A stretch of 64,000 nucleotides of DNA from Pseudobdellovibrionaceae bacterium (GTDB lineage Bacteria; Bdellovibrionota; Bdellovibrionia; Bdellovibrionales; Bdellovibrionaceae), in NCBI GenBank assembly GCA_016785955.1, contig JAEUWH010000123.1:1-64000 (forward strand), given 5' to 3'. The translations under genes and the position numbers were made by a program. Of the stretch, positions 1 to 64,000 are shown one piece after another (positions within the stretch are counted from its first letter, which is position 1; every line of letters begins with the position of its first letter). The notes under the pieces are model-generated. The model saw nothing but the letters and a program-made list of their open reading frames with translations, ran no database searches and was not told the DNA's origin.

Positions 1-141
1 AGGATTGGATGGCGATTAAGCGGCTCAATTTTTAATTCTAACGTGGCACAACATGAATGAAATTGGCTGGCACACGATCATGGAAATCGAGTGGCACAGC
101 ATCTAGGAAATTAGGTGGCACACAATGGCGGAAATTCGACA
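1..141 (+). mobile_element. Right end of an IS21-type insertion sequence (partial)
   Basis: The first 35 bases hold the tail of an open frame ending in TAA at 33-35. It is followed by four copies of a 24-bp unit, and the last unit finishes in CGACA at about 137-141. IS21-family elements carry several short repeats just inside each end, downstream of istB, and usually end in CA, so this layout suggests the right end of such an element. The istA/istB genes would lie left of the window and are not seen. The family call is inference from the repeat architecture; the tail itself is too short to identify. Confidence 0.5.
44..139 (+). repeat. Four tandem 24-bp repeats (IS end sub-repeats)
   Basis: TGGCACA recurs at exactly 44, 68, 92 and 116, and each copy carries a GGAAAT-like block (GAAATT in the first) 13-15 bases further on. 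The period is 24 bp, a multiple of three, so the repeats are also read as an eight-residue peptide repeat (xGTxSxKx type) at the start of the overlapping coding frame. They are probably transposase-binding sites. Confidence 0.8.
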
Positions 142-740
142 ACCCCACAGGAATTACGATAAGGGATCGTCATTCAAGGCGACTTAAAGGAACTTATCTT
201 GATCGAGAAGAAATAGAATCAGTTTTCAATGCCTATGATCGTAAAGGCATAATTTTTCCTGCTTCAAAGAAACTAAACCACAAAAACAGTGATAAATATG
301 ATGACTTGATTGCTGTGTGGACTGACTATTTTAATAAGAAGTTTGAAGCGAATCCTCCACTTGATCCCGATGTTGTAAAGGCCTTAATCGCAAGTGAGTC
401 TGGTTTTCGCGAAGATCCTCCAGAAAACAAAATAGCTTTCGGTATTGCTCAAATCACACCTGAAACTTTCAAGGCACTTCAAGATCCTAAAGGTGAGGTT
501 AAGGATTTTATCTTTAACGACATTCGCAAGAAAGATTTGAAAGACCCTAACATCAACATACCAATGGCAGTCAGATGGCTTCATAGAAAGAAAAGATTAG
601 CCGAAGGGAAATTGGGCCGATCGGCAACTGCAGAAGAAATTATTCTGGAATACAAAGGCTTGCTAAAGAATAGCAGCAGTTTAAAAAACAAGGCTCTTGA
701 AAATTTTAGGAAAAGTTATGGCCAGCTTAAAAGTAAATAG
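57..740 (+). CDS. Lytic transglycosylase-like protein, 5' end replaced by IS sequence
   Basis: The 227-residue frame contains an SLT-type goose-lysozyme core. ALIASESGFRE (about residues 109-119) holds the candidate catalytic glutamate, AFGIAQITPETF follows, and a DPNINIPMAVRWL block is typical of the helix after the active site. Such enzymes cleave peptidoglycan strands to anhydromuropeptides. Residues 1-28 are translated from the IS21-type terminal repeats, and there is no signal peptide. The native start and export signal were therefore probably lost when the element inserted, and the true first codon is uncertain. It overlaps the following lipoprotein gene by 23 bases. The family call is good; present function is doubtful. 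Confidence 0.75.
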   Translation: MKLAGTRSWKSSGTASRKLGGTQWRKFDNPTGITIRDRHSRRLKGTYLDREEIESVFNAYDRKGIIFPASKKLNHKNSDKYDDLIAVWTDYFNKKFEANPPLDPDVVKALIASESGFREDPPENKIAFGIAQITPETFKALQDPKGEVKDFIFNDIRKKDLKDPNINIPMAVRWLHRKKRLAEGKLGRSATAEEIILEYKGLLKNSSSLKNKALENFRKSYGQLKSK

Positions 741-1242
741 TCTTTTATTATTGTTTATGGGTCTTTTGGTCGGATGTGTTTCGTCTTCTTACAAGATAGA
801 TAGTCAGACTGAGGGGCGAACTCAACTCTTGGTCACTCGGAATAGAGTAAATCTTGAGTGTTTTGAAATTCCTAAAGATGAATATGAAGGAGACATAAAA
901 GAAGCTCACTTATTTTCAATTAATGTCTTGGATGAGAGCAAAACAGTTTTGACTGTCAGTCAGGGGAATATTTTAGGTAAGGAAGACTGTTTCAGAAGAA
1001 TAAATAAAATCGGCAAGATTTTGAAAAGTGGAACTAAGATTTTTATTGGCGGTATGGGTGATTTGGATAAATCTAATGAGGTGCCAGAGCGGCGTTATTC
1101 ATTTCCTGGCCTGGGTCAATTTCCATTAAATGGACAAAACTTGCAGTTTATGGTCATTTGGAATGACAAAGGGATGTGCTACAACGCTTATTCAGGTGAT
1201 CAAAAGCCTTGTCCCAGTGACGAGTTTCCAATTAGGAAGTAG
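718..1242 (+). CDS. Lipoprotein of unknown function
   Basis: I chose the ATG at 718 because an AGGAAA ribosome site lies just upstream (about 708-713); an in-frame ATG at 697 is the alternative. The protein starts MASLKVNSLLLLFMGLLVGC, a clear lipoprotein signal with the lipobox LVGC, then a mature domain of about 150 residues that I do not recognise. It contains several cysteines (near ECFEIP, EDCFRR and GMCYNAY) that could form disulfides in the periplasm. It overlaps the end of the transglycosylase gene, so the two are probably cotranscribed and may act together on the envelope. Confidence 0.65.
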   Translation: MASLKVNSLLLLFMGLLVGCVSSSYKIDSQTEGRTQLLVTRNRVNLECFEIPKDEYEGDIKEAHLFSINVLDESKTVLTVSQGNILGKEDCFRRINKIGKILKSGTKIFIGGMGDLDKSNEVPERRYSFPGLGQFPLNGQNLQFMVIWNDKGMCYNAYSGDQKPCPSDEFPIRK

Positions 1243-1344
1243 TTGAACGAAGACTAAAGGGTATTCATAGGTTTGATTGTGGGCGATATTGACGACTATT
1301 TTGTTCGGAGCATTTTGCAATTATAAGAGTCCCAAGTGACCTTG

Positions 1345-1632
1345 CTAATCTTGCTGGTATTGGTTCTGCAAAAAAGATCCAGGCGTGGCCCCCTTTGCCA
1401 GATTGGTTTTACCCATTCGTTCTCGCATACGGGGGCATACTGTCGCAAACAATCTATATTTTTTCTTTTGAAGATAAGCCCATAAATCAACAACTTCAGT
1501 GTGCGAATCACGTATTTCATAACTAGCTGAAATCAAAATGTTTGTATCAAAAATGGTTCCTCGAAAAGCACCAGAATCTTCAAGTGAAGATGTATACGTA
1601 TCAATTTGCGAAAAAGGGATCACTTTTCCCAA
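1345..1632 (-). pseudogene. PIN-domain (VapC-like) toxin, probably truncated
   Basis: The 95-residue frame opens with TTG directly after the stop of the small upstream gene. It carries GTIFDTNILISAS, the first acidic motif of PIN ribonucleases, and continues through YRLFATV. After that the sequence no longer resembles the family: the usual second and third acidic motifs are missing and the frame stops early. PIN toxins are normally about 120-150 residues. I read it as a toxin that has lost its C-terminal half by frameshift or deletion. The upstream partner is intact, as expected for a decaying toxin-antitoxin locus. Confidence 0.55.
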
Positions 1633-1809
1633 CTAAACCTCAGGCTGTCTTGCAATTTTGCGTTTTTCATTTTCTTTAGATTGTTCTTTTTCAATCTGCT
1701 CAAACATTTCATTTAATTTATTGATTTCTGAATCTGTTAATTTTCGTTTGCGTCGGGCCTTGAGATCGCTGGCTAAAGTACGAATGCTTTTAGGGGTTGT
1801 AGTTTTCAT
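1633..1809 (-). CDS. Small charged protein, likely antitoxin partner of the PIN protein
   Basis: A 58-codon gene with ATG at 1809 and a very strong ribosome site (AGGAGG about 8 bases upstream). It begins MKTTTPKSIRTLASDLKARR and is rich in Lys, Arg, Glu and Gln, with a predicted helical, coiled-coil-like C-terminal half. Its TAG stop is followed immediately by the TTG start of the PIN-domain frame, the usual antitoxin-then-toxin order with translational coupling. I do not recognise the antitoxin family; the role is inferred from size, charge and position. Confidence 0.55.
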   Translation of the reverse strand: MKTTTPKSIRTLASDLKARRKRKLTDSEINKLNEMFEQIEKEQSKENEKRKIARQPEV

Positions 1810-1976
1810 TTTAGGCTCCTCCTAGAAACATTAATATATCACAAGAGCATAGACTATAACGGCTTGAAAGTACATGGGGTTTTCGATGAACACACTTGAA
1901 GATGGGATGCATTCGGCGTGCTAAAGAGCATTCATATCTAATTGAATCCCCTCATTTACAACAAATGGGTTTCTAT

Positions 1977-2015
1977 TTTCAAAACTAAGTATGTAACTAA
2001 GGTGTAGGTTTCGAT
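1977..2015 (+). repeat. ~38-bp direct repeat, copy A
   Basis: This stretch closely matches 3086-3124: both contain CTAAGTATGTA, then CTAAGGTG, then AGGTT and CGAT, differing at a few positions and one single-base gap. The two copies lie in the same orientation on either side of the NIF3-like gene and the toxin-antitoxin pair, so they may mark the edges of an acquired cassette. Confidence 0.7.
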
Positions 2016-2027
2016 GTTTTTGTAACT

Positions 2028-2354
2028 TTAAGGCTGCAAAGGATTAATTAAGTAGAATTCAAAAGCAGGCTCTTCATATGGATGGTTTGTTTTTAATGCG
2101 GCTAACGCACCCTCAAGAAAAGTTTCCTCACAAATCATTTCAACTTTATATTCTTTTACCTTTTTAACTTCATTCTGCTTACCAATATAGGGTTTACTTG
2201 AAGGCAAGGGTCTAAACTGTCCTTCCCCTAAGGTTGCCCAGCAGCAGTAGTCATAATTTTCGTATCTTCCCGCGCCTGCGTGAAATAAAGCATCTTTTAC
2301 TTTTTCTAAATGCGATTCTGGGACATAAAAAGAGAGCTTAAATATTTTTTTCAT
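2028..2354 (-). CDS. NIF3/YqfO-related small protein
   Basis: A 108-residue protein resembling the small standalone NIF3-related (CutA-like) proteins. Typical features are KLSFYVPESHLEKVKDALF at the start, the GAGRYENYDYC segment, and the C-terminal NHPYEEPAFEFY. The HPYEEPA block is diagnostic for the family. Its biochemical role is unknown; the fold is ferredoxin-like and often trimeric. It lies 4 bases downstream of the antitoxin gene in the same orientation, so it may ride on the toxin-antitoxin transcript. Length is normal for the family. Confidence 0.8.
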   Translation of the reverse strand: MKKIFKLSFYVPESHLEKVKDALFHAGAGRYENYDYCCWATLGEGQFRPLPSSKPYIGKQNEVKKVKEYKVEMICEETFLEGALAALKTNHPYEEPAFEFYLINPLQP

Positions 2355-2358
2355 TCAA

Positions 2359-2661
2359 TTAAGCCGACTCTAATTTTACTTCGTAGTGAAACCCTTCTTT
2401 TATAAGAGAATCACGAAGAGCTAGTTGAATCATGCCCATTTCGGGTAGGCCAATCTTCTTAGCAATGCGTGCCGCTCGTGTAGGAGATGGAATGCGACGT
2501 CCTTTTTCAAGGTCATTCAAGTTTTGTACAGAAAGACCAACTTTTTTTGCAAAGGCGGTTTGACTCAAATCCTCACCTTCGCGCCAAGCTTTTAAAAGAC
2601 TTCCAAAAGTTAAAGTCCCATATCGTTTTTCTAATTTTTCAAAATAAGATTTAGTACTCAT
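2359..2661 (-). CDS. HTH antitoxin (Xre/HigA type)
   Basis: The chosen ATG at 2661 has GGAGG 9 bases upstream; an in-frame ATG 24 bases earlier lacks this. The roughly 100-residue protein has a lambda-repressor-type helix-turn-helix in the middle: LSQTAFAKKVGLSVQNLNDLEKG, followed by RRIPSPTRAARIAKKIGLPE. It should neutralise the toxin encoded just upstream and repress their shared promoter. The gene overlaps the toxin gene by 11 bases, and the toxin-first order matches HigBA systems. Confidence 0.85.
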   Translation of the reverse strand: MSTKSYFEKLEKRYGTLTFGSLLKAWREGEDLSQTAFAKKVGLSVQNLNDLEKGRRIPSPTRAARIAKKIGLPEMGMIQLALRDSLIKEGFHYEVKLESA

Positions 2662-2932
2662 GTTTATGAACCTCCAATAACTCAATGTGGACTCGATCCT
2701 GAATCACATGATAAATGAGCCTATAAGCTCTATTCATGCGCACAGATCGTTGACCTTTGCGTTCGCCTTTTAACGGCTCATCGTGAAAACCCGGCGATTT
2801 CATTACCTCAGTCAATCCATTAGACTCTACCAAGAAGATCCAAAATATGACTTTTTTTCTGATAAAGTCAGGGACTTTACTAAGTTGCTTTTCGAAGGAG
2901 CGGCTACGTGAAACCTGGGTACGAATTTCCAT
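2651..2932 (-). CDS. RelE/HigB-type mRNA interferase toxin
   Basis: A 93-residue basic protein with the RelE-superfamily pattern. SRSFEKQLSKVPDFIRKKV is the N-terminal helix, GFHDEPLKGERKGQRSVRMN leads into the core strand, and YRLIYHV precedes VHIELLEVHKHEY at the end. The RSVRMNRAYRLIY block carries the Arg residues typical of ribosome-dependent endoribonucleases. It starts at the ATG at 2932 with no good ribosome site and a very short predicted leader, consistent with low toxin synthesis. The HTH antitoxin gene follows with an overlap. Confidence 0.85.
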   Translation of the reverse strand: MEIRTQVSRSRSFEKQLSKVPDFIRKKVIFWIFLVESNGLTEVMKSPGFHDEPLKGERKGQRSVRMNRAYRLIYHVIQDRVHIELLEVHKHEY

Positions 2933-2942
2933 GCTTAGAACA

Positions 2943-2971
2943 ATAGTACTTCAATTTGAAGTAAATGTAAA
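2943..2971 (-). promoter_or_regulatory. Toxin-antitoxin promoter with embedded palindromic operator
   Basis: On the minus strand TTTACA (2966-2971) and TACTAT (2943-2948) are separated by exactly 17 bases, a good sigma-70 promoter for the toxin gene. A perfect 17-bp palindrome, TACTTCAATTTGAAGTA (2947-2963), fills the spacer. Binding there by the Xre antitoxin would block the polymerase, the usual autoregulation of such pairs. Confidence 0.65.
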
Positions 2972-3085
2972 GTCATATATTTGATCTTTACAGCCAGTAT
3001 ATTGAAGCTGGACGAATGGAAGAAGTTTCTCAAAATTGTCTATAATTACCAAAGGGACGCACGTTCTGCGTCTTGCTTTTTCCAA

Positions 3086-3124
3086 TTTCAAACTAAGTAT
3101 GTAGCTAAGGTGCAGGTTCCGATT
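3086..3124 (+). repeat. ~38-bp direct repeat, copy B
   Basis: Second copy of the repeat at 1977-2015, in the same orientation and about 1.1 kb away. Together the copies bracket the NIF3-like gene and the toxin-antitoxin pair. Confidence 0.7.
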
Positions 3125-3208
3125 CAAAACTCCTCCACCATTTACCCCCTGGTTATATTCGATTTGACAGGGGTTGATCTTAATAGGTAAAAATCCCAAT
3201 AGGTCCAT

Positions 3209-3232
3209 ACCGGAGAGATACTTTACACTTTT
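3209..3232 (+). repeat. Left terminal inverted repeat of the IS481-type element
   Basis: Twenty-four bases beginning ACCGGAGAGATA. The partner at 4419-4442 is its reverse complement with a single mismatch. The transposase stop codon (3223-3225) falls inside this repeat. Confidence 0.75.
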
Positions 3233-4398
3233 TCAAAACCAAAAGGATCTTCCGCTGGTTCAACTCTAGAACCTCGTTCATCGAAGTAATCTAGATCATA
3301 ATCCATAAAACTTACGACCCAAAGACCATCTTCCATTTCTTTTATTCCAACCTGCTGACCAGCAAACGATCTACTTAAGCTCACTTTCAAAGTCTTCGTG
3401 CAGATTCGACCACATTGGGTGACCGTAATCGTCTGATCATGCAGTGGATAAAACAATGGCTCTAACTTCTTGTACTCTTTATCGGACTTTTTATAAATTT
3501 CTGAAGGGTATTTATTTTTTATTCCTTCATGCGGCCTTTCAAAATTAAAAATATTTTGAAAATTATCAAAACATTCTTGCTGTGATACTAGCGTTTGTCG
3601 TGGCGGTCTTGTGGTTGCCAGTTTTAATGTTAAATGCATTCGCTCATGTCTGCCATTTTCTTCAGGATGACCTGGGTTGATGCGTTCTAAATTAATTCCA
3701 TGTCGCATCCATCAGACAGATAATTTTGTTAAATTATAAAATGATTGCCCATTTGCAAATGGATTTCCATTATCAGTTCTTAAAGAGTCAGGTATTCCAA
3801 ATTCTTTAAATGCTCTCGTAAAAACTTCAAAGGCAAATTCTTCTTGGGTTGATGATAAAGCATCACATTTAATTAAATATCTTGAAGCGTAGTCGGTGAT
3901 TGTCAGCGGATAACAATACTGACGATTGCCTAGCATAAATTCGCCTTTATAATCTGCGCACCAAAGCTGATTTGGCTCTGTGACGTGTTCTAACGGTGTG
4001 CCTGTAACTTTAAATTTTCTGCGACCTAGTCGGTGCTTCACCAAACCATGACGATCAAGGATGGCATGTATGGTGCTTTTTGCTGGCGTTTTCACATCAG
4101 GATATTTTTTAATTATTTTTTCTCTGATTTTCGGCGCACCCCAATCAGGATATTCACGTTTTAAGTCTAAAATCATCGCTTCAACTTGCACGGGTAAAGC
4201 ATTTGCATATCTATGCGGTGTTCTTTTCTGTTCCACTAAAGCGCATTGACCCATCATCTTGTAACGATCAATTAATTTGTAAGCTGTTGGTCTGGTGATT
4301 CCAAATTCTTTACAAAGAGGCGCTATCTTTTCACCCTCAAGGTACCTTGCTATAAATTTTAACTTCTCATCCATCTTATTACACTCCTTCCAACCCAT
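3223..4398 (-). pseudogene. IS481-family transposase broken by an in-frame TGA
   Basis: Two same-frame pieces (4398-3712 and 3708-3223) make one DDE transposase. The first has an HTH (GITRPTAYKLIDRY) and the first two catalytic aspartates (WCADYKG and RTDNGNPF). The second has the catalytic glutamate region GHPEENGRHERMH and the RPHEG motif. The pieces are separated by a TGA where relatives have tryptophan: SVWW-type sequence reads SV-stop-W. A single G-to-A change in TGG would explain it. Unless the stop is read through, no full enzyme is made. Confidence 0.85.
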
Positions 4399-4418
4399 TG
4401 GAATTCCTCCTTGATCGG

Positions 4419-4442
4419 AAAAGTGTAAACTATCTCTCCGGT
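4419..4442 (+). repeat. Right terminal inverted repeat of the IS481-type element
   Basis: Partner of 3209-3232, ending TCTCTCCGGT. It lies upstream of the transposase start and is followed by an outer copy of the TGTAAACTAT motif. Confidence 0.75.
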
Positions 4443-4458
4443 ATAAAATGTAAACTAT

Positions 4459-4746
4459 GTGTCAGGACGGACAACAAAATTTATTTCTAAGAGGAAAGAG
4501 AAATATCCCAAAGTTCCATCGAGAAAAGATGGTGGAGCAAGCGATGACGAATCAGCTTACCTGCACTTTGGAGTTTGTTATTACGAACTCGAAGCCATGA
4601 CGAAGTATCTCGGTGAGAAGAAAGCCATCGAAAATTTTAGCTCTGAAGATGTTTACTCTTGGATTCGAAAAGAAATTTTAAGTAATCGAGAATTTGTGGA
4701 GAAGGCCTTGGAGGATTCGGGCATTCAATGGAAGGACGCAGGTTAG
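4459..4746 (+). pseudogene. C-terminal fragment of an unknown gene, 5' end lost to the IS
   Basis: The 95-codon frame opens with a GTG inside the outer end of the IS481-type element, and an in-frame stop lies just upstream within the element. The first residues are therefore IS-encoded and the true N-terminus is missing. The remainder is charged and probably helical, with a segment starting HFGVCYYELEAMTKYLGEKK and continuing through VYSWIRKEIL. I do not recognise the family. It is probably non-functional, though expression from the IS end cannot be ruled out. Confidence 0.45.
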
Positions 4747-5221
4747 CTACATAATTAGTAAATATCTAGTTTGCGTTACCCACGTTTTGGAAATTGGGCA
4801 ACGCGATTAGAAAGTGTGTATACTTTCTGTTGCCCAGAGAAGCTAAGTATTTTACTTCACGCACTCCAAGGTCATTCTCGGCGCCTACAATGACCGAATC
4901 GAACAAGGCATAGTAGGCAGCAGTCTTCAAGGCCTGGGGATCATTGTCGTTGATAATAGTAAGATCCTTTTATAGTCACTTACTATTTTTTGGAGATCGA
5001 TCTTCCGTTTATCGCTCATCTGATTTTCCCGCTGTCGATCGGCGACTGTCGTAACCGTTGATGCCGTTTGATTTCTTGTTATAACGGTCCCACGGCTTGT
5101 GTTGACCGCAGCTAGAGCAGGCTTTTATTAGTATGTCAGGGAATATATGTAGTCAGAACTCAACATACAATCTGGTTGTAGTTGTAAGTAGTTGAAATAA
5201 CTTAAAAATATATCGCCAGCT

Positions 5222-5262
5222 CAACTTGCTACAATAATTTTATAAAAAATTGTAGCAAGTTG
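5222..5262 (+). promoter_or_regulatory. 14-bp perfect inverted repeat upstream of fic
   Basis: CAACTTGCTACAAT (5222-5235) and its exact reverse complement (5249-5262) are separated by 13 AT-rich bases. It could form an RNA hairpin, but no T-run follows. The core ACAAT/ATTGTAG recurs in the sites nearer the gene, so an operator seems more likely than a terminator. Confidence 0.5.
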
Positions 5263-5334
5263 GTGGTTTCTGTAAATAGCTAATTTTATTTAGCTTTGTT
5301 TGATATCTTGAAATATCTACCAAAAATTCACAAA

Positions 5335-5357
5335 TTTTTGTAGATAATCTACAAAAA
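5335..5357 (+). promoter_or_regulatory. Palindromic operator-like site at the fic promoter
   Basis: TTTTTGTAGA and TCTACAAAAA form 10-bp perfect arms around a 3-base centre. Half-site copies occur nearby (CTACCAAAAA near 5328, CTACAATA near 5361). It ends about 50 bases before the fic start, close to an AT-rich -10-like stretch at 5381-5392. It could bind the wHTH of Fic itself or another regulator. Confidence 0.55.
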
Positions 5358-5408
5358 TAACTACAATATTTGCTGCAAATTATGTTAATATATTGCAGGA
5401 GTTTTTAG

Positions 5409-6680
5409 GTGAAGAGGGACTACTTTGATTTTTTAAATTCTAGCTTATGGATAAACTATACCCAACAACGGTATTTGACTCCCGAAGAAATTAAATATCG
5501 TTTAAAGCAACAGGGCAAAAGTGAAGAGGAATGGCCATCAATTCGTAAAGAAATTGTTGCATCTAGGAAGACTGGATCGATAACATTATTTTTTAAGTCA
5601 ATTGAACCAAAGTTTTGGTTTTACCCCGCAGATATCATTCATAAAAAAATAAACGATATAGAAAAGCTAGGTAAAGATCTTTATGAGCAGATTAATAAAA
5701 ATGCTTCATTTAAGACAGAATTTCTTTTGGACTCTGCAATTGAAGAAGCAATTACATCCGCTATCTATGAGGGTGCGCAGAGTACGCGAGCACAGGCGGA
5801 GCAGCTCATTGCCTCTGATGAACGTCCAAAAAACAAAGACGAATGGATGCTCATTAAAAATTTTAAAGCAATGAAATGGGTTAAAAATAACCAGCAGACT
5901 GCCTTATCAAAAGAAGTAATTCTTCAATTACACCACATTGTTACAGAGAATACCCTTGAGGGTGACGACATAAACTTTCAAGGTAAATTTCGAAATGACA
6001 AGGTCTTTGTTGGCCCCCACGAAGGCATAAACCACGGTAAAATTGAACAAGCAATAAACGAAATGATTCAATTAACAACGAATAATCCGAGATACTTTCA
6101 TCCATTACTAAAAGGAATTTTAGTCCACTATTTTATGGGATACATTCACCCTTTTTTTGATGGTAATGGGCGAACGGCAAGAGCTTTGTTTTATTTTAAA
6201 TCCATTAGAAATCAGTTGAATTATATAGAGTTACTGTCCGTTTCTGCATACTTAAGGATTCACGGTAAGCAATATGAAAACAGTTTTGTTAAGGTCAAAG
6301 AAAATGAATATGATCTTACATATTTTATTGATTTCTGCCTTGATTCAATTTTGTCAGCGTTAAAGGAAGTGTCTCGAAAAGTTGGTTATTTGCTAAGGAT
6401 GACTGATTTGAAAGAAAGATTCGAGTTATCTCAGACACAAATCGGTTTGATTCAAAGGATGGCTCTACATAAGTTCAGAACCATTGATATAGAGGAATAC
6501 GCTCAACAAATTTCCAAATCTAGAGAGTTCGCTAGGCAAGAGTTAAAGCGTCTTCTTGACCTGAATTTAGTTTCTGAAATTAAAATGAGTAAGAAGTTGG
6601 TATATAAAGTAAATGCAGAGAAGTTAAAAGAGCTTTATAAAGAGGAGTCTCTAAGCGCTAGCATAAATGACCAATCTTAA
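5409..6680 (+). CDS. Fic-domain AMP transferase with inhibitory motif and winged helix
   Basis: The GTG start at 5409 follows a GCAGGAG ribosome site. The 423-residue protein has the canonical Fic active site HPFFDGNGRTAR near residue 247, so all catalytic residues (His, Asp, Asn, Arg) are present. SAIYEG near residue 117 fits the (S/T)xxxE(G/N) inhibitory motif placed N-terminal to the Fic core (class II), whose glutamate blocks ATP binding until relieved. The last ~80 residues look like a winged helix (IDIEEYAQQISKSREFARQE). Such proteins transfer AMP to a target protein hydroxyl, or remove it. The target is unknown. Single gene with its own palindrome-rich promoter, in an accessory island. 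Confidence 0.9.
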   Translation: MKRDYFDFLNSSLWINYTQQRYLTPEEIKYRLKQQGKSEEEWPSIRKEIVASRKTGSITLFFKSIEPKFWFYPADIIHKKINDIEKLGKDLYEQINKNASFKTEFLLDSAIEEAITSAIYEGAQSTRAQAEQLIASDERPKNKDEWMLIKNFKAMKWVKNNQQTALSKEVILQLHHIVTENTLEGDDINFQGKFRNDKVFVGPHEGINHGKIEQAINEMIQLTTNNPRYFHPLLKGILVHYFMGYIHPFFDGNGRTARALFYFKSIRNQLNYIELLSVSAYLRIHGKQYENSFVKVKENEYDLTYFIDFCLDSILSALKEVSRKVGYLLRMTDLKERFELSQTQIGLIQRMALHKFRTIDIEEYAQQISKSREFARQELKRLLDLNLVSEIKMSKKLVYKVNAEKLKELYKEESLSASINDQS

Positions 6681-6925
6681 TTTTGAAAGAAAAGGGGTAA
6701 GTTTGGGGGTATGGCTACGTACCATCAAATTCTTATTACAAGAAATCAATTGCTTAAGAGACTAGTGTGGGTAGTCTGATCGCTCCAGTTCAAGTTCATT
6801 CTGTCACAAAGATACTTACCTTTTTGTGGTGGAATAGTTTGCTTTCCGTACTTCTTTTTAGGCAACGCGTGATTTCCTTTTTAGTATCTGCTTGTCATGA
6901 GAGCTAGGTCTTGGTCATATTTAGC

Positions 6926-8158
6926 ATGAGCGTAAAAGAAAGAAAAATGACCGTTGTAGATTTATTCTCGGGAGCCGGTGGACTATCATTGGGGCTAGTT
7001 CAATCGGGGTTGCAACCCATTTTAGCAGTTGATAGCTGGTCAGCAGCTATTAAAACATATACGCAAAATATTGATGATCACGCCGTTGAAGAATATGTCA
7101 GTCGAAATTTAATACTGCCTAAATCAGACATAATTGTTGGAGGTCCGCCTTGCCAAGGGTTTTCTTCAGCGGGTCTTCGACGAGTGGGTGATAAAAGAAA
7201 TACTTTGGTTACGGTATTTAGTGAACTAATTGCAGATGCAATGCCTAAAGCATTTGTGTTTGAAAATGTAGAAGGTTTTTTGACAGGTGAAAACAGTGAG
7301 TATGTTTTCGATCTTTTAACTCCTTTAATAGAAGCGGGTTATTATATTCGATTAAAGAAAGTAAACGCCGCTAACTTCGGAATTCCACAGCATCGAAAAA
7401 GAGTCATTGCAATTGGCGGTTTGGGTTTTGACCCAGGGTTCCCAGAAATTACTCATAGAGCCTTTGGCGCTCCCGGTGCAACTATTCTTGGAAAAAATTT
7501 ACCCCCTACGCCAGGAGTGTTAGATGCGATTGGAGATCTTCCCGTTTCGGCAAAAGAAGTCTCTAGTAGTCCGATTCAAGGGCATTTTTCGACGGCGTTG
7601 GATGAAGATGATTTGAAAAGGGTGAGTGCATTGAAGGAAGGTCAAACGATGAAAGATCTTCCAGAAAGTTTATGGCATGATACTTTTAAAAAAAGAGCTC
7701 ATCGACGAGTCATGGATGGAACGCCGACTGAAAGAAGAGGTGGTGCTCCCGCAGGAATTCGTCGATTGAACGGTGGTGAGCCATCTAAGACAATTACGGG
7801 TGGTGCTCGCAGCGAATTTATTCATCCTTCCGAGAACAGATATTTAACTTTGCGTGAGTGCGCAAGGATTCAGACCTTTCCTGATAATTTCATTTTTTGT
7901 GGAACTCTTGCCGAGCAAGGTCAGCAAATTGGAAATGCTGTTCCGCCAAGACTTGGATTTCTTATTGGAAGCCACCTAAAAAAGATAGTGCAAGAAAATC
8001 ATAAGGGTATTGGCACACAGACAAAAGGTCGTCTCCTAGAGTTTACGCCCACTGAATCCAATGGCATGAGTCCCGCCTTAAAAAATTTAGTGCATCAGAT
8101 TCACGTTCGATTTTCATACAGTAAAACGAGTCCTAATGGCGGTCAAATTTCTATATGA
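6926..8158 (+). CDS. C5-cytosine DNA methyltransferase (type II R-M)
   Basis: All key C5-methyltransferase motifs are present in order: DLFSGAGG (motif I, SAM binding), GGPPCQGFS (motif IV with the catalytic cysteine), ENVEGF (motif VI), QHRKRV (motif VIII), then RECARIQTFPDNF (IX) and QIGNAVPP (X). The target-recognition region lies between VIII and IX. I place the start at the ATG at 6926; an ATG at 6947, directly before VVDLFSG, is an alternative, and neither has a strong ribosome site. The stop overlaps the nuclease gene start (ATGA). It should protect host DNA at the nuclease's site. Confidence 0.93.
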   Translation: MSVKERKMTVVDLFSGAGGLSLGLVQSGLQPILAVDSWSAAIKTYTQNIDDHAVEEYVSRNLILPKSDIIVGGPPCQGFSSAGLRRVGDKRNTLVTVFSELIADAMPKAFVFENVEGFLTGENSEYVFDLLTPLIEAGYYIRLKKVNAANFGIPQHRKRVIAIGGLGFDPGFPEITHRAFGAPGATILGKNLPPTPGVLDAIGDLPVSAKEVSSSPIQGHFSTALDEDDLKRVSALKEGQTMKDLPESLWHDTFKKRAHRRVMDGTPTERRGGAPAGIRRLNGGEPSKTITGGARSEFIHPSENRYLTLRECARIQTFPDNFIFCGTLAEQGQQIGNAVPPRLGFLIGSHLKKIVQENHKGIGTQTKGRLLEFTPTESNGMSPALKNLVHQIHVRFSYSKTSPNGGQISI

Positions 8159-9216
8159 GTTTAAGCCAGCTTGAAAAGTCAGCAATCGAAAAGGTCAAAT
8201 CGGTAGGGAGTTCTGAATTAGCTATCCCGTTGTCTGATTCGGTGTGTGTATACTTGTGCATGTTAATCATTCGCGACTTGAATCTTGCCGCGCACTTTCC
8301 TGAACTAAAAATCGACAAGAAAGGATTCTATGAAGGCATTCCTGGCTATGAGCAAGAAATACTTGGTATTGATTTTTGGTCATTGGTTGAAAAATTATTT
8401 TCAATCCGCAGGGATGCCATCACTTATTTTTCTTGTCTGGCCTCATTACAGAAAGGCCGGTTAAAATTTCAAAAAATTTTAGAGAGTCAACCTTTTGCAA
8501 CCGCAGAGCAAATTGGACCCAGGAGTCTGCTTCAATATGGTACTTTGGGATCAAGGGCGTTGGCACATTTTTTAGTCTGGCGTAAATGGCTTTATGATAT
8601 TGATAATCGAGCGGCGCAAGAAACGGGATATATTTTTGAACCCATCATTGCTCATTCAATTGGGGGTATTCCAATTGGCGCAGCGAAAAGCCCTATTCGT
8701 CGACATGCAGATGTCAACAAGGGAAGACAAGTCGATTGCATCGTTAAAAAGCGAGCCTATGAATTTAAGATGAGAGTGACAATAGCAGCGAGCGGTCAAG
8801 GTCGGTGGAAAGAAGAATTAGATTTTCCAACTGACTGCAAAGCAAGTGGTTACACTCCTGTTTTGGTGGTTTTTGATTCTACCGAAAACCCAAAACTGAC
8901 CGAGCTTGTTAAGGTATTCAAAGAAAATATGGGTGAAGTGTATATCGGCGAAAATGCTTGGAAACATCTTGAAGGCATTGCCGGAGATACGATGTCGGTA
9001 TTTCTTGAAAAATATGTGAGAACCCCAATTGATTCTATTCTTGAAGAGGTCAAAGCCAGGCCTTTGGATTCTTTAAGTTTAGTTCAGGACAGCAAAGGCG
9101 TTCAAATTAAAGTGGGACAGCATACGCTGTTTATTGAAAGAAAAATGTCATTACTTTCCGATAACAAGAATGATCTTCCGGACGACATAGAGGAAGAAAC
9201 TTCTGGAGTCGAGTGA
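8155..9216 (+). CDS. Type II restriction endonuclease, possibly ApaLI-like
   Basis: A 353-residue protein translationally coupled to the methyltransferase (4-base overlap). A PD-(D/E)xK core is visible at GRQVDCIVKKRAYEFKMR: Asp, then Glu-x-Lys nine residues on, followed by TIAASGQGRWKEELDFPTDC and a PVLVVFDSTENPKL strand. That central block resembles my recollection of the ApaLI-like nuclease family (GTGCAC cutters), but I could not search it, so the specificity is a guess. The nuclease assignment rests on the catalytic motif plus the gene order, and is firm. Confidence 0.8.
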   Translation: MSLSQLEKSAIEKVKSVGSSELAIPLSDSVCVYLCMLIIRDLNLAAHFPELKIDKKGFYEGIPGYEQEILGIDFWSLVEKLFSIRRDAITYFSCLASLQKGRLKFQKILESQPFATAEQIGPRSLLQYGTLGSRALAHFLVWRKWLYDIDNRAAQETGYIFEPIIAHSIGGIPIGAAKSPIRRHADVNKGRQVDCIVKKRAYEFKMRVTIAASGQGRWKEELDFPTDCKASGYTPVLVVFDSTENPKLTELVKVFKENMGEVYIGENAWKHLEGIAGDTMSVFLEKYVRTPIDSILEEVKARPLDSLSLVQDSKGVQIKVGQHTLFIERKMSLLSDNKNDLPDDIEEETSGVE

Positions 9217-9263
9217 GTACAGGCTTATCAAAATCTATGTTTGAATTTATTAAAAGGAGATAT

Positions 9264-9746
9264 ATGTTCTCGACAAAAACGACTCAGGAAGGTTTCAGTG
9301 TAATAGGATTGCAAATCAGAACGACTAACTCTAAGGAAATGTCTGGTGAAGGAAAAATTCAAACTCTTTGGGAACAGTTTTATTCTGAGCAAATTGTTTC
9401 TAAAGTACCTAGTAGAATCGAAGATAATATTTATGCAGTTTATCATGATTACGAAAGCGACGCGAGTGGTGAGTACTCCCTTACTGTGGGATTAAAGGTA
9501 AGAGCCGATGCGGTTCCCTCTAATGGGTTACATCTTGTCCATATTCCCCCGCAAGGCTACATGAAATTTACAACCGATAAAGGTCAAATGCCAACGATTG
9601 TGATCGATTGCTGGAAGCATATCTGGGAGAAAACAATGCAATCGGAATTGAACAGAAAGTATTCCGCAGATTTTGAAATCTATGATCAGCGATGTTCTGA
9701 TCCCAGATCTGCTCAGTTGGACATTTATATAGCGCTTAATAAATAG
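9264..9746 (+). CDS. GyrI-like effector-binding-domain protein
   Basis: The start is set by an AAAGGAGA site 5 bases before the ATG at 9264; an in-frame GTG at 9213 overlapping the nuclease stop is weaker. The ~160-residue protein matches the standalone GyrI/AraC effector-binding fold: FSVIGLQIRTTNSKEM, then LWEQFYSE, an IYAVYHDYESDASGEYSLTV strand pair, and the C-terminal FEIYD...AQLDIYIAL. Family members bind small hydrophobic ligands or proteins such as gyrase. It sits third in the restriction-modification operon, so it might modulate it, but it could be a passenger. No HTH is seen. Confidence 0.7.
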   Translation: MFSTKTTQEGFSVIGLQIRTTNSKEMSGEGKIQTLWEQFYSEQIVSKVPSRIEDNIYAVYHDYESDASGEYSLTVGLKVRADAVPSNGLHLVHIPPQGYMKFTTDKGQMPTIVIDCWKHIWEKTMQSELNRKYSADFEIYDQRCSDPRSAQLDIYIALNK

Positions 9747-10083
9747 TTAAGCGGACTTGTGCCATATGATCTAAGACCACAATCCGTTCAAGTATTTTGG
9801 TATGTATGCAGCTTGCCTGTAGGCATTTATCGCGCTCATGTTGCCATTTTTTTTGTGCGACTATCAGATCGGCTTTTTCTTTAGGCTTTAGTCTGGAGAG
9901 CACTTTACTGTATACAATATCTAGCTCGGTATCTAAGGCTGAAAGATCATTGCTTTTGCAGATGAGTCTTTCAGTCAAGGTTAACTTATCACTAAAAACG
10001 CAGAGTGAACGTGGAGCGGACTTCGAAGAAAGTGGCATGAGTGCTAGAAATAGTGAATACAAAACCAGCGGTCGAATGTTCAT
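9736..10083 (-). CDS. Secreted LprI/DUF1311-like protein
   Basis: 115 residues with a signal peptide (MNIRPLVLYSLFLALMPLSS) and a compact DUF1311/LprI domain: a TERLIC segment, then LDTELDIVYSKVL, AQKKWQHERDKC and CIHTKILERI. Conserved cysteines probably form two disulfides in the periplasm. Some family members inhibit lysozyme, but most are uncharacterised. Its start overlaps the stop of the DUF2239 gene (ATGA), so the two are coupled. Its 3' end overlaps the GyrI-like gene on the other strand by 11 bases. Confidence 0.75.
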   Translation of the reverse strand: MNIRPLVLYSLFLALMPLSSKSAPRSLCVFSDKLTLTERLICKSNDLSALDTELDIVYSKVLSRLKPKEKADLIVAQKKWQHERDKCLQASCIHTKILERIVVLDHMAQVRLTIY

Positions 10084-10661
10084 TTTGCATCCTCATTGAA
10101 TACATCTTCTGCCAATGTGAGCGTGTGTTTGACAATATCTTCTGGCCACTTCAGAATTAGGCCCCTAAATTTCTTTTCGTCTTTACGATATAAAAATCTG
10201 AGAGCCTCTTCGTAATTTGGTAAATCACCGGCGATGGCGTGTAAGAATTTATAGACTGTCTCTTGTGCCTGTTTAACTTTCATTTTTGGTGATGTATTTG
10301 ATTTCATTTTTTCGTCGACTAAATGACGAATGGTTGCCGATGCCCCGCCTGGTTGGTTAGAGAGCCACTCCCAATGGGTCGGACGGAGTGAAATTTCTCG
10401 GGCTACGACTCCCAATTTGGGCCGTCCTGGTCCGGGATTAGCCGTCTCTGTCTCTTGATTTTTGAAAATTTTCAGACGTTCGAGAACCTCTTTTTCGGTT
10501 CCACTTAAGTCCAAATCCATTTGCTTCCCTGAAAAATCACTGAAAATTAAAATACGCGCGTCACGATGGGATTTAATTCGTTTGCGTACATCCAACGCGA
10601 CTTCATCTAGGCTGCCTTGTGCAATTAAATTGAAATTATCGAATGCGGTATAGTTAAACAT
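10080..10661 (-). CDS. DUF2239 family protein
   Basis: 193 residues. The diagnostic DUF2239 block is clear: GPGRPKLGVVAREISLRP, then HWEWLSNQPGGASATIRHLVDE. The N-terminal half (about residues 1-75) is the family's TAFDNFNLIAQGSLDEVAL region. The function is unknown; the ARExSLxPxHWxWL stretch looks like a DNA-contacting ribbon-helix segment, which is only inference. The ATG at 10661 has an AGGTGA ribosome site that lies inside the left arm of the 31-bp inverted repeat. The LprI-like gene follows, coupled by an ATGA overlap. Confidence 0.85.
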   Translation of the reverse strand: MFNYTAFDNFNLIAQGSLDEVALDVRKRIKSHRDARILIFSDFSGKQMDLDLSGTEKEVLERLKIFKNQETETANPGPGRPKLGVVAREISLRPTHWEWLSNQPGGASATIRHLVDEKMKSNTSPKMKVKQAQETVYKFLHAIAGDLPNYEEALRFLYRKDEKKFRGLILKWPEDIVKHTLTLAEDVFNEDAK

Positions 10662-10663
10662 TT

Positions 10664-10743
10664 TTCACCTCGTATAATTAATATTACCCGGATAAAATTA
10701 AAAAAGCAATAATATCCGGGTAATATTAATTATACGAGGTGAA
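10664..10743. repeat. Perfect 31-bp inverted repeat with 18-bp spacer
   Basis: Bases 10664-10694 and 10713-10743 are exact reverse complements over all 31 positions. Each arm contains a TATCCGGGTAATATTAATTA core and a GAGGTGAA ribosome-site sequence. The left arm serves the DUF2239 gene. The right arm leads into an ATG followed by only eight sense codons and a stop (10748-10774). It therefore looks like an inverted duplication of one promoter/leader, or a large dyad operator. Confidence 0.9.
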
Positions 10744-10926
10744 GCGAATGGGTTGGCTGAGCTAAGTATATAGAATGGTGAGATTTTTATAACATTGGAA
10801 CTGTATCATATTTAGCCAAAGTGTTTCATTCAGGGAATACGTTTTAAATAGAGACAAACGTTCTAAAAATTTTGAATTGTGGCTTAACAGTTGTTAATAT
10901 TATTTAATATAGGGACGGGGATTTGT

Positions 10927-11565
10927 ATGAGACGTAAAAATCAAAAGGGCTTTTCACTTGTGGAACTTCTAGCGGTCGTTGCTGTTATTGGAATTTTAGC
11001 AATTATTGCTGTTCCCAATTATCAAAAATTTCGTGTTAAGACTCTTCAAGCCGAAGCTAAAACTTTGTTGGCGGCACTGCACGCGTCTCAGCACTCATTC
11101 TTTTTGGAATATCAGGGGTATCATTCGTCTTTGAAAGTATTAGGCGTCGCACCCCAAGGTCGATCGCGTTACAACATCGGATTTGGTGATGTCGGCACCG
11201 TGCCGGCAAATGCTCCGACCGAAACAAACTTTCTATATTCTAAGAGGATCTGCTCTGGCGCTTTTGGGCTGGGCGCAGATCTAAATTGCGAAATGATCTT
11301 GGAAACACCTGAAATTGCCAATTCGTACACGGTAACAGCGACCGGTTACAGTGCCGCTGCTTTAGGTTATGAAGATCTATTGATTGCGCAAAGTGAACAC
11401 CCATCGACCAGTTATTTAGCTCGGTTAATTATAGGAAAAGAAGCCAATGCAAGTACTCCTATTATACCTAGTACGGCCATAGTCATTGATGGTTGGTTTA
11501 TAAATCAAGATAACCAACTATCAAACCAAAAGCTGTACGATAAAAAAGCTATTACTCCAAATTAA
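10927..11565 (+). CDS. Type IV pilin-like / pseudopilin protein
   Basis: The ATG at 10927 gives a short basic leader MRRKNQKG followed by FSLVELLAVVAVIGILAIIA, a textbook class III signal. Cleavage falls after Gly8, with Phe at +1 and the conserved Glu at +5, and the hydrophobic helix also serves for assembly. The mature part (about 205 residues) is a globular head with a cysteine pair (ICSGAF and LNCEM) and no family I can name. It would be processed by PilD and assembled by a type IV pilus or type II secretion machine encoded elsewhere. Single gene, ending 2 bases from the convergent sugE. Confidence 0.85.
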   Translation: MRRKNQKGFSLVELLAVVAVIGILAIIAVPNYQKFRVKTLQAEAKTLLAALHASQHSFFLEYQGYHSSLKVLGVAPQGRSRYNIGFGDVGTVPANAPTETNFLYSKRICSGAFGLGADLNCEMILETPEIANSYTVTATGYSAAALGYEDLLIAQSEHPSTSYLARLIIGKEANASTPIIPSTAIVIDGWFINQDNQLSNQKLYDKKAITPN

Positions 11566-11567
11566 TA

Positions 11568-11894
11568 TTAACCTGTTAGTTTCAGTCCAATAATCGATAC
11601 AAGAAGCATCACCAGAAATATTATTCTGGCCACTGATACCGTTTCCTTGAATAAAATAATTCCCAAAATCGCTGCGCCAAGAGCGCCGATTCCAACCCAA
11701 ACGCCATAGGCAGTTCCAATAGGAAGGGTTTGGCTAGCTTTACCCAGTAAAATCATGGATAAGACTAATGATATAAGTGTGAAAATAGTAGGACCTATTT
11801 TTGTAAAACCGTCTGTGTATTTCAGGCCAATAGCCCAACAAATTTCTAAAAGTCCCGCAATAACAAGAAGAGTCCAGGACATGGATAAAGACAT
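11568..11894 (-). CDS. sugE: SMR-family guanidinium exporter SugE/Gdx
   Basis: 108 residues with four transmembrane helices, normal SMR length. The active-site glutamate lies in the first helix (LLEICWAIGLKYTDGF), where Gdx/SugE proteins share WAxGLKYTxGF. The GTAYGVWVGIGALGAA segment in helix 3 is also characteristic of the SugE branch rather than EmrE, and helix 4 mediates dimerisation. It exports guanidinium in exchange for protons across the inner membrane. The guanidine-III riboswitch directly upstream supports this substrate. An AGGGG ribosome site precedes the ATG at 11894. Confidence 0.92.
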   Translation of the reverse strand: MSLSMSWTLLVIAGLLEICWAIGLKYTDGFTKIGPTIFTLISLVLSMILLGKASQTLPIGTAYGVWVGIGALGAAILGIILFKETVSVARIIFLVMLLVSIIGLKLTG

Positions 11895-11916
11895 AAATCA
11901 CCCCTTTGATTTTTAA

Positions 11917-11965
11917 TGTCCCGTCTTTGCTTTACCTCGGTACGGGTCAATCCTCGTCAGGGGCA
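11917..11965 (-). ncRNA. Guanidine-III (ykkC-III) riboswitch
   Basis: Read on the minus strand, the leader has the conserved blocks of the guanidine-III aptamer in the right order and spacing: GACGAGG, then CCGUACC 6 bases later, a GAGGU segment, and AAGACGG. CCCGU and ACGGG can pair as the second stem, and the 5' CCU pairs with AGG to form the pseudoknotted first stem. It ends about 12 bases before the sugE ribosome site, so ligand binding probably controls translation initiation. The blocks match the Thermobifida fusca aptamer sequence as I remember it. Confidence 0.82.
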
Positions 11966-12070
11966 GTCATTGCCAGTAGTTTGAGTCTATGCTTTTCATT
12001 TATATTTCGCAATAGCCAGGATATTTGTGTGAGGACACCATGTACTAAACAAAGGAGGAGTTATCGAGTT

Positions 12071-12157
12071 ATGCCTCTACAAATAAAGTGGTTCCATTTT
12101 GGTTCGTTTGTTTTTGGAAGCTTAACATTTATAAATAGATGCGATATCAAATGCTAA
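12071..12157 (+). CDS. Possible 28-residue small protein
   Basis: ATG at 12071 preceded by an exceptionally good AAAGGAGG stretch (about 12050-12058), at slightly long spacing. It encodes a short hydrophobic peptide (MPLQIKWFHFGSFVFGSLTF and a Cys-containing tail), perhaps membrane-associated. There is no family information; it could be a leader for the membrane protein gene 30 bases downstream. Low confidence. Confidence 0.25.
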   Translation: MPLQIKWFHFGSFVFGSLTFINRCDIKC

Positions 12158-12187
12158 ATTCCATACACATATTTGAGGTTAGTAAAG

Positions 12188-12697
12188 ATGAGAAAGCAAA
12201 TTGAGTCGTCCATAGAATATATTATTTTCTCGAGTCGTTGGTTTCAGGCACCATTGTATCTGGGATTAATTGTTGCTGGAATTTTGTATGCTTATAAATT
12301 TTTGGTGGAATTGATTCATCTTGTGGCGACTCTAAATACAATTACTGAAGAAGTTTTGATGCTTGGGGTGCTAACATTAGTTGATATTACGATGGTAGCA
12401 AATCTTTTAGTCATGGTTATTATTGGTGGTTATGCTACTTTTGTGAGCCGTATTGATTTGAAGGGGCATGCCGATAAACCGGATTGGTTAGACAAAATTG
12501 ATGCTGGCGCTTTGAAAGTGAAACTGGCAACGGCGCTGGTGGGTATCTCGGGCATTCATCTTTTGAAGTCGTTCATCAATATTAAAGAAAAAGATTCAGA
12601 TCAGGTTATGTGGCAGGTGATTATTCACGTTGTATTTTTGTTGAGTTCAATCATGCTGGCATACACAGAAAATCTAATGCATAAAAAACATCATTAA
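12188..12697 (+). CDS. UPF0114 family membrane protein (YqhA-like)
   Basis: About 169 residues from the ATG at 12188 (GAGGTT lies upstream). The pattern fits UPF0114: an N-terminal IEYIIFSSRWFQAPLYLGL segment, hydrophobic helices, the conserved DITMVANLLVMVIIGGYATFVS stretch, then a KPDWLDKIDAGALKVKLA loop and two C-terminal helices. Four membrane segments are expected. Its function is unknown; neighbours in other genomes are often ion or stress related, and here a cation/proton antiporter follows 90 bases downstream on the same strand. Confidence 0.85.
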   Translation: MRKQIESSIEYIIFSSRWFQAPLYLGLIVAGILYAYKFLVELIHLVATLNTITEEVLMLGVLTLVDITMVANLLVMVIIGGYATFVSRIDLKGHADKPDWLDKIDAGALKVKLATALVGISGIHLLKSFINIKEKDSDQVMWQVIIHVVFLLSSIMLAYTENLMHKKHH

Positions 12698-12786
12698 GAG
12701 ATTGATTTATTGCTCTGTGCGTTGAGTGTACATCTGCGGATGTGTTTGTGATGACCAAAAAATAAAAAAATGCCAGAGTTTTAATC

Positions 12787-14304
12787 ATGAGTTTCAAAAA
12801 GCCTTTTCGCCAAGTATTTTTTTATGCGTTTGCGATGATCATTGCTGTTGTTTTATTAGTTGGGGTTTTGCAAATAGGACAATCGAGTGGTTTGAGTCAG
12901 GTTGTTCAAGGCAGTGAAGTCAATTGGATGCAGGCTGCTCAAATTGAATTTTCAAAAAATATTTCGTCGCCGTTGACGGGCTTGATATTTCAGATTCTAA
13001 CAATTTTGGTATTTTCGAGATTCTGTTCGTATATTTTAAATATGGTTGGCCAGCCACAAGTCATTGGTGAAATGATTGCCGGCATCCTGATTGGCAAATC
13101 AGTTTTTGGATATTTTTGGCCAGAAGCCTTTGAAGCTTTGTTTCCTGATACGTCGATGCCACGGTTATATTTTTTAAGTCAAATTGGATTGGTATTTTTC
13201 ATGTTCATCGTTGGTTTGAATTTGAAAATATCCGAGTTAAGAAATCGCGGTTCCGCAGCTGTTATGATTTCTCATGCAAGTATTGTCTTACCCTTTATTT
13301 TAGGATGTATTTTTGCCATGGGTTTATATAAGCCTTATGGCCCGGCAAACTATGACTTTATCTCATTTGCATTGTTCATTGGAATTGCAATGAGTATTAC
13401 CGCATTTCCCGTATTGGCTCGCATACTTCAAGAACGTCAGATGACAAATACACCGTTAGGGGCGATGGCTTTAACGTGTGCGGCCGTGGATGATGTGACG
13501 GCTTGGTGTGTTTTAGCAAGTGTCATAGGCATTGTTCGCGCTGGCTCGGCGTTGAATGCCGTGGTGATTCTTTTGTCGGCACTGATGTACGTAGTATTTA
13601 TGCTAAAATTGGCCAGACCATTTATTGAAAAAAGATTGCACTCGGCCGTTGCCGCAGGTGAGGTAACGCGAGGTCAACTGGCATTTATATTTTGCATAGT
13701 TTTAGGCTCGGCTATGGTAGCAGAAGTCATTGGTATTCATGCTGTGTTTGGTGCTTTTTTGGCGGGCGTAGTTATGCCACAAAATCATTTGTTGCGCTCG
13801 CAACTGATAGGGAAACTAGAAGATGTTACGGTGGTTGTACTATTGCCTCTGTTTTTTGTATACACAGGTATTCGTACACAAATTGGTTTGTTAGACAGTT
13901 GGCAGGCATGGTTAGTATGTTTGGCGGTGGTGGCCGTTGCCATTGTTGGTAAAATGCTAGGTTCGGCTCTGGCGGCTCGTTGGACGGGAATGACATGGCC
14001 AGATTCATGGGCATTAGGCGCATTGATGAATACGCGGGGTTTAATGGAACTGATTGTTTTGAATATCGGCTATGACTTGGGAATTCTTTCTCCGACTTTA
14101 TTTACAATGTTCGTTGTTATGGCGATTGTAACCACCACGATGACGGCACCTATCCTGTCCTTGATATTGCCTATGAAACTTCGAAATGATTTTGAAAAGT
14201 CTTTCGAGGTAGCTAAGCCCGTATATATCGATGCGATGAATTCTGCCAGCCAATGTGGTCGTAGGCGCGAGGATAAGTCTGAGCAAAGCCATTTGCGATC
14301 CTAA
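12787..14304 (+). CDS. CPA2-type cation/proton antiporter
   Basis: 505 residues with about 12-13 membrane helices. The first (VFFYAFAMIIAVVLLVGVLQ) precedes a short periplasmic loop and the Na+/H+-exchanger core. The family signature includes GQPQVIGEMIAGILIGKS, the MSITAFPVLARILQE helix and AAVDDVTAWCVLA, whose paired aspartates form the ion-binding site as in NapA/KefB-type proteins. IHAVFGAFLAGVVMPQ and MNTRGLMELIVLNIG are typical later helices. It lacks a C-terminal RCK/TrkA domain. It probably exchanges Na+ or K+ for H+ across the inner membrane. Confidence 0.9.
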   Translation: MSFKKPFRQVFFYAFAMIIAVVLLVGVLQIGQSSGLSQVVQGSEVNWMQAAQIEFSKNISSPLTGLIFQILTILVFSRFCSYILNMVGQPQVIGEMIAGILIGKSVFGYFWPEAFEALFPDTSMPRLYFLSQIGLVFFMFIVGLNLKISELRNRGSAAVMISHASIVLPFILGCIFAMGLYKPYGPANYDFISFALFIGIAMSITAFPVLARILQERQMTNTPLGAMALTCAAVDDVTAWCVLASVIGIVRAGSALNAVVILLSALMYVVFMLKLARPFIEKRLHSAVAAGEVTRGQLAFIFCIVLGSAMVAEVIGIHAVFGAFLAGVVMPQNHLLRSQLIGKLEDVTVVVLLPLFFVYTGIRTQIGLLDSWQAWLVCLAVVAVAIVGKMLGSALAARWTGMTWPDSWALGALMNTRGLMELIVLNIGYDLGILSPTLFTMFVVMAIVTTTMTAPILSLILPMKLRNDFEKSFEVAKPVYIDAMNSASQCGRRREDKSEQSHLRS

Positions 14305-14359
14305 CGAGTGTTCACGTTCGCTATTTTGACATTTAATGTTGAAAACAGGGCGAGCAAAA

Positions 14360-15481
14360 CTATGCTTTCTCAAGTTTCAACAATTTAGTAACTTCCTTCG
14401 ATCGCGCTAAATGTAGAATATCATTCTCATCATTTATTTTAGAGTGTGTTGGGCGGGTTTCCAAAGTTTCAATAATTTTTAGCTTGGCATTTTGGATCCA
14501 CTCACTTAGCTCATTTGTCTTTCTTAATCCTAAATGCTCGGCTAAATCAGAAATGATCAGCCAGGCCTGCCCCCTGTCATTAAGATGCTTTCCTACACCG
14601 TTTAAAAATCCCTTTAGCATTTGGCTGCCTTCGTCGTAAACTGCATTTTCGATGGATGATGTTGGTTTGGCCGGTAACCAAGGAGGATTACAAATAATCA
14701 GATCTGCATTTCCCTGAGGAAATAAATTGGTCATTTCGATACGCACCTGTTTTTCAAACCCCAAACTTTTGATATTTTCATTGGCGCAGGCAATGGCTCT
14801 GGAATCCATGTCTGTTGCGATAATATTGGGGATGCCCCGTTGAGCTAAGATGGCAGAAATGACGCCACTACCAGTTCCGATATCAAATGCTATTTTGGTG
14901 TCGCCAGGAAGGGTAGCGTGCGCGATCAAATTCAAATACTCGCCGCGAATAGGTGAAAATACACCATAGTGTGCATGTATTTTTTTTGCCTCAAGTGCGG
15001 CGATAGAAATTCCTTTTTTTCGCCATTCATAGGCTCCCACGAAACCAAGTAATTCGCGCAGACTCACTAAAAATGCATTCTTTGGGGGAGTGATCGCCTC
15101 GACGATAATTTGGCGTAAATCGGGAGCTTTAGGTAATTGAATCGAAAGATCGGCTTCAACACGTATTAAAAGGCGGCCTAATAGCTGCGCTCGGTATGCT
15201 TGAAATTGACGATGGCGATAAAACTCTTTAGTCAAATCAGTATCTGATGAATCAGGTTTCTTAATTCGTCGTTGAACAGCTTGAAGTAAATTTTTGGCAT
15301 TATGGTAATTACCATTCCAAACGAAAGAGGTCCCTTGGCTTGCTAAGCTAGTGTATCGATGCGCCGGAAATGTATCATCCACCATAATTACCTTTTTAGG
15401 CATGGGGAATTGACTTTCACTGACCCAGTCTAAGGTCACTGATTTGTCTTTATCAATAAAAGAGAGAGGGGCGGAAAACAT
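14360..15481 (-). CDS. SAM-dependent methyltransferase with NPPW motif
   Basis: 373 residues. The C-terminal half is a class I methyltransferase: FDIGTGSGVISAILAQRG (motif I), IIATDMDSRAIACANENI (acidic loop) and the catalytic NPPWLPA, which marks N-methylases of the HemK/RsmC/PrmA type acting on amino groups in protein or RNA. The N-terminal ~170 residues are a divergent substrate domain that I cannot assign. The last part (SEWIQNAKLKIIETLETRP) resembles the end of small-RNA methylases. The start is uncertain because AAAGGA abuts the ATG at 15481. It may be cotranscribed with the Rieske-flavodoxin gene just upstream. Confidence 0.75.
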   Translation of the reverse strand: MFSAPLSFIDKDKSVTLDWVSESQFPMPKKVIMVDDTFPAHRYTSLASQGTSFVWNGNYHNAKNLLQAVQRRIKKPDSSDTDLTKEFYRHRQFQAYRAQLLGRLLIRVEADLSIQLPKAPDLRQIIVEAITPPKNAFLVSLRELLGFVGAYEWRKKGISIAALEAKKIHAHYGVFSPIRGEYLNLIAHATLPGDTKIAFDIGTGSGVISAILAQRGIPNIIATDMDSRAIACANENIKSLGFEKQVRIEMTNLFPQGNADLIICNPPWLPAKPTSSIENAVYDEGSQMLKGFLNGVGKHLNDRGQAWLIISDLAEHLGLRKTNELSEWIQNAKLKIIETLETRPTHSKINDENDILHLARSKEVTKLLKLEKA

Positions 15482-15504
15482 TCCTTTGAATATAGAGATC
15501 GAGT

Positions 15505-16584
15505 TTATAAGTTCAATATTTTTTTCGAGAGATCTATGGATCTTTGTAAAAGTTCAAAGGTGTGCTGATGTAAATATTCGCTTCTCTGAACATATTCCAT
15601 ATTATTTTCCATATCTTCAGCGGACCATCCTCGCGAATGTCCGACGAATGGAAAGGGAGGTGAAATAAATCCAAGTTCACCAAAAAAAGTGAGCATCTGC
15701 CCTGCTACGGACTGAATGTTATCTTGACCTCCAGTAATTATAAATGAAGCGACTTTGTCCCTAATCAATACTCGATCCTTTAAGGTAATCTGATTTTGAA
15801 TGCTGTTCAGACGTTCAGCCATTTTATAGTACAGTGAGCTGGCCGCCCCCCAACGAATCGGTGTGGCCACGAAAACGACATCAGCCCAATGAACTAAAGC
15901 CTCGTATATTTTAGCCATTTCATCTTTGGGATCCATTTTTGTGATTGAACACGGCCATGTGCAAGCTTTTTCAGACTTGGAATAAAATCCCTCGCAGTGT
16001 CGAAAGCTCAAATTGGCAAGCGATAGCATTTGAATATCAATATCCAACTCTGTTTGCCCTTTCTGCAAAGCTGTTTTTAGTAGATCTTCAGAAGTCGAGT
16101 AGCGTGGGTGATTTGCGTCCATTGCGGTTGTGGAAATGCCTAGTACACGAATTTTTCCGGATTCTCTTTTAGGTTCACGAGATAAATTCATGATGCCGGT
16201 GTTGTAATGGGGACGAACTCGTTCAGACTCTGTTTTTATGTTGATAAACAGGTTGTTGTTTTCAATTTTTAAGGGAAACGTCGGCAGGGTGCCTCCGTCC
16301 GAGGCTAGAGGTTCTACCGAGGGCGTATGGGCGGCCCCTGTTTTATGGTGAAATTGCCAATAGTGCCAAGGGCATTCAATGCACCCATTTTTGAACTGGC
16401 CTTTGGCGAGTGGACCACCCATATGATTGCATTTTCCATTCACTGCGCCGAACTGACCTTCGTGATATGAAATTACTATACGCTTTTCATCGAGAGTGAT
16501 TTCTTTTAGAAAATTTTGTGACTCGAGTTCATTAATGAGATCCAGTGTGTTTCCAACTAAAATCCAATTTGAAGTACTATCCAT
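15505..16584 (-). CDS. Fusion of Rieske ferredoxin and NADPH-dependent FMN reductase domains
   Basis: 359 residues in two parts. Residues 1-115 are a Rieske [2Fe-2S] domain with C52-x-H54 (CNHMGGPLAKG) and C71-x-x-H74 (CPWHYWQF). From about residue 145 a flavodoxin-like reductase follows: RVLGISTTAMDANHPRYSTSE, then ALVHWADVVFVATPIRWGAASS, which shapes the FMN site, and SFIITGGQDNIQSVAGQM. Electrons could pass between the bound flavin and the Rieske cluster in one chain. A two-cysteine segment (HCEGFYSKSEKACTWPC) resembles that of multimeric flavodoxin-fold WrbA/NQO-type relatives. The substrate is unknown. Soluble, no signal peptide. Confidence 0.85.
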   Translation of the reverse strand: MDSTSNWILVGNTLDLINELESQNFLKEITLDEKRIVISYHEGQFGAVNGKCNHMGGPLAKGQFKNGCIECPWHYWQFHHKTGAAHTPSVEPLASDGGTLPTFPLKIENNNLFINIKTESERVRPHYNTGIMNLSREPKRESGKIRVLGISTTAMDANHPRYSTSEDLLKTALQKGQTELDIDIQMLSLANLSFRHCEGFYSKSEKACTWPCSITKMDPKDEMAKIYEALVHWADVVFVATPIRWGAASSLYYKMAERLNSIQNQITLKDRVLIRDKVASFIITGGQDNIQSVAGQMLTFFGELGFISPPFPFVGHSRGWSAEDMENNMEYVQRSEYLHQHTFELLQRSIDLSKKILNL

Positions 16585-16629
16585 AGACCTTATGGTACGT
16601 TATGAATTCGCTGTCTGCAATTGCATTGA

Positions 16630-17232
16630 CTAAATGTTTAAAAATCCCAAGTAGAATCCTAAATTGAAAGCAAAATGCATAACGACAGCGCCTGTTAAAG
16701 ACGAATATTTGTAGACTAAGTAGCCACTGGCCAATCCTAAAAACAGAGTATAAATACTCTGGTAGATTACAAAACCATAGAGTTCAGCAGGAACAAACCA
16801 ATAGGCATGAAAGTGTGAGTACGAAAAAATGACAGAGGTTATGACTAATATCATGCCTTCGTTTTTAGAGAAATTTTTGAACGGTTGCCAGAGCATAAAT
16901 CTAAATATCAACTCTTCTAGAAGTGGGGCAAAAATCAGCAGGAATAGAATCCCTTCGGCGTTCGTAAAATCAAAAGGGATAACAAGATTCCAAAAGGAGG
17001 CGGCCTTAAAAACAGTGAAACCAGCGACGAGTGCGACAAGCATGAAAACAATAAAAGACTTTTTAAAACGAAAAAGTGCGAGTGTTTTGGAGCCATTAAA
17101 AATGAGGGCTAGAATGACGCAGATGACTTCGAAAATATACGAGGCGTAAGCACCTAAAGCATCCAGCTGTGAGGTAAAGCCAAATCGAACAATAAGGTAG
17201 ACGGCGACCAAGGGTAAAAGCATTTTTTGCAT
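16630..17232 (-). CDS. CPBP-family intramembrane metalloprotease
   Basis: 200 residues with about six membrane helices. The CPBP/Abi signature is complete: LLEELIFRFMLW (EExxxR), a FSYSHFHAYW histidine segment, and HFAFNLGFYLG with the last conserved His and Asn. Members cleave within the membrane (CAAX-processing type) or, in some bacteria, mature peptides or regulate stress responses. AGGAG lies 6 bases before the ATG. It follows the ABC-F gene on the same strand, 86 bases away. Confidence 0.88.
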   Translation of the reverse strand: MQKMLLPLVAVYLIVRFGFTSQLDALGAYASYIFEVICVILALIFNGSKTLALFRFKKSFIVFMLVALVAGFTVFKAASFWNLVIPFDFTNAEGILFLLIFAPLLEELIFRFMLWQPFKNFSKNEGMILVITSVIFSYSHFHAYWFVPAELYGFVIYQSIYTLFLGLASGYLVYKYSSLTGAVVMHFAFNLGFYLGFLNI

Positions 17233-17318
17233 GTTGACTCCTAGAACCGATTTTAATGTAGGAAATCACCAGAATCAGTTCTATTTTTTTGACCTCGACC
17301 TTTATTTTTTGGCAAATT

Positions 17319-18803
17319 TCAAATTTCAAGTTCTTCAGTCATGTTGCAATTTTTTAAAAATACCTCGTCATGAGAAGTAATAATTAACGCTCCTTTAAAT
17401 TCGCGGACTAGATTTTCTAAAAATTCGATATTGCCTAGATCCAAGTTGTTTGTTGGTTCGTCGAGGATTAGAAACTCGGGTTGTTCTGCCTGGAGCAATC
17501 CTTTGGCTAACGATGCTCTCAGGCGTTCACCACCGCTAAGTGAAGAAACTTTTTGGAAAACAGTTTCCTTAGTGAAAAGAAATTTGGCGAGGTTATTTCT
17601 AATCTCGCTTTCGTGGGCGATAGATATGTCGCGGATGTTGTCAAAAATGGATTTTGAATCATCCAGCAGTGAGCATTGTTGATCTATATAGCAGGTGGCC
17701 AGGTTGCCGCGACGAAGTTCGCCGCGAATTTCGTGTTGATGGCCAAGAACTGCATTCAGTAATGTGGTTTTTCCCGAGCCGTTTGCTCCTTTCAGGGCTA
17801 TACGAACATTTCCGCGCCAAGAAAAGTTTAGGTCATTTTTAAACAGCCATTCTTGCAAACGAACGTTAAAGGCGATGGCCTCGGCAACTAGTTTTTGATT
17901 CGGAATTTCTTTGACGATGAGATTTGCATACATGATCGGATCCGTTTTCAATTCTTCAAAGGCTTGGTGTGCAGATTGGACGGCTATGATAGTTTGCTTC
18001 AAGGTCGTGATGGCAATTTTTCCGGTTGTGTTTTGTGCGCGACGTTTGCGTCCACCTATCAGAATTCTAGGTAGACCTCCTTTCATCGCCTGCTGTGTAC
18101 CTCGACGGTTCTTTTTATCTTGTCGATTTTTTTCATTTACTTGATTGATAAACGCTTGATCGCGTTCACGTTTAGCCAGTTTCAGGTTGACGCCTAGTGC
18201 GGCACGTTCATTTTTTTTGGCATCTTCATACAGTCTCCAGCTGCCGCCAAATTTAGTGAGTCCATGACTAGACAATTCAAAGACTTCTTCACACAGCTCC
18301 AAGCATTCACGGTCATGAGAAATAAGTAACGCACCAGTGTGTCTCTGTTTCAAAAACTGTAGAAGGATTTGTCGACCTTCACGATCAAGATCATTTGTGG
18401 GTTCATCAAGAACCAAAAACTGTTCATCTAGTATCTTGGACAAACGAACGCGCATCCATTGACCACCACTCAGCTGTGAACACAGGGTTTGGCCGTCGAT
18501 GCCGTCTAGCAGTTTTTCACTCAACGCGGACCAAGTGTAATCTAAAGATAGAAATTGATCGACAGGAATTGGTTCTGGAATTTGCCGTTGTGGAAAAAAC
18601 GTTAAGGTTTCTTTTTTTTGAATGGATCCTTGGGTGGGTGTTAGAGCCCCGGTTATCAAATTAGCTAAACAGGTTTTGCCGATGCCATTGGGTCCGACCA
18701 GGGCGGTAAGTTTAGGTTCTATGGAAAAACTAATATGAGTGAAAAGTCTGTGTCCATTCGGAAATTCAAATGAGACATCACTAAATGTAATGATGGAGTT
18801 CAT
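17319..18803 (-). CDS. ABC-F ATPase (candidate ribosome-protection protein)
   Basis: 494 residues with two ABC domains and no membrane segments. Domain 1 has GPNGIGKT, LSGGQWMRVRLS and LVLDEPTNDLD; domain 2 has GANGSGKT, LSGGERLRASLA and LILDEPTNNLD. The linker between them is basic (KNRRGTQQAMKGGLPR, then GGRKRRAQ), consistent with an interdomain arm reaching into the ribosomal P site. ABC-F proteins act on the ribosome; several protect it from antibiotics. The GGRKRRAQNTTGK-type linker looks more like the short resistance/regulatory group than EttA. The structured leader and MarR operon suggest induction by a drug or stress. Substrate class not determinable. Confidence 0.88.
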   Translation of the reverse strand: MNSIITFSDVSFEFPNGHRLFTHISFSIEPKLTALVGPNGIGKTCLANLITGALTPTQGSIQKKETLTFFPQRQIPEPIPVDQFLSLDYTWSALSEKLLDGIDGQTLCSQLSGGQWMRVRLSKILDEQFLVLDEPTNDLDREGRQILLQFLKQRHTGALLISHDRECLELCEEVFELSSHGLTKFGGSWRLYEDAKKNERAALGVNLKLAKRERDQAFINQVNEKNRQDKKNRRGTQQAMKGGLPRILIGGRKRRAQNTTGKIAITTLKQTIIAVQSAHQAFEELKTDPIMYANLIVKEIPNQKLVAEAIAFNVRLQEWLFKNDLNFSWRGNVRIALKGANGSGKTTLLNAVLGHQHEIRGELRRGNLATCYIDQQCSLLDDSKSIFDNIRDISIAHESEIRNNLAKFLFTKETVFQKVSSLSGGERLRASLAKGLLQAEQPEFLILDEPTNNLDLGNIEFLENLVREFKGALIITSHDEVFLKNCNMTEELEI

Positions 18804-18907
18804 AAATAAACCTCGTCGCAGAGTGTGCGAATTAAAAATTAAAGATAAGCTTCAGATAGGTTTATTTATTTCTCATAGATCTCTAGATTTTATACCTAGA
18901 GATCTAT
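18804..18907 (-). promoter_or_regulatory. Structured leader of the ABC-F gene (hairpin plus RBS-sequestering stem)
   Basis: On the minus strand a perfect 12-bp hairpin (arms 18896-18907 and 18875-18886, 9-base loop) is followed by a 10-base segment (18858-18867) fully complementary to the region holding the ribosome site, GAGG, and the bases just before the ATG (18804-18813). Pairing of the second pair would hide the ribosome site. This resembles translation-attenuation leaders of antibiotic-inducible ABC-F genes. No T-run follows the first hairpin. Confidence 0.6.
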
Positions 18908-18918
18908 AGGGTAGTTGA

Positions 18919-18951
18919 TTACTGGGATTTTTTCAAGGCTAGAAGATGCAT
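18919..18951 (-). CDS. Candidate 10-residue leader peptide for the ABC-F gene
   Basis: The hemerythrin stop codon TGA overlaps an ATG (TGATG) that opens MHLLALKKSQ and a TAA. Re-initiation there would place terminating or stalled ribosomes just before the leader hairpins. A second mini-frame (MRNK-stop) starts in the 3' arm of the first hairpin. Both are speculative, but position and coupling fit a drug-sensing leader peptide. Confidence 0.35.
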   Translation of the reverse strand: MHLLALKKSQ

Positions 18952-19586
18952 CAATTTGAAACGCTAGTTATTGAATGAGCAATTTGAGTCCATTTCTTTT
19001 CTGACAAAATTTGAGACGCTCGAAGGCAAGCGTTTTGGAAAACATGTGCTGGCGCTGAAGATTTCATGCCTATGAAAATTTGTATCAATTCTTTGTTATT
19101 AAGAGCTGGCAACATAAACTCAAAATCTTGTTGGGCCAGATGGGGTGGTCGTTCGGCTTTAAAACGATGGAATACTGCGAATAGGGATTTATCATCGTAA
19201 TACGCCCAGAGAATGTCTCGTTGAGCTGCCTCTTCTTCTTCTAAGTGAAGAAGATAGGTTGCTAAAAAGCGAGTGTAATATGAATAGAGGTTATCCAACT
19301 GATTGGATTTTAGAATTTGTTCTAGATTCTCAATTTCCGTCTCCAGTGTTTTATGATCTTTGTCAAATTTTTCGGCGGTGATCCCGAGTGATTTATATAA
19401 AGGGTGAATGTAGGTGTTTTCGTTGTGAGCATGATCTTTTATATGCTCTATTAAGTAACGTAGTCGGTGAACTAATTTGTCGATTTCTGCTGAGTTTGTT
19501 ATGTCGGCTTTTCCAAGATCAGCCGAAAGTTGAAAGAGATGAAATCTTTGAGCTTTGTGAACAAAAGTGTACAAATCAGTGCGCAT
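18951..19586 (-). CDS. Hemerythrin HHE-domain protein
   Basis: 211 residues, mostly helical. Iron-ligand candidates run through the N-terminal bundle: HKAQRFHLFQLSADLG, LVHRLRYLIEHIKDHAHNENTYIHPLY (an HxxxE pattern typical of HHE proteins), KFDKDHKTLETEI and YLLHLEEEEAAQRDILW. These would hold a di-iron site binding oxygen or nitric oxide. The C-terminal third (ALNNKELIQIFIGMKSSAP) resembles the tail of bacterial proteins of this type. It lies 10 bases downstream of a MarR regulator and just upstream of the ABC-F leader, so the three form an operon. Confidence 0.85.
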   Translation of the reverse strand: MRTDLYTFVHKAQRFHLFQLSADLGKADITNSAEIDKLVHRLRYLIEHIKDHAHNENTYIHPLYKSLGITAEKFDKDHKTLETEIENLEQILKSNQLDNLYSYYTRFLATYLLHLEEEEAAQRDILWAYYDDKSLFAVFHRFKAERPPHLAQQDFEFMLPALNNKELIQIFIGMKSSAPAHVFQNACLRASQILSEKKWTQIAHSITSVSN

Positions 19587-19596
19587 GGGGACTCCT

Positions 19597-20058
19597 TTAT
19601 TCGGTAGGCTTTTCGGTTAGGTTATGTAGCTTGACTAAGGTCTTCATAATTCGAAGTAGATGGTTTTTATCTTCTCGGCTGAGTGGATTAAAAAATATCT
19701 CGTCATTGATATCCGCCTCGTGTGCCAGTTTAGGAATTAATTTTCGTCCGGCGGGTGACAGCTCTAATTCCACGAATCGACGATCAGCGGTCGAGATTTT
19801 TCGAGTGACGAGTTTCTTCTTCAAGAGTCGTTCTATTAAGCGTGAGGTGGCACCCAAATCGATACCGATGTGTTTAGAAAGCGTACTCAATGTGCAACGA
19901 GTGCGATTAAATAAAGATCTTAGGACGACCCATTCGGCCACCGTGATGTCGTATTTAGCAATTCGATCACGAAAAGAAAACGAGACATGGTTGGAAACAA
20001 ATCGCAACCAAAAACCCAGATGATACTCAAGATCTGATGCTTTTTTATTTTCTATCAT
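19597..20058 (-). CDS. MarR-family transcriptional regulator
   Basis: 153 residues with the MarR winged helix: ITVAEWVVLRSLF, then LSTLSKHIGIDLGATSRLIERLLKKKLVTRK and the wing ISTADRRFVELELSPAGRKL. The DRR wing motif is intact. It probably represses its own operon (hemerythrin, ABC-F), with release by a phenolic or drug-like ligand. A 10-bp inverted repeat lies 11 bases upstream of the start. The ATG at 20058 is in a local palindrome (ATCATATCGTATGAT). Confidence 0.9.
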   Translation of the reverse strand: MIENKKASDLEYHLGFWLRFVSNHVSFSFRDRIAKYDITVAEWVVLRSLFNRTRCTLSTLSKHIGIDLGATSRLIERLLKKKLVTRKISTADRRFVELELSPAGRKLIPKLAHEADINDEIFFNPLSREDKNHLLRIMKTLVKLHNLTEKPTE

Positions 20059-20107
20059 ATCGTATGATAATACTTGTAAATATCAACTATTGCAATATAC
20101 AAGTATT
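20056..20107 (-). promoter_or_regulatory. Probable MarR operator
   Basis: AATACTTGTA (20069-20078) and its exact reverse complement (20098-20107) flank a 19-base AT-rich spacer immediately upstream of marR. A smaller palindrome (ATCATA/TATGAT) overlaps the start codon. MarR proteins bind such dyads over their own promoters. Confidence 0.55.
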
Positions 20108-20246
20108 TTTTTAATAAAACCCAGAAGAACTATATAGTTATAATTGCAATTTTAATCTATTTTAAAAAAAATCAAATTGAGCAAATTTCATATTTCTAAT
20201 TGGATAGATTTGAAATAACATCTATCTATTCACATAGAGGAGTTCT

Positions 20247-21014
20247 TTGGAAGCTAGAAACTATGGTGCCTGGATGTGGTTCTTTATAAAAAGCCTTGTG
20301 GTTGCAGGGTTTATTTGGGGTATAGGATACTGGAAGTCGACTAAGGTGCCTGAAAATATTTTGGTCAGTGGCCCGCTGCAAAATGAACCGATGCAAACTT
20401 TGACGAACAAACCTGTTTTTGAAATGAGATCTAAAGGACATACATACAGTATCCAGCCTGCATTTGAATATGAACTTTGGGGTTTGGTTGTATCAGAGCA
20501 CTCTGCTGATAGCATTAAAGACAATGTTCATGAATCATGGAATGACTATATCAACACTAAAGACATTTGTGTTGTTTGGGGTGGAAATGTATCGAATCCA
20601 TACCTGGCTAAACTGAATTTCAGTCATGGTTCATTTACATGTTATGTGCAAACTAGAGATAGCGTTGCTTGGAAAAGTTTTCTGCCTGATAAAATATCAA
20701 ATAACCATTTGATTCCTTCGACGCCCGAGATTCAAAAGCTGATCAGCCAATCTAATATCGGTGATGAAATTCGTATTAAGGGCCAATTGGTAAATTATAA
20801 TGTCAATAAAGGACAGTACAGAAAAACCAGCGTGAACCGCACTGACAGGGATAATGGGGCCTGTGAAATTATTTACGTAACAGAGTTTGAGACTTATGCG
20901 AAAAATAACAAATTTTGGAATCATGTTTCTAAAGCAGGCAAATATTTAAGTATGGCATTTTTAATTGGAGCCATGGCGACAATGCTTTTTACGGCCGTGT
21001 TTGTTAAAAATTAA
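20247..21014 (+). CDS. Membrane-anchored protein of unknown function
   Basis: 255 residues from a TTG at 20247, chosen for the GAGGAG ribosome site 5 bases upstream. Membrane helices lie near the N-terminus (MWFFIKSLVVAGFIWGIGYW) and C-terminus (YLSMAFLIGAMATMLFTAVF). Between them is a soluble domain of about 190 residues with a recurring pattern I associate with an unnamed proteobacterial family: WGLVVSEHSADSI, DICVVWGGNV, HGSFTCYVQT, ISNNHLIPST and NGACEIIYVTEF. Function is unknown. The central domain probably faces the periplasm. Confidence 0.65.
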   Translation: MEARNYGAWMWFFIKSLVVAGFIWGIGYWKSTKVPENILVSGPLQNEPMQTLTNKPVFEMRSKGHTYSIQPAFEYELWGLVVSEHSADSIKDNVHESWNDYINTKDICVVWGGNVSNPYLAKLNFSHGSFTCYVQTRDSVAWKSFLPDKISNNHLIPSTPEIQKLISQSNIGDEIRIKGQLVNYNVNKGQYRKTSVNRTDRDNGACEIIYVTEFETYAKNNKFWNHVSKAGKYLSMAFLIGAMATMLFTAVFVKN

Positions 21015-21062
21015 AAAATACGTGCTCGTTGACTTCAGAAATCAATAGTATAGATATTCATC

Positions 21063-21410
21063 GTGCCGTCATTGAAACAGGCCACGAGCCAATTTTTGCT
21101 GTTCATATTCTTCATATTAGTTATGAAAGGATTTTTTCCTGTTCATTCAAGTTGTCATGAATTCGGTCACATTCATCAAGTGTCAATTCAGTCAGGATGG
21201 ACAGAGCTAAGCTATTCCGAGTCGTCTGCTGAAGGCAGTGGCGAGAGTGACTGTCATGAAGGTAAAATTTTTGGTTCATCAATTGTTCTGAATACTATGA
21301 ACCTTAAAAACATTATTGTGTCCTCTGCTTACGGATGTGTTTTTGAAATCGCAAATTTTTTTATTAGCCCATATTTAGAACCAAATAAAAAACCACCTCG
21401 AGTTGCATAG
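21063..21410 (+). CDS. Small secreted Cys/His-containing protein
   Basis: 115 residues with a GTG start at 21063. A hydrophobic signal (QFLLFIFFILVMKGFF) is followed by CHEFGHIHQ and, later, DCHEGK, pairs of Cys and His that could bind a metal. A second hydrophobic stretch lies near residue 85. No family is recognised. It is 55 bases upstream of an outer-membrane barrel whose C-terminus is His-rich, so a role in metal handling at the envelope is conceivable but unproven. Confidence 0.45.
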   Translation: MPSLKQATSQFLLFIFFILVMKGFFPVHSSCHEFGHIHQVSIQSGWTELSYSESSAEGSGESDCHEGKIFGSSIVLNTMNLKNIIVSSAYGCVFEIANFFISPYLEPNKKPPRVA

Positions 21411-21464
21411 CCTTTTCTTGATCTTGAATAACGTATTTTCATAATTAAATATTAAGGAATTTTT

Positions 21465-22568
21465 ATGCATATTTTTACTGCTCTATTTTTGGTTTTATCA
21501 ATTTCATTATCTTCGTGGGGTGCTGTTAACTGGGAGGCCAGTGCGCATGGTTTATTTCTAATTCGTCAATCTAATTTTCATAAAGAAGATGTAGATCCGA
21601 CAAATGTTGATCAAACGCCTAATGGTTTGAATCTGCGAGAAGCCGAGTTTCAACTGGCATCTAAGATCGATGATCGACATCGTTTGAGTTTCTTATTTGC
21701 TGTTGCTCCTGAATATGAAAGTGATGGTGTCAGTATTCACGAGCATTGGCCAATTGAAATTGAAGAGGCCTATTCTGAATCTGAATTCGTAACGGACACA
21801 ACCTTTCGACTTGGCAAATTCAAAGCGGCCCTGGGTAAGCATAATCGTCTGCACACGCATGACTATCTTTTTGTGGATGCTCCGTTGATAAACTCATATT
21901 TGTTGGGCGAGCATGGTTTAAATGACGTTGGAGCCTCTTTTTCATTTTATATTCCCTCGAGTTGGTCGAACGAAGTCACACTTCAGTATATTCGAGGAAA
22001 AGGGGAAAACGAATTTTTTAATTCGCCGTCGCGTTCCGCCGGGGTGGGTTTAGTAAACTGGAGTCACCTATTTACCATGGAAGATGCAAAGACTTTGGAA
22101 ATCGGTGTTTCCTATGCCGCAGGAGAAAATGGTTTTCGGCAACCAACCACTTATACTGGAGCTGATTTAACATTTGAGTCCGGCACAGCATCGGACGAGC
22201 ATTCGGCGAAATTGATTTGGGCCGTCGAGTACATACAACGGATTCGACAACAAAAAGATATCGAAGATGAAAAAGGAAGTGGAGTTGCGACATGGATCCA
22301 GTATGAAGTCATTCCCGCATGGGCGTTACTATACAGATACGACGATTTAAAAATAGATCATTCGTTTGATATAACAGCAATGCCAGATAATAAATGGCAA
22401 CGTCATTCCGTGGGTATCAAATATTTTTATAGGCCTTCTATTTCGTATCGTCTAGAACTTAACCAAACGAAAATGGAGCAGGCTAACGTGAACGGTAAAG
22501 ATATGGAAAATGCGATCCTAATCCAGGCTAATTTCTCGATTGGATCGCATGAGGGGCATTCTCACTGA
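21465..22568 (+). CDS. Outer-membrane beta-barrel protein with His-rich C-terminus
   Basis: 367 residues: a signal peptide (MHIFTALFLVLSISLSSWGA) and then alternating strands typical of a 12-16-stranded barrel (LREAEFQLASKID, YSESEFVTDTTFRLGKFKAAL, KTLEIGVSYAAGEN, RHSVGIKYFY and YRLELNQTKM). The C-terminus reads FSIGSHEGHSH rather than a terminal aromatic. It resembles porin-like proteins that older annotations link to zinc or metal response; that link is weak. Its end overlaps the convergent thiol peroxidase gene by 7 bases. Confidence 0.7.
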   Translation: MHIFTALFLVLSISLSSWGAVNWEASAHGLFLIRQSNFHKEDVDPTNVDQTPNGLNLREAEFQLASKIDDRHRLSFLFAVAPEYESDGVSIHEHWPIEIEEAYSESEFVTDTTFRLGKFKAALGKHNRLHTHDYLFVDAPLINSYLLGEHGLNDVGASFSFYIPSSWSNEVTLQYIRGKGENEFFNSPSRSAGVGLVNWSHLFTMEDAKTLEIGVSYAAGENGFRQPTTYTGADLTFESGTASDEHSAKLIWAVEYIQRIRQQKDIEDEKGSGVATWIQYEVIPAWALLYRYDDLKIDHSFDITAMPDNKWQRHSVGIKYFYRPSISYRLELNQTKMEQANVNGKDMENAILIQANFSIGSHEGHSH

Positions 22569-23065
22569 TTATTTAAAGCTTTCATTGCGGCATCGTAGTT
22601 AGGCTCATTGACGATGTCGCTTACTTGTTCCGTGTAAATAACTTTATTGTTTTCATCTAGCACAATAACTGAACGTGAGCATAGTCCCGCTAATGGCCCA
22701 TCTTGGATTTGTAAACCATAGTCTTTGGCAAACGTACTGCGAAATGTTGACAATGTTTCGGCATTAGTGATGCCTTCCGCGCCACAAAACCGTTTTTGAG
22801 CGAATGGAAGATCGGCAGAAATATTAATTACTACCGTATTTTTCGCACTAGCAGCATCTTTATTAAAATGTCTTACGGACATAGCACACGTGCCCGTATC
22901 AATGCTTGGGAAAATGTTTAAAACTTTTTTCTTCCCGGCAAATGTAGTTAAGCTGGCTTCGGAAAGATCGGATTTAACAAGTTTAAAATCGGGTATTATT
23001 GAGCCGACGTTGGGAAGTTCGCCTGATGTATGGATCGGGTTTCCTTTGAGTTTGATGGATGCCAT
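22562..23065 (-). CDS. tpx: Thiol peroxidase Tpx
   Basis: 167 residues, normal for Tpx. The peroxidatic cysteine is C60 in TGTCAMSVRHFN and the resolving cysteine C94 in KRFCGAEGI; they form the disulfide that thioredoxin reduces. FPSIDTGTC and DYGLQIQDGPLAGLCSRSVIVLDE complete the family pattern. It reduces H2O2 and alkyl hydroperoxides, in the cytoplasm or periplasm. AAGGAG precedes the ATG. The usual V/P before the peroxidatic cysteine is replaced by GT, a mild variation. Confidence 0.93.
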   Translation of the reverse strand: MASIKLKGNPIHTSGELPNVGSIIPDFKLVKSDLSEASLTTFAGKKKVLNIFPSIDTGTCAMSVRHFNKDAASAKNTVVINISADLPFAQKRFCGAEGITNAETLSTFRSTFAKDYGLQIQDGPLAGLCSRSVIVLDENNKVIYTEQVSDIVNEPNYDAAMKALNNQ

Positions 23066-23433
23066 TGGGTTCTCCTTATGAAAAACATTCAGTTTTAATT
23101 TGTTGAACGTATTTATTTAAATGACGCTCTCCCGGTTAAAAAGCATAGATTCAAGTCTTCTCATTTGCAAGGACTCAACTGAAAGGACTCAACCAGCGTC
23201 AGGAAATATGAAAGTGCCTATACTTTTGTTTCGGTCGTATCTTTATTTGTCTTTTCAAGGATTGGTTTGCCCCAACGTCCATGAAGACAGGTGCAAAGTA
23301 AAGTTTTTCAATGCGGGCATGACCACAAAAATTCCATCATACTGAAATCAGTGCATTTATTGAAAGCAGAGAGTCCAGGAGCATGGGGAATGGTTGCAAT
23401 TTGTAAAAATAGGAACAGAATAATATCCTTGTT
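23066..23433 (+). other. Intergenic region between tpx and azlC
   Basis: About 370 bases separating divergent genes. It should hold both promoters, but I see no clear -35/-10 pair, palindrome or hairpin. A 74-codon open frame (23121-23345) lacks a ribosome site and any family resemblance. Confidence 0.4.
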
Positions 23434-24123
23434 ATGAAATCGCAGAATTTTTTTTGTTGGGGATTTAAAGAAATGATTCCCATTACCGCGGGCGTGATTC
23501 CTTTTGGGGCGATAGTTGGGACGGTCTGCTCTGAAGCTCAATTTAGTTTTCTACAAACTATGGGTATGAATTTGTTTGTGTATGCGGGGGCTTCACAGTT
23601 AGCCGCAACCGAGCTTATGATGAAAAACACGACGACATTGATTGTTGTGCTGACAGGGTTAATTATTAATTTACGATTTTTGCTATACAGTGCCGCTATG
23701 TCGCCCTTCGTACAGAAATCCAGTTTAGTGGTCAAAATGGCCTCATCATATTTACTAACAGATCAAAGCTATGCCACCATGACGGCTCATCAGGAATATT
23801 TCAAAACCAGTTCCGATGCCGTTCGATTCTATTTTGGGGGCGCTTTGTGTATGAATCTAGTTTGGCACGCCTCGGTTGCTGGTGGATTTGCCTTTGGAAA
23901 TTTCGCACCGGCGGCATGGGCTTTGGACTTTGCCGTTCCTTTAAGTTTTGTAGCGTTAGTCATTCCCACTTTAAAAAGTAGAAAATACGTTTTGGTTGCG
24001 GTGTTTTCGTCCATTGTATCTGTGATTTTACATACTATGCCTTACCGAACGGGGCTAATTATTACAGCATTGTTGTCAATTGGTCTTGCGGCATTAATTA
24101 CTCGTAAAAAGGCTTCGTCATGA
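23434..24123 (+). CDS. azlC: AzlC-type branched-chain amino acid exporter subunit
   Basis: 229 residues with about six membrane helices. The AzlC pattern is plain: IPITAGVIPFGAIVGTVC near the start, MNLFVYAGASQLAATELM, and the NLRFLLYSAAMSPF segment. With AzlD it exports branched-chain or related amino acids. The stop overlaps the azlD start region (24120-24123), so the two are coupled. Confidence 0.92.
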   Translation: MKSQNFFCWGFKEMIPITAGVIPFGAIVGTVCSEAQFSFLQTMGMNLFVYAGASQLAATELMMKNTTTLIVVLTGLIINLRFLLYSAAMSPFVQKSSLVVKMASSYLLTDQSYATMTAHQEYFKTSSDAVRFYFGGALCMNLVWHASVAGGFAFGNFAPAAWALDFAVPLSFVALVIPTLKSRKYVLVAVFSSIVSVILHTMPYRTGLIITALLSIGLAALITRKKASS

Positions 24124-24446
24124 TGGAATCCAGATATTTTTGGTCGAGCGTTTTTTTATTGGCTTTAGGAACAATCGTTATTCGTTTTTCGATTATTGGG
24201 ATGTCCTCGAAAATTAAAATCAATGATCGTGTGAAAGAACTATTTTCGTATATTCCTTCTGCAATTTTGCCGGCGTTCATTGCGCCGGCAGTTTTTTTTG
24301 ATCAAGGTCATGTGAGCCTGCTTTTTGGGAAAGAAAGGCTAGTGGTACTTTTTTTTGCATCGATGGTTTGTTTTGTTACCCGCAGTACATTGGCAACGAT
24401 CGGTATGGGATTGATTGTGCTCTATTTGGTCAGTTTGATTGGCTAA
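24120..24446 (+). CDS. azlD: AzlD small exporter subunit
   Basis: 108 residues with about four hydrophobic helices, normal for AzlD. Diagnostic segments are TIVIRFSIIGM, VKELFSYIPSAILPAFIAPAV and TRSTLATIGMGLIVLYLV. It partners the AzlC protein encoded immediately upstream, overlapping by 4 bases, and the pair would form the exporter in the inner membrane. Confidence 0.9.
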   Translation: MMESRYFWSSVFLLALGTIVIRFSIIGMSSKIKINDRVKELFSYIPSAILPAFIAPAVFFDQGHVSLLFGKERLVVLFFASMVCFVTRSTLATIGMGLIVLYLVSLIG

Positions 24447-24504
24447 GAATATTAAAATATTACACTCTGAAACTACATTTATAGGAGAGGCCCTAGAGAG
24501 CTGT

Positions 24505-25542
24505 TTAATTTTTGAGATCTGGACTTTGTTTGGGATGCATTTGATGACGGAAAAATATTCCGCTGTCTCCAAACTCTGAGGCAACGAATTCAGATGTAGT
24601 GATGATATCAGCAATGTGGATCGCTGCTTTATGAAATTTTTTAGCATCTTCGTGAGTGTAGTTGCGATAGTCGAATTCTTTATCTATACTTCTGTCATCC
24701 AAAGCATAAATTTTGTAAATAATGGTATTAGCCTTGATGGTGGCAAAATCATTGCGGACGTCATGTGGTTCGTCAGAAGAAAAATTGAAATTTTCACCAG
24801 GAATAAAAAATAACTGTATTGGTGCTATGATTTCGGGGGCTTGAACTCCGTGTTGATCGACGGCTGCTAAATCTTGTACGAGCAGTTCTTCTGGGCGCGC
24901 GGAGTATCTTTTGAAAATTTCGTGAACTTTTCTTTGCCCAAAATCCACACCGATGGGAACAATGTTAGACATTGGGTGAGTAAAGAAATTGTAGTCCGAT
25001 TGTTGCCCTTCCAGTGACACGAGCGCCGAAATATTTCCACTGTCTGTGCCATCACGCAAAACTTTAAGAGCCAGACCAGGAGCTATCGGTCTTTTTAGGA
25101 TCCAAGGTTTTTTGGGGTCTGGCTTGTAAGTCAACGACAGGCGAAGTAAGGCATGATCTGCACCAGAAAAAATACCAGTATATTTAGTACTTACGGAAAC
25201 AATTTTTACTTTCGCGATAGAGCCGCGTGCGTGAAGCAGTTTTTTCCATCCCATGGGTGCAAAGTCATTGAATTCAAGGCTTTTGGGATCCAGATTTTGC
25301 CGACCCATTGCGATCAGCTCTCCAAGGCCGAACTCATGAAATTCAGGAAGGCGAGAATGGGCAGTTTCCTGAATTCGTTGCCAAAGGATATCTATTTTTT
25401 CATTTGCATTTTTTTCTTTGAATCCAACGGGTGCTTGCGAATTCTGGGAGGAATATTCTCCGTTGCCAGCTGGTGAAAAAGTGTAGAAAGCAATCAATGC
25501 GACAGCGATGGCAAATGAAACAATATATTTGATTTTTTTCAT
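24505..25542 (-). CDS. Catalase-related (mini-catalase-like) exported protein
   Basis: 345 residues with an N-terminal signal/anchor (VSFAIAVALIAFYTF). The core resembles the catalase superfamily: WKKLLHARGSIAKVKIVSVS carries a distal-His-like position, followed by YTGIFSGADHALLRLSL, GLALKVLRDGTDSGNISALV and NFFTHPMSNIVP. The usual proximal RxxxY ligand motif is not obvious, so haem binding is inferred. It is shorter than true catalases (about 480) and resembles peroxide- or fatty-acid-hydroperoxide-metabolising relatives. It is divergent from the haem peroxidase gene 197 bases away, suggesting a shared process. Confidence 0.6.
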   Translation of the reverse strand: MKKIKYIVSFAIAVALIAFYTFSPAGNGEYSSQNSQAPVGFKEKNANEKIDILWQRIQETAHSRLPEFHEFGLGELIAMGRQNLDPKSLEFNDFAPMGWKKLLHARGSIAKVKIVSVSTKYTGIFSGADHALLRLSLTYKPDPKKPWILKRPIAPGLALKVLRDGTDSGNISALVSLEGQQSDYNFFTHPMSNIVPIGVDFGQRKVHEIFKRYSARPEELLVQDLAAVDQHGVQAPEIIAPIQLFFIPGENFNFSSDEPHDVRNDFATIKANTIIYKIYALDDRSIDKEFDYRNYTHEDAKKFHKAAIHIADIITTSEFVASEFGDSGIFFRHQMHPKQSPDLKN

Positions 25543-25739
25543 ACTTATTCATTGTAGAGAAAAAATGTACCCTAGAAAGTCCGGTAGTGCAGAACTGGAC
25601 ATAGATCTAAGAGATACGTTGGTTGCTCTGAAAAGCAGTCACTGGCGACAAGACTAGTTCCATTTGAGGTCGTATTGCAAAATATTGTTTCACCTGGATA
25701 AGCTGAATCAGTGTCTACAATAAATAATAAGGAGTATCC

Positions 25740-27848
25740 ATGAAAATTAAAATGGTTTTCAGCTGTGTTGCCGTAGCGGCGACAACAAGCTATATTCTGG
25801 CGTCGTGCGCGCAAAAGCCCGCAACGACAAGACCAGATGTGACTTATGCACCTCCACCAAATTTGAGTCGAGAGCCAAGTTCTGATGTTGACAACAATTC
25901 GACCTGGAGCCAATGGTCAAAGAAAAATACGATCAGTGGTCTTTTGGAGCTAAGTAGAATTCGCACGAGCTTGTTTACAAATAATCTTAAAGATCCACAT
26001 ATAAGTTATTTAGGATATAAGAATGCTAAAAAAGATTGTAATGATACCAACGAGAACAGATTTAGATCTGCTGATGGGACATGTACTGACACCGATTATC
26101 CGATGTCAGGGGCGGCCGGCACAGCGTTTGGCAGAAACGTAGATCCTAAAGATATCGACCATCAAGCTGCTCAAAAGTTACAAATCCCAAATCCCGACAC
26201 GGTATCCAAAGAATTTTTTACGCGTGATAAATTTAAACCAGTGCCTTTCTTGAACATGATTGCAGCTTCATGGATTCAATTTATGAATCATGATTGGTTC
26301 ACTCATGGCCCAAATATGAAAGGCGACGAGTATGTAGTTCGATCTGAAGATGGAAATAGACAGCATGTCATTGACCGCACTCAAGAAATTTCTGCCGATT
26401 TGTCTCAGTTTAAAAAAGAATTTGGCCGTGTTAATGCCAATGATGTCACTCACTGGTGGGATGGATCGCAGATTTATGGCAGCAGCCGTGAAGAACAGAA
26501 CGAACTTCGCACTGGCAGTCTGGGAAAAATGAAAACGTCGGTTGTTCCTGGTACGACTCGTGAGATCTTGCCCAAAGTTGCAGATGGTAAACTCAACCCG
26601 GCAAATAATCGGCAGAATCAAGGCTACGAGTTAACAGGTTTCCGTGATAATTGGTGGGTTGGTTTGAGCATGTTGCATACTTTGTTCGTGAAAGAACATA
26701 ATGCAATCGCTGATGAAATCATGAAAAAGCATGTTCGAAAAAAAGCTGGCAGCACAGATGTATATATTTGGAAAAATGGCAAAGATCAACGTGAACTTAC
26801 GGCCAAGGAACTTGATCACGAGATATTCCAAACGGCTCGTTTAGTCAACGCGGCGGTGATGGCAAAAATTCATACCGTTGAATGGACTCCGGCGATTTTA
26901 CCTAACGATGCTTTGAAGTTCGGTATGAACGCAAATTGGAATGGGCTGCTGAACCCAAACATTTACAGCAAGGGACTCAGCGACCTGCTTGCAAAAGTGA
27001 AATTGAATAAGGCAGATTTTTTTAAGAATGTGGATTTGGGGCATATTGCCGGCGGTATTGTTGGTGGCAAGTATGAACGAGGCGTTGCTCCCTATAGTCT
27101 AACGGAGGAGTTCACGTCAGTTTATCGTCTGCATCCTCTTTTGCCAGAGAATATTACGATCAAAAATATGGGCAATAGGACCGAAAAATCAGTGCCTTTC
27201 ATCAACACCCGTAATCATCTGAGCTATGACATTATGGCAGGTAATGATTTGAAAGATCTTTTTTACTCGTTTGGCACGCAGCACCCGGGTCAATTGGTTA
27301 CCAACAATTTTCCAAAATTCATGCAAGAGCTGGAAATTCCCGGTCACCCGAAGATGGACCTAGCGTTGGTGGATATTTTGCGTGATCGCGAAAGAGGCGT
27401 CCCCCGTTACAATCAATTTAGAAAATCAATCGGTCTAAAACCTATCAAGAGCTATAAAGACTTTTTTAAAATTGAAACAAACAATGGCCAACTAACAGAT
27501 GCACAAGTGGATAAGTTGAACAAATTTTATAAAGTATACGGCCGAAAAGCTGATGGTACAGATAACGTTGAAGATATTGATGTACTCGTAGGGGCTTACG
27601 CCGAGGAAATTCGGCCTGACGGCTTTGGTTTTGGTGAAACTCAGTTCCAAATCTTTATTTTGATGGCGACTCGTCGCTTGATGGCGGATCGTTTTTTCAC
27701 CAAAGATTTCAATGAAGAACATTATACTCGTACGGGATTATATTGGGTGAATAACGCGACAATGTCCAAGGTGATTTTGCGTCATATGCCCGAGCTAGCT
27801 CCCAAGCTTAAAGGTGTGGAAACGGCTTTTAATCCTTGGAATAATTAA
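25740..27848 (+). CDS. Secreted animal-type haem peroxidase (lipoprotein)
   Basis: 702 residues. Residues 1-23 are a lipoprotein signal with lipobox LASC (Cys23). The animal peroxidase/dioxygenase superfamily core has the distal His and calcium Asp in QFMNHDWFTHG (about residue 184), THWWDGSQIYG, SMLHTLFVKEHNAIAD, and the proximal His in VYRLHPLLPE (about 464). Later FGTQHPGQLV, RDRERGVPRYNQFR and GFGFGETQFQIFILMATRRL match bacterial members. Such enzymes oxidise halides or, in fatty-acid dioxygenases, polyunsaturated lipids. Which applies here cannot be told from sequence. It is anchored in the envelope facing outward or the periplasm. Confidence 0.92.
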   Translation: MKIKMVFSCVAVAATTSYILASCAQKPATTRPDVTYAPPPNLSREPSSDVDNNSTWSQWSKKNTISGLLELSRIRTSLFTNNLKDPHISYLGYKNAKKDCNDTNENRFRSADGTCTDTDYPMSGAAGTAFGRNVDPKDIDHQAAQKLQIPNPDTVSKEFFTRDKFKPVPFLNMIAASWIQFMNHDWFTHGPNMKGDEYVVRSEDGNRQHVIDRTQEISADLSQFKKEFGRVNANDVTHWWDGSQIYGSSREEQNELRTGSLGKMKTSVVPGTTREILPKVADGKLNPANNRQNQGYELTGFRDNWWVGLSMLHTLFVKEHNAIADEIMKKHVRKKAGSTDVYIWKNGKDQRELTAKELDHEIFQTARLVNAAVMAKIHTVEWTPAILPNDALKFGMNANWNGLLNPNIYSKGLSDLLAKVKLNKADFFKNVDLGHIAGGIVGGKYERGVAPYSLTEEFTSVYRLHPLLPENITIKNMGNRTEKSVPFINTRNHLSYDIMAGNDLKDLFYSFGTQHPGQLVTNNFPKFMQELEIPGHPKMDLALVDILRDRERGVPRYNQFRKSIGLKPIKSYKDFFKIETNNGQLTDAQVDKLNKFYKVYGRKADGTDNVEDIDVLVGAYAEEIRPDGFGFGETQFQIFILMATRRLMADRFFTKDFNEEHYTRTGLYWVNNATMSKVILRHMPELAPKLKGVETAFNPWNN

Positions 27849-27871
27849 TCAGCGGTTTTTTTCGCAGAATA

Positions 27872-27900
27872 AAAAAGGAGAAGCATGGCTTCTCCTTTTT
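27872..27900. terminator. Strong bidirectional terminator
   Basis: A 13-bp perfect stem (AAAAAGGAGAAGC, 27872-27884, with its complement 27888-27900) closes on a 3-base loop, with T-rich sequence after it on the plus strand and an A-run before it. It sits between the haem peroxidase gene and the convergent gene ending at 27929, serving both. Confidence 0.9.
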
Positions 27901-27928
27901 TATTATTTAAAGCATATGGGTGCTTTAA

Positions 27929-28876
27929 CTATTTTTTTGCGCGAGCGGCTTTAGCTTTCTCTTCGTCTTTGATGTTGTAATGTCTTTCGTAATAGAAACC
28001 GACATCGGAGGCATCATTGGGATTGATTATTAGTAATTCTTCTGTCGTGAATCTTTCCAGGCCAAAGCTTTTCCAGTTAACGATATCCACAAATACTGCA
28101 ATTTTTCCCTCGACAGTTTCTTTACCCTTGTTCACGTTGTCTGCGGCAGACAGTGTGAACATTTTTGGTAATTTTTCTTCAATTTTAAATTTTCCAGAAA
28201 CGGTGTCTCGATTGAAATTCACGATACCATCCGTAGAAATATCTGTGTTAACCGTTTTTTTGAAATAATCATCACCTGTGCTGTTGGTAGTTCCAAAATA
28301 TTTACCAGGAACATATCCTTCCCAAGTGGAGTTACCGCGAAGTGTACGTTGTGGGTTGAAAGTCACAACTTCTGCAACTTCATTTTTCTCATTGAGACGA
28401 GTTAAAGTTGCTTTTTCGATACTATTTGCGGTGTTTAGTTTTAAATGGCTAGCGACCGCTTCTGAATTAACATCGATGTCGCCACTGGCTGTGACCATAA
28501 GCGGTTTCAAATCGAATTCTAAGTCGGATACTTTGTTCGCTCGGTAAATGTACATTCTTGGGACCCAGTTAACTAACGCTAACTCATTTGATTTTGGAGT
28601 TAATTTTCCAATTTTTCCTAGCTTGATGAATTTCAAAACTTCTTTGTCTTGAACGGTGTATTCGGCCAAAATTACATAATAGCTGTCAGAGTTCTTTTCG
28701 TCTTTCTTGATAAGCATAGACATAAAGTCATTTTCTTTTGCTTTTTCCTGTTTTGCGTTCACCAGCGGACTGTTTCCACGAAATGCACCTTCGGGTAGGG
28801 TGCTGGCGAAACTGACCGATGCCGAGATCACGGTGGCCGCTAATGTTAAACCCACAGATCTAAAACCTAATTTCAT
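27929..28876 (-). CDS. Secreted protein of unknown function
   Basis: 315 residues with a signal peptide (LGFRSVGLTLAATVISASVS, then FAS; likely cut after a short segment). The mature part is rich in Lys, Asp and beta-forming stretches (YYVILAEYTVQDKEVLKFI, GYVPGKYFGTT, FGLERFTTEELLIINP) and ends in a very basic KAKAARAKK tail. I do not recognise a family. It is likely periplasmic or outer-membrane associated. AGGAG lies 6 bases before the ATG. Monocistronic, sharing a terminator with the peroxidase. Confidence 0.6.
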   Translation of the reverse strand: MKLGFRSVGLTLAATVISASVSFASTLPEGAFRGNSPLVNAKQEKAKENDFMSMLIKKDEKNSDSYYVILAEYTVQDKEVLKFIKLGKIGKLTPKSNELALVNWVPRMYIYRANKVSDLEFDLKPLMVTASGDIDVNSEAVASHLKLNTANSIEKATLTRLNEKNEVAEVVTFNPQRTLRGNSTWEGYVPGKYFGTTNSTGDDYFKKTVNTDISTDGIVNFNRDTVSGKFKIEEKLPKMFTLSAADNVNKGKETVEGKIAVFVDIVNWKSFGLERFTTEELLIINPNDASDVGFYYERHYNIKDEEKAKAARAKK

Positions 28877-29059
28877 AAAAACTCCTACGTCGTTGTTAAA
28901 TTACGAAAGAGTTGGATGCCAATCCTGTTCCAGATGGGTTATTGTTTATTTCTTTATGGCAAATGTTTTACTGTCAAACTTCTTGTTTGAAGCATTTACA
29001 GTCACTGTTTCAAAGTTAGACATAGCCTAATGTAGGCCCATTTGTTAAGGTTTTGAAAT

Positions 29060-29827
29060 ATGGACTTAACTTGGCTTGGGACCGCAGGGTTTATCATTAA
29101 AACTAAAGACACCGAGATTGCGTTTGATCCTTTTCTTTCGCGAGGGCAAGGCAAGCCTTCTCCATTTTCATCGAAATCATTTGAAAATACCGAGGCTATA
29201 TTTGTAGGCCACGGACATTTTGATCATACGTATGATATTCCCGAAATTGTTGCGGGTTCTGATCTGAATGTGTTTGCGCCGGGGCTGACTGGTAAAATGT
29301 TAAAAATGCGAGGCGTTCCCGAGTCTCGATTATTGCACACGGTTAACGATGAAATTTTATTTAAGCCTTTAAAAATGCGCGCATTTCATAGTTCGCATGT
29401 TCATTTCGATATCCCATTGATAGTCTCGACGGTGAAACGTTGCGGAGTTAAGGGCTGCCTGCACATGCTTCCTTTAGTCACTGGATATCCGAAAGGTTTA
29501 GTGCAAACTTATTTTTTTGAAGTGAACGGAAAAAAAGTTTTATTCGCGAGCACGGCTGGATGTACGGACCGCGAGCTTAATATTTACCGTAAACTTGAGA
29601 TCGATTATTTTCTGGCGCCGGTTCAAGGCAACACAGATATACAAGAAATCGTTGCCAAACAAATGATGATTATTCAGCCCAAAGTTATTATTCCCCATCA
29701 TCATGATGATTTTTATCCTCCTCTGAGCCAGGAAATTTCATTGGGTATTTTCCGCGATAAGTTAAAGTTTCTGGGATTTAAAGGCGAACTTCTGGAAATA
29801 CCGCTTTTTGATAGTTCGCAGATTTAG
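29060..29827 (+). CDS. Metallo-beta-lactamase-fold hydrolase (UlaG-like)
   Basis: 255 residues. WLGTAGFIIKTKDTEIAFDPF opens the fold, and the metal-binding HxHxDH motif is present as GHGHFDHTYD. Other metal ligands are plausible in HSSHVHFD and PKVIIPHHHDD. The layout (short, starting with the first strand, UlaG-type) suggests a lactonase or phosphodiesterase-like hydrolase. The substrate is unknown. No signal peptide, so probably cytoplasmic. Divergent from the upstream secreted-protein gene. Confidence 0.85.
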   Translation: MDLTWLGTAGFIIKTKDTEIAFDPFLSRGQGKPSPFSSKSFENTEAIFVGHGHFDHTYDIPEIVAGSDLNVFAPGLTGKMLKMRGVPESRLLHTVNDEILFKPLKMRAFHSSHVHFDIPLIVSTVKRCGVKGCLHMLPLVTGYPKGLVQTYFFEVNGKKVLFASTAGCTDRELNIYRKLEIDYFLAPVQGNTDIQEIVAKQMMIIQPKVIIPHHHDDFYPPLSQEISLGIFRDKLKFLGFKGELLEIPLFDSSQI

Positions 29828-30069
29828 TTTTTAGCAGGAAAGATGCTCGTCAGATATTGGTCAAAGAGTTATGCTAGCGAAAAGAGCATCACCGTTATTT
29901 TTGTCCTTATGTCCTTCTTAACTCATTGTTTTCACCGTGGGCATTTGCACGCCAATTGAAAATTCGTCAGGTGCAATTGTCGTTGCTGATCAATAATCAT
30001 TGTCTACTGACAGCAATGTTTTTTGAGTTTTTGGTTGCTCATCATGCATGCAGTTGCTATCCATCTTAG

Positions 30070-31551
30070 ATGGGAAAAAATAATAAAAAAACAATAGATT
30101 CAAGTGGTGAAAAAAAGGCATTAACTGCCCTTTTAATTATTTTTGCAGTTTGTATGGCGACGGCCTGGATATATGCAGTTAATTTGCGCAAGACGGTGGT
30201 CGCTAACAATGTCGGTATAAATATTGACGCCAATGCCTTGGTGGAAGTTGAAAAATTAAGGAATTTGGCAGAATCGCAAATTTCAAATGCGCGCTCGTTT
30301 TTTTTATTAGGCTCTAGAAATTTATACGACAAGCAAAAGCAAGATAAACAATCTTTGTTGGAAGGTTTGGCTAGTTTCGAAAAGAAATACAGTCTTCCCG
30401 GAATTCCTGAAATTACAAAAAATATTGAGACTTTGCAGACTCAGCAGCAGGAATTTTTTGATCAAGCAATGGAGTTTCGCGAAAAGCAAACGGAATCAAA
30501 AATTGTCGGACAGTTTTATCAATCAAAAACGGCCCCGATTTTAAGGCAAATAAATGACAGTTTAAATCAAATATTGGCTGTGCATGAAGCCGAGTTTGCT
30601 CGTGTACGCAGCGAAGCCGCCGTTGCCGCGCAAAGTGTTGAATCTCAAATTCCTCAAGGAATGGCCTGGTTGACCGGATTCATGATTTTTATTTTTCTAG
30701 GCCTGTCGATCATTATTGTGCGTATGTTGGACGAGCGTCGTCGCCAGTTGGCCGAACGTGATCGTCTGTACGCCGAAGCCCAAAATGCAATTCAAGCGCG
30801 CGAAGAATTTGTGGCTGCGATTTCTCACGATGTTAAAGAACCGCTCAACACACTGAATGAATTGGGCGAATATTTGCCGAATATTTCAGATAAAGAAAAA
30901 ATTCGCGACAGTGGCGAGCTTGTTAAAAACCTTGTTGTAGAAATTGAAAATCGCATTAAAGACATTTGCGACTACAAAACAGCCAATTTGGAAGGTTTAA
31001 CTTTGCGATTGGATCAAATGAACGTAGACGAGGTTTTGGAAGACGCTCGCTTGTTGATGCAGCCTTTGGCGAAAAAACGTGACGTGCGATTGCAGATCGA
31101 GCCAGCGAATCCTCCGGTATTGGCATTTTTAGATCGCGAACGCGTTTTACGAGTGCTTTCAAACCTGGTTAGTAACGCCGTGAAATTCAGCCCTAAAAAT
31201 GGAAAAGTTGTAGTGAAAGTGCGGAGCGATCAACAGTATGTAAATGTGTCTGTGGCTGACAGTGGGCCGGGAATTCCAGAAAATAAAATAAGCGATTTAT
31301 TTACCTATCATTGGCAGGCGCCAAAGACGGCAGACCAAGGATCAGGCGTCGGCTTGGCCGTCGCAAAAACAATCGTTGAAGCCCATGGCGGCGTCATAAA
31401 AGTCAGCAGTACGGGTTCGGGAACAAATTTTACTTTTTCATTGCCCAAGCGTCGACCGGCGGGCGCCCAATTAAAGAAGCCCGCTCCGATTCGTTACACG
31501 GTGAATTCACGATCACAAACGGATACGTATACCCAAAGTCCCAATTTATAA
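30070..31551 (+). CDS. Membrane sensor histidine kinase
   Basis: 493 residues: a first membrane helix (ALLIIFAVCMATAWIYAV), a periplasmic helical sensor of about 165 residues resembling a CHASE3-type four-helix bundle (SQISNARSFFLLGSR), a second helix (AWLTGFMIFIFLGLSIIIV), a HisKA domain with phosphoacceptor in AAISHDVKEPLN, and an HATPase with NLVSNAVKFSPKNG, VADSGPGIPE and GSGVGLAVAK. The C-terminal tail (about 35 residues) is polar and disordered. No response-regulator gene is adjacent; the partner is elsewhere. A GC-rich hairpin (about 31556-31572) follows the stop. Confidence 0.92.
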   Translation: MGKNNKKTIDSSGEKKALTALLIIFAVCMATAWIYAVNLRKTVVANNVGINIDANALVEVEKLRNLAESQISNARSFFLLGSRNLYDKQKQDKQSLLEGLASFEKKYSLPGIPEITKNIETLQTQQQEFFDQAMEFREKQTESKIVGQFYQSKTAPILRQINDSLNQILAVHEAEFARVRSEAAVAAQSVESQIPQGMAWLTGFMIFIFLGLSIIIVRMLDERRRQLAERDRLYAEAQNAIQAREEFVAAISHDVKEPLNTLNELGEYLPNISDKEKIRDSGELVKNLVVEIENRIKDICDYKTANLEGLTLRLDQMNVDEVLEDARLLMQPLAKKRDVRLQIEPANPPVLAFLDRERVLRVLSNLVSNAVKFSPKNGKVVVKVRSDQQYVNVSVADSGPGIPENKISDLFTYHWQAPKTADQGSGVGLAVAKTIVEAHGGVIKVSSTGSGTNFTFSLPKRRPAGAQLKKPAPIRYTVNSRSQTDTYTQSPNL

Positions 31552-31633
31552 AGCCCGCCCTTGTTGGGCGGTGGGCAGATGGCATGGCACTAAAGACTAA
31601 AGGCGTCCTCGGTACACTCACTGTCTGGATAGG

Positions 31634-32083
31634 TTAGTCTTTGGCCTGTGATAAAATTTTATCTAGAGATAATTTTCCAGCACCCGTAAGCATAATGCTT
31701 ACGGCAAGGCCGATCGCCAGAATAAAGAACTCAATACCTTCACCTTTTTGTTGTCCATACCAATTCATAAAGAAGCCATTTGAAATGTGCATGGTAGAGG
31801 CTACTAGCATGGTGAAGCCCACACCAAATGCGGCGACACGGGAAAAAAGACCAACGATCAGTCCCAGTCCACCAAAAAACTCAGCCACAATCGGAAGAAG
31901 CGCGATAAGGTACGGCATTCCTTGAGATGTAAAAAAGTCCATGGTTCCCGTAAAACCATAGCCGCCAAACCAACCAAGCAGTTTTTGCGCGCCATGGGGG
32001 AATATCATCACTCCCAGCGCTACGCGAGCAATCAAGGGGGCATATGAATCATTGGTTTGAGTGATTTTTTTAATTAATTTCAT
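31634..32083 (-). CDS. DoxX-family membrane protein
   Basis: The ATG at 32083 has GGAGG upstream, giving about 149 residues; a longer frame reaches 32185 but lacks such a site. Four hydrophobic helices contain the DoxX pattern: APLIARVALGVMIFPHGAQKLLGWFGG, then GMPYLIALLPIVAEFFGGLGLIVGLFSR, and a GIEFFILAIGLAVSIMLTGAGKLSLD tail. DoxX proteins are linked to oxidative-stress or quinone metabolism, the exact role being unclear. It is divergent from a LysR regulator with a palindrome between them, so that regulator probably controls it. Confidence 0.88.
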   Translation of the reverse strand: MKLIKKITQTNDSYAPLIARVALGVMIFPHGAQKLLGWFGGYGFTGTMDFFTSQGMPYLIALLPIVAEFFGGLGLIVGLFSRVAAFGVGFTMLVASTMHISNGFFMNWYGQQKGEGIEFFILAIGLAVSIMLTGAGKLSLDKILSQAKD

Positions 32084-32207
32084 GGTTGCTAACCTCCAAA
32101 GTAAAATTCTGTGTTGGCGATTTTCTGTTTTCCCAATTTGAAATCGCGCCTTGATGATAGTTTCGGATAAAATCGTTAATTGCAAAAGTAGACAAAATCA
32201 GTAATCA

Positions 32208-32227
32208 TTTTTGCATATATGCAAAAA
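32208..32227. promoter_or_regulatory. 20-bp perfect palindrome between doxX and lysR
   Basis: TTTTTGCATATATGCAAAAA is its own reverse complement and contains a T-N11-A LysR-type box (TTGCATATATGCAA). It lies 14 bases upstream of the LysR start and about 125 upstream of doxX, as expected for a regulator's autorepression and activation site. Confidence 0.6.
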
Positions 32228-32240
32228 TAAAAAGGACGCT

Positions 32241-33140
32241 ATGGATTTAAATCTGCTGAATACTTTTGTGACCGTTATAGAATCTGGATCAATGACTCAG
32301 GCGGCGGTACGGTTAAAGCAACCGATATCTCGGGTCAGCCGTGCCATTGCGCGGCTTGAAAAGGAATTAGGTCTTCATTTGGTTCTACGAACGACGCGTT
32401 CGTTCCAAGTCACGGCCGCTGGCAGGCGACTGTTTCGTGAAGTGCAACCGATGATGAGACAAATCGTTGATTTGAGTCGTTCGATAAAAAGCGAAAGCGA
32501 AGAACTGGTGGGGCTTGTACGTATGACGGCCCCCGAAGATTTTGGGCAATTTATCATGGCTCCCATCGTGGCCGAGCTTGGTGTTATACATCCTGGCTTG
32601 CAACTGGAAATGAATTTTACGGATGAATTTGTCGATCTTGTGCGCACTGAAACCGATATTGGCATTCGGGGTGGTAAGTTAAAAGACTCGACTTTAAAAG
32701 CGAAATACTTGGGTAAGTCGGTCTTTCGTTTTGTGGCGGCCCCTAGTTATGTGGATAAATATGGTTATCCGAAAAGGCCTCAGGATTTGATTCAGCATCG
32801 TTGCATTTATTCGCCATTGGGTTCAATGAGTCAGCGCACTGAGTGGATCGTGACGAATGGCCAACGAGAAGAAAGAATTCAATTTGTAGCGTCCTGGAAA
32901 GTCAATCACAAGCGTGTAGCCTTGGATCTGGCAAAGGCCGGTTTGGGTATTACAATGCTACCGGTACCGCTGGTGAAAAACTATATTGAAGAAAAAGAGC
33001 TAGTCCCGATCTTGCCGACTTGGACATTGCCGCCGGCGCCTATTCATTTGGTATATCCCCCGCGACAAATCACTGCGGCCAAGGTGCGGGTAGTTTCAGC
33101 ATTTCTAGAGAAGAAGTTAAAACCTTTGCTTATGGATTAG
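32241..33140 (+). CDS. LysR-family transcriptional regulator
   Basis: About 299 residues from the ATG at 32241 (AAAGGA upstream). The N-terminal winged helix is standard: LNTFVTVIESGSMTQAAVRLKQPISRVSRAIARLE, then RTTRSFQVTAAGRRL. The rest is a two-lobe effector domain (KLKDSTLKAKYLGKSVFRFV, GLGITMLPVPLVKNYI) like the AaeR/PecT-type group. It probably regulates the divergent doxX gene. Its 3' end overlaps the convergent hydrolase gene by 4 bases. Confidence 0.92.
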   Translation: MDLNLLNTFVTVIESGSMTQAAVRLKQPISRVSRAIARLEKELGLHLVLRTTRSFQVTAAGRRLFREVQPMMRQIVDLSRSIKSESEELVGLVRMTAPEDFGQFIMAPIVAELGVIHPGLQLEMNFTDEFVDLVRTETDIGIRGGKLKDSTLKAKYLGKSVFRFVAAPSYVDKYGYPKRPQDLIQHRCIYSPLGSMSQRTEWIVTNGQREERIQFVASWKVNHKRVALDLAKAGLGITMLPVPLVKNYIEEKELVPILPTWTLPPAPIHLVYPPRQITAAKVRVVSAFLEKKLKPLLMD

Positions 33141-34057
33141 TTTTTAAAATCGTCAATGACGACTTCTTGAACCTTTTTGATGACCTCAGTTTGATCGGGA
33201 TTAATATGGGGACCAGGAATGACAACTTCGCGTTTGGGATTTGGCAACAGATTAAAAAGCCCCTGCCGAGACGTCAGTGGAATAACCGTGTCCTGCGCGG
33301 TTTGGATGACCAGCGAGGAGCCCTTCAGATAAGGCAAATGCAATTGAGGGTTTATTAATTGAGTAGGTATCAGAAGCGAGTCCACCAGGGGACTCAAAAA
33401 GGGCTCGGCCACATAGGACTTCAAATTTTCGATTAGTATTAAACGTAGATCTACTCCCGTACATACATAGACTGCTTTTTCTAAGCGAACACCAATCGAT
33501 TGACTTAAGTGTAAACTCGAAGGAAGAAATACGCCCCCTAGGCTGACACCCATTACGGAGAGTCTATCGGAACGAACCCAGCTTTGTTGTGACAACCACT
33601 TGAGTGTCAAAGCCACTTGAGCGGGAGTTTTTCTCATAAATTGTAAGACATTTACGGGCTCGTCCATAAAATTCTGAACACTGTATGGGTACTCAAACCC
33701 AACAACGATTTTATCTTTGAAATCACCAACTAAATGAACACTTTGTTCGCCTGTAAAAAATCCTGAAACGATCAAGAGCGATGGGAACGATAAAGACGAA
33801 GAATTGAAAAACCCCTGTGGTCCCTTCAAAAGCAGATTGATTGTACCGGCCGCAGGATAGTGAAGAACAACTTTATAAAGATCAAAGCCTGACTCTGATT
33901 TAAGTGAATTGATTTGTACCGTATCGGGGCGACTGGTTGAAAACACGTCTAAGTCTTGTTTCATCAGAAGAACGGCCATTGGCCCATCGTAAAGTGTCTG
34001 CGCGGATGAAACCGAGATCATGACCATCAGAAAGAGAAATATAAGAATTTTTTTCAT
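33137..34057 (-). CDS. Secreted alpha/beta hydrolase-fold protein
   Basis: 306 residues with a signal peptide (MKKILIFLFLMVMISVSSAQ). An esterase-type nucleophile elbow GVSLGG (in LSVMGVSLGGVFLPSS, about residue 172) follows a hydrophobic strand, and a late aspartate and histidine (QTAQDTVIPL, VIPGPHINPD) complete a plausible catalytic triad. The N-terminal half is divergent. It is probably a periplasmic esterase or dienelactone-hydrolase-like enzyme; the substrate is unknown. Confidence 0.7.
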   Translation of the reverse strand: MKKILIFLFLMVMISVSSAQTLYDGPMAVLLMKQDLDVFSTSRPDTVQINSLKSESGFDLYKVVLHYPAAGTINLLLKGPQGFFNSSSLSFPSLLIVSGFFTGEQSVHLVGDFKDKIVVGFEYPYSVQNFMDEPVNVLQFMRKTPAQVALTLKWLSQQSWVRSDRLSVMGVSLGGVFLPSSLHLSQSIGVRLEKAVYVCTGVDLRLILIENLKSYVAEPFLSPLVDSLLIPTQLINPQLHLPYLKGSSLVIQTAQDTVIPLTSRQGLFNLLPNPKREVVIPGPHINPDQTEVIKKVQEVVIDDFKN

Positions 34058-34190
34058 GCTCTTTTCATGTCGTGGCCGAAATTGTAAGTCAAAATGATTC
34101 TTTCGGTCGGCGACAAGATGAAGTTTTTTCCAGGGCTGAACTTGGGCTGGCCTAGCCGTATAATATGAACTAGATCACGTGTTTATGTTT

Positions 34191-35006
34191 ATGAAGCGAA
34201 TCGGATTTCTCGTTTTTATCGTATCCACCATAATTTTTAGTTCATGTCATAAAGCCCGCAATACGCCCGCAGAATCTGCGGTTGCTAAAGCGACCGTTTA
34301 TATTGATCAGGGCGACTATGATTTTGCTATACAAATATTGGAAGACAGCCTCCTTTTCGAAGAAAACTCCGAAACGCGTTTGGTTTTAGCCTCGGCCTAT
34401 GCGGGACGCGCCGGGATCAAAGTCGAAAATTATTGGGATTATTTGATCGGATTCGATGCGTTTGCCAAAGATAAAACGGAGGCGATGTATCCTGATATCA
34501 TTCCCATGAACTTGGTGCCGGAAAGTATCGACCAGGAAGCGAAAGAAACTTTAAAAATTTTGAATGATCAATACAAAGATTTACAAAAATTGAATGCCAA
34601 AGCTGAAAAAATTCCTGTAGTGGAGCCTGAGGCTCTTCAGGATTTGATGCGGGCACGATCAATTCTTTCTAAAACTACTTCGAGCGGCTCGCGGTTATAT
34701 CGTTCATTACTGACGGCCGTGGTGGTGAAATCTGAATTTGCGGAGTTCGATAAAGTAGTGAAAGAATGGATCGCTGCGGAACAAAATTTTTGTTTTTCAC
34801 TGGTGGCAGAGCTACCAACCTGGCTGGCGGATACATTGGATTTAGTCAGCGAAGGATTGGATGATCTTGGTAAAGCATATCCTGACCAAAATGCAGATTA
34901 TCAGTCTATGCGAACTAAAATAACAGAGACGGGCAAAAAAATTTCCATCGACTTGGAATCAAATCAAAAAATTACGGAATCCCTATGCGTCTTTCAAAAA
35001 CGCTAG
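34191..35006 (+). CDS. Lipoprotein with tetratricopeptide-like helices
   Basis: I take the ATG at 34191 (MKRIGFLVFIVSTIIFSSC); a GTG at 34179 is possible. The signal ends in a lipobox-like FSSC. The mature part begins with a TPR-like helix pair (AKATVYIDQGDYDFAIQILEDSL, LRLVLASAYAGRAG-type) and continues as helical protein (WDYLIGFDAFAKDK, ALQDLMRARSIL). It overlaps the next gene by 22 bases and starts a three-gene envelope operon. The function is unknown. Confidence 0.65.
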   Translation: MKRIGFLVFIVSTIIFSSCHKARNTPAESAVAKATVYIDQGDYDFAIQILEDSLLFEENSETRLVLASAYAGRAGIKVENYWDYLIGFDAFAKDKTEAMYPDIIPMNLVPESIDQEAKETLKILNDQYKDLQKLNAKAEKIPVVEPEALQDLMRARSILSKTTSSGSRLYRSLLTAVVVKSEFAEFDKVVKEWIAAEQNFCFSLVAELPTWLADTLDLVSEGLDDLGKAYPDQNADYQSMRTKITETGKKISIDLESNQKITESLCVFQKR

Positions 35007-36031
35007 TTATTTTCTTGGCGATCTTTGGTGTGGCGGCGCAGGCCTATGAAGCTCGTCCCCATTTTTTATCCAGCATGTCGGGGTTTATGGCCATGGGACT
35101 GCGGCAAAGTTGCTATGCCATAGATATTTCTTCAAATACTCTCCCTTGTAACCCGGCATTCATTGCTAAAGAGAAATCTAGACGATTCACGGCAAGCATG
35201 TATTTGGGTAATAATGTTTCGTATTTGAAAGAGGCGACGGATTTATCTCGTGGACAGGCTAATGAGGACACAATTAAAAAACTTTTTCAGCGTCATGAGG
35301 ATGATGAATTGCAAACGCAGATTGAACTTGGCCATATTCAAGAAAAATTTGGATGGTCCGTCACGCCGATACAAGTTAATTACAGCACGACGTTTCGTAA
35401 TCAAGTTTTACCACAGATTTCCTTGTATGCTTCGTTGGAAGAAGCTGCTAAAGTTCAGTTTGGCAGTTATCTAGGCGAGGATTGGTCTTTCGGTATTCAG
35501 CTGCGTTATACTCAACGTCGCTTTGTTACTTCGCAGTTTTATCTGACAGACGCGTTGGTACCCGGCGGAAGTGATCTTTTTGAACCACGCAAACAAAGTG
35601 CATTTTTTGTCGAACCAGCGGTGCTGTATACCCCCGATGATAATTATCTTAATCCGGAATTCACGGTCTTTGTTGCCAATGCGGGTTATATCGATAAAGC
35701 CTATTCTGAACTGCGCATAAACCCCGAATATCATTTTACAGTCAGTATAAACCCGGAAATGGTCTATGGCCGCTATAGTTTAGGTTTGGACATGAATTTT
35801 AACAAAGATATTCAACACAATTCAGGTCCACTGACGCTGGGTGGATTTTATGAATACGGAATTTTAAGACTATTTGGCAGCGTGGCTCGTGATGAAAATG
35901 GAATTGGCTTTGGCGTATTTAATACGTGGTGGAATCTTGGGATCGTCAATAAAAACGAAGTTGTTGATAATTCTTTTGGAAACTGGATTTCATTACAAAA
36001 AACGTATCTGTTTTTGGGAATCGAGATATGA
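34985..36031 (+). CDS. Predicted outer-membrane barrel protein
   Basis: 348 residues: a signal peptide (LSKTLVIFLAIFGVAAQAY, cut after AQA), a short linker with one cysteine pair (SCYAIDISSNTLPC), then alternating strands (RRFTASMYLGNNVSYL, WSFGIQLRYTQRRF, YHFTVSINPEMVYGRYSLGL, GGFYEYGILRLFGS) ending in LFLGIEI. No family is recognised with confidence; TraF- or FadL-like folds are possible. It is the middle gene of the operon and overlaps both neighbours. Confidence 0.6.
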   Translation: MRLSKTLVIFLAIFGVAAQAYEARPHFLSSMSGFMAMGLRQSCYAIDISSNTLPCNPAFIAKEKSRRFTASMYLGNNVSYLKEATDLSRGQANEDTIKKLFQRHEDDELQTQIELGHIQEKFGWSVTPIQVNYSTTFRNQVLPQISLYASLEEAAKVQFGSYLGEDWSFGIQLRYTQRRFVTSQFYLTDALVPGGSDLFEPRKQSAFFVEPAVLYTPDDNYLNPEFTVFVANAGYIDKAYSELRINPEYHFTVSINPEMVYGRYSLGLDMNFNKDIQHNSGPLTLGGFYEYGILRLFGSVARDENGIGFGVFNTWWNLGIVNKNEVVDNSFGNWISLQKTYLFLGIEI

Positions 36032-36585
36032 GGCTGTTTTTTCTAGGTTTGTTATTTTCTGCTTCTTTCAGTTTTGGCGCTAAAATGAAAGAACAAAATA
36101 TCCAGAACGTGCAAAGCTGGAGTGATTTCCAGAAGGCAATGGAGAAGCTTAAAAACGAAGATCGTCAACGTGGGACAAGTTATATAGTTTCGGGGGCGAT
36201 CGTGTCTTTAGGCAGTTTGGTAGCGATTTCGGGAACACACGATGCAGCGGCAAAGTTAATATACGGAATTGCCAGCAGTGGAGGCATTGCTGCAATTACA
36301 TATGGCATTAGTACAATCTACTACGGAAACTCATATAATTCATTCTATGATGCGGTTGGCGCGACCAGCTTGTCTGAAGATCAGCGTAACGTCTTGGTAA
36401 AAAATTATTTGGCTAGCGAACGCGAGCAGCGCCAACGTAAAGAAAGATTGCAAATGATTGCGCATTTTGTGGCTAGTGTGTTGAATGTGTATTCCGCCTC
36501 GGTCGAGAAAGACGACAATGCAAAAACATTTCTACATGCTCTAGCTGGTCTCAACTTGGCTTTGGGCATTTCGTATTCTTTTTAG
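36028..36585 (+). CDS. Exported membrane-associated protein of unknown function
   Basis: 185 residues with a signal peptide (RLFFLGLLFSASFSFGA), then a helical charged segment (WSDFQKAMEKLKNEDRQRG) and hydrophobic glycine-rich helices (IVSGAIVSLGSLVAIS, LIYGIASSGGIAAITYGIS). It ends with another hydrophobic stretch (LAGLNLALGISYSF), maybe an outer-membrane strand. The start overlaps the barrel gene's stop (ATGA). Third gene of the operon; no family recognised. Confidence 0.55.
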   Translation: MRLFFLGLLFSASFSFGAKMKEQNIQNVQSWSDFQKAMEKLKNEDRQRGTSYIVSGAIVSLGSLVAISGTHDAAAKLIYGIASSGGIAAITYGISTIYYGNSYNSFYDAVGATSLSEDQRNVLVKNYLASEREQRQRKERLQMIAHFVASVLNVYSASVEKDDNAKTFLHALAGLNLALGISYSF

Positions 36586-36652
36586 AGAGTTAAAGAAATC
36601 AGAACTGCCCCAGTGCGGTTGAATATTTGCGTCCTTTCAGATAGAATGATGG

Positions 36653-37351
36653 TCATGGCAGATCGAAAAGAATGAATTCTGAGTCATCTTTGGACGTGAT
36701 CAGCAAGCTTGAAACTTTGCTCAGAGCAACGGCATCGCCGGTCTCAATTTCTATTCCGTCAATTTCGATTTTGCCTTTTATGATCTGAATCCATAACTTT
36801 CTATCTAGTTTTGCCTCGAATGTTATATCGTCGTACTTTTTAAGTCTTGAGATATACATGTTGGCGTCTTGGTTAATTGATATAGATCCATTTGTACCTT
36901 CGGGAGAAATAACATGTACTATCTTTTTAGTGCGTAAGTCTGCTTCGAATGATTTTTGTCCGTAGTCAGGTTTGATACCACGCTGATGTGGTATGATCCA
37001 GATTTGAAAAAAGTGGCTTTCCGTGTCCATCTCGTTATTATATTCCGAGTGTACAATGCCGGTTCCTGCACTCATTCTTTGGACTTCGCCGGGACTTATT
37101 GTTGTGACATTTCCCATAGAATCTTTGTGCCGTAGTCCACCCGAAATAACATAAGAAATAATCTCCATATCGTGGTGTGGATGCGAGCTAAAACCAGTGC
37201 CTCCTTTAATTCGGTCCTCGTTGATCACGCGCAGGGGTCCAAAACCCATATGCTGAGGGTCATAGTACTCTGCAAACGAAAATGTATGACGAGATTTTAA
37301 CCAGCCATGGTTGGCAAGTCCTCGGTCGCTTGATTTTCTAATGGTCATCAT
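36653..37351 (-). CDS. Pirin-family cupin protein (YhaK-like)
   Basis: 232 residues with the pirin N-domain signature: RHTFSFAEYYDPQHMGFGPLRVINED, then the metal-binding SSHPHHDMEIISYVISG and GTGIVHSEYN. The C-terminal half is the second cupin without ligands. Pirins bind Fe or Ni; some have quercetinase activity or act as redox sensors. It is divergent from a LysR gene with a 9-bp dyad between them. GGAGG precedes the ATG. Conserved metal ligands (two or three His and a Glu) are present. Confidence 0.92.
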   Translation of the reverse strand: MMTIRKSSDRGLANHGWLKSRHTFSFAEYYDPQHMGFGPLRVINEDRIKGGTGFSSHPHHDMEIISYVISGGLRHKDSMGNVTTISPGEVQRMSAGTGIVHSEYNNEMDTESHFFQIWIIPHQRGIKPDYGQKSFEADLRTKKIVHVISPEGTNGSISINQDANMYISRLKKYDDITFEAKLDRKLWIQIIKGKIEIDGIEIETGDAVALSKVSSLLITSKDDSEFILFDLP

Positions 37352-37413
37352 TCAAACCTCCTTCCGCTAATATCGGCTATTTCAATATTGAAAAAAATTA
37401 TTATTTATTTATT

Positions 37414-37440
37414 ATCTATATAAATAAAAACTATATAGAT
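37414..37440. promoter_or_regulatory. 9-bp dyad between pirin and lysR genes
   Basis: ATCTATATA (37414-37422) and TATATAGAT (37432-37440) are exact reverse complements around 9 AT-rich bases, 12 bases upstream of the LysR start. This is a probable LysR-type operator for the divergent pair. Confidence 0.55.
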
Positions 37441-37452
37441 TAGGTTAAAAAA

Positions 37453-38316
37453 ATGACAATTGATCAACTGGAAACGTTAGAAATGGTTGTAGAGAAAGGT
37501 AGTTTTAAAGCGGCTTCTGAATATCTTCACAAAACTCAACCTAGTCTCAGTGTTGCAATAAAAAAACTGGAAGCAGAGTTTGATTTACAACTTTTCAATC
37601 GTGATGAATATCGCCCCAAGCTGACAGCCCAAGGCAAAGTGTTTTATGGTTGGGCTAAACAATGTTTAGCGAGTTTTCGAGAACTTCAATTTGTAGGCAA
37701 TGAACTTGGTGCCAAAAAGGTGGAACCATTTTTGACAATTGTTTTGGATCCTTTGGTGCGATTTGAAATGTTGAGAGATCTATTTGGTGAAATCATGACT
37801 GGGCAATATCCCACACAGTTAACATTCCGCTCTGAAATCATGCATGGCGGGTTTCAGGCTTTATTAAGTGGAGATGCTGATTTTGCGGTTTCGTATATTG
37901 AAAGCGAAGATGATCGGATTGAAAGTGTGGCCTGTGACCATATTAAAATGATACCTGTAATTTCTAAATCTATAGTTCGGAAGACAGCCAATTTGAATTC
38001 AAAATTTTTAAAGACCATTCCGCAAATTGTAGTTTCACATGGTGCTAGGAATGAATCTCAAGGGGTTTTACTTGATTCAAAAAAATGCGTTGTTACAGAT
38101 CATTCATTAAAACGTAAATTGATTATAAATGGACTTGGTTGGGGGCGCCTGGCGCTGAATGAAGTTGAGCTGGACCTGCAAAATGGAAATTTGTTACAAA
38201 TTCAGATTAGTCATATTAAGCCATTTACTTTAGATATTCGAATGATGAGATTAAAACAAAAGCCTATGGGCCCTGTTGCTAGAGCAATTTGGAACCAAGT
38301 AAAACGAAAGAAATAG
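37453..38316 (+). CDS. LysR-family transcriptional regulator
   Basis: 287 residues. The HTH is canonical (LETLEMVVEKGSFKAASEYLHKTQPSLSVAIKKLEAEF, LQLFNRDEYRPKLTAQGK). The effector domain is slightly short but complete (TIVLDPLVRFEMLRDLF through NGLGWGRLALNEVE). It probably controls the divergent pirin gene. The ligand is unknown. Confidence 0.92.
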   Translation: MTIDQLETLEMVVEKGSFKAASEYLHKTQPSLSVAIKKLEAEFDLQLFNRDEYRPKLTAQGKVFYGWAKQCLASFRELQFVGNELGAKKVEPFLTIVLDPLVRFEMLRDLFGEIMTGQYPTQLTFRSEIMHGGFQALLSGDADFAVSYIESEDDRIESVACDHIKMIPVISKSIVRKTANLNSKFLKTIPQIVVSHGARNESQGVLLDSKKCVVTDHSLKRKLIINGLGWGRLALNEVELDLQNGNLLQIQISHIKPFTLDIRMMRLKQKPMGPVARAIWNQVKRKK

Positions 38317-38484
38317 AATTTTCCCTGGTGAAATTTTGTGCTAGACCGGGAAAAAATGTCTCATAGAGACGTATCAAGTCTGTGAATTGAGTTATAGAAT
38401 CCTTGACCTAAATGGCGACCTTCTTGCTCTTTCTTGAGGTAGGTTAGTACAAATACTAGTGTAAATATAAAAAGGGAGGGCCTC

Positions 38485-38913
38485 ATGAATTATTTCTATT
38501 TGCCCGTCGAAGAGTATACAACGCCCAATCCGGTGACGGCGACAGAGGATATGTCTATCGAAGAGCTTTCATCGTTGATGAAAAAGTATGGCGTGCGACA
38601 TATTCCGATTGTAGGGGGCGGCGATGGTGTGATTGGTATTGTTAGTGAACGAGATTTACGATTGGTTTCGGGGCTTAGCCAAATGGAAAAAGTATTGGTT
38701 CGAGCTGGTGATATAATGATTGGTGATCCCGTGACTGTGACGGCTGATATGGGCTTGGCCGAAGTGGCTTTTGAAATGTCGCGGAAAAAAATAGGCAGCG
38801 TGATTGTTAATGATGAAAATAATAAATTTCTTGGAATATTTACGGTAACGGACGCGCTAAACGCTTTGATTGAAATGTCCCGAGGCCTAAAGAAAACGAA
38901 ACGATACACATAA
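38485..38913 (+). CDS. CBS-domain-pair protein
   Basis: 142 residues made almost entirely of two CBS motifs: PNPVTATEDMSIEELSSLMKKYGVRHIPIV with DGVIGIVSERDLR, then IMIGDPVTVTADMGLAEVAFEMSRKKIGSVIV with KFLGIFTVTDAL. Such pairs bind adenosine nucleotides (AMP, ATP, SAM) and act as energy or redox sensors. No effector domain is attached, so it must act on a partner protein. It ends 21 bases from the convergent CDF gene. Confidence 0.92.
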   Translation: MNYFYLPVEEYTTPNPVTATEDMSIEELSSLMKKYGVRHIPIVGGGDGVIGIVSERDLRLVSGLSQMEKVLVRAGDIMIGDPVTVTADMGLAEVAFEMSRKKIGSVIVNDENNKFLGIFTVTDALNALIEMSRGLKKTKRYT

Positions 38914-38934
38914 GGTGATATAATAGTTCATTTT

Positions 38935-39837
38935 CTAGTGGATGGGATCTGTGCAGGTCTGATGAGGCCATTCGATTTCAATCGTGGCTTCGGTGATGTG
39001 AAATTCGTCAAAGAGAGATTTTTTTAATTGAGCTTTCAGTTCATGGGCCGCTTCATTTGTGGTATTTTCTTGAACTATTAAATGCATTGTTAAGATATGA
39101 TGGGTTCCATCCATAGACCATAAATGTAAATGATGAACGTTCTGAACTCCCTGGGATTGGATAATTTTTTGTTTTACGGCCTCGATTTGTACTTGGTCCG
39201 GAGTTCCTTGTAGGAAGACATGAATTGTCTTTTTAAGATTTTTGAAAACATTCCATAGGACCCAAACGGCTACGCCAATAGCCATGATAGGATCTAGAAT
39301 AGGCATTGGGTGAATCATCATTAAAAGGGATCCAATAAAAATAACTCCCCAGCCCATAACGTCTTCAAGTAAATGCCATAATATCATGCGTTCATTCAGC
39401 GATGAACCTTTTGACATTCGGTAGGCGGCAAAGCCGTTGACAGTGATGCCCAGAACAGAAAGTAAAAACATGCCCGTGACATTTGTCTCTTCAGGAGTGA
39501 ACAATCGCGGAATTGCTTTCACTAAGATAGTTCCCGATCCAATCAGCAAAATGAGTCCCGTAATCAGCGCCGCCAGTACACTTAAACGACGATGCCCATA
39601 AGAAAATTCCGGACTGGTGCCTTTGAGAGATTTTTTCTCTAGGAACCAAGCTAACCCTATAGCAAGAGCATCGCCAAAGTCATGAAAGGCATCGGATAAA
39701 ATGGCTAGACTGTTTGTGTATAAACCGCCGATGAGTTCGATAATTGCGAATGACAAATTTAGAAAAAATGCAGTTCCCATGCGCCCACTTGCTGCGTGAT
39801 GATGATGGTGCCCATGGGAATGTGAATCTTTACTCAT
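38935..39837 (-). CDS. CDF-family metal cation exporter (CzcD/ZitB type)
   Basis: 300 residues. The N-terminal loop is His-rich (DSHSHGHHHHHAASG), and six membrane helices follow with the metal-site motifs DAFHDFGDALAIGLAW (HxxxD in helix 2) and WHLLEDVMGWGVIF (HxxxD in helix 5). The cytosolic C-terminal domain (QNVHHLHLWSMDGTHHILTMHLIV) is complete. It exports Zn2+, Cd2+ or Co2+ in exchange for protons. Confidence 0.92.
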   Translation of the reverse strand: MSKDSHSHGHHHHHAASGRMGTAFFLNLSFAIIELIGGLYTNSLAILSDAFHDFGDALAIGLAWFLEKKSLKGTSPEFSYGHRRLSVLAALITGLILLIGSGTILVKAIPRLFTPEETNVTGMFLLSVLGITVNGFAAYRMSKGSSLNERMILWHLLEDVMGWGVIFIGSLLMMIHPMPILDPIMAIGVAVWVLWNVFKNLKKTIHVFLQGTPDQVQIEAVKQKIIQSQGVQNVHHLHLWSMDGTHHILTMHLIVQENTTNEAAHELKAQLKKSLFDEFHITEATIEIEWPHQTCTDPIH

Positions 39838-40024
39838 ATAAGTATTTTGTCACTAAATTAACTAGGAGGCAACTTTTGCTAAACTGTCAATTGCGGGTGC
39901 AAGCCGTGTCAGGTAACGGTGCTGAAATGTCCACTTTGCCACGGGCCGGATGCCCCTATATAAATCAATTAAACAGAGGACCGCAAAACAGTCCAGAAAA
40001 CACCATCGTAAAAGCACTTCTGTT

Positions 40025-40237
40025 TTATAGAGGACGATCTGCAGGTGCCGGTCTTGGTGTTTGCTCGTAAGCAGGTGTAGTCATTTCAGTCGAGGGTGTC
40101 GTGAGATCTCGTTCGCGCATCATCGAGAAGGCCAAACCAAGAATGATAATAACAGCTAGACCGAGTGTCCAGTAAAGTATTTGGCTTGGTATTTGTTTTT
40201 GATTTGTTGCTTGTCCTATAGTCGTGGTTGTTGCCAT
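40025..40237 (-). CDS. Small single-pass membrane protein
   Basis: About 70 residues from the ATG at 40237, preceded by AAAGGA; the longer upstream frame has no ribosome site. A polar Thr-rich start (MATTTTIGQATNQKQ) leads to one membrane helix (ILYWTLGLAVIIILGLAFSM) and a Thr/Pro-rich tail (TPSTEMTTPAYEQ) that is probably disordered. Function unknown. Confidence 0.5.
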   Translation of the reverse strand: MATTTTIGQATNQKQIPSQILYWTLGLAVIIILGLAFSMMRERDLTTPSTEMTTPAYEQTPRPAPADRPL

Positions 40238-40442
40238 AGAAAATCCTTTCTTGTTAAAAGAACAATGAGAATTGGTTACTATAGTATCAATATAACTTTG
40301 ATAAACGGTAACTATCTCAAATAGACTCTTGATATTAATGCAAAGTTGATTCCTAAAAATTTTTTGGAATGATAAAATCACGAGTATCAATAGCGCAGTG
40401 TGCGCCGACAAAATATTTGGACAGAACATATATAACTTGTTT

Positions 40443-40467
40443 TTGACAATAGGGGCAAGTGTTACGG
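40443..40467 (+). promoter_or_regulatory. Possible promoter of the nitroreductase gene
   Basis: TTGACA at 40443-40448, with a TATATT-like -10 about 19 bases further on. The -35 is perfect; the spacing is a little long. Confidence 0.35.
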
Positions 40468-40520
40468 TATATTGCAATGACAAAATTAAGACTGACCAAG
40501 GTCAGAAACAGCGAGGTTGT

Positions 40521-41126
40521 ATGAACTTGAATTCACGAAAAACAGAATATCCCATCGATTCTCAATTTATAGAACGTTGGTCACCGCGCGCTTTCTCTAA
40601 TGCCGAAATTCCAGAGTCGACTTTAATGGCTGGTTTTGAAGCGGCTCGATGGGCACCTTCCAGCAGTAACAGCCAGCCTTGGCGTTATATTTACTCACGT
40701 CGGAACTCGCCTACGTGGAATCAGTTCACTTCATTTTTGTACGACGGTAATCGTGTGTGGGCCGATAAATCGGCAGCGTTGATTATTTTAATTTCAAAAA
40801 AAGAATTTAAGGCCGGGGATAAAGTTATTACTTCGGGTACTTTTGCATTTGATACAGGATCTGCATGGATGAGCTTTGCACTCCAGATGTTTAAGATGGG
40901 GTGGTACACTCATGGTATGGCCGGAATACACACAGATAAAATTATGGCGGATCTGAAAATCCCAGAAGGTTTTATTGTAAATGCCATGGTGGCAGTGGGA
41001 AAGCCGGGAAATATCGAAAATCTACCAGAGGCATTACAAGCACGCGAAACACCTAGTCATCGTAAGCCATTAGAAGAGTTAGTGAGTCATGGTAAATTTG
41101 ACGAAAATTGGATAAAAACAGAGTAA
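40521..41126 (+). CDS. Nitroreductase-family FMN oxidoreductase
   Basis: About 201 residues from the ATG at 40521 (GAGGT upstream); frames extending to 40398 lack a ribosome site. RWSPRAFSNAEIPESTLMAGFEAARWAPSSSNSQPWRYIY is the classical FMN-binding start of the nitroreductase fold. LQMFKMGWYTHGMAGI and VAVGKPGNIENLPEAL complete it. It is likely a cytoplasmic NAD(P)H-dependent reductase of nitroaromatics or quinones; the natural substrate is unknown. Confidence 0.9.
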   Translation: MNLNSRKTEYPIDSQFIERWSPRAFSNAEIPESTLMAGFEAARWAPSSSNSQPWRYIYSRRNSPTWNQFTSFLYDGNRVWADKSAALIILISKKEFKAGDKVITSGTFAFDTGSAWMSFALQMFKMGWYTHGMAGIHTDKIMADLKIPEGFIVNAMVAVGKPGNIENLPEALQARETPSHRKPLEELVSHGKFDENWIKTE

Positions 41127-41197
41127 TGCCTACTCTTCGGTGCCTTATGCTTGTATCATATCAAGTTGTTGCATGTTAGAGCGTGAGGCGCTGATAT

Positions 41198-42025
41198 TTA
41201 AGAGCGAAGATTTTTTAGTGTCTTAGGAAGCTGTTCGATTAGATCAATAGGGCGGAGACTTAAATGATCGTTACCTTGATCTAACCATTGCTTTGAAGCC
41301 AGACCATGAATATAATTTCCTACAATGGCGGCGTCCAGAGGACTCAGTTTTTGTGCTAATAGGCCACCAATAATTCCTGCAAGCACATCACCTGTGCCGG
41401 CTTTTGCCAGAGCGGGTGTTCCGACCGCAGATGAAAATATTTTTTTTCCATCAGTAATATAGGTAGTCGGACCTTTGAGTAAAACATGGCACCCCCACTT
41501 TTTCTGTGCCATTAATAAATATTTTACGGGATCTTTTTGAATGGCCGTCGATCTGACGGCCAGCAGTCTGGCCAATTCTCCGGTATGGGGTGTGAGAATC
41601 CAATGGGCAGGCAGTCGGACCGGCGGCCTGCCAGAGAGTAGGGTTAAGCCATCGGCATCTAATACGACCAATGGAATCTTTTGTTTTATTAAATAAGTTA
41701 GCCATTTTTTTGCAGTTGGGGATTGTCCTAAGCCCGGGCCAAATACTAGGGCATCAAAGGATGTAGGATTTAATTTTTTTGAATTCGGAGCTAAAAATAG
41801 CAAATCAGGATGCCGAAGTAACTGATTGTATCGCCAGTTCATCATTACATAAGTATACCCCGCACCTACACGCGTGGCTGATAGCGCCGATAAGATGCCG
41901 GCGCCTAACAGACCTTCACTGCCGCCAACGATAAGAACTTTCCCTCCACGTGTCTTGTTAGAATGTTTTTCACGAGACGGAATTTTTGTTTTAATAAACA
42001 CTCGAGTGATTTTTGAGACAATCAT
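41198..42025 (-). CDS. nnrD: ADP-dependent NAD(P)HX dehydratase
   Basis: 275 residues matching the ribokinase-like YjeF C-terminal domain: GKVLIVGGSEGLLGAGILSALSATRVGAGY, then LVFGPGLGQS, ILTPHTGELARLL, HVLLKGPTTYITDG and the active-site stretch GTPALAKAGTGDVLAGIIGGLL with its catalytic Asp. It repairs hydrated NADH/NADPH using ADP or ATP. The partner epimerase NnrE, often fused N-terminally, is absent from this protein and not seen in the window. Confidence 0.92.
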   Translation of the reverse strand: MIVSKITRVFIKTKIPSREKHSNKTRGGKVLIVGGSEGLLGAGILSALSATRVGAGYTYVMMNWRYNQLLRHPDLLFLAPNSKKLNPTSFDALVFGPGLGQSPTAKKWLTYLIKQKIPLVVLDADGLTLLSGRPPVRLPAHWILTPHTGELARLLAVRSTAIQKDPVKYLLMAQKKWGCHVLLKGPTTYITDGKKIFSSAVGTPALAKAGTGDVLAGIIGGLLAQKLSPLDAAIVGNYIHGLASKQWLDQGNDHLSLRPIDLIEQLPKTLKNLRS

Positions 42026-42138
42026 ATCTTCATTCTAGATTTAAAAAGGTCAGAGTCAAACATTGGCAGGAAACAAAAATGTTTAAGAATAATTTAGTTT
42101 TAAAATATACAAAAAATTTGTAAGCTAAAAGTATCAAG

Positions 42139-42732
42139 ATGATAATATCAAAAGACGAAATAGAAACATTCTTGCCTAGAAAAACACCTACCCTATTGAT
42201 ACTGGGTACGATGGCGGCAATGTGTGCGCGGACTCAAAATGGACAGCGTCCCAAAGAAATTTTTTATTATCATAATCCGATCAATCATTTTTGGCGGGTG
42301 CTAAGGTTTCTATTTGAGCCGGGAAACGAAAAAAAACTAACAACGATCGAAGAAAAAAAAGAATTCTTAGAAAAACATGCTATTGCGATGGCGAATCTTG
42401 TTTTTGAAATTCAAACATCTGAAGAAAATTCACAAGATCCCTCGGACGCAATTCTATTCAAAGCGTATCAAGATAAAAATATTAAATTTAAGTCGGCGTC
42501 TTCAGCGCTAAAAAAAGTAATTAGGACCTCGCCTATATTTTTTACGTGTCGTCATAAAAAGGGAATTGATAATTTGATAAATGGTTATCTAGAACACAAT
42601 GGCATCGAGCTAAATATGAAAAATTCGATATGGTATTGGCCAACCCCGACGCGTTGTAGTCCTAAAGCGCGTGCAGAAGTTTGGAGATCTGAAATGATCC
42701 TTCACTGTCAACAAACACGTCGTCATAAATAG
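42139..42732 (+). CDS. UDG-superfamily-like DNA glycosylase
   Basis: 197 residues. The start resembles uracil-DNA-glycosylase-superfamily members of the hypoxanthine/mismatch type: TLLILGTMAAMCARTQNGQ, then EIFYYHNPINHFWRVLRFLFE (YYxNPxNxFW), TTIEEKKEFLEKHAIAMANL. The first-strand GxxP water-activating loop is not typical (GTMAA rather than GTxPS), so activity is uncertain. It probably removes damaged or mismatched bases from DNA. The C-terminal part (YLEHNGIELNM, YWPTPTRCSPKARAEVW) fits the family. Confidence 0.65.
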   Translation: MIISKDEIETFLPRKTPTLLILGTMAAMCARTQNGQRPKEIFYYHNPINHFWRVLRFLFEPGNEKKLTTIEEKKEFLEKHAIAMANLVFEIQTSEENSQDPSDAILFKAYQDKNIKFKSASSALKKVIRTSPIFFTCRHKKGIDNLINGYLEHNGIELNMKNSIWYWPTPTRCSPKARAEVWRSEMILHCQQTRRHK

Positions 42733-42942
42733 TCAGTTATATGGTCTTAAGGTTGCATTCATTTCGTTCTGTTAAGATAAAATCTTAGCAGCCTACTCGG
42801 TAGGACACGAGACAGGGAATTTTCAGAACATTGGTGGAGGTATAGTCTTATGTTGACTAGGGAAAAAGGGTACAATGAAATACAAAATCTCCTTTTCCCT
42901 GAGGCTAAAAAAAATCTAAATTCATAAAAAAGGAGAGCAGAA

Positions 42943-43164
42943 ATGGTTAACCAATTTGAAACCCACAAAGAAAATGAAATAGAAACATCGCCGTCTAAAG
43001 AAAAGCGAGACCAAAAAACTAGTAATACGAATCAAAAGCAGGATCATGAAAAAAAACAACCGTTCTCGCCCACATTTCCTATACCTAATGGTCCGGAAAT
43101 TGTGGATCTTCAAGCCCATCAGGATCAGCGTGATACACCGCCCACTCAAAGAAATCAGTTCTAA
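42943..43164 (+). CDS. Small hydrophilic disordered protein
   Basis: 73 residues from an ATG with an AAGGAGAG site upstream. It is almost entirely charged or polar (MVNQFETHKENEIETSPSKE and onward, Lys/Gln/Glu/Pro-rich), with no hydrophobic core, so probably unfolded in isolation. A similar 73-residue protein is encoded at 58571-58792. Function unknown. A stem-loop terminator follows. Confidence 0.55.
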   Translation: MVNQFETHKENEIETSPSKEKRDQKTSNTNQKQDHEKKQPFSPTFPIPNGPEIVDLQAHQDQRDTPPTQRNQF

Positions 43165-43178
43165 ATCTGAACTAAAAG

Positions 43179-43206
43179 AAAGAGAGAATGTATTTCTCTC
43201 TTTTTT
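43179..43206. terminator. Bidirectional stem-loop terminator
   Basis: AAAGAGAGAA (43179-43188) pairs perfectly with TTCTCTCTTT (43194-43203) around a 5-base loop, with T-run to 43206. It lies between the small hydrophilic gene and the convergent kinase gene and has an A-run on the other side. Confidence 0.8.
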
Positions 43207-43215
43207 AATAAATTT

Positions 43216-44832
43216 TTAGTGTAGTTGTCGAGTATAGCCCGCGATACACGCAACAAGTTCGCGCGGGTCTATTGGCTTGGTTAAATGATCTGTATAGCCA
43301 ACAGTCATACATTTATTGCGTACTTCGCTCATGGCATGAGCCGTAAGGGCCACAATCGGTTTAGTGTACCCGTGTTCACGGAGCTTTTTGGTTGCAGTGT
43401 ATCCATCCATCAGAGGCATCTGCACATCCATAAGTACCAAATCATAATTACCAGTGAGCGCCTTTTTAAATCCATCCAAACCATTGTCAGCACATTCCAT
43501 TTGAGCACCGGCTTTACTGAGGAAATGCCAAATGAGAAGTTGATTGTCGGGAGCGTCATCTACAACAAGAACGCGAATGTCTTTTAGTGGGGGCCCACTT
43601 TTTATCGCATTTAGTGGAACGTCTTTTCGTTTATCAGAAACTTCGAAGGAAGAGATCTTGTGTTCAGGATGGTCTGTAAACGTGAAAAGAAATGTACTGC
43701 CCATTGAGGGTGTGGAAGATTTTAGGATGACATTGCCTCCTAATGCATGAGCCAGTTTACGAGACAGTGCTAGCCCCAGGCCTGTGCCTCCAAATCGACG
43801 AGTCATCGAGCTATCGCCTTGAACAAACATCTCAAAAAGATTTTCGTCTTGCCCTTTCTTGATTCCCAAACCTGTGTCAGAAACTTCAAATGCAACACCA
43901 TTTTGGTTGTTTTCAAGTTTGAGAGCGTAGCTTTTTATTTTGACTGATCCATATTGTGTAAACTTAATTGCATTGCTTATCAAATTGATGAGAACCTGGC
44001 GAACTCTAACGGGATCGGATGTCAGCTCGGCGGGTGTGCTGGGGTCTATCTCAAGCTCAAGACTTAGGTTCTTTTCTTTAGCTTTCACTTTGAAAAGTGA
44101 AATGATATCTTCAGCGATCTGATAAGGACGCGTGGGTAGATATTCTAGTCGAAGATGACCAGCCTCAACTTTAGAGATATCCAAAATATCATTGATAATA
44201 AAGGATAGCTGCTGGCCATTTTTAATTAGAACATCGATATAGTTGGAACGTTCAGATTTTGACAGTTCGGGGTCCCGCAGGAGATCAGCAAAACCAATCA
44301 TAGCGCTTAATGGTGTCCTAATTTCATGAGACATATTTGCAAGGAACGCGGATTTCAGAGCGCTTGCTTTTTCTGCTTCTTCTTTGGCATGCCGAAGTTC
44401 AGAAAACGCACGATGCTTTTCTGTGACATCAGTAGTAACGGAAAAAACACCATGAATGTCTCCATTGGTGTCACGTATGGCCTGACAAGAAATATCGATA
44501 TATAAAATATTTTGACTTCGATGGTTTTGCTGAAGAGTGATGGCAATATCTTTCCCAGAATAAGAAATTCCAGTCTGATAAGTTTTATCGAGAATAGCCT
44601 TGATGCCTTGAGATGCTATCTCGGGTAGTGCATCTAGAAAAGATCTGCCAACAAGCTCCTGTATATCGGTGGAAATAAGTTTCGCATACAAAGAATTAAC
44701 GAACTTAAATGTATGTAAGGGACCTTCGAAAATACAGAGAGCCACAGGAGCATTCATAAATAAGGAATCTGATCGGAACGAATCCATTTTGAAAATTTCA
44801 CTTTCTATAGAAAGATTGGACCGATCAGTCAT
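43216..44832 (-). CDS. Hybrid sensor histidine kinase (PAS-HisKA-HATPase-receiver)
   Basis: 538 residues without membrane helices. A PAS domain (VALCIFEGPLHTFKFVNSLYAKLI to GVFSVTTDVTEKHRAF) is followed by HisKA with phosphoacceptor in AFLANMSHEIRTPLSAMIG, HATPase (NLISNAIKFTQYG, FEVSDTGLGIKKGQ, FGGTGLGLALSRKLA) and a receiver (IRVLVVDDAPDNQLLIW, phospho-Asp in YDLVLMDVQMPLMDGYTA, and KPIDPREL). It is cytoplasmic and should pass phosphate internally, then to an unknown Hpt or regulator. Single gene. Confidence 0.94.
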   Translation of the reverse strand: MTDRSNLSIESEIFKMDSFRSDSLFMNAPVALCIFEGPLHTFKFVNSLYAKLISTDIQELVGRSFLDALPEIASQGIKAILDKTYQTGISYSGKDIAITLQQNHRSQNILYIDISCQAIRDTNGDIHGVFSVTTDVTEKHRAFSELRHAKEEAEKASALKSAFLANMSHEIRTPLSAMIGFADLLRDPELSKSERSNYIDVLIKNGQQLSFIINDILDISKVEAGHLRLEYLPTRPYQIAEDIISLFKVKAKEKNLSLELEIDPSTPAELTSDPVRVRQVLINLISNAIKFTQYGSVKIKSYALKLENNQNGVAFEVSDTGLGIKKGQDENLFEMFVQGDSSMTRRFGGTGLGLALSRKLAHALGGNVILKSSTPSMGSTFLFTFTDHPEHKISSFEVSDKRKDVPLNAIKSGPPLKDIRVLVVDDAPDNQLLIWHFLSKAGAQMECADNGLDGFKKALTGNYDLVLMDVQMPLMDGYTATKKLREHGYTKPIVALTAHAMSEVRNKCMTVGYTDHLTKPIDPRELVACIAGYTRQLH

Positions 44833-45009
44833 ATATCCTTTACGATAAATAATTAAATTAGATTAGATTAATTTTTTCGCATAAATGTCTATGTTTTGCA
44901 ACGCTTGTGATTTCGACTTTGCTTGTTGAAACGAAATAATCTGATAACAAAATTTCTTTAAACTGAACTGCCGTTGCTTGGTTAAGTCTTAGAATTTTTT
45001 TTAACAAGT

Positions 45010-45909
45010 TTAAGCAACAGGAAAACCGCCCGTTTCTGCCAAAATTGCCCCAGTAATATAGCTCGAGTCGGCTTCGGATGCTAAAAAAACATAGGCCGGT
45101 GCAACTTCTTCCGGTTGAGCGGGGCGCTGGATAGGTTGATTTTTACCAAATTGTTTTACTTTAGAAACACGTGTGCCTTCGTCAGAAATATTGAGTGGCG
45201 ACCAGACCGGCCCAGGAGCAACAGCATTCACACGAATTTGTTTGTCTATTAGCATTTGTGCAAGTGATTTGGTAAGAGTATTAATAGCCCCTTTGGTTGC
45301 CGAATAATCCAGCAGCTCTTTGGGTGCTTTAGATGCGGTTTCAGAACTGGTAGCGATGATGCTTGAGCCAGGTTTCATGTATTTAACGGCGGTTTTAACT
45401 AGATGAAAATAGGCATAAACATTTGTTTTAAATGTTTTGTCCCATTCTTCACTCGTAATTTCGTCGATGAAGTCTTTTCGCATTTGATGAGCAGCATTGC
45501 TGACCAAGATATCGATGGCTCCCAGACGGGTAACAGTTTTTTCAACTGCCCTTTGGCAAAAATTTTCTTTGCTGAGATCGCCTTCAATGAGTACGCAGCG
45601 ACGCCCAAGCGCTTCTACATAGGTTTGCGTTTCTTGTGCATCTCGTTTTTCTATAGGCAAATAGGTAATGGCAACATCAGCACCTTCACGGGCATACAGT
45701 ATGGCGACCGCACGACCTATACCACTATCGCCTCCTGCAATGAGTGCTTTTTTCCCAAATAGTTTGCCAGCTGGTCGGTAATCAGGACCGGTAAATTTAG
45801 GGCGAGGGTTCATTTTCCATTCTAAACCAGGAGACTTCTGCTTTTGAGCTGGAAAAGGTGGTTTGGGCTTTCTATGTGGTTGAGAAGTTTTATGCGAAAC
45901 TTTTTGCAT
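45010..45909 (-). CDS. Short-chain dehydrogenase/reductase (YghA-like)
   Basis: About 299 residues from the ATG at 45909 (GGAGG upstream). The first ~45 residues are a basic Pro/Lys-rich extension (SQPHRKPKPPFPAQKQ), as in stress-linked YghA/YhdG SDRs. The Rossmann core has ALIAGGDSGIGRAVAILYAREGADVAI (cofactor binding), LVSNAAHQM, a catalytic Ser and Tyr-x-x-x-Lys in YSATKGAINTLTKSLA, and NAVAPGPVWSPL. It is NAD(P)H-dependent and probably reduces small aldehydes. Confidence 0.92.
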   Translation of the reverse strand: MQKVSHKTSQPHRKPKPPFPAQKQKSPGLEWKMNPRPKFTGPDYRPAGKLFGKKALIAGGDSGIGRAVAILYAREGADVAITYLPIEKRDAQETQTYVEALGRRCVLIEGDLSKENFCQRAVEKTVTRLGAIDILVSNAAHQMRKDFIDEITSEEWDKTFKTNVYAYFHLVKTAVKYMKPGSSIIATSSETASKAPKELLDYSATKGAINTLTKSLAQMLIDKQIRVNAVAPGPVWSPLNISDEGTRVSKVKQFGKNQPIQRPAQPEEVAPAYVFLASEADSSYITGAILAETGGFPVA

Positions 45910-46011
45910 GGGACCTCCACGCGCTCTAGAAAGCACATCTCATACCAATGGCAATTGACAAATTTTTTCATGCATTAATCCGAACAGTCGCAAATTAGAG
46001 CGTCAATATTT

Positions 46012-46422
46012 TTAAAACCACTTTTTATGTTCGATGATGAGGCAGCGATTAGAGACTACTTTAATTCCCGCAGCTTCGGCTCGTCTTTCGGCTTCGGGAT
46101 GTGTGATACCCAGTTGTAACCATAAAACTTCGACACCACCGGTGGTCAGAATTTCATCAACGACGAGAGGAATTTTATCTGAGCTGCGAAAAACGTCGAC
46201 AAATTTTCGATACTCGACAGGAACTTCACCGAGACGATCGTATATTTTGAATCCACCTTCGTCATGAGGTTTGGGATAGGTTCCGACTATATCCCAACCA
46301 TGATTACGCATGTACAATGGAACATAGTAGCTTGGCTTGGCGACATCGGGGCTAAGGCCGTAAACTGAAAATTTTTTATATTGGGTAAGTAGATCCTTAA
46401 TTTCACTGTCTTTGACATTCAT
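46012..46422 (-). CDS. CoA-binding-domain protein (YccU-like)
   Basis: 136 residues resembling the standalone CoA-binding proteins: KKFSVYGLSPDVAKPSYYVPLYMRNHGWDIVGTYP, then DRLGEVPVEYRKFVDVFRSSDKIP and the conserved EVLWLQLGITHPEAERRAEAAGIKVVSNRCLIIEH. The fold is Rossmann-like and binds CoA; the physiological role is unknown. It lies 10 bases downstream of the MATE gene and is probably cotranscribed with it. Confidence 0.9.
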   Translation of the reverse strand: MNVKDSEIKDLLTQYKKFSVYGLSPDVAKPSYYVPLYMRNHGWDIVGTYPKPHDEGGFKIYDRLGEVPVEYRKFVDVFRSSDKIPLVVDEILTTGGVEVLWLQLGITHPEAERRAEAAGIKVVSNRCLIIEHKKWF

Positions 46423-46432
46423 CGCCGGTCTC

Positions 46433-47809
46433 CTATATTTGGATTTCTTTCCATTTTCCTTTTCTAAAATAGTACCAACTAATTATTGCGAGCAAGATTT
46501 CTGACAGAGGAATGGCAAATACCACACCCGTGGTGCCAAAACCCATCGTCTTTGCCAAGAAGTAAGCCACTGGAGTTTGAAACAACCAAAAGCAAATAAA
46601 ATTTAATCGAGTTGGCGTCTTTGTATCACCGGCTCCATTCAAGGCTTGAGTCATAACCATCGCTAATCCATAAAATATAAAACCAGAGCCTAGTATTCTG
46701 AGTGCATGTATGCCATGTGCGGCGACTTCGGGATCGTCTGTATAAAATCGAACAAGTGGATCTGCGAACAATAAAAAGAAAAGAGTAACAAAAGTCATAA
46801 AATAGGTGGTGTATCTCGCTGTTGTGAAGACACTTTGTTCGGCACGATCCAATTGCTTGGCGCCCAAGTTTTGTCCTACGAGTGTGGCAGCGGCATTACT
46901 TAAACCCCAGGCCGGAAGAATGAAAAACACAAAATTTCTGAACGCGATTTGATAACCGGCCGTTGCGGCCGTTCCACCTGTCTCAGCTACCAGTCGAGTG
47001 AGAAAAATCCAACTACCACTTCCAATCATGAATTGCAGTGACGCCGGCCATGAAATTGTAAACAAAGCTTTTAGAACCTCGATGTCGAAGTGAAAATATT
47101 GCCGACGAAATTTCAATAATCCGTCGCCTTTGAATAAGTGATAGCATTGATAAGTGACCCCAGCGGTACGCCCAAAGACAGTGGCGATGGCGGCCCCCTT
47201 GAGGCCAAAGAAATGGATGAATATAGGACATAGAATAATATTTACGCCGCTCGCGATCCAAAGACTCTTCATCGCCATTGCGGCATCGCCAGCGCCTCGA
47301 AAAATTCCATTTATCAAAAATAATAAAAGTATGACGGTATTTCCACCAATCAGAATTTGTGCAAAGATAGTTCCTTCGCTTATGACCTCGGCACTGGCTC
47401 CCATAAGACGTAAAATATCTGATGCATACAAGACGCCAAAAACTCCAATGAAAATAGAGACGACGACAGCAAGTAATATCGATTGCGCTCCGGCGCGGGC
47501 AGCCCCTTCAAGGTTTTTTTCCCCCACTCGACGTGCCACTGTGGCGGTGGCACCTGTGCTGAGACCTATCGCAATGGAATATACGATGGTGACAAAAGAT
47601 TCCGTAAGTCCTACCGTTGCAATTGCATTTTGCCCTAGCTTGCTTACGAAAAACATATCGACGACGGCAAAAACACTTTCCAAACTCAGTTCTAAAATCA
47701 TGGGAATCGAAAGCAGAATGACGGCATCAGAAATACTGCCGCGAGTATAATCGTGTTCTTCGCCCTTTAAGGCGCTTTTTAAGGTTGCAAACATTTTTGA
47801 GAACGTCAT
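46433..47809 (-). CDS. MATE-family multidrug efflux protein
   Basis: 458 residues with 12 hydrophobic helices, normal for MATE exporters. It begins ISDAVILLSIPMILELSLESVFAVVDMFFVSKLGQNAIATVGLTESF, the usual first helices, and shows the internal duplication of the family. Later ALNGAGDTKTPTRLNFICFW fits the conserved late segment. It would export cationic drugs or metabolites using a Na+ or H+ gradient. AGGA precedes the ATG. Divergent from the Spx-like gene. Confidence 0.92.
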   Translation of the reverse strand: MTFSKMFATLKSALKGEEHDYTRGSISDAVILLSIPMILELSLESVFAVVDMFFVSKLGQNAIATVGLTESFVTIVYSIAIGLSTGATATVARRVGEKNLEGAARAGAQSILLAVVVSIFIGVFGVLYASDILRLMGASAEVISEGTIFAQILIGGNTVILLLFLINGIFRGAGDAAMAMKSLWIASGVNIILCPIFIHFFGLKGAAIATVFGRTAGVTYQCYHLFKGDGLLKFRRQYFHFDIEVLKALFTISWPASLQFMIGSGSWIFLTRLVAETGGTAATAGYQIAFRNFVFFILPAWGLSNAAATLVGQNLGAKQLDRAEQSVFTTARYTTYFMTFVTLFFLLFADPLVRFYTDDPEVAAHGIHALRILGSGFIFYGLAMVMTQALNGAGDTKTPTRLNFICFWLFQTPVAYFLAKTMGFGTTGVVFAIPLSEILLAIISWYYFRKGKWKEIQI

Positions 47810-47941
47810 GAGGTCCTTTTCAATTTAAGAAAAACCATATTCTATAAGACAGGAATCCTATTTTTAGGTAGCACACGAGATATTGTCAATCGTTGACCGA
47901 AAGGTCTGGTTAGTTCAAACTATGAAATATCGAGGCCATTT

Positions 47942-48280
47942 ATGTATAAAATGTTTGGGATCCCTAATTGTAACACCGTCAAAAATGCACGTACTTATCT
48001 TGAAGAAAGGAAAATTCAATTTGAGTTTGTAGATTTGAAGAAATACAAACCAACTGATGCGGATATCAAGTTATGGACTGAAAAATTTGGTGGTTTACCG
48101 GTGAATAAATCAGGCCTCACTTATAGAAAATACAAAGAAGCGTACGAAGTTCTAAGCCCAAAAGAGAAAGTAAAGTTTATTCAAGATAATACCTCGATGA
48201 TCAAGCGACCGATACTGGTGAAAAATAGCGCAATTTTGGCATTTGGTTTTAGTGAAGATTCTTATAAGGAATTATTTTAA
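47942..48280 (+). CDS. ArsC/Spx-family (YffB-like) protein
   Basis: 112 residues in the thioredoxin fold. MYKMFGIPNCNTVKNARTYLEERKIQFEFVDLKKYKP is the usual opening, and the single N-terminal cysteine (C10) lacks the CxxC of Spx, as in YffB. RPILVKNSAILAFGFSEDSY at the end is conserved in the family. YffB may act with glutathione, but the role is unknown. The substrate-binding-protein gene overlaps its final codons. Confidence 0.85.
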   Translation: MYKMFGIPNCNTVKNARTYLEERKIQFEFVDLKKYKPTDADIKLWTEKFGGLPVNKSGLTYRKYKEAYEVLSPKEKVKFIQDNTSMIKRPILVKNSAILAFGFSEDSYKELF

Positions 48281-48281
48281 A

Positions 48282-49028
48282 ATGAAAATTGTGATCTTGA
48301 GCGTATTTTTGGGGACGTTGATTTGTTGTTTGGGGCATTCCGAGCCAACCCAAACTATACGGTTTTCTATTGCTGAGTCCTGGTCAGAGCCGTATGCATT
48401 TTTTGATAATAATAAAAATTTAGTTGGTGGCGCAATGAAAGAGGTGATCGATGAAATCGCGATTAAGTTGAATTCGACGGCCACCTATATTTATCTTTCC
48501 CGTAATAGGGTTGATGCTGCAGCGGAAAAGAAACAAATCGATATCCGGTGTTTTATGAATGAAGGCTGGACCGTGAAGTCAGATATTTATGATTGGTCGC
48601 GCGAGGTTTTTGGGGTGAGTAATTCGGTCATTTGGAAAAAGGGTAAATCGCCTATTATGAAATTGACTGATTTGGAAAGCAAGACGGTGGGAACTGTTTC
48701 GGGGTATATTTATAAAGGCCTCGAGGCACAAATGAAATCGGGTAAAATCACTAGGTCTGATGTGGCTAGTGAACAAATGAATCTGACTTTATTGCAAAAG
48801 AATCGTTTAGACTATGCGATAGTTGGTACTGCGGCCTTTCATTGGCTTCTGCAAAAAGAAGAGAGTGCGTCTTTGAAAGATACAGAGTCCTTTGTGATTG
48901 ATTCGACGCCTACTAAATGCGCAGTTCTAAAAAATGGAAAAATTAAAGTAGAGAATTTGGATGAAGCTTTGAATAAAATAAAGAGCGAAGGCACCTTGAA
49001 AAAGATTCAATCCAAGTACGGAATCTAG
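48282..49028 (+). CDS. Periplasmic amino-acid-type solute-binding protein
   Basis: From the ATG at 48282, about 248 residues. A signal peptide (MKIVILSVFLGTLICCLGHS) is followed by a PBPb/SBP_bac_3 two-lobe domain: TIRFSIAESWSEPYAFFDNNKNLVGGAMKEVIDEIA, WSREVFGVSNSVIW, and LEAQMKSGKITRSDV. It ends YAIVGTAAF and LNKIKSEGTLKKIQSKYGI, as in amino-acid binders. No ABC transporter genes follow; it ends at 49028, abutting the convergent kinase gene at 49029, and may feed that sensor. That pairing is only inference. Confidence 0.82.
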   Translation: MKIVILSVFLGTLICCLGHSEPTQTIRFSIAESWSEPYAFFDNNKNLVGGAMKEVIDEIAIKLNSTATYIYLSRNRVDAAAEKKQIDIRCFMNEGWTVKSDIYDWSREVFGVSNSVIWKKGKSPIMKLTDLESKTVGTVSGYIYKGLEAQMKSGKITRSDVASEQMNLTLLQKNRLDYAIVGTAAFHWLLQKEESASLKDTESFVIDSTPTKCAVLKNGKIKVENLDEALNKIKSEGTLKKIQSKYGI

Positions 49029-50435
49029 TTAAGCGGCGAATGGAAGAATAGTTGAGTATGATTTTTTTAGACGAATTTCAAATCGAGTATTTCTGTGATT
49101 TTTACAATAAATTAGCTTGCCACCGTGAGCCTCGATAATGCCGATGGAGATGCTGAGGCCAAGGCCCGTACCTTTTCCTAATTCTTTTGTTGTAAAAAAT
49201 GGAAGTAGCATTTTCTTTTGAATTTCCTCGGGAATTCCTTGGCCAGAGTCAGTGATTGAAATCACCAAATCTTCTCCTTGAGTGAGGCAGTCGACACGAA
49301 TCCATTTTTCCTGAAGCGACTCGACTGCGTCTCCGGAATTATTAATCATGTTGATCAATACCTGAGAAAGTTGAACCTCTCGAGCTGAGAGAATAATGGC
49401 GGGGTCTTCAATATTGAATTTGATGTCAATTCTTCGATGAGTTAAATTTGCTTGGCAGAGGTCTGCAATATCATCAAAAAATTTGTTGATCGGAAACTGA
49501 GAAATTGTCTCTTGGCTACCATCACGTGAAAACGCCCGAAGCCCATCAATAATTTTCTTGATACGGACAACCATATTGGCGATTTTCTTTAAATATCCTT
49601 CTAGCTTCTCGCTGTCGGGATTGGTCAAAATAGTTCTGGACAGTAAGCGTACAGTACCGTCAATAACCGCTAACGGGTTATTGATCTCGTGGGCAATACC
49701 TGCAGACATTTCACCGAGCGAGGCCAAACGGGAAGAATTTACCATAGCCATTCGTTGTATATCCAGCTGTTGAGTGCGTTCTTCCACTTGATGTTGTAGT
49801 TCGTTTGAAAGTCTGCGCAAGTGAAATGTTAAAAATAATAAAATACATAATGCTGTGAAAAACAGAAGTGCTGTTGCCAGTAAAAGTGATACGTGAGCAA
49901 TTTCTCGTTGAGATTCTTTGATTGAGAAAGCGATTTGAATTGTTCCCAATTGTGTATTTTTGTAGGTCAGCTCAGAATCCCACGTGATGAAAGAGTCATT
50001 GCCTTGCATATCCTCAAAAGAAAAATCATTCCAGTGTACGCTGTGTCGGTCTACTAAATAGATTGGTTTTTCTGGAACACTGTCGGCATCAAGGATTCGT
50101 ATGGCTGCGATGGTGCCAGATCGCTGAATCAGAATGGAGTCAATAATTTGGTTTAATGACTTGCGATCAACATTCCAGAACGGCTGAATAATGGCGGCTT
50201 TGATAATTTGAAGCTGATCAAAGGTGTTTGCTTTTTTGGCTTCCGAGGCATTGTATTTATACCATCCGACAAGTGAAAAATTAACGGCAAACATAACAAC
50301 AAAAATACAGAGCACTTGAAAAGCTAAAATTTTTGATAGACCAGGAAATTGAAATATTTTTTTCACCTTAATATTTTGATCGTAAATCAATAGGAAAATG
50401 TTAAGTCCTGGGCTAACAAAACTCGACCTCGACAA
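49029..50435 (-). CDS. Membrane sensor histidine kinase
   Basis: 468 residues. Membrane helices (ILAFQVLCIFVVMFAVNFSLV and LLLATALLFFTALCILLFLTF) flank a periplasmic sensor of about 115 residues. Then come a coiled coil (HQVEERTQQLDIQRM), HisKA with GEMSAGIAHEINNPLAVIDG and HATPase (INMINNSGDAVESL, ITDSGQGIPE, GTGLGLSISIG). The start is a TTG 4 bases after the GlpD-like stop, so translation is probably coupled; a GTG 23 codons in is the alternative. No response regulator is adjacent. Confidence 0.88.
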   Translation of the reverse strand: MSRSSFVSPGLNIFLLIYDQNIKVKKIFQFPGLSKILAFQVLCIFVVMFAVNFSLVGWYKYNASEAKKANTFDQLQIIKAAIIQPFWNVDRKSLNQIIDSILIQRSGTIAAIRILDADSVPEKPIYLVDRHSVHWNDFSFEDMQGNDSFITWDSELTYKNTQLGTIQIAFSIKESQREIAHVSLLLATALLFFTALCILLFLTFHLRRLSNELQHQVEERTQQLDIQRMAMVNSSRLASLGEMSAGIAHEINNPLAVIDGTVRLLSRTILTNPDSEKLEGYLKKIANMVVRIKKIIDGLRAFSRDGSQETISQFPINKFFDDIADLCQANLTHRRIDIKFNIEDPAIILSAREVQLSQVLINMINNSGDAVESLQEKWIRVDCLTQGEDLVISITDSGQGIPEEIQKKMLLPFFTTKELGKGTGLGLSISIGIIEAHGGKLIYCKNHRNTRFEIRLKKSYSTILPFAA

Positions 50436-50439
50436 AAGT

Positions 50440-52182
50440 TTACGGATTTTCCTTAATTTGAAATTCAGCGCGTGCTTTTGTTAATTCGATTTGAAGGGTC
50501 TCGTTGCTCCAATTCAACTCCTGTTTCAGAATCTGACCGACTTGTCCCAGCACGTTTTCAGTTTCCATTTGATCAAGAGTTGCTAATCTAATTCGTCGAG
50601 CCAAGACATCGGTTATAGATCGGGCAGACTCGAATTTTATAGCGTAAAAAACCTCTGACCAAATGAAAGGATATTTTTTTGATATTCTTTGATGAAATGA
50701 CGGAGTGGTATCCAGCAGCAGCGATGCTCGGGAGCCATAAATACGATGTAAATTTAGAGCGATATCATCGTCCAGTCGGTATTTATCAGCTAGGGCTTTG
50801 TAATCATCACGGTTCCAATTTTGAGACCCGCTTAAAACTAGAGACGTTGTTTTCGAAGGCTCAAGCTGTGGGTCTCTGCCAAGTTGTTTCATTACTTGAT
50901 CAACAGCATGCTCTCCCATTATTCGATACGTTGTCCATTTACCACCCGTTAAGGTGATCAGACCGCTGGTTTCATTTTTATTAATAACATGATCACGTGC
51001 CAGTTGAGCGGTATCAGCCGCGTTGGGGTCCGAAACTAAAGGGCGAATCCCAGTCCAAAATGATTTTACATCCGAGCGATTAATCGGAGTTGTCAGATAT
51101 TGACTGACTTCTTTTACTAAGTAATCAACGTCGGCTTCTAGAGTTGTCGGTTTTTCTACGACATCAGCTTTACTGTCCGTTGTTCCAATGATTGTTTTAC
51201 CTTCCCATGGAAGGATAAAAAGAACACGGCCATCTGAAGTTTTAGGAATTAAGATTCCTGTGCTGGGCAGTGAAAAGTCTTTATTGACGATAAGATGTGT
51301 ACCGCTGGCACCAGAGATCATGGTTGGAACTGATGGATCATCCATTTGTCGGAGTTTGTCGGCAAAAGGACCTGTAGCATTGAGTATAACTTTTGCTTTG
51401 ATGGTATGAATTTCTCCGCTGAGTGTGTCTTGGGCATGAACGCCAATGATTCGATCTTTTTCTTTTTCAAATCCGATCACTCGCATGTGATTCAGGACGG
51501 AAGCTCCATGATCGGTTGCTGTCTGAGCCAGGCTGATGGCCAGCCTTGAGTCATTAAATTGGCCATCATAGTATACGACGCCACCTTTTAAATTTTTAGA
51601 GTTAATTTGCGGGTAAAGTTGCCTAATTTTTTTTGCACTTACAAAGTAGCTCCGTGGAAGTTTGCCTTTTTTACCGGCCAGTATATCGTACATTTTAAGA
51701 CCGGCCCAATAGTAGGGAACTTCTGGCCAATTATAAATCGGTGTCAACAAAGGCAGTGGATGAGCCAGATTGGGAGCATTTTTGATGACGGTTTCTCGCT
51801 CGTGGAGGGCATCGCGTATTAAGTTGTACAGAGTCTGATCCCAAGTGCGCTCGGAAAGTAATTTGCTCCAGAGCTGTTCTAGATAGCGGACGCCACCGTG
51901 AAGTAGTTTTGTAGATTTACTTGATGTTTCGGAGGCAAAATCGTCCGCCTCTAAAATCACTGTTTTAAGCCCTCGAGTAGCAGCATCGACACCAGATCCT
52001 AAGCCGGCACTGCCACCGCCAATAATGAGAACGTCATATTGTCTGTTGCTAACCGTAGAAATGATTTGCTCGCGCGGAATCCCTGTTTTGAGCTTTAGAC
52101 CATTGTAAAATTGAATACAAAAGGGATTGGCATAAGAGACAGTGACGCTGAATAAAATCAAAGCGAGCGCAATTATTTTCAT
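50440..52182 (-). CDS. Glycerol-3-phosphate dehydrogenase (GlpD-like) with signal-like N-terminus
   Basis: I use the ATG at 52182 (a TTG at 52200 also frames it), giving 580 residues. The core is FAD-dependent GlpD: DVLIIGGGSAGLGSGVDAATRGLKTVILEADDFASETSSKSTKLLHGGVRYLEQ is diagnostic. Before it sits an atypical ~50-residue extension starting MKIIALALILFSVTVSYANP, which reads as a cleavable signal peptide or membrane anchor. Known GlpD enzymes are inner-membrane-associated on the cytoplasmic side and start near the FAD motif. Export of a flavoprotein would need folding outside or Tat, and no twin arginine is seen. It is coupled to a sensor kinase. Confidence 0.85.
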   Translation of the reverse strand: MKIIALALILFSVTVSYANPFCIQFYNGLKLKTGIPREQIISTVSNRQYDVLIIGGGSAGLGSGVDAATRGLKTVILEADDFASETSSKSTKLLHGGVRYLEQLWSKLLSERTWDQTLYNLIRDALHERETVIKNAPNLAHPLPLLTPIYNWPEVPYYWAGLKMYDILAGKKGKLPRSYFVSAKKIRQLYPQINSKNLKGGVVYYDGQFNDSRLAISLAQTATDHGASVLNHMRVIGFEKEKDRIIGVHAQDTLSGEIHTIKAKVILNATGPFADKLRQMDDPSVPTMISGASGTHLIVNKDFSLPSTGILIPKTSDGRVLFILPWEGKTIIGTTDSKADVVEKPTTLEADVDYLVKEVSQYLTTPINRSDVKSFWTGIRPLVSDPNAADTAQLARDHVINKNETSGLITLTGGKWTTYRIMGEHAVDQVMKQLGRDPQLEPSKTTSLVLSGSQNWNRDDYKALADKYRLDDDIALNLHRIYGSRASLLLDTTPSFHQRISKKYPFIWSEVFYAIKFESARSITDVLARRIRLATLDQMETENVLGQVGQILKQELNWSNETLQIELTKARAEFQIKENP

Positions 52183-52420
52183 ACTGGCTTTAACAATCAA
52201 TTTTTGTGCCGAAAAAGGCCAGGCGCTTGGATCTTTATATTGATCTCAGCCTAGGCAAGTCTATTGGCCAAGTGCCAAAAGGCCGACTTTGTCTAAAAAG
52301 CGAACGATGACTGACAGCTGCGAAGAAGATGCTTTTAGCCTTTCCCTTCATTTCATCTCATCTCTAGGCTTGAGCAGAGGGGGGGCAATAGATTTTGGAG
52401 TAAAGTGTTCCAAAGCGGGG

Positions 52421-52732
52421 TCACTCGATTTCGTTCAGACCAAGAATTTTTTTACAAATCTGAATTTGGATATCAATTTCGCCTAAGGATTTCCGTAGTT
52501 GGCGAAGGTCCCGTTCGTCAAGTTCGCTCTCTAGGGCTTTTGTAACAATGGGATGTTTTTTCAGCCATTGTCCTTGCCGGGCGGCATAGGTTTCTGGGAT
52601 ACCCGAACGAAAAGCGGCTTGCTTGGCATTGCCGTCGTCAAGGAATTCAACAATAAACTTTAGGGTTTCTAAGGTTAACAGGTGTCTGTGCGCTTTTAGC
52701 CGTGAAGAAAATCCCATTTGCCGAATTCTCAT
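52421..52732 (-). CDS. Terminase-small-subunit-like DNA-binding protein
   Basis: 103 residues. LETLKFIVEFLDDGNAKQAAFRSGIPETYAARQGQWLKKHPIVTKALESEL matches the N-terminal helical DNA-binding pattern of phage terminase small subunits (FVxEYLxDxNxxxAAxRAGxxxxxAxxxGxxLLxxPxV). The rest is charged helix. There are no other phage genes nearby, so it may be a domesticated or orphan gene. GGAGA precedes the ATG. Family likeness is from memory. Confidence 0.6.
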   Translation of the reverse strand: MRIRQMGFSSRLKAHRHLLTLETLKFIVEFLDDGNAKQAAFRSGIPETYAARQGQWLKKHPIVTKALESELDERDLRQLRKSLGEIDIQIQICKKILGLNEIE

Positions 52733-52792
52733 GAACGTCTCCTTGACTGTTATCTGCTTGGAATATAGTCCCTTTCTAAAGGTTAGGGTATC

Positions 52793-53923
52793 ATGAACTC
52801 ATTTTCTCAATTCAATTTATTGTCCAGTTTACAAGCCTCATTAAAAGAAATGAAATTTAAGGAGCCCACCGAGATTCAGAATCGTGCGGTTCCGGCATTA
52901 CTGTCGGGAAAGTCAATCGTTGGGGTTTCAGAGACCGGCAGTGGTAAGACGTTGGCTTATGCTTTGCCCTTGCTTCATACGCTTAAGAAGCTTGAAAACG
53001 ATGGTGATCCTGTAAAGAACGAACGACACCCGCGTGCAGTGGTCGTGGTGCCTACCCGAGAGCTGGGCGAGCAAGTTTCCAAGGTATTTAAACCATTCAC
53101 ACACACAACCCGTTTACGCGTTCGCACCGTATTGGGTGGAACGGCATTGGACGTAGCTAAACGCAATGTCAGTGGCGCATTTGAAATTCTAGTCGCCACA
53201 CCTGGGCGTTTAGTTCAGTTGATTGAGATGAGTTTGGTGAACCTGGGTGATGTTCGATTTTTAATATTTGATGAAGCCGATCAGATGTTAGACCAAAGCT
53301 TTATGTCGGATGCGATGGCGATCGAAGAACAATGTCCGAACGAGTGCCATAAAGGATTATTTTCGGCGACGGTTTCTCCGGTTGTACAAGATCTGATTAA
53401 CAAATTATTTTCTGAGGCCGAGGTTCTACGCAGTTCGGGCAGTCAAAAGCTAGTACCAACTTTGAAAACCATCAATAAAACAGTGGTTGATGGTAAGCGC
53501 TTTCCCGTGATGCAAAAAATACTATCTGAGAAAGTTCAGGGCGGTACGCTGATTTTCACAAATACTCGTCAACAGTGTGACAGCTTGGCCGAGCAGTTAA
53601 AAAATAGTGGCTATAAATGTTTAATTTATCGTGGTGAAATGGATAAAGTGGAGCGACGTACAAATCTAAAAGCGTTTCGTGAAGGCAAGGTCGAGCTTTT
53701 GGTTGCCACAGATCTGGGGTCTCGGGGTTTGGACATCGAGCATGTCAGTCGGGTGATCAATTATCATTTGCCAAAAGAAATGGAAAACTACTTACACCGC
53801 GCGGGCCGGACAGCACGGGCCGGTCGCACCGGCTTGGTTATAAATTTTGTGACCGAGCGAGACGCTTCGATTATGAAGAAAATTGAAACGATACGTTCTA
53901 ATGGTGGTAAAAGAACCTCATAG
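52793..53923 (+). CDS. DEAD-box RNA helicase
   Basis: 376 residues with the two RecA domains only: Q motif (FKEPTEIQNRAVPALLSGKS), Walker A SETGSGKT, Ia PTRELGEQ, GG, TPGRLVQ, DEAD (DEADQMLDQ), SAT, then domain 2 with LIFTNTRQQ, VATDLGSRGLD and HRAGRTARAGRTG. No C-terminal extension, so a minimal RhlE-like helicase. It unwinds RNA and probably acts in ribosome assembly or RNA decay. Confidence 0.95.
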   Translation: MNSFSQFNLLSSLQASLKEMKFKEPTEIQNRAVPALLSGKSIVGVSETGSGKTLAYALPLLHTLKKLENDGDPVKNERHPRAVVVVPTRELGEQVSKVFKPFTHTTRLRVRTVLGGTALDVAKRNVSGAFEILVATPGRLVQLIEMSLVNLGDVRFLIFDEADQMLDQSFMSDAMAIEEQCPNECHKGLFSATVSPVVQDLINKLFSEAEVLRSSGSQKLVPTLKTINKTVVDGKRFPVMQKILSEKVQGGTLIFTNTRQQCDSLAEQLKNSGYKCLIYRGEMDKVERRTNLKAFREGKVELLVATDLGSRGLDIEHVSRVINYHLPKEMENYLHRAGRTARAGRTGLVINFVTERDASIMKKIETIRSNGGKRTS

Positions 53924-53954
53924 CGTATAGGGCGCTGAAGTTCAGTAATAAGCT

Positions 53955-54048
53955 AAATGCTATAAATGCTGCATTAAATGTTAAGTTAGATATTGAGCTA
54001 AATGTTAGATTAAGTGTTGGTCTAAATACTAAGCTAAATATTTAAACT
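53955..54048 (+). repeat. Degenerate 12-bp tandem repeats
   Basis: An AAATGTTAAGCT-like unit recurs with exact 12-base spacing at 53976, 53988, 54000, 54012, 54024 and 54036, with a looser copy to the left. It fills the gap between the helicase and radical SAM genes and ends just inside the latter's stop. No function is evident. Confidence 0.8.
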
Positions 54049-54974
54049 GAGTGGGGTGGTGTCGCCGCTGTTTCCGCGCGTTTCTGGCGTGTATTAAAGC
54101 GCTCGATATACTGACACCGCTGACAAAGCCCCTCGATTAGTTTTCGATTTTTAAATCCATTTAAGATAGCTTGTGATTTAGCGCTTGCGAGAATATCTAA
54201 GAGTGATTCATTTTCAATAGATCCTAGGGGAATTCGGCCCTCTTTGTCCAAACAGCATGGAACGACTTGTCCATCTACCAGAATCCCAAAATGTGAACTC
54301 AATCCATGACAGCGACCATGCGTTCCCAGTACTGGTGAATCCATAGACGGCCATATGAATTCAGTATCAAAATGCAAATAGAGTCTATTTTTTAAACGAA
54401 TGCTTTTCTTGGTGCGTACGTCGATTGTGGTATCAATGTGGACATCAAAATGTCGTTGAATACGCGTGAGCATGTCAAAATTTTGCGACGAGGCTCCGCG
54501 CACGTCTTGTAAATTCCAAAGACGGAAATTGATATATAAATCAGGTCGTTCCACGAGAGCCTTATCTGCATAATTGAAAATACGTTGAAGGTAGTCACTG
54601 GGATCTCGATCAGGAAAATTGTCTGGAAAACTGTGTAGCGAAAAATTCACTTGCCGAAACGCGGGATTGAGTAGAAGTTCCGTGTGCTTCTCTCGCAGTA
54701 AAACGCCATTGGTAACGAAAAATATTTTTACGTCATGCTCATTGCAAATTTCAATCATTTCCGACAATTTTGGGTGGACTAGAGGATCACCCATTAGATG
54801 AAAGCATACTTGTTCGGTCAGTGGGGCGACCTGTCTGATGATTTTATGGAACAGATCCAGCGGCATCAGTTTTTTCGTGCGAATGACTTCGGGACAAAAA
54901 CTGCATTGAAGATTGCAGATGTTGCTGATTTCAATATTTACTTTACTAAAGCGTTTCGTGGGTGGTTTGGTCAC
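54042..54974 (-). CDS. Radical SAM/SPASM-domain protein
   Basis: 310 residues. The [4Fe-4S] radical SAM motif is NICNLQCSFC near residue 18-27. CFHLMGDPLVHPKLSEMI and FFVTNGVLLREKH continue the TIM-barrel core. Near the C-terminus cysteines in GRCHGLSS, VPCCLDKEG and GLCQRCQYIE form SPASM auxiliary cluster ligands. Substrates of the family range from peptides to small molecules; none can be assigned here. It is followed on its 3' side by the 12-bp repeats. Single gene. Confidence 0.9.
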   Translation of the reverse strand: MTKPPTKRFSKVNIEISNICNLQCSFCPEVIRTKKLMPLDLFHKIIRQVAPLTEQVCFHLMGDPLVHPKLSEMIEICNEHDVKIFFVTNGVLLREKHTELLLNPAFRQVNFSLHSFPDNFPDRDPSDYLQRIFNYADKALVERPDLYINFRLWNLQDVRGASSQNFDMLTRIQRHFDVHIDTTIDVRTKKSIRLKNRLYLHFDTEFIWPSMDSPVLGTHGRCHGLSSHFGILVDGQVVPCCLDKEGRIPLGSIENESLLDILASAKSQAILNGFKNRKLIEGLCQRCQYIERFNTRQKRAETAATPPHSV

Positions 54975-55005
54975 AAATGTCGTCTTACCGGATAATCAAA
55001 AAGTG

Positions 55006-55650
55006 TCAATTAATCAGCTGATAAATCACGATAAAATGTAAAATAGCCCCCACGATGGTGAAAAGATGAAACAGTTCGTGATAACCAAATATATGAGGAT
55101 AAATATGTGGTCGTTTTGTCGCGTAAAAAATAGATCCTATAGTGTAAACTACGCCGCCCGCAACGAGCAGCACAACTTTATTGGGCCCAAGAGAGCCAGA
55201 CAATTGAGAGACATAAGGCAGTGCCAACCAGCCCATGACCACGTAAAACAGGGCCGTCACGTATTTCGGAGCCTTCACCCAAAAAATCGATTGTAAAATT
55301 CCCGCTAAGGCGGACGCCCAGATAATCTTTAATAAAAAACCGCCATTTTTTTCGTCCAGTGCCAGTAGGCATATGGGCGTAAACGTTCCAGCGATCTGAA
55401 CAAATATAGCGGAATGGTCCAAACGCTTTAATAGGGCTCGAGATTTGGGTTGCCAATGAATGCGGTGGTAAATACTGCTCACACCGAGCATCATCAATAG
55501 TCCCAGCGAATAAACCAAAGCCGCTACGAATGTTATGGCGTGCGAGCTTTTTGCAACCAGCAGCACGCAGGCCCCGAGTGCAATAAAAAATGCTTCTTGA
55601 TGTAGGTAGCCGCGTAAACGCGGTTTTTGGATAGAAACTCTGTCGCTCAT
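55006..55650 (-). CDS. Hemolysin III / PAQR-family membrane protein (YqfA-like)
   Basis: 214 residues with seven membrane helices. The family motifs are present: GLLMMLGVSSIYHRIHW (SxxYH) near the third helix, RLDHSAIFVQIAGTFTPI (RxDH), and the metal-ligand GYHELFHLFTIVGAILHF. Despite the name, the PAQR fold suggests a membrane hydrolase. Function in bacteria is unclear. Divergent from the acetyltransferase gene. Confidence 0.9.
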   Translation of the reverse strand: MSDRVSIQKPRLRGYLHQEAFFIALGACVLLVAKSSHAITFVAALVYSLGLLMMLGVSSIYHRIHWQPKSRALLKRLDHSAIFVQIAGTFTPICLLALDEKNGGFLLKIIWASALAGILQSIFWVKAPKYVTALFYVVMGWLALPYVSQLSGSLGPNKVVLLVAGGVVYTIGSIFYATKRPHIYPHIFGYHELFHLFTIVGAILHFIVIYQLIN

Positions 55651-55770
55651 GAAACGGCACTATAGCCTTCTAATACATATTATGCAAAAGCGTTTTTTAG
55701 AAATTCAAGAACAAGTGTTGCCTAAAATGGTTAATACGCTAGTCTAATAGACATTCAAAATGGAAGTTAG

Positions 55771-56322
55771 ATGAAAATAGCAGAACAAAAATTCGTCCTA
55801 AAGAATTCTAAAAACGTCACTTTGCGATCGGCAGTTCCTGAGGACGCCGAAAATCTATTGCGGCATTTGGTTCAGTCCCACTCAGAGTCGTACCGGAATC
55901 TAAATAATCCTGGCGAATTTTGGGCACGCATGTCGGTTGAAGAGGAAAGAAAAATTCTTGCCGAAATGGATTCGGCAAAAAATAAATTTATGTTGGTGGC
56001 TCTGCATGAAGATGCGATCGTCGGTGGATTGGGTTTATTTGCGCAAACGGCCGAGTTCGTGAAGCAAAATGCATCTTTGGGAATGAGTATTCAGCGCGAG
56101 TTTTGTAATTCCGGTCTAGGTACAGAACTAATGAGACTGGCGCTTACGAAAGCGAAAATAGCGGGACTTCATCGCCTCGATTTGTTAGTAAGAACCTATA
56201 ATTTGGAAGGCATAGCCCTCTACGAAAAAATGGGGTTTCAACGAATTGGATTATTGAAAGAGATTGCCTTCGTTGATGGTCAATATGTCGATGAGTTTTC
56301 TTACCAACTTATTCTTAAGTAG
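55771..56322 (+). CDS. GNAT-family N-acetyltransferase
   Basis: 183 residues. The N-terminus (SKNVTLRSAVPEDAENLLRHLVQSHSES) and core GGLGLFAQTAEF, ASLGMSIQREFCNSGLGTELMRLAL (acetyl-CoA pyrophosphate loop) and RLDLLVRTYNLEGIALYEKMGF (NxxAxxxYEKxGF) mark a RimJ/RimL-like acetyltransferase of proteins or small amines. It is followed 6 bases on by the broken deacetylase gene. Confidence 0.92.
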   Translation: MKIAEQKFVLKNSKNVTLRSAVPEDAENLLRHLVQSHSESYRNLNNPGEFWARMSVEEERKILAEMDSAKNKFMLVALHEDAIVGGLGLFAQTAEFVKQNASLGMSIQREFCNSGLGTELMRLALTKAKIAGLHRLDLLVRTYNLEGIALYEKMGFQRIGLLKEIAFVDGQYVDEFSYQLILK

Positions 56323-56328
56323 GAGCGT

Positions 56329-56929
56329 ATGATAAATTTTTTTTTAATAGCGATACTTTTTTTTCTTCAATTTGGCCAAGCTAAGGAAATCAGTATCACG
56401 ATCGACGATCCCGAAGTAAAAGAAACACCGCTATTCGATTCTAAAAAAAGAAATCAGGAAATATTAAAAGCGTTGGATGCTCATCAAGTAAAAGCGGCGT
56501 TGTTTGTTTGCGGTATGAGAATTGATAATGCTGAGGGCAAAGACTTATTGAAGTCGTGGGATCAGAAGGGTCACCTTATTGGGAATCACACATACTCGCA
56601 CCTATATTTTCACTCGGACAGGAATAGTCTTGAAGTATTTAAATCCGACTTTCTAAAAGTAGAGGTTTTAATTAAAGATTTAAAAAATTTTTCAAGAATT
56701 TTTAGATTTCCGTATCTTAAAGAGGGTAACACGAATGAAAAGCGAGATGGTATGCGGGCGTTTTTAAAGGAGCACAAATACCAACATGGTTATGTCAGAT
56801 ATACTTCCGGCGGGGGAAAGCATCGTGTGGGCTTCGGCGAAACAGCAGGGTAAATATCTAGATCTTCTTCGTTATCCTGCCGAAGATGGCAAATACGAAA
56901 AAGACAGGATGGATAAGCTGGGCTTATAA
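56329..56929 (+). pseudogene. Polysaccharide deacetylase with internal deletion and frameshift
   Basis: The first frame (56329-56853) has a signal peptide and NodB-type motifs (ISITIDDPEV with the catalytic/metal aspartates, GNHTYSHLYFHS with the His pair, FRFPYLKEGN). It then runs out into SGGGKHRVGFGETAG and a stop. In another frame (about 56784-56929) the sequence resumes as the family's C-terminus: LPAGESIVWASAKQQGKYL, then LLRYPAEDG and MDKLGL with a proper stop. The middle third, normally about 100 residues, is missing. A deletion that also shifted the frame explains this. It would have modified a polysaccharide in the envelope. Confidence 0.8.
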
Positions 56930-57059
56930 GAGTATAAAAATTATTTACTCACTTTTTATCACGAAAGTGCGATAACATAAATGTAGATGAGATCTTTATT
57001 CTTGATATTTAGTTCTATTACCACTTTGACCACCCCATAGGGGTACATCAATTTCTTTT

Positions 57060-57089
57060 TTGCCTCGAGTGAGGCAAGCCAAATTTTTT
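57060..57089 (+). terminator. Possible terminator before the ThrRS-like gene
   Basis: TTGCCTC and GAGGCAA (57060-57066 and 57071-57077) form a 7-bp stem with a 4-base loop, followed 6 bases later by a T-run (57084-57089). It could end the upstream transcript or act as an attenuator for the synthetase gene. No T-box motifs were seen. Confidence 0.4.
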
Positions 57090-57182
57090 ATATTAAACAA
57101 ATATTCAGAATCTAGGACTGAACCTTTTGTTCAATCTGGTTCTATAAAATTTTAAAAATAGGAAGATATTAAGGAGATATTT

Positions 57183-58400
57183 ATGTCTTTTCAATTTGAT
57201 CATCGGTCATTAGCTGATGAAATGGAGATCTTTTTTCTAAATGAAGAAATCGGTGCGGGATTGCCAGTGTGGTTGCCAAACGGAGTCGCTATTCGGGACA
57301 GTTTGGAAGCCTTTATTCGCCGACAAGAAAATAAATACGGCTATCAACGAGTGGTTAGTCCACACTTGGGCAAAGCAAGTTTGTACGAACGTTCGGGGCA
57401 TTTGCGGGCATTTGAAGCTAATATGTATCCACCACTAAAAGGGATTGATGATAGTAATGATTACTATCTGAAACCGATGAACTGTCCTCACCATCATAAA
57501 ATATTCAGTGCATTGCCAAGAAGTTACCGTCAATTGCCTTTGCGGCTGGCCGAGTATGGACAAGTTTATCGCTTTGAAAACAGCGGTTCGTTAAAGGGGC
57601 TCAGTCGTGTGCGTGGGCTTTGTCAGAATGATGCTCATATCTATTTGGATCCAAAAGACGCCAAAGCAGAAATTTTATCCGTGCTAGAGCTGCATGAACA
57701 TTGCTATCAACAAATTGGTCTTAAGGGGTATCGCTATCGTTTATCAAAAAGTGATCCTGATCGACCAAATGATTTTGATGGCGCTGTTCAGAATTGGCAA
57801 CAGTGCGAGCAAATACTGCGTGAGTGTTTGATGGAAAAAAATCTGTCATATGTTGAGGCCATCGGAGAAGCGGCATTCTATGGGCCAAAGATTGACGTGC
57901 AGATAAAGATGAGTCACGGAGTGGAAGAGTCTATTTCCAGTGTCCAGTTGGATTTTAATTCGGGTGAAAAATTTGATCTGCATTTTGTTTCAGACTCGGG
58001 AGCAGCCAAGTCGCCATGGATTATCCATCGGGCTCCACTGGGCAGCCACGAGCGATTTGTGGCATTGCTGCTGGAATATTTCGATGGGGTGCTGCCAGGC
58101 TGGCTGGCGCCTATACAATTATATCTGTTACCGATTGGTGATGATGCAGTTAAATATGCAAATGATATTGCACACAGATTAGTAGAGAGAAATATTCGTG
58201 TTCATGTGGATCAAAATGCCGGCAGCTTGTCAAAACGAATTTTATTTGCTCATCGTCTGCGTCCTTTTTCCAAGCTTGTTATTGGTGAAAAAGAAATTTC
58301 CAGTGGAAAATTTATTTTACAATGTCGTCAGGGTGATAAAAGTTTAGAAATGTCACAGATAGAAGAATTTTTGGCAGCCAACGTGTTGGTTCCTGGATAG
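57183..58400 (+). CDS. Short threonyl-tRNA synthetase-like protein without editing domain
   Basis: 405 residues against about 640 for ThrRS: the TGS and editing domains are missing. The class II core is present. Zinc ligands match at MNCPHH (C101), AHIY (H152) and IIHRAPLGSHERF (H282), with C101 to H152 spaced as in E. coli. SRVRGLCQNDAH is the motif-2 loop and YGPKIDVQIK the threonine pocket. The C-terminal ~110 residues form the anticodon-binding domain (IQLYLLPIGDDAVKYANDIA). A strong GGAGAT site precedes the ATG. It may be a drug-resistant or stress-specific paralogue. Whether the genome has a full ThrRS is not visible here. Confidence 0.88.
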   Translation: MSFQFDHRSLADEMEIFFLNEEIGAGLPVWLPNGVAIRDSLEAFIRRQENKYGYQRVVSPHLGKASLYERSGHLRAFEANMYPPLKGIDDSNDYYLKPMNCPHHHKIFSALPRSYRQLPLRLAEYGQVYRFENSGSLKGLSRVRGLCQNDAHIYLDPKDAKAEILSVLELHEHCYQQIGLKGYRYRLSKSDPDRPNDFDGAVQNWQQCEQILRECLMEKNLSYVEAIGEAAFYGPKIDVQIKMSHGVEESISSVQLDFNSGEKFDLHFVSDSGAAKSPWIIHRAPLGSHERFVALLLEYFDGVLPGWLAPIQLYLLPIGDDAVKYANDIAHRLVERNIRVHVDQNAGSLSKRILFAHRLRPFSKLVIGEKEISSGKFILQCRQGDKSLEMSQIEEFLAANVLVPG

Positions 58401-58570
58401 ACGTTTTCTGGAATTAGAATTTATTTAGTTGAGGGCATAAATCCCATATTTCAAGTGAATTGAGGTTTTTTGCCACTTTACAAGGTGCTCAGGTCTGTTG
58501 GATTCCAGCTGATCTGAGCCGACTTTTTGCACGCTTTGTAGAGGTGATTACGACTATCAAAGGAATGTAT

Positions 58571-58792
58571 ATGAATAATCAAAATGAATTTCAGTCAACC
58601 TCGCCTCAACAGTCATCGAGTGTCATTACCAACTCTAGGGATCGCGATGATAGACTTGCAACTAATAACCGACCGGAAGAGAAAGAAAAAAAGGATCATG
58701 GACCTAATCTTCCTGAAAAGGATTTGGATGTGAAACGTCCATCGACACCCAAAGTAGATCCGACTCAGAAGCAAGATATGGAAACTAACTAA
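58571..58792 (+). CDS. Small hydrophilic disordered protein
   Basis: The ATG at 58571 follows AAAGGA and gives 73 residues, almost wholly polar (starting MNNQNEFQSTSPQQSSSVIT, with PEEKEKKDHGPN in the middle). No hydrophobic core; similar in style and length to the protein at 42943-43164. It is 22 bases upstream of a GlsB-like gene, hinting at stress-response coexpression. Confidence 0.5.
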   Translation: MNNQNEFQSTSPQQSSSVITNSRDRDDRLATNNRPEEKEKKDHGPNLPEKDLDVKRPSTPKVDPTQKQDMETN

Positions 58793-58814
58793 TATTAAAA
58801 TTTAGGGAGAACTT

Positions 58815-59087
58815 ATGAATGTACTACTCTTTTTAGTTGTCGGTCTGTTCGCGGGCTGGATTGCAAGTTCGCTGATGAAGGGCCAAGGCATGGGACTTGT
58901 GGGAAATTTAGTTGTGGGCATGGTTGGTGCGTTTCTTGGCGGTTTACTTTTTGATATGGTTGGTGTGGTCACGCATGGGTTTTGGTCTTCCTTGGGTATG
59001 TCCGTTATTGGTGCGATGATATTTCTTTTCTTAATCGGTTTGATTTCAGGAAATTTCCTGGGGCGACGTCATTTCGGGCAATTTTAG
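58815..59087 (+). CDS. GlsB/YeaQ/YmgE-family membrane protein
   Basis: 90 residues with three hydrophobic helices. VLLFLVVGLFAGWIASSLMKGQGMGLVGNLVVGMVGAFLGG is the family's signature, and FLLIGLISGNFLGR-type sequence ends it. Also named transglycosylase-associated protein; often induced by envelope or general stress. Function unknown. GGGAG precedes the ATG. Confidence 0.9.
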   Translation: MNVLLFLVVGLFAGWIASSLMKGQGMGLVGNLVVGMVGAFLGGLLFDMVGVVTHGFWSSLGMSVIGAMIFLFLIGLISGNFLGRRHFGQF

Positions 59088-59179
59088 GTGATGTATGACT
59101 AGGATGCAGAAAAAAATCAGGTTTCAGATGTTTCTTCTTTCGTTGAAGATGTTTGTGATTACCTATAATATAAAGGCCA

Positions 59180-59461
59180 ATGCACGACGAAAAAAAACAA
59201 TCGCCTCCCGAAGTACCGATAGAAATTTATCCTAACCAGCTTTCATCGGACGCTTTAAATGGAATTATCGAAAATTTTATTCTGCGAGAAGGAACTGACT
59301 ACGGTGTGGTGGAAGTGGCGCTTGACCAAAAAAAAAGTCAAATATTGAAGCAAATTAGTCGAGGCGATGTAAAAATAGTTTTTGATCAAAGTACGGAAAC
59401 AGTCAGCCTACTGACGACAATAGATTTTATAAAATTACAAAAAAAAGCGGACTCTGTTTAG
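59180..59461 (+). CDS. YheU/UPF0270 family protein
   Basis: 93 residues. The family block is clear: IEIYPNQLSSDALNGIIENFILREGTDYGVVEVALDQKKSQILKQI, with RGDVKIVFDQSTETVSLL after it. UPF0270 proteins are small and of unknown role. An extra acidic N-terminal extension (about 15 residues) is present. A minus-strand terminator hairpin for the neighbouring gene overlaps its last codons. Confidence 0.88.
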   Translation: MHDEKKQSPPEVPIEIYPNQLSSDALNGIIENFILREGTDYGVVEVALDQKKSQILKQISRGDVKIVFDQSTETVSLLTTIDFIKLQKKADSV

Positions 59462-59470
59462 AGCCCGCTT
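59438..59470 (-). terminator. Terminator of the SGLN-repeat gene, embedded in the yheU-like 3' end
   Basis: Arms 59460-59470 and 59445-59455 form an 11-bp stem (one G-T pair) with a 4-base loop, followed on the minus strand by eight T. It serves the gene ending at 59525 but lies in the final codons and stop of the plus-strand gene. Confidence 0.8.
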
Positions 59471-59524
59471 CGATAGTATTCTATAGTAATAGTAGTCGAC
59501 TTTAAAAGTTAAATTTAAACTGTC

Positions 59525-60691
59525 TTATCTGAATAAATCAGCACAACGAGTTATACGAGAGATTCGCTCTATTGCATAGGCGCGTGCATTCGTTGGATTG
59601 TAATTTAAACCAGAAACCGAGTATGCAAAATTATACTCTTTAGAATATGTTGCGATCATTGACCGAACGGTTTGGCTATCACCGCAGTAGCCACGATCAG
59701 CCCATTCTCTGGAAATTCGAGCCGCAGTGGCTCTATCACGATTTAAACCAGAACTAGAGTAAACGAAATTTCTTACAGTCTGAGTGACTTCTTCGTACTG
59801 ACGAGCTTGGCTAACAGTCATCGTATCAGCACGTTGAAGAGCAAAATTACGTGCATCAGCAGGGCTTAGATTCAAACCAGAAGAAGAGTAAGCTAAGTTA
59901 TATAGAATTTTGTATCGTGCCATGTATTCTTCGATTGTACCACAACGATGAGATTGATTGTAGTTAATGGCCCATTGAGACGCTTTATCGGAAAGGTAGT
60001 TTAGCCCTGATGCTGAATAGGCAAAGTTCTTAGCTGTATAAAATTGTTGATGATCGTAGTCAGAGCAATACCCTTGTAGAGAGCCATAGGAAGAAGTTGG
60101 ATAGGAAGGATGAGTTGGATAGGATGGATACGTGGGATAAGTCGGAGTAGGGTCGGGTCTGACTGGTCCCGAAGGGCGATGGAAAACAACCTCAGTCGAG
60201 TTCACTTCTCTCCAAGAGCCATCAGCGCGAGAGCAGGCAAAGCCTGTGCGAGTTTCAGTTTTTTGACGTGTTACGATGACTTGTTCATATTCACGGCAAA
60301 CTTCACGTGAATTTGATCTTAAATAACCTTCACGAGTTGTGCGGATGTGACCACGAGAACCTGTTCGTGAACCATATCGGTTACCATCCCAGTCCGAGCG
60401 TTCCCCCACTGGGCGGCGGAAAACGTCTCGCTGAGCGTCTTCTAAAGCGCGACGGTCTGCTTGATCTAAAGATTGACCGATTTCAGCACCAACAACAGCA
60501 CCTACGATGATGCCTAAACCAGTAGCTACAGCTTTGCCACTGCCGCCACCCACTTGGTTACCAAGTATTCCACCGACGACGGCGCCAACGATTGCGCCAA
60601 CATCTTCTTTGTCTGCTGCTTGCGCATGGAAACTGATTGATGTCATCAGCATCGTTGCAGCAACACCATATGATAAAATTTTGTGGTTCAT
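59525..60691 (-). CDS. Glycine-zipper surface protein with four SGLN repeats
   Basis: From the ATG at 60691 (AAGGAG upstream), about 388 residues. A signal peptide (SYGVAATMLMTSISFHAQA) is followed by a glycine-zipper (GAIVGAVVGGILGNQVGGGS, GLGIIVGAVVGAEIGQSL) like the Rickettsia 17-kDa surface antigen, and by its companion domain CREYEQVIVTRQKTETRTGF. A proline/tyrosine linker (PTYPTYPSYPTHPSYPT) leads to a C-terminal ~190 residues containing four copies of a N(F/L)xYSxSGLN motif, spaced about 40-50 residues. Each precedes an alanine/arginine-rich helix. The repeat module is not one I recognise. Probably an outer-membrane-associated surface protein. Confidence 0.75.
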   Translation of the reverse strand: MNHKILSYGVAATMLMTSISFHAQAADKEDVGAIVGAVVGGILGNQVGGGSGKAVATGLGIIVGAVVGAEIGQSLDQADRRALEDAQRDVFRRPVGERSDWDGNRYGSRTGSRGHIRTTREGYLRSNSREVCREYEQVIVTRQKTETRTGFACSRADGSWREVNSTEVVFHRPSGPVRPDPTPTYPTYPSYPTHPSYPTSSYGSLQGYCSDYDHQQFYTAKNFAYSASGLNYLSDKASQWAINYNQSHRCGTIEEYMARYKILYNLAYSSSGLNLSPADARNFALQRADTMTVSQARQYEEVTQTVRNFVYSSSGLNRDRATAARISREWADRGYCGDSQTVRSMIATYSKEYNFAYSVSGLNYNPTNARAYAIERISRITRCADLFR

Positions 60692-60933
60692 TTTGACTCC
60701 TTTTATTAGAAAATTACGTACGGGTTTGCAGTAAAGCAATCGTCAGGCCGAACTAATTTGGCCCCAGTAATGTGTGCGAAACGTGATGTGTGATGCGTTA
60801 CAACGATTTTTATTAAGTCAAAAAAAGGGATTTAGAATTTTAATGTGAACTGATTTTCGCAGGTGCAGGATTGTGATTTTAGATATTGATTCTAAGTTTT
60901 GATACGTATTGATTTCAAATACTGGTTTCTAGA

Positions 60934-61323
60934 CTAACTCAGCGGTTTCCAACCAAAGTCATTAGAGCGAACTCCCGTATGGTAAAATTCCTTAAGAACT
61001 TTTAATACTGTAAATGGATCAATCACCATCTTTGGCGGAAATTTACCTATCGTGTGGCCGGTGCGAATTAAAATAAGGTCATCACCAGTCGCACTTATAT
61101 TATTTAATTCATAAAATCGATCACTGTCCGAGTACATAACAATATATTGCTGGCGACCGCCAGAAATAGTCAGAATGTTTTTATTTCCATGAGTGAATGC
61201 AAGATTAACGTATTTTTCGGCGTCAAGCTTTAATACTAACGGCTCAAGATCAGATTCGTTTTTAATGATGCCGTCTTGGTCTTCCATTCTGCCGTTAGTA
61301 ATAAACTCAAGAGTGTATTTCAT
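60934..61323 (-). CDS. Imm1-like immunity-type protein
   Basis: 129 residues. The C-terminal DPFTVLKVLKEFYHTGVRSNDFGWKPL resembles the end of Imm1-type proteins (polymorphic toxin immunity), with a helix and a late tryptophan after a GxR turn. The rest is beta-rich (ILTISGGRQQYIVMYSDSD). No toxin gene is adjacent. The assignment is tentative. It is 14 bases downstream of the secretin-like gene. Confidence 0.4.
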   Translation of the reverse strand: MKYTLEFITNGRMEDQDGIIKNESDLEPLVLKLDAEKYVNLAFTHGNKNILTISGGRQQYIVMYSDSDRFYELNNISATGDDLILIRTGHTIGKFPPKMVIDPFTVLKVLKEFYHTGVRSNDFGWKPLS

Positions 61324-61337
61324 TCTTAGTCTTATTC

Positions 61338-61988
61338 TTAGTCCTCTTTAGCTTCAACGATGTCGGGCCCATGCTTTCTCTTTCCCTTAAATTCTCGATG
61401 CTCCGCACGTCCTTTTCGGTCAGCGTCGATAATTTTAGCCACCTCTGGATCTGGCTTCTTATCAATTTCCTTTAGTATAGCGGCAATACGATTTAAATTT
61501 GACGTCCAATCTGTGATAATAATTTGATTACCGCCAGCGTACACATTCATTTCTCCATCTTTTGAAGGCAAGATGCGCATGTCTCGCATTACACTTTCCG
61601 CCGATATATTTTTAAAAGTATAGATCCATGAATACATCCGTTCTGGTTTTGCGATCGGCATCTGCGTGCTGACTTCAATCAGATCACGCTGAATATTTCG
61701 TCCTGATTTTACGATCATCGTGTCGCCTTGTTTGCTGATTCCATACCCATTTATAGCCAGTGCCGAAGAGAGTTGGTTAAAGGCTTCGTCCAATGAAACA
61801 GGTTCTTGGATAAAAATGGAAATTTTACCTCGGACGCCTGGATCGACTACGAATTTTTGACCAGAGGTCTTGGAATATGATTCGATTATTTTTAAAATTT
61901 CTTCATTAATAAAATTCATTTTCATTGTATCTGTGGGCTTGGCGAATGCGAAAGATGCTATTGTTAAAAGAGTAAAAAAATATTTCAT
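61338..61988 (-). CDS. Standalone secretin N-domain protein (GspD N0/N1-like)
   Basis: From the ATG at 61988 (GAGGAG upstream), about 216 residues with a signal peptide (YFFTLLTIASFAFA). The next ~75 residues are an STN/N0 domain (MNFINEEILKIIESYSKTSGQKFVVDPGVRGKISIFI, then ALAINGYGISKQGDTMIV) and are followed by an N1-type domain (YTFKNISAESVMRDMRILPSKDGEMNVYAGGNQIIITDWTSNLNRIAAIL). The C-domain that forms the secretin channel is absent; a charged tail follows instead. It may dock to a full secretin or act as an adaptor. Confidence 0.8.
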   Translation of the reverse strand: MKYFFTLLTIASFAFAKPTDTMKMNFINEEILKIIESYSKTSGQKFVVDPGVRGKISIFIQEPVSLDEAFNQLSSALAINGYGISKQGDTMIVKSGRNIQRDLIEVSTQMPIAKPERMYSWIYTFKNISAESVMRDMRILPSKDGEMNVYAGGNQIIITDWTSNLNRIAAILKEIDKKPDPEVAKIIDADRKGRAEHREFKGKRKHGPDIVEAKED

Positions 61989-62144
61989 CAAGAACTCCTC
62001 ATTAATTGTATGTCCTTAAAAGATTTCAGTTAATGTAAAACCCGGCAAGGACAAAACATGGTAAAAACTCGTTTTTAGGTTTAAACAGATTAGCGAATAA
62101 AAATATGGATGACAAGAATAAGCAAAAAAGACTAGCGTGAAGAG

Positions 62145-63245
62145 ATGGAAATTGAGAGACATTGGAAACGGATTCCCAAGACCTCTGAAAGCCGTACTGA
62201 AAATCATCAGTCACAGCCATTGCAGACCTATAAAATTTTTAACAATACTCGCATTGTTACGGAAGCTTGGTATCCAATCCTGCCGAGTCGAAAATTAAAA
62301 AAAATGAAATCGCATTCTTTCAAAATCGGCGCGCAAAGAATTGTATTGTTTCGTGGAGACGATCGAGTTGTTCGCGCACTGGATGCATTTTGTCCTCACA
62401 TGGGTGCAGACCTTGGTCGGGGTGAAGTGACTGGAAATGAAATTCGCTGTTATTTTCATCGTTGGAAATACGATGCGCAGGGAAATTTATCAGAAATTCC
62501 CTGTAAATCAAAACTGCCGTTCAATTTGAAGATTCAAAATTATGACACTCAAGAAGCATACGGATTTATATGGGTGTATGCGGGAAAGAAAGCACCGTAT
62601 CCTGTGCCTAAACCTCCGGGGCTTGAGGGGCTTTCCGTTGAAGGTCGACTATTGATAAAAACAAAACTATTTGTGCATCACCATGTTTTGATGGCATCGG
62701 CGATTGATATTCAACATTTTGCCAGCGTACACAATTTGCACGCAGATTTTTCCCATGAAATAGAAATTCCGGTCGAAGACAATTATACCTGGAAAGTGAT
62801 GGGAAAGCTGAATGAAAACGGAGTTCGCAATAGGATTGTCAGCTGGTTTTTGGGTCAACAATTTGGTTATCGTGCGCTATTTTCTGGTGGTTCGATCGTT
62901 TCCATTTCCTATGGCGAGAACCAAAGATTTCGTGGACGAGTGAATGGGATGAAACTGCCGACTCCTCATGTACTTTGGGGATGTGTTCCTCATAGTGATG
63001 GTGTCAGTGATGCGTATGTTTTTATTGTTCAGAAAAAAAACAATGGTATTTGGGGGGAAGTAAAATCAAAGGTTAACTTTGTTTTCAGTATCGTCCTTTT
63101 AGCCTGGTTAAAAGATGACGATGTTAAAGCATTCCCTCGGATGCGGTTTCAGGCTCAGAATTTGATAGATTTAGATGCCTCGGTGGCTAAATTGATTTCC
63201 TTGACTGAAAAATTGAAGGTGTCTTTGTGGTCGTTCAAAAATTAA
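62145..63245 (+). CDS. Rieske non-haem iron oxygenase
   Basis: 366 residues. The Rieske cluster ligands are C83-x-H85 (FCPHMGADLGRGEV) and C102-x-x-H105 (CYFHRWKYD). A catalytic D188-x-x-H191-x4-H196 (IDIQHFASVH) binds mononuclear iron, as in KshA and cholesterol-7-desaturase-like oxygenases. IPCKSKLPFNLKIQNYDTQEAYGFIWVYAG fits the family. It would use a separate reductase to hydroxylate or desaturate a hydrophobic substrate; steroid-like is only a guess. The next gene overlaps its end by 19 bases. Confidence 0.88.
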   Translation: MEIERHWKRIPKTSESRTENHQSQPLQTYKIFNNTRIVTEAWYPILPSRKLKKMKSHSFKIGAQRIVLFRGDDRVVRALDAFCPHMGADLGRGEVTGNEIRCYFHRWKYDAQGNLSEIPCKSKLPFNLKIQNYDTQEAYGFIWVYAGKKAPYPVPKPPGLEGLSVEGRLLIKTKLFVHHHVLMASAIDIQHFASVHNLHADFSHEIEIPVEDNYTWKVMGKLNENGVRNRIVSWFLGQQFGYRALFSGGSIVSISYGENQRFRGRVNGMKLPTPHVLWGCVPHSDGVSDAYVFIVQKKNNGIWGEVKSKVNFVFSIVLLAWLKDDDVKAFPRMRFQAQNLIDLDASVAKLISLTEKLKVSLWSFKN

Positions 63246-64000
63246 AGTTGCACGAATGGTTCTTGGTCTATCAACTGGACCAAATTAAAAAGACGATGCA
63301 TCATATACCCATTTATTTGAAGTTAGATATTTCTGCTTATGTTAACGAATACAAGGGTTTGAATACAAAAATTCCAACAACTGCATTGCTTATCAAAATC
63401 ATCGGAACATGGGCAGCCGCCAACCCCACAGTAAACAAGATGTTGTTTCGAACATTTTTTGGACTTCGGTTTTTAAAAGGTGATGAGATTCGTATCAATT
63501 TTCCTTTGGGTATTCAGTGGCAAGGGCAAACGGCTGTTACGGCGATCGTGATTAGAAACCCTCAATTGAAAACGATCGAGCAAATTCATGACGAAATCAA
63601 AATAGCAAAATCCAAACCCTTGTCTGCGTACCCGATAACTTATTGGGCGTATTCGCATGTGAATCATTTTTTAAACCGTTTTTTGTTGGGGGCGATTCAT
63701 ACGGTGATTAGCAACTTTCCAAGTATTTATTGGAGAAAAGGTGGCGGCTGTATCAGTATCTCCTCGCTTTCGAATTTTTTCGTCAAAGATCATTTATTCT
63801 CTGCATGTTCGTTTGGACCTACGGGCTTCACTTTTTTTTATAAGGATATCGAAGTTGTTGATGGGAAAACTTACCTCAACCTTAGTATAGCTGCTGATCA
63901 TAATACTTTTGCCGGTTATGAAATTGTTGAGTTAGTCAATAGACTGCTTGTGTTGCCAAAGATAGCCAAGGCCAATCGGTCGCAAAACATAACACAGGAC
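63227..64000 (+). CDS. Acyltransferase-like protein (2-oxoacid dehydrogenase E2/CAT fold), partial
   Basis: The frame is open from GTG 63227 (AAGGTG 5 bases upstream) to the window edge, about 258 codons, with the 3' end missing. KLHEWFLVYQLDQIKKTMHHIPIYLKLDIS opens it, and SIAADHNTFAGYEIVELVNRL resembles the catalytic DHxxxxG segment of chloramphenicol-acetyltransferase and E2 catalytic domains. INFPLGIQWQGQTAVTAIVIRNPQLKTIEQIHDEI is consistent with that fold. Overlap with the oxygenase gene suggests a shared pathway, perhaps acylating its product. Confidence 0.65.
   Translation, partial: MVVQKLKLHEWFLVYQLDQIKKTMHHIPIYLKLDISAYVNEYKGLNTKIPTTALLIKIIGTWAAANPTVNKMLFRTFFGLRFLKGDEIRINFPLGIQWQGQTAVTAIVIRNPQLKTIEQIHDEIKIAKSKPLSAYPITYWAYSHVNHFLNRFLLGAIHTVISNFPSIYWRKGGGCISISSLSNFFVKDHLFSACSFGPTGFTFFYKDIEVVDGKTYLNLSIAADHNTFAGYEIVELVNRLLVLPKIAKANRSQNITQD

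Follow-up and report, generated by a model that had tools for sequence, protein, structure and literature searches.

Two adjoining genes, encoding a putative fatty-acid alpha-dioxygenase (alpha-DOX, here DOX) and a catalase-fold protein (the partner), are paired far more often than chance would allow across Bdellovibrionota, and the two proteins very likely work together. We favor the reading that they form a two-step fatty-acid alpha-oxidation system, in which the DOX would make 2-hydroperoxides and the partner would convert them. The genes lie in a 64,000-nucleotide stretch of DNA (the window) from a Pseudobdellovibrionaceae bacterium; the closest named relatives of the genome are Pseudobdellovibrionaceae, which places it in Bdellovibrionota. 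Both open reading frames proposed in the earlier note, and the 197 bases between their start codons, were confirmed. That note had the two genes facing each other; the pair stands, but the genes are divergent, lying back to back. The features of the locus are as follows.

24505 to 25542, minus strand: catalase-fold partner, 345 amino acids (open reading frame, predicted fold, and conservation in 51 relatives)
25740 to 27848, plus strand: putative fatty-acid alpha-dioxygenase (An_peroxidase, PF03098), predicted lipoprotein, 702 amino acids
24544 to 24546, minus strand: codon of partner His333, in the C-terminal FF[RK]H, candidate replacement haem ligand
25231 to 25233, minus strand: codon of partner His104, candidate distal catalytic His, equivalent to catalase His75
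27123 to 27134, plus strand: codons of DOX Tyr462 to His465 (YRLH), putative catalytic Tyr and proximal haem ligand by alignment with rice alpha-DOX Tyr379 and His382
25545 to 25558, minus strand: 14-nt motif TCTACAATGAATAA, directly upstream of the partner gene
25714 to 25727, plus strand: 14-nt motif TCTACAATAAATAA, upstream of the DOX gene
27871 to 27901, plus strand: hairpin AAAAAAGGAGAAGC-ATG-GCTTCTCCTTTTTT with a T-run, read directly from the sequence
27929 to 28876, minus strand: exported beta-rich protein, no family assigned
29060 to 29827, plus strand: metallo-beta-lactamase (MBL)-fold hydrolase, UPF0173-like

The 702-amino-acid protein is almost certainly a fatty-acid alpha-dioxygenase, judging from its relatives and its active-site residues. 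It had been described as a secreted animal-type haem peroxidase, and its match to An_peroxidase in Pfam (E 1.2e-99) agrees with that. A generic animal peroxidase identity was rejected because the kinship to alpha-DOX is far stronger, both in PDB E-values and in active-site residues. Its top PDB relatives are plant alpha-dioxygenases (4hhr, 5.3e-81; 4kvj, 1.3e-78), followed by lactoperoxidase (5.6e-17) and COX (5e-6); this comparison covered alpha-DOX, lactoperoxidase, and COX. The rice alpha-DOX sites, 13 substrate-channel residues together with His157, His382, Tyr379, and Phe375, were mapped by pairwise alignment, with residue roles taken from PMC8720084. Identity was found at 15 of 16 catalytic or substrate positions: L53, R57, H157, H311, W315, T316, A331, F375, Y379, H382, F549, F552, I553, A556, and R559 in rice numbering. 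The sole mismatch is M325, which is Leu in the window DOX. Tyr462, His465, and His184 thus correspond to the rice catalytic Tyr379, proximal His382, and distal His157, and His378, Thr383, and Arg646 to His311, Thr316, and Arg559, which position the substrate carboxylate and C-alpha. As (R)-2-hydroperoxides of fatty acids are the established products of the family (PMC9305512), the window DOX would be expected to form one from a free fatty acid. The enzyme also has a lipobox (ILASC, Cys23), so rather than being secreted it is predicted to be a lipoprotein anchored in the membrane. A lipobox is common to most of the Bdellovibrionota DOX homologues. The gammaproteobacterial and cyanobacterial homologues start at or near the enzyme domain, and no lipobox-type signal was seen in them.

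The partner begins with an N-terminal hydrophobic segment and is predicted to be exported or anchored. The earlier note called it an exported mini-catalase-like protein, a description that the predicted fold upholds and sequence comparison does not. Neither the single sequence nor profiles of 7 or 24 relatives matched any Pfam, NCBIfam, or PDB entry. An AlphaFold2 model built with 24 relatives (pLDDT 89.2, pTM 0.88) had catalases or catalase-related proteins as its top five Foldseek matches in the PDB, of which only 3e4w (E 4e-4) fell below 0.001. With VIA-align the matches were almost wholly catalases, with Z of about 10 over 190-220 residues. The modeled structure, and it only, upholds a catalase beta-barrel fold for the partner.

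Conservation points to the distal side of the haem pocket, which the partner appears to keep as His104, Arg134-x-Ser136, and Asn170. Across the family Lys101, His104, and Arg134 are each found in 51 of 51 sequences, and Ser136 and Asn170 each in 50 of 51. Lys101 stands three residues before His104, where y4iL-type catalases have an Arg. Profile comparison with these catalases gave only a weak, local match of 40 columns in register, in which R-x-S aligns with R-x-S; the register of R-x-S rests on this comparison and those of the His and Asn on motif and inference. The proximal side differs. In the y4iL-type proteins an F-x-P-W-H stretch is followed by an R-x-x-x-Y helix, whereas the partner family, stand-alone or fused, terminates at FF[RK]HQ, short of that position. 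The R-x-x-x-Y helix holds the usual proximal haem ligand of catalases. It was absent from every partner-family member examined, making haem binding by the partner uncertain. All 50 sequences long enough to reach the position have a C-terminal His333, which, counted from the last barrel strand, presumably falls at the catalase F-x-P segment beside the proximal Tyr. His333 could be a replacement proximal ligand.

To gauge how regularly the two genes occur together, we surveyed 369 Bdellovibrionota genomes. DOX is encoded in 39 (one more genome, with a fragmentary weak match, was left out), a close partner in 37, and both in 35. The partner is thus found in 35 of the 39 genomes with DOX as against two of the 330 without it (Fisher p 4e-42, shared ancestry ignored). 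The two genes lie within 1.6 kb of each other for 29 of the 39 DOX genes, in divergent or co-directional order (DOX first) and, in one case, convergently. Five DOX genomes have the partner solely on another contig, and in one it is 202 kb away. Another, more distant partner subfamily is encoded in 23 Bdellovibrionota genomes that lack DOX entirely, so the fold also occurs apart from DOX.

Co-occurrence in other genomes, which the earlier note had raised, extends to three bacterial groups, in which the genes are neighbors or fused. A DOX profile was run against a single genome of each species, and the 80 loci listed are those most like the window DOX; the partner profile used on them was built from Bdellovibrionota only. 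In at least 36 gammaproteobacterial loci (34 plus two missed by the open reading frame filter) the partner is fused to the C-terminus of DOX, giving proteins of about 915 amino acids with A1-profile E-values typically 1e-72 to 1e-81. The fusions represent one proteobacterial clade with Pseudomonas, Marinobacter, Alcanivorax, Thalassolituus, and Moraxellaceae. Fused loci often have a LuxR-type ATPase regulator as neighbor (26 of the 36 listed), directly upstream in one example. The partner is the neighboring gene in a further 10 of the 80 loci. Only four of 386 cyanobacterial genomes encode the partner; the two close hits are both beside an alpha-DOX, and the two distant ones have no alpha-DOX beside them. 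On the Calothrix plasmid pCAL6303.01 the order is an AraC regulator, alpha-DOX, partner, a GMC oxidoreductase, and a patatin-like phospholipase, and a second cyanobacterium likewise has DOX, partner, and a GMC-like oxidoreductase. The phospholipase would be a source of free fatty acids; the oxidoreductase may point to an alcohol or hydroxy acid as the product. In a quick DOX tree, which carried long-branch warnings, the paired sequences lie in three distinct regions (Bdellovibrionota, cyanobacteria, and gammaproteobacteria). Among the loci listed most other alpha-DOX lineages are without the partner, and the first step accordingly does not require it. Of the 22 genomes with such partner-less loci, 21 have no window-type partner anywhere and the remaining one has a 137-amino-acid piece.

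A catalase fold has also been joined to alpha-DOX in another form. In G038, an order-level relative, alpha-DOX and a y4iL-type catalase domain form one protein, y4iL itself being matched on the Sinorhizobium plasmid pNGR234a. Genes of the y4iL type are near four further DOX loci (L039, L050, L053, and L054), and on Methylobacterium and Paracoccus plasmids they adjoin other An_peroxidase genes. Since both the partner and y4iL-type proteins are found with DOX or An_peroxidase, at least two catalase-fold subfamilies are joined to oxygenases of the DOX superfamily.

Within the window, TCTACAATRAATAA closely precedes both start codons of the pair, with the copies in inverted order. Across the 4.34-Mb genome the exact 14-nt motif has just these two copies, in the gap between DOX and partner, and the two genes may be co-regulated through it. 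In six relatives the divergent gap contains no such motif pair. When the region was scanned for sigma-70-like promoters, hits were no more frequent than in shuffled sequence. The strong hairpin at 27871 to 27901 sits between the DOX gene and the convergent gene that follows and is probably a bidirectional terminator. Homologues of that next gene's product, the beta-rich protein (27929 to 28876), adjoin the DOX and partner genes in several relatives, and in one (G009) the homologue is fused to the DOX N-terminus. Its model is of medium confidence (pLDDT 70) and matched no fold below E 0.001. The MBL-fold hydrolase (29060 to 29827) also has homologues adjoining the pair in several relatives, and both proteins may tentatively be counted in the DOX and partner module. 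A thiol peroxidase is encoded near the pair as well (22562-23065).

The earlier note raised a possible oxylipin pathway in which a dioxygenase and a catalase-related enzyme make and convert fatty-acid hydroperoxides, to be checked with polyunsaturated fatty acids, or instead a peroxide defense. The active-site residues of the DOX, the linkage, and the fusions all support such a pair. Polyunsaturated fatty acids would not be needed, because with an alpha-dioxygenase the first step should be alpha-oxidation to 2-hydroperoxides, and the partner does without the canonical haem-ligand helix. The system would be located at the cell envelope. His378 and Arg646 of the lipoprotein DOX would hold a free fatty acid, from whose C-alpha the haem and Tyr462 would abstract hydrogen, and addition of O2 there would yield the (R)-2-hydroperoxide. 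The distal His/Asn/Ser pocket conserved in the partner may then bind this product, which the partner would either reduce to the 2-hydroxy acid or cleave to an aldehyde shorter by one carbon, in place of its spontaneous decay. We infer the presence of haem in the partner and the identity of its substrate and product. A bolder version, which we put forward tentatively and think rather doubtful, is that the partner represents a new class of haem enzyme, an "alpha-hydroperoxide synthase/lyase". Such an enzyme would have dropped the catalase Tyr, use His333 as proximal ligand, and act on 2-hydroperoxy fatty acids only, delivered by a neighboring or fused DOX, in a dedicated bacterial alpha-oxidation pathway that is surface-exposed in Bdellovibrionota.

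It is unlikely, though a real alternative, that the partner forms no specific oxylipin and instead removes H2O2 (or lipid peroxides) or sets their level; it would thereby shield the cell and govern how much peroxide reaches the DOX haem to activate it. Such peroxide defense is less likely than the oxylipin reading. It would suit a catalase fold with a distal His/Ser/Asn pocket, the nearby thiol peroxidase, and a genome in which no matches to Pfam catalase or to PF00141 peroxidase were found, and the alpha-DOX haem is indeed activated by H2O2 (PMC9305512). However, a general protective enzyme is not expected to track alpha-DOX as the partner does (35 of 37 partner genomes) or to form a single cytosolic protein with it in Pseudomonas, and the proximal Tyr for normal catalase chemistry is missing. 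A haem-free partner might bind, channel, or stabilize the fatty acid or hydroperoxide as a subunit of the DOX, which we likewise consider improbable. Every family member stops short of the proximal-ligand helix, and even the 24-member profile shows no sequence similarity to catalases. Yet K101, H104, R134-x-S136, and N170 are invariant or nearly so despite about 30% identity, and the C-terminal His333 does not vary either. Had haem been lost, the pocket residues should have been free to change, so their conservation argues against a haem-free partner.

That the two genes are fortuitous neighbors with unrelated functions is very improbable. The window genes are divergent and form no operon, and the genomes with the partner on another contig or 202 kb away would fit such a view. 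Against it stand the natural fusion, the proximity kept through rearrangement, the co-occurrence, and the motif before both genes; fusion in one lineage with adjacency in two others comes close to refuting it.

Alpha-dioxygenases have been studied as plant defense enzymes and as aroma biocatalysts. Under the two-step alpha-oxidation that we favor, the constant presence of a catalase-fold partner, in Pseudomonas, Marinobacter, and Alcanivorax often as a fusion, would mean that the 2-hydroperoxide is handed on and not left to decay. The natural fusion makes the role of bacterial alpha-DOX testable by one enzyme assay. The partner would be related to catalases yet have no Tyr ligand, raising the question of haem-ligand switching, and in Bdellovibrionota the system, being in the envelope, could act on prey lipids or on the cell's own. 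Possible purposes include a signal, an anti-prey compound, lipid use, and envelope modification.

The plant and cyanobacterial alpha-DOX enzymes (rice and Arabidopsis; CalDOX, LepDOX, and CsDOX; PMC8720084, PMC9305512) share with the window enzyme the fold family, the Tyr, both haem His, and all the carboxylate binders. The window enzyme differs in three ways: it is longer by about 50-100 residues, is predicted to be a lipoprotein, and has a catalase-fold protein as partner. Sequences of alpha-DOX are known from five bacterial phyla in an analysis that trimmed C-terminal extensions (PMC8720084); a search of its text found mention of neither catalase nor fusion. Our literature search, with most subscription journals outside its reach, did not find the combination of alpha-DOX with the partner family. 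The closest structural match to the partner is the 33-kDa catalase-related protein MAP-2744c (3e4w/3e4y; Foldseek E 4e-4, VIA Z 10.3). The two are 13% identical, and y4iL-type catalase profiles recognize MAP-2744c whereas no catalase matches the partner by sequence. Like the partner, the y4iL-type family of Sinorhizobium pNGR234a places a catalase-fold domain beside peroxidase or dioxygenase genes and a patatin. Unlike it, y4iL-type proteins keep the R-x-x-x-Y proximal motif and match catalases by profile.

The theme of an oxygenase with a catalase-fold protein is already known from Nostoc and coral. Nostoc punctiforme is described as having a linoleate 10S-dioxygenase and a separate catalase-related 10S-hydroperoxide lyase (Brash et al. 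2014, cited in PMC13049297). As expected of such a tandem, the oxygenase and catalase-fold genes here are adjacent or fused in several lineages. The Nostoc oxygenase, as described there, oxygenates unsaturated fatty acids at C10, whereas the window oxygenase carries alpha-DOX residues. In contrast to the Nostoc lyase, the window partner is unrecognizable by sequence and without the proximal Tyr motif, the Nostoc pair being known to us by description. In the coral AOS-LOX and HPL-LOX proteins a catalase-related domain is fused to a fatty-acid oxygenase (PMC5617202, PMC3925239). The coral oxygenase is a lipoxygenase and forms the C-terminal half, whereas in the gammaproteobacterial fusions it is the catalase-fold domain that lies C-terminal to alpha-DOX.

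Several genes and a repeated motif accompany the pair formed by the window's fatty-acid alpha-dioxygenase (alpha-DOX) and its divergent catalase-fold partner:

22562-23065, thiol peroxidase of the Redoxin family, near the pair
25545-25558 and 25714-25727, inverted pair of the 14-nt motif TCTACAATRAATAA, one copy ahead of each start codon
27929-28876, beta-rich exported protein without a family (related locus L018:4524-7313)
29060-29827, UPF0173-like MBL-fold hydrolase (best solved relative TM_1162, E 3e-11)

The source genome lacks both a Pfam catalase and a PF00141 peroxidase. In the whole 4.34-Mb genome the two copies of TCTACAATRAATAA in the intergenic gap are the sole exact matches.

The MBL-fold hydrolase also adjoins the pair in two compared genomes, G009 and G034, and at four further loci (L028, L030, L031, and L032). 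In G009 the alpha-DOX carries a homologue of the beta-rich protein as an N-terminal fusion. Within the coding region of the beta-rich protein, the opposite strand carries a hairpin with a 15-bp stem followed by a T-run (28129-28161). In genome G014 a contig end cuts the alpha-DOX gene beside a transposase-like ORF, with the remainder on another contig (L021:1-2511, G014:C28), probably reflecting disruption by an insertion sequence.

A more distant catalase-fold subfamily is present in 23 Bdellovibrionota genomes without any alpha-DOX, and a Pseudomonas veronii plasmid encodes a related stand-alone copy (L022:4637-5563, L023:4285-5196, and L108:5974-6954). His104 and His333 are retained in the aligned members.

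Where DOX and the catalase fold are encoded as one fused gene, its neighbors repeatedly include a LuxR-type regulator with an AAA domain (26 out of 36 loci), lying directly upstream in L083 (5207-7840). Alpha-DOX is also naturally fused to a y4iL-type catalase domain, in a protein of 1146 aa (L025:3928-7368), and the 991-aa DOX frame of genome G263 may be similar. On pNGR234a, genes for a di-haem cytochrome c peroxidase and a patatin-like phospholipase come after y4iL itself (L109:4899-10900), a third kind of oxygenase-plus-catalase-fold context.
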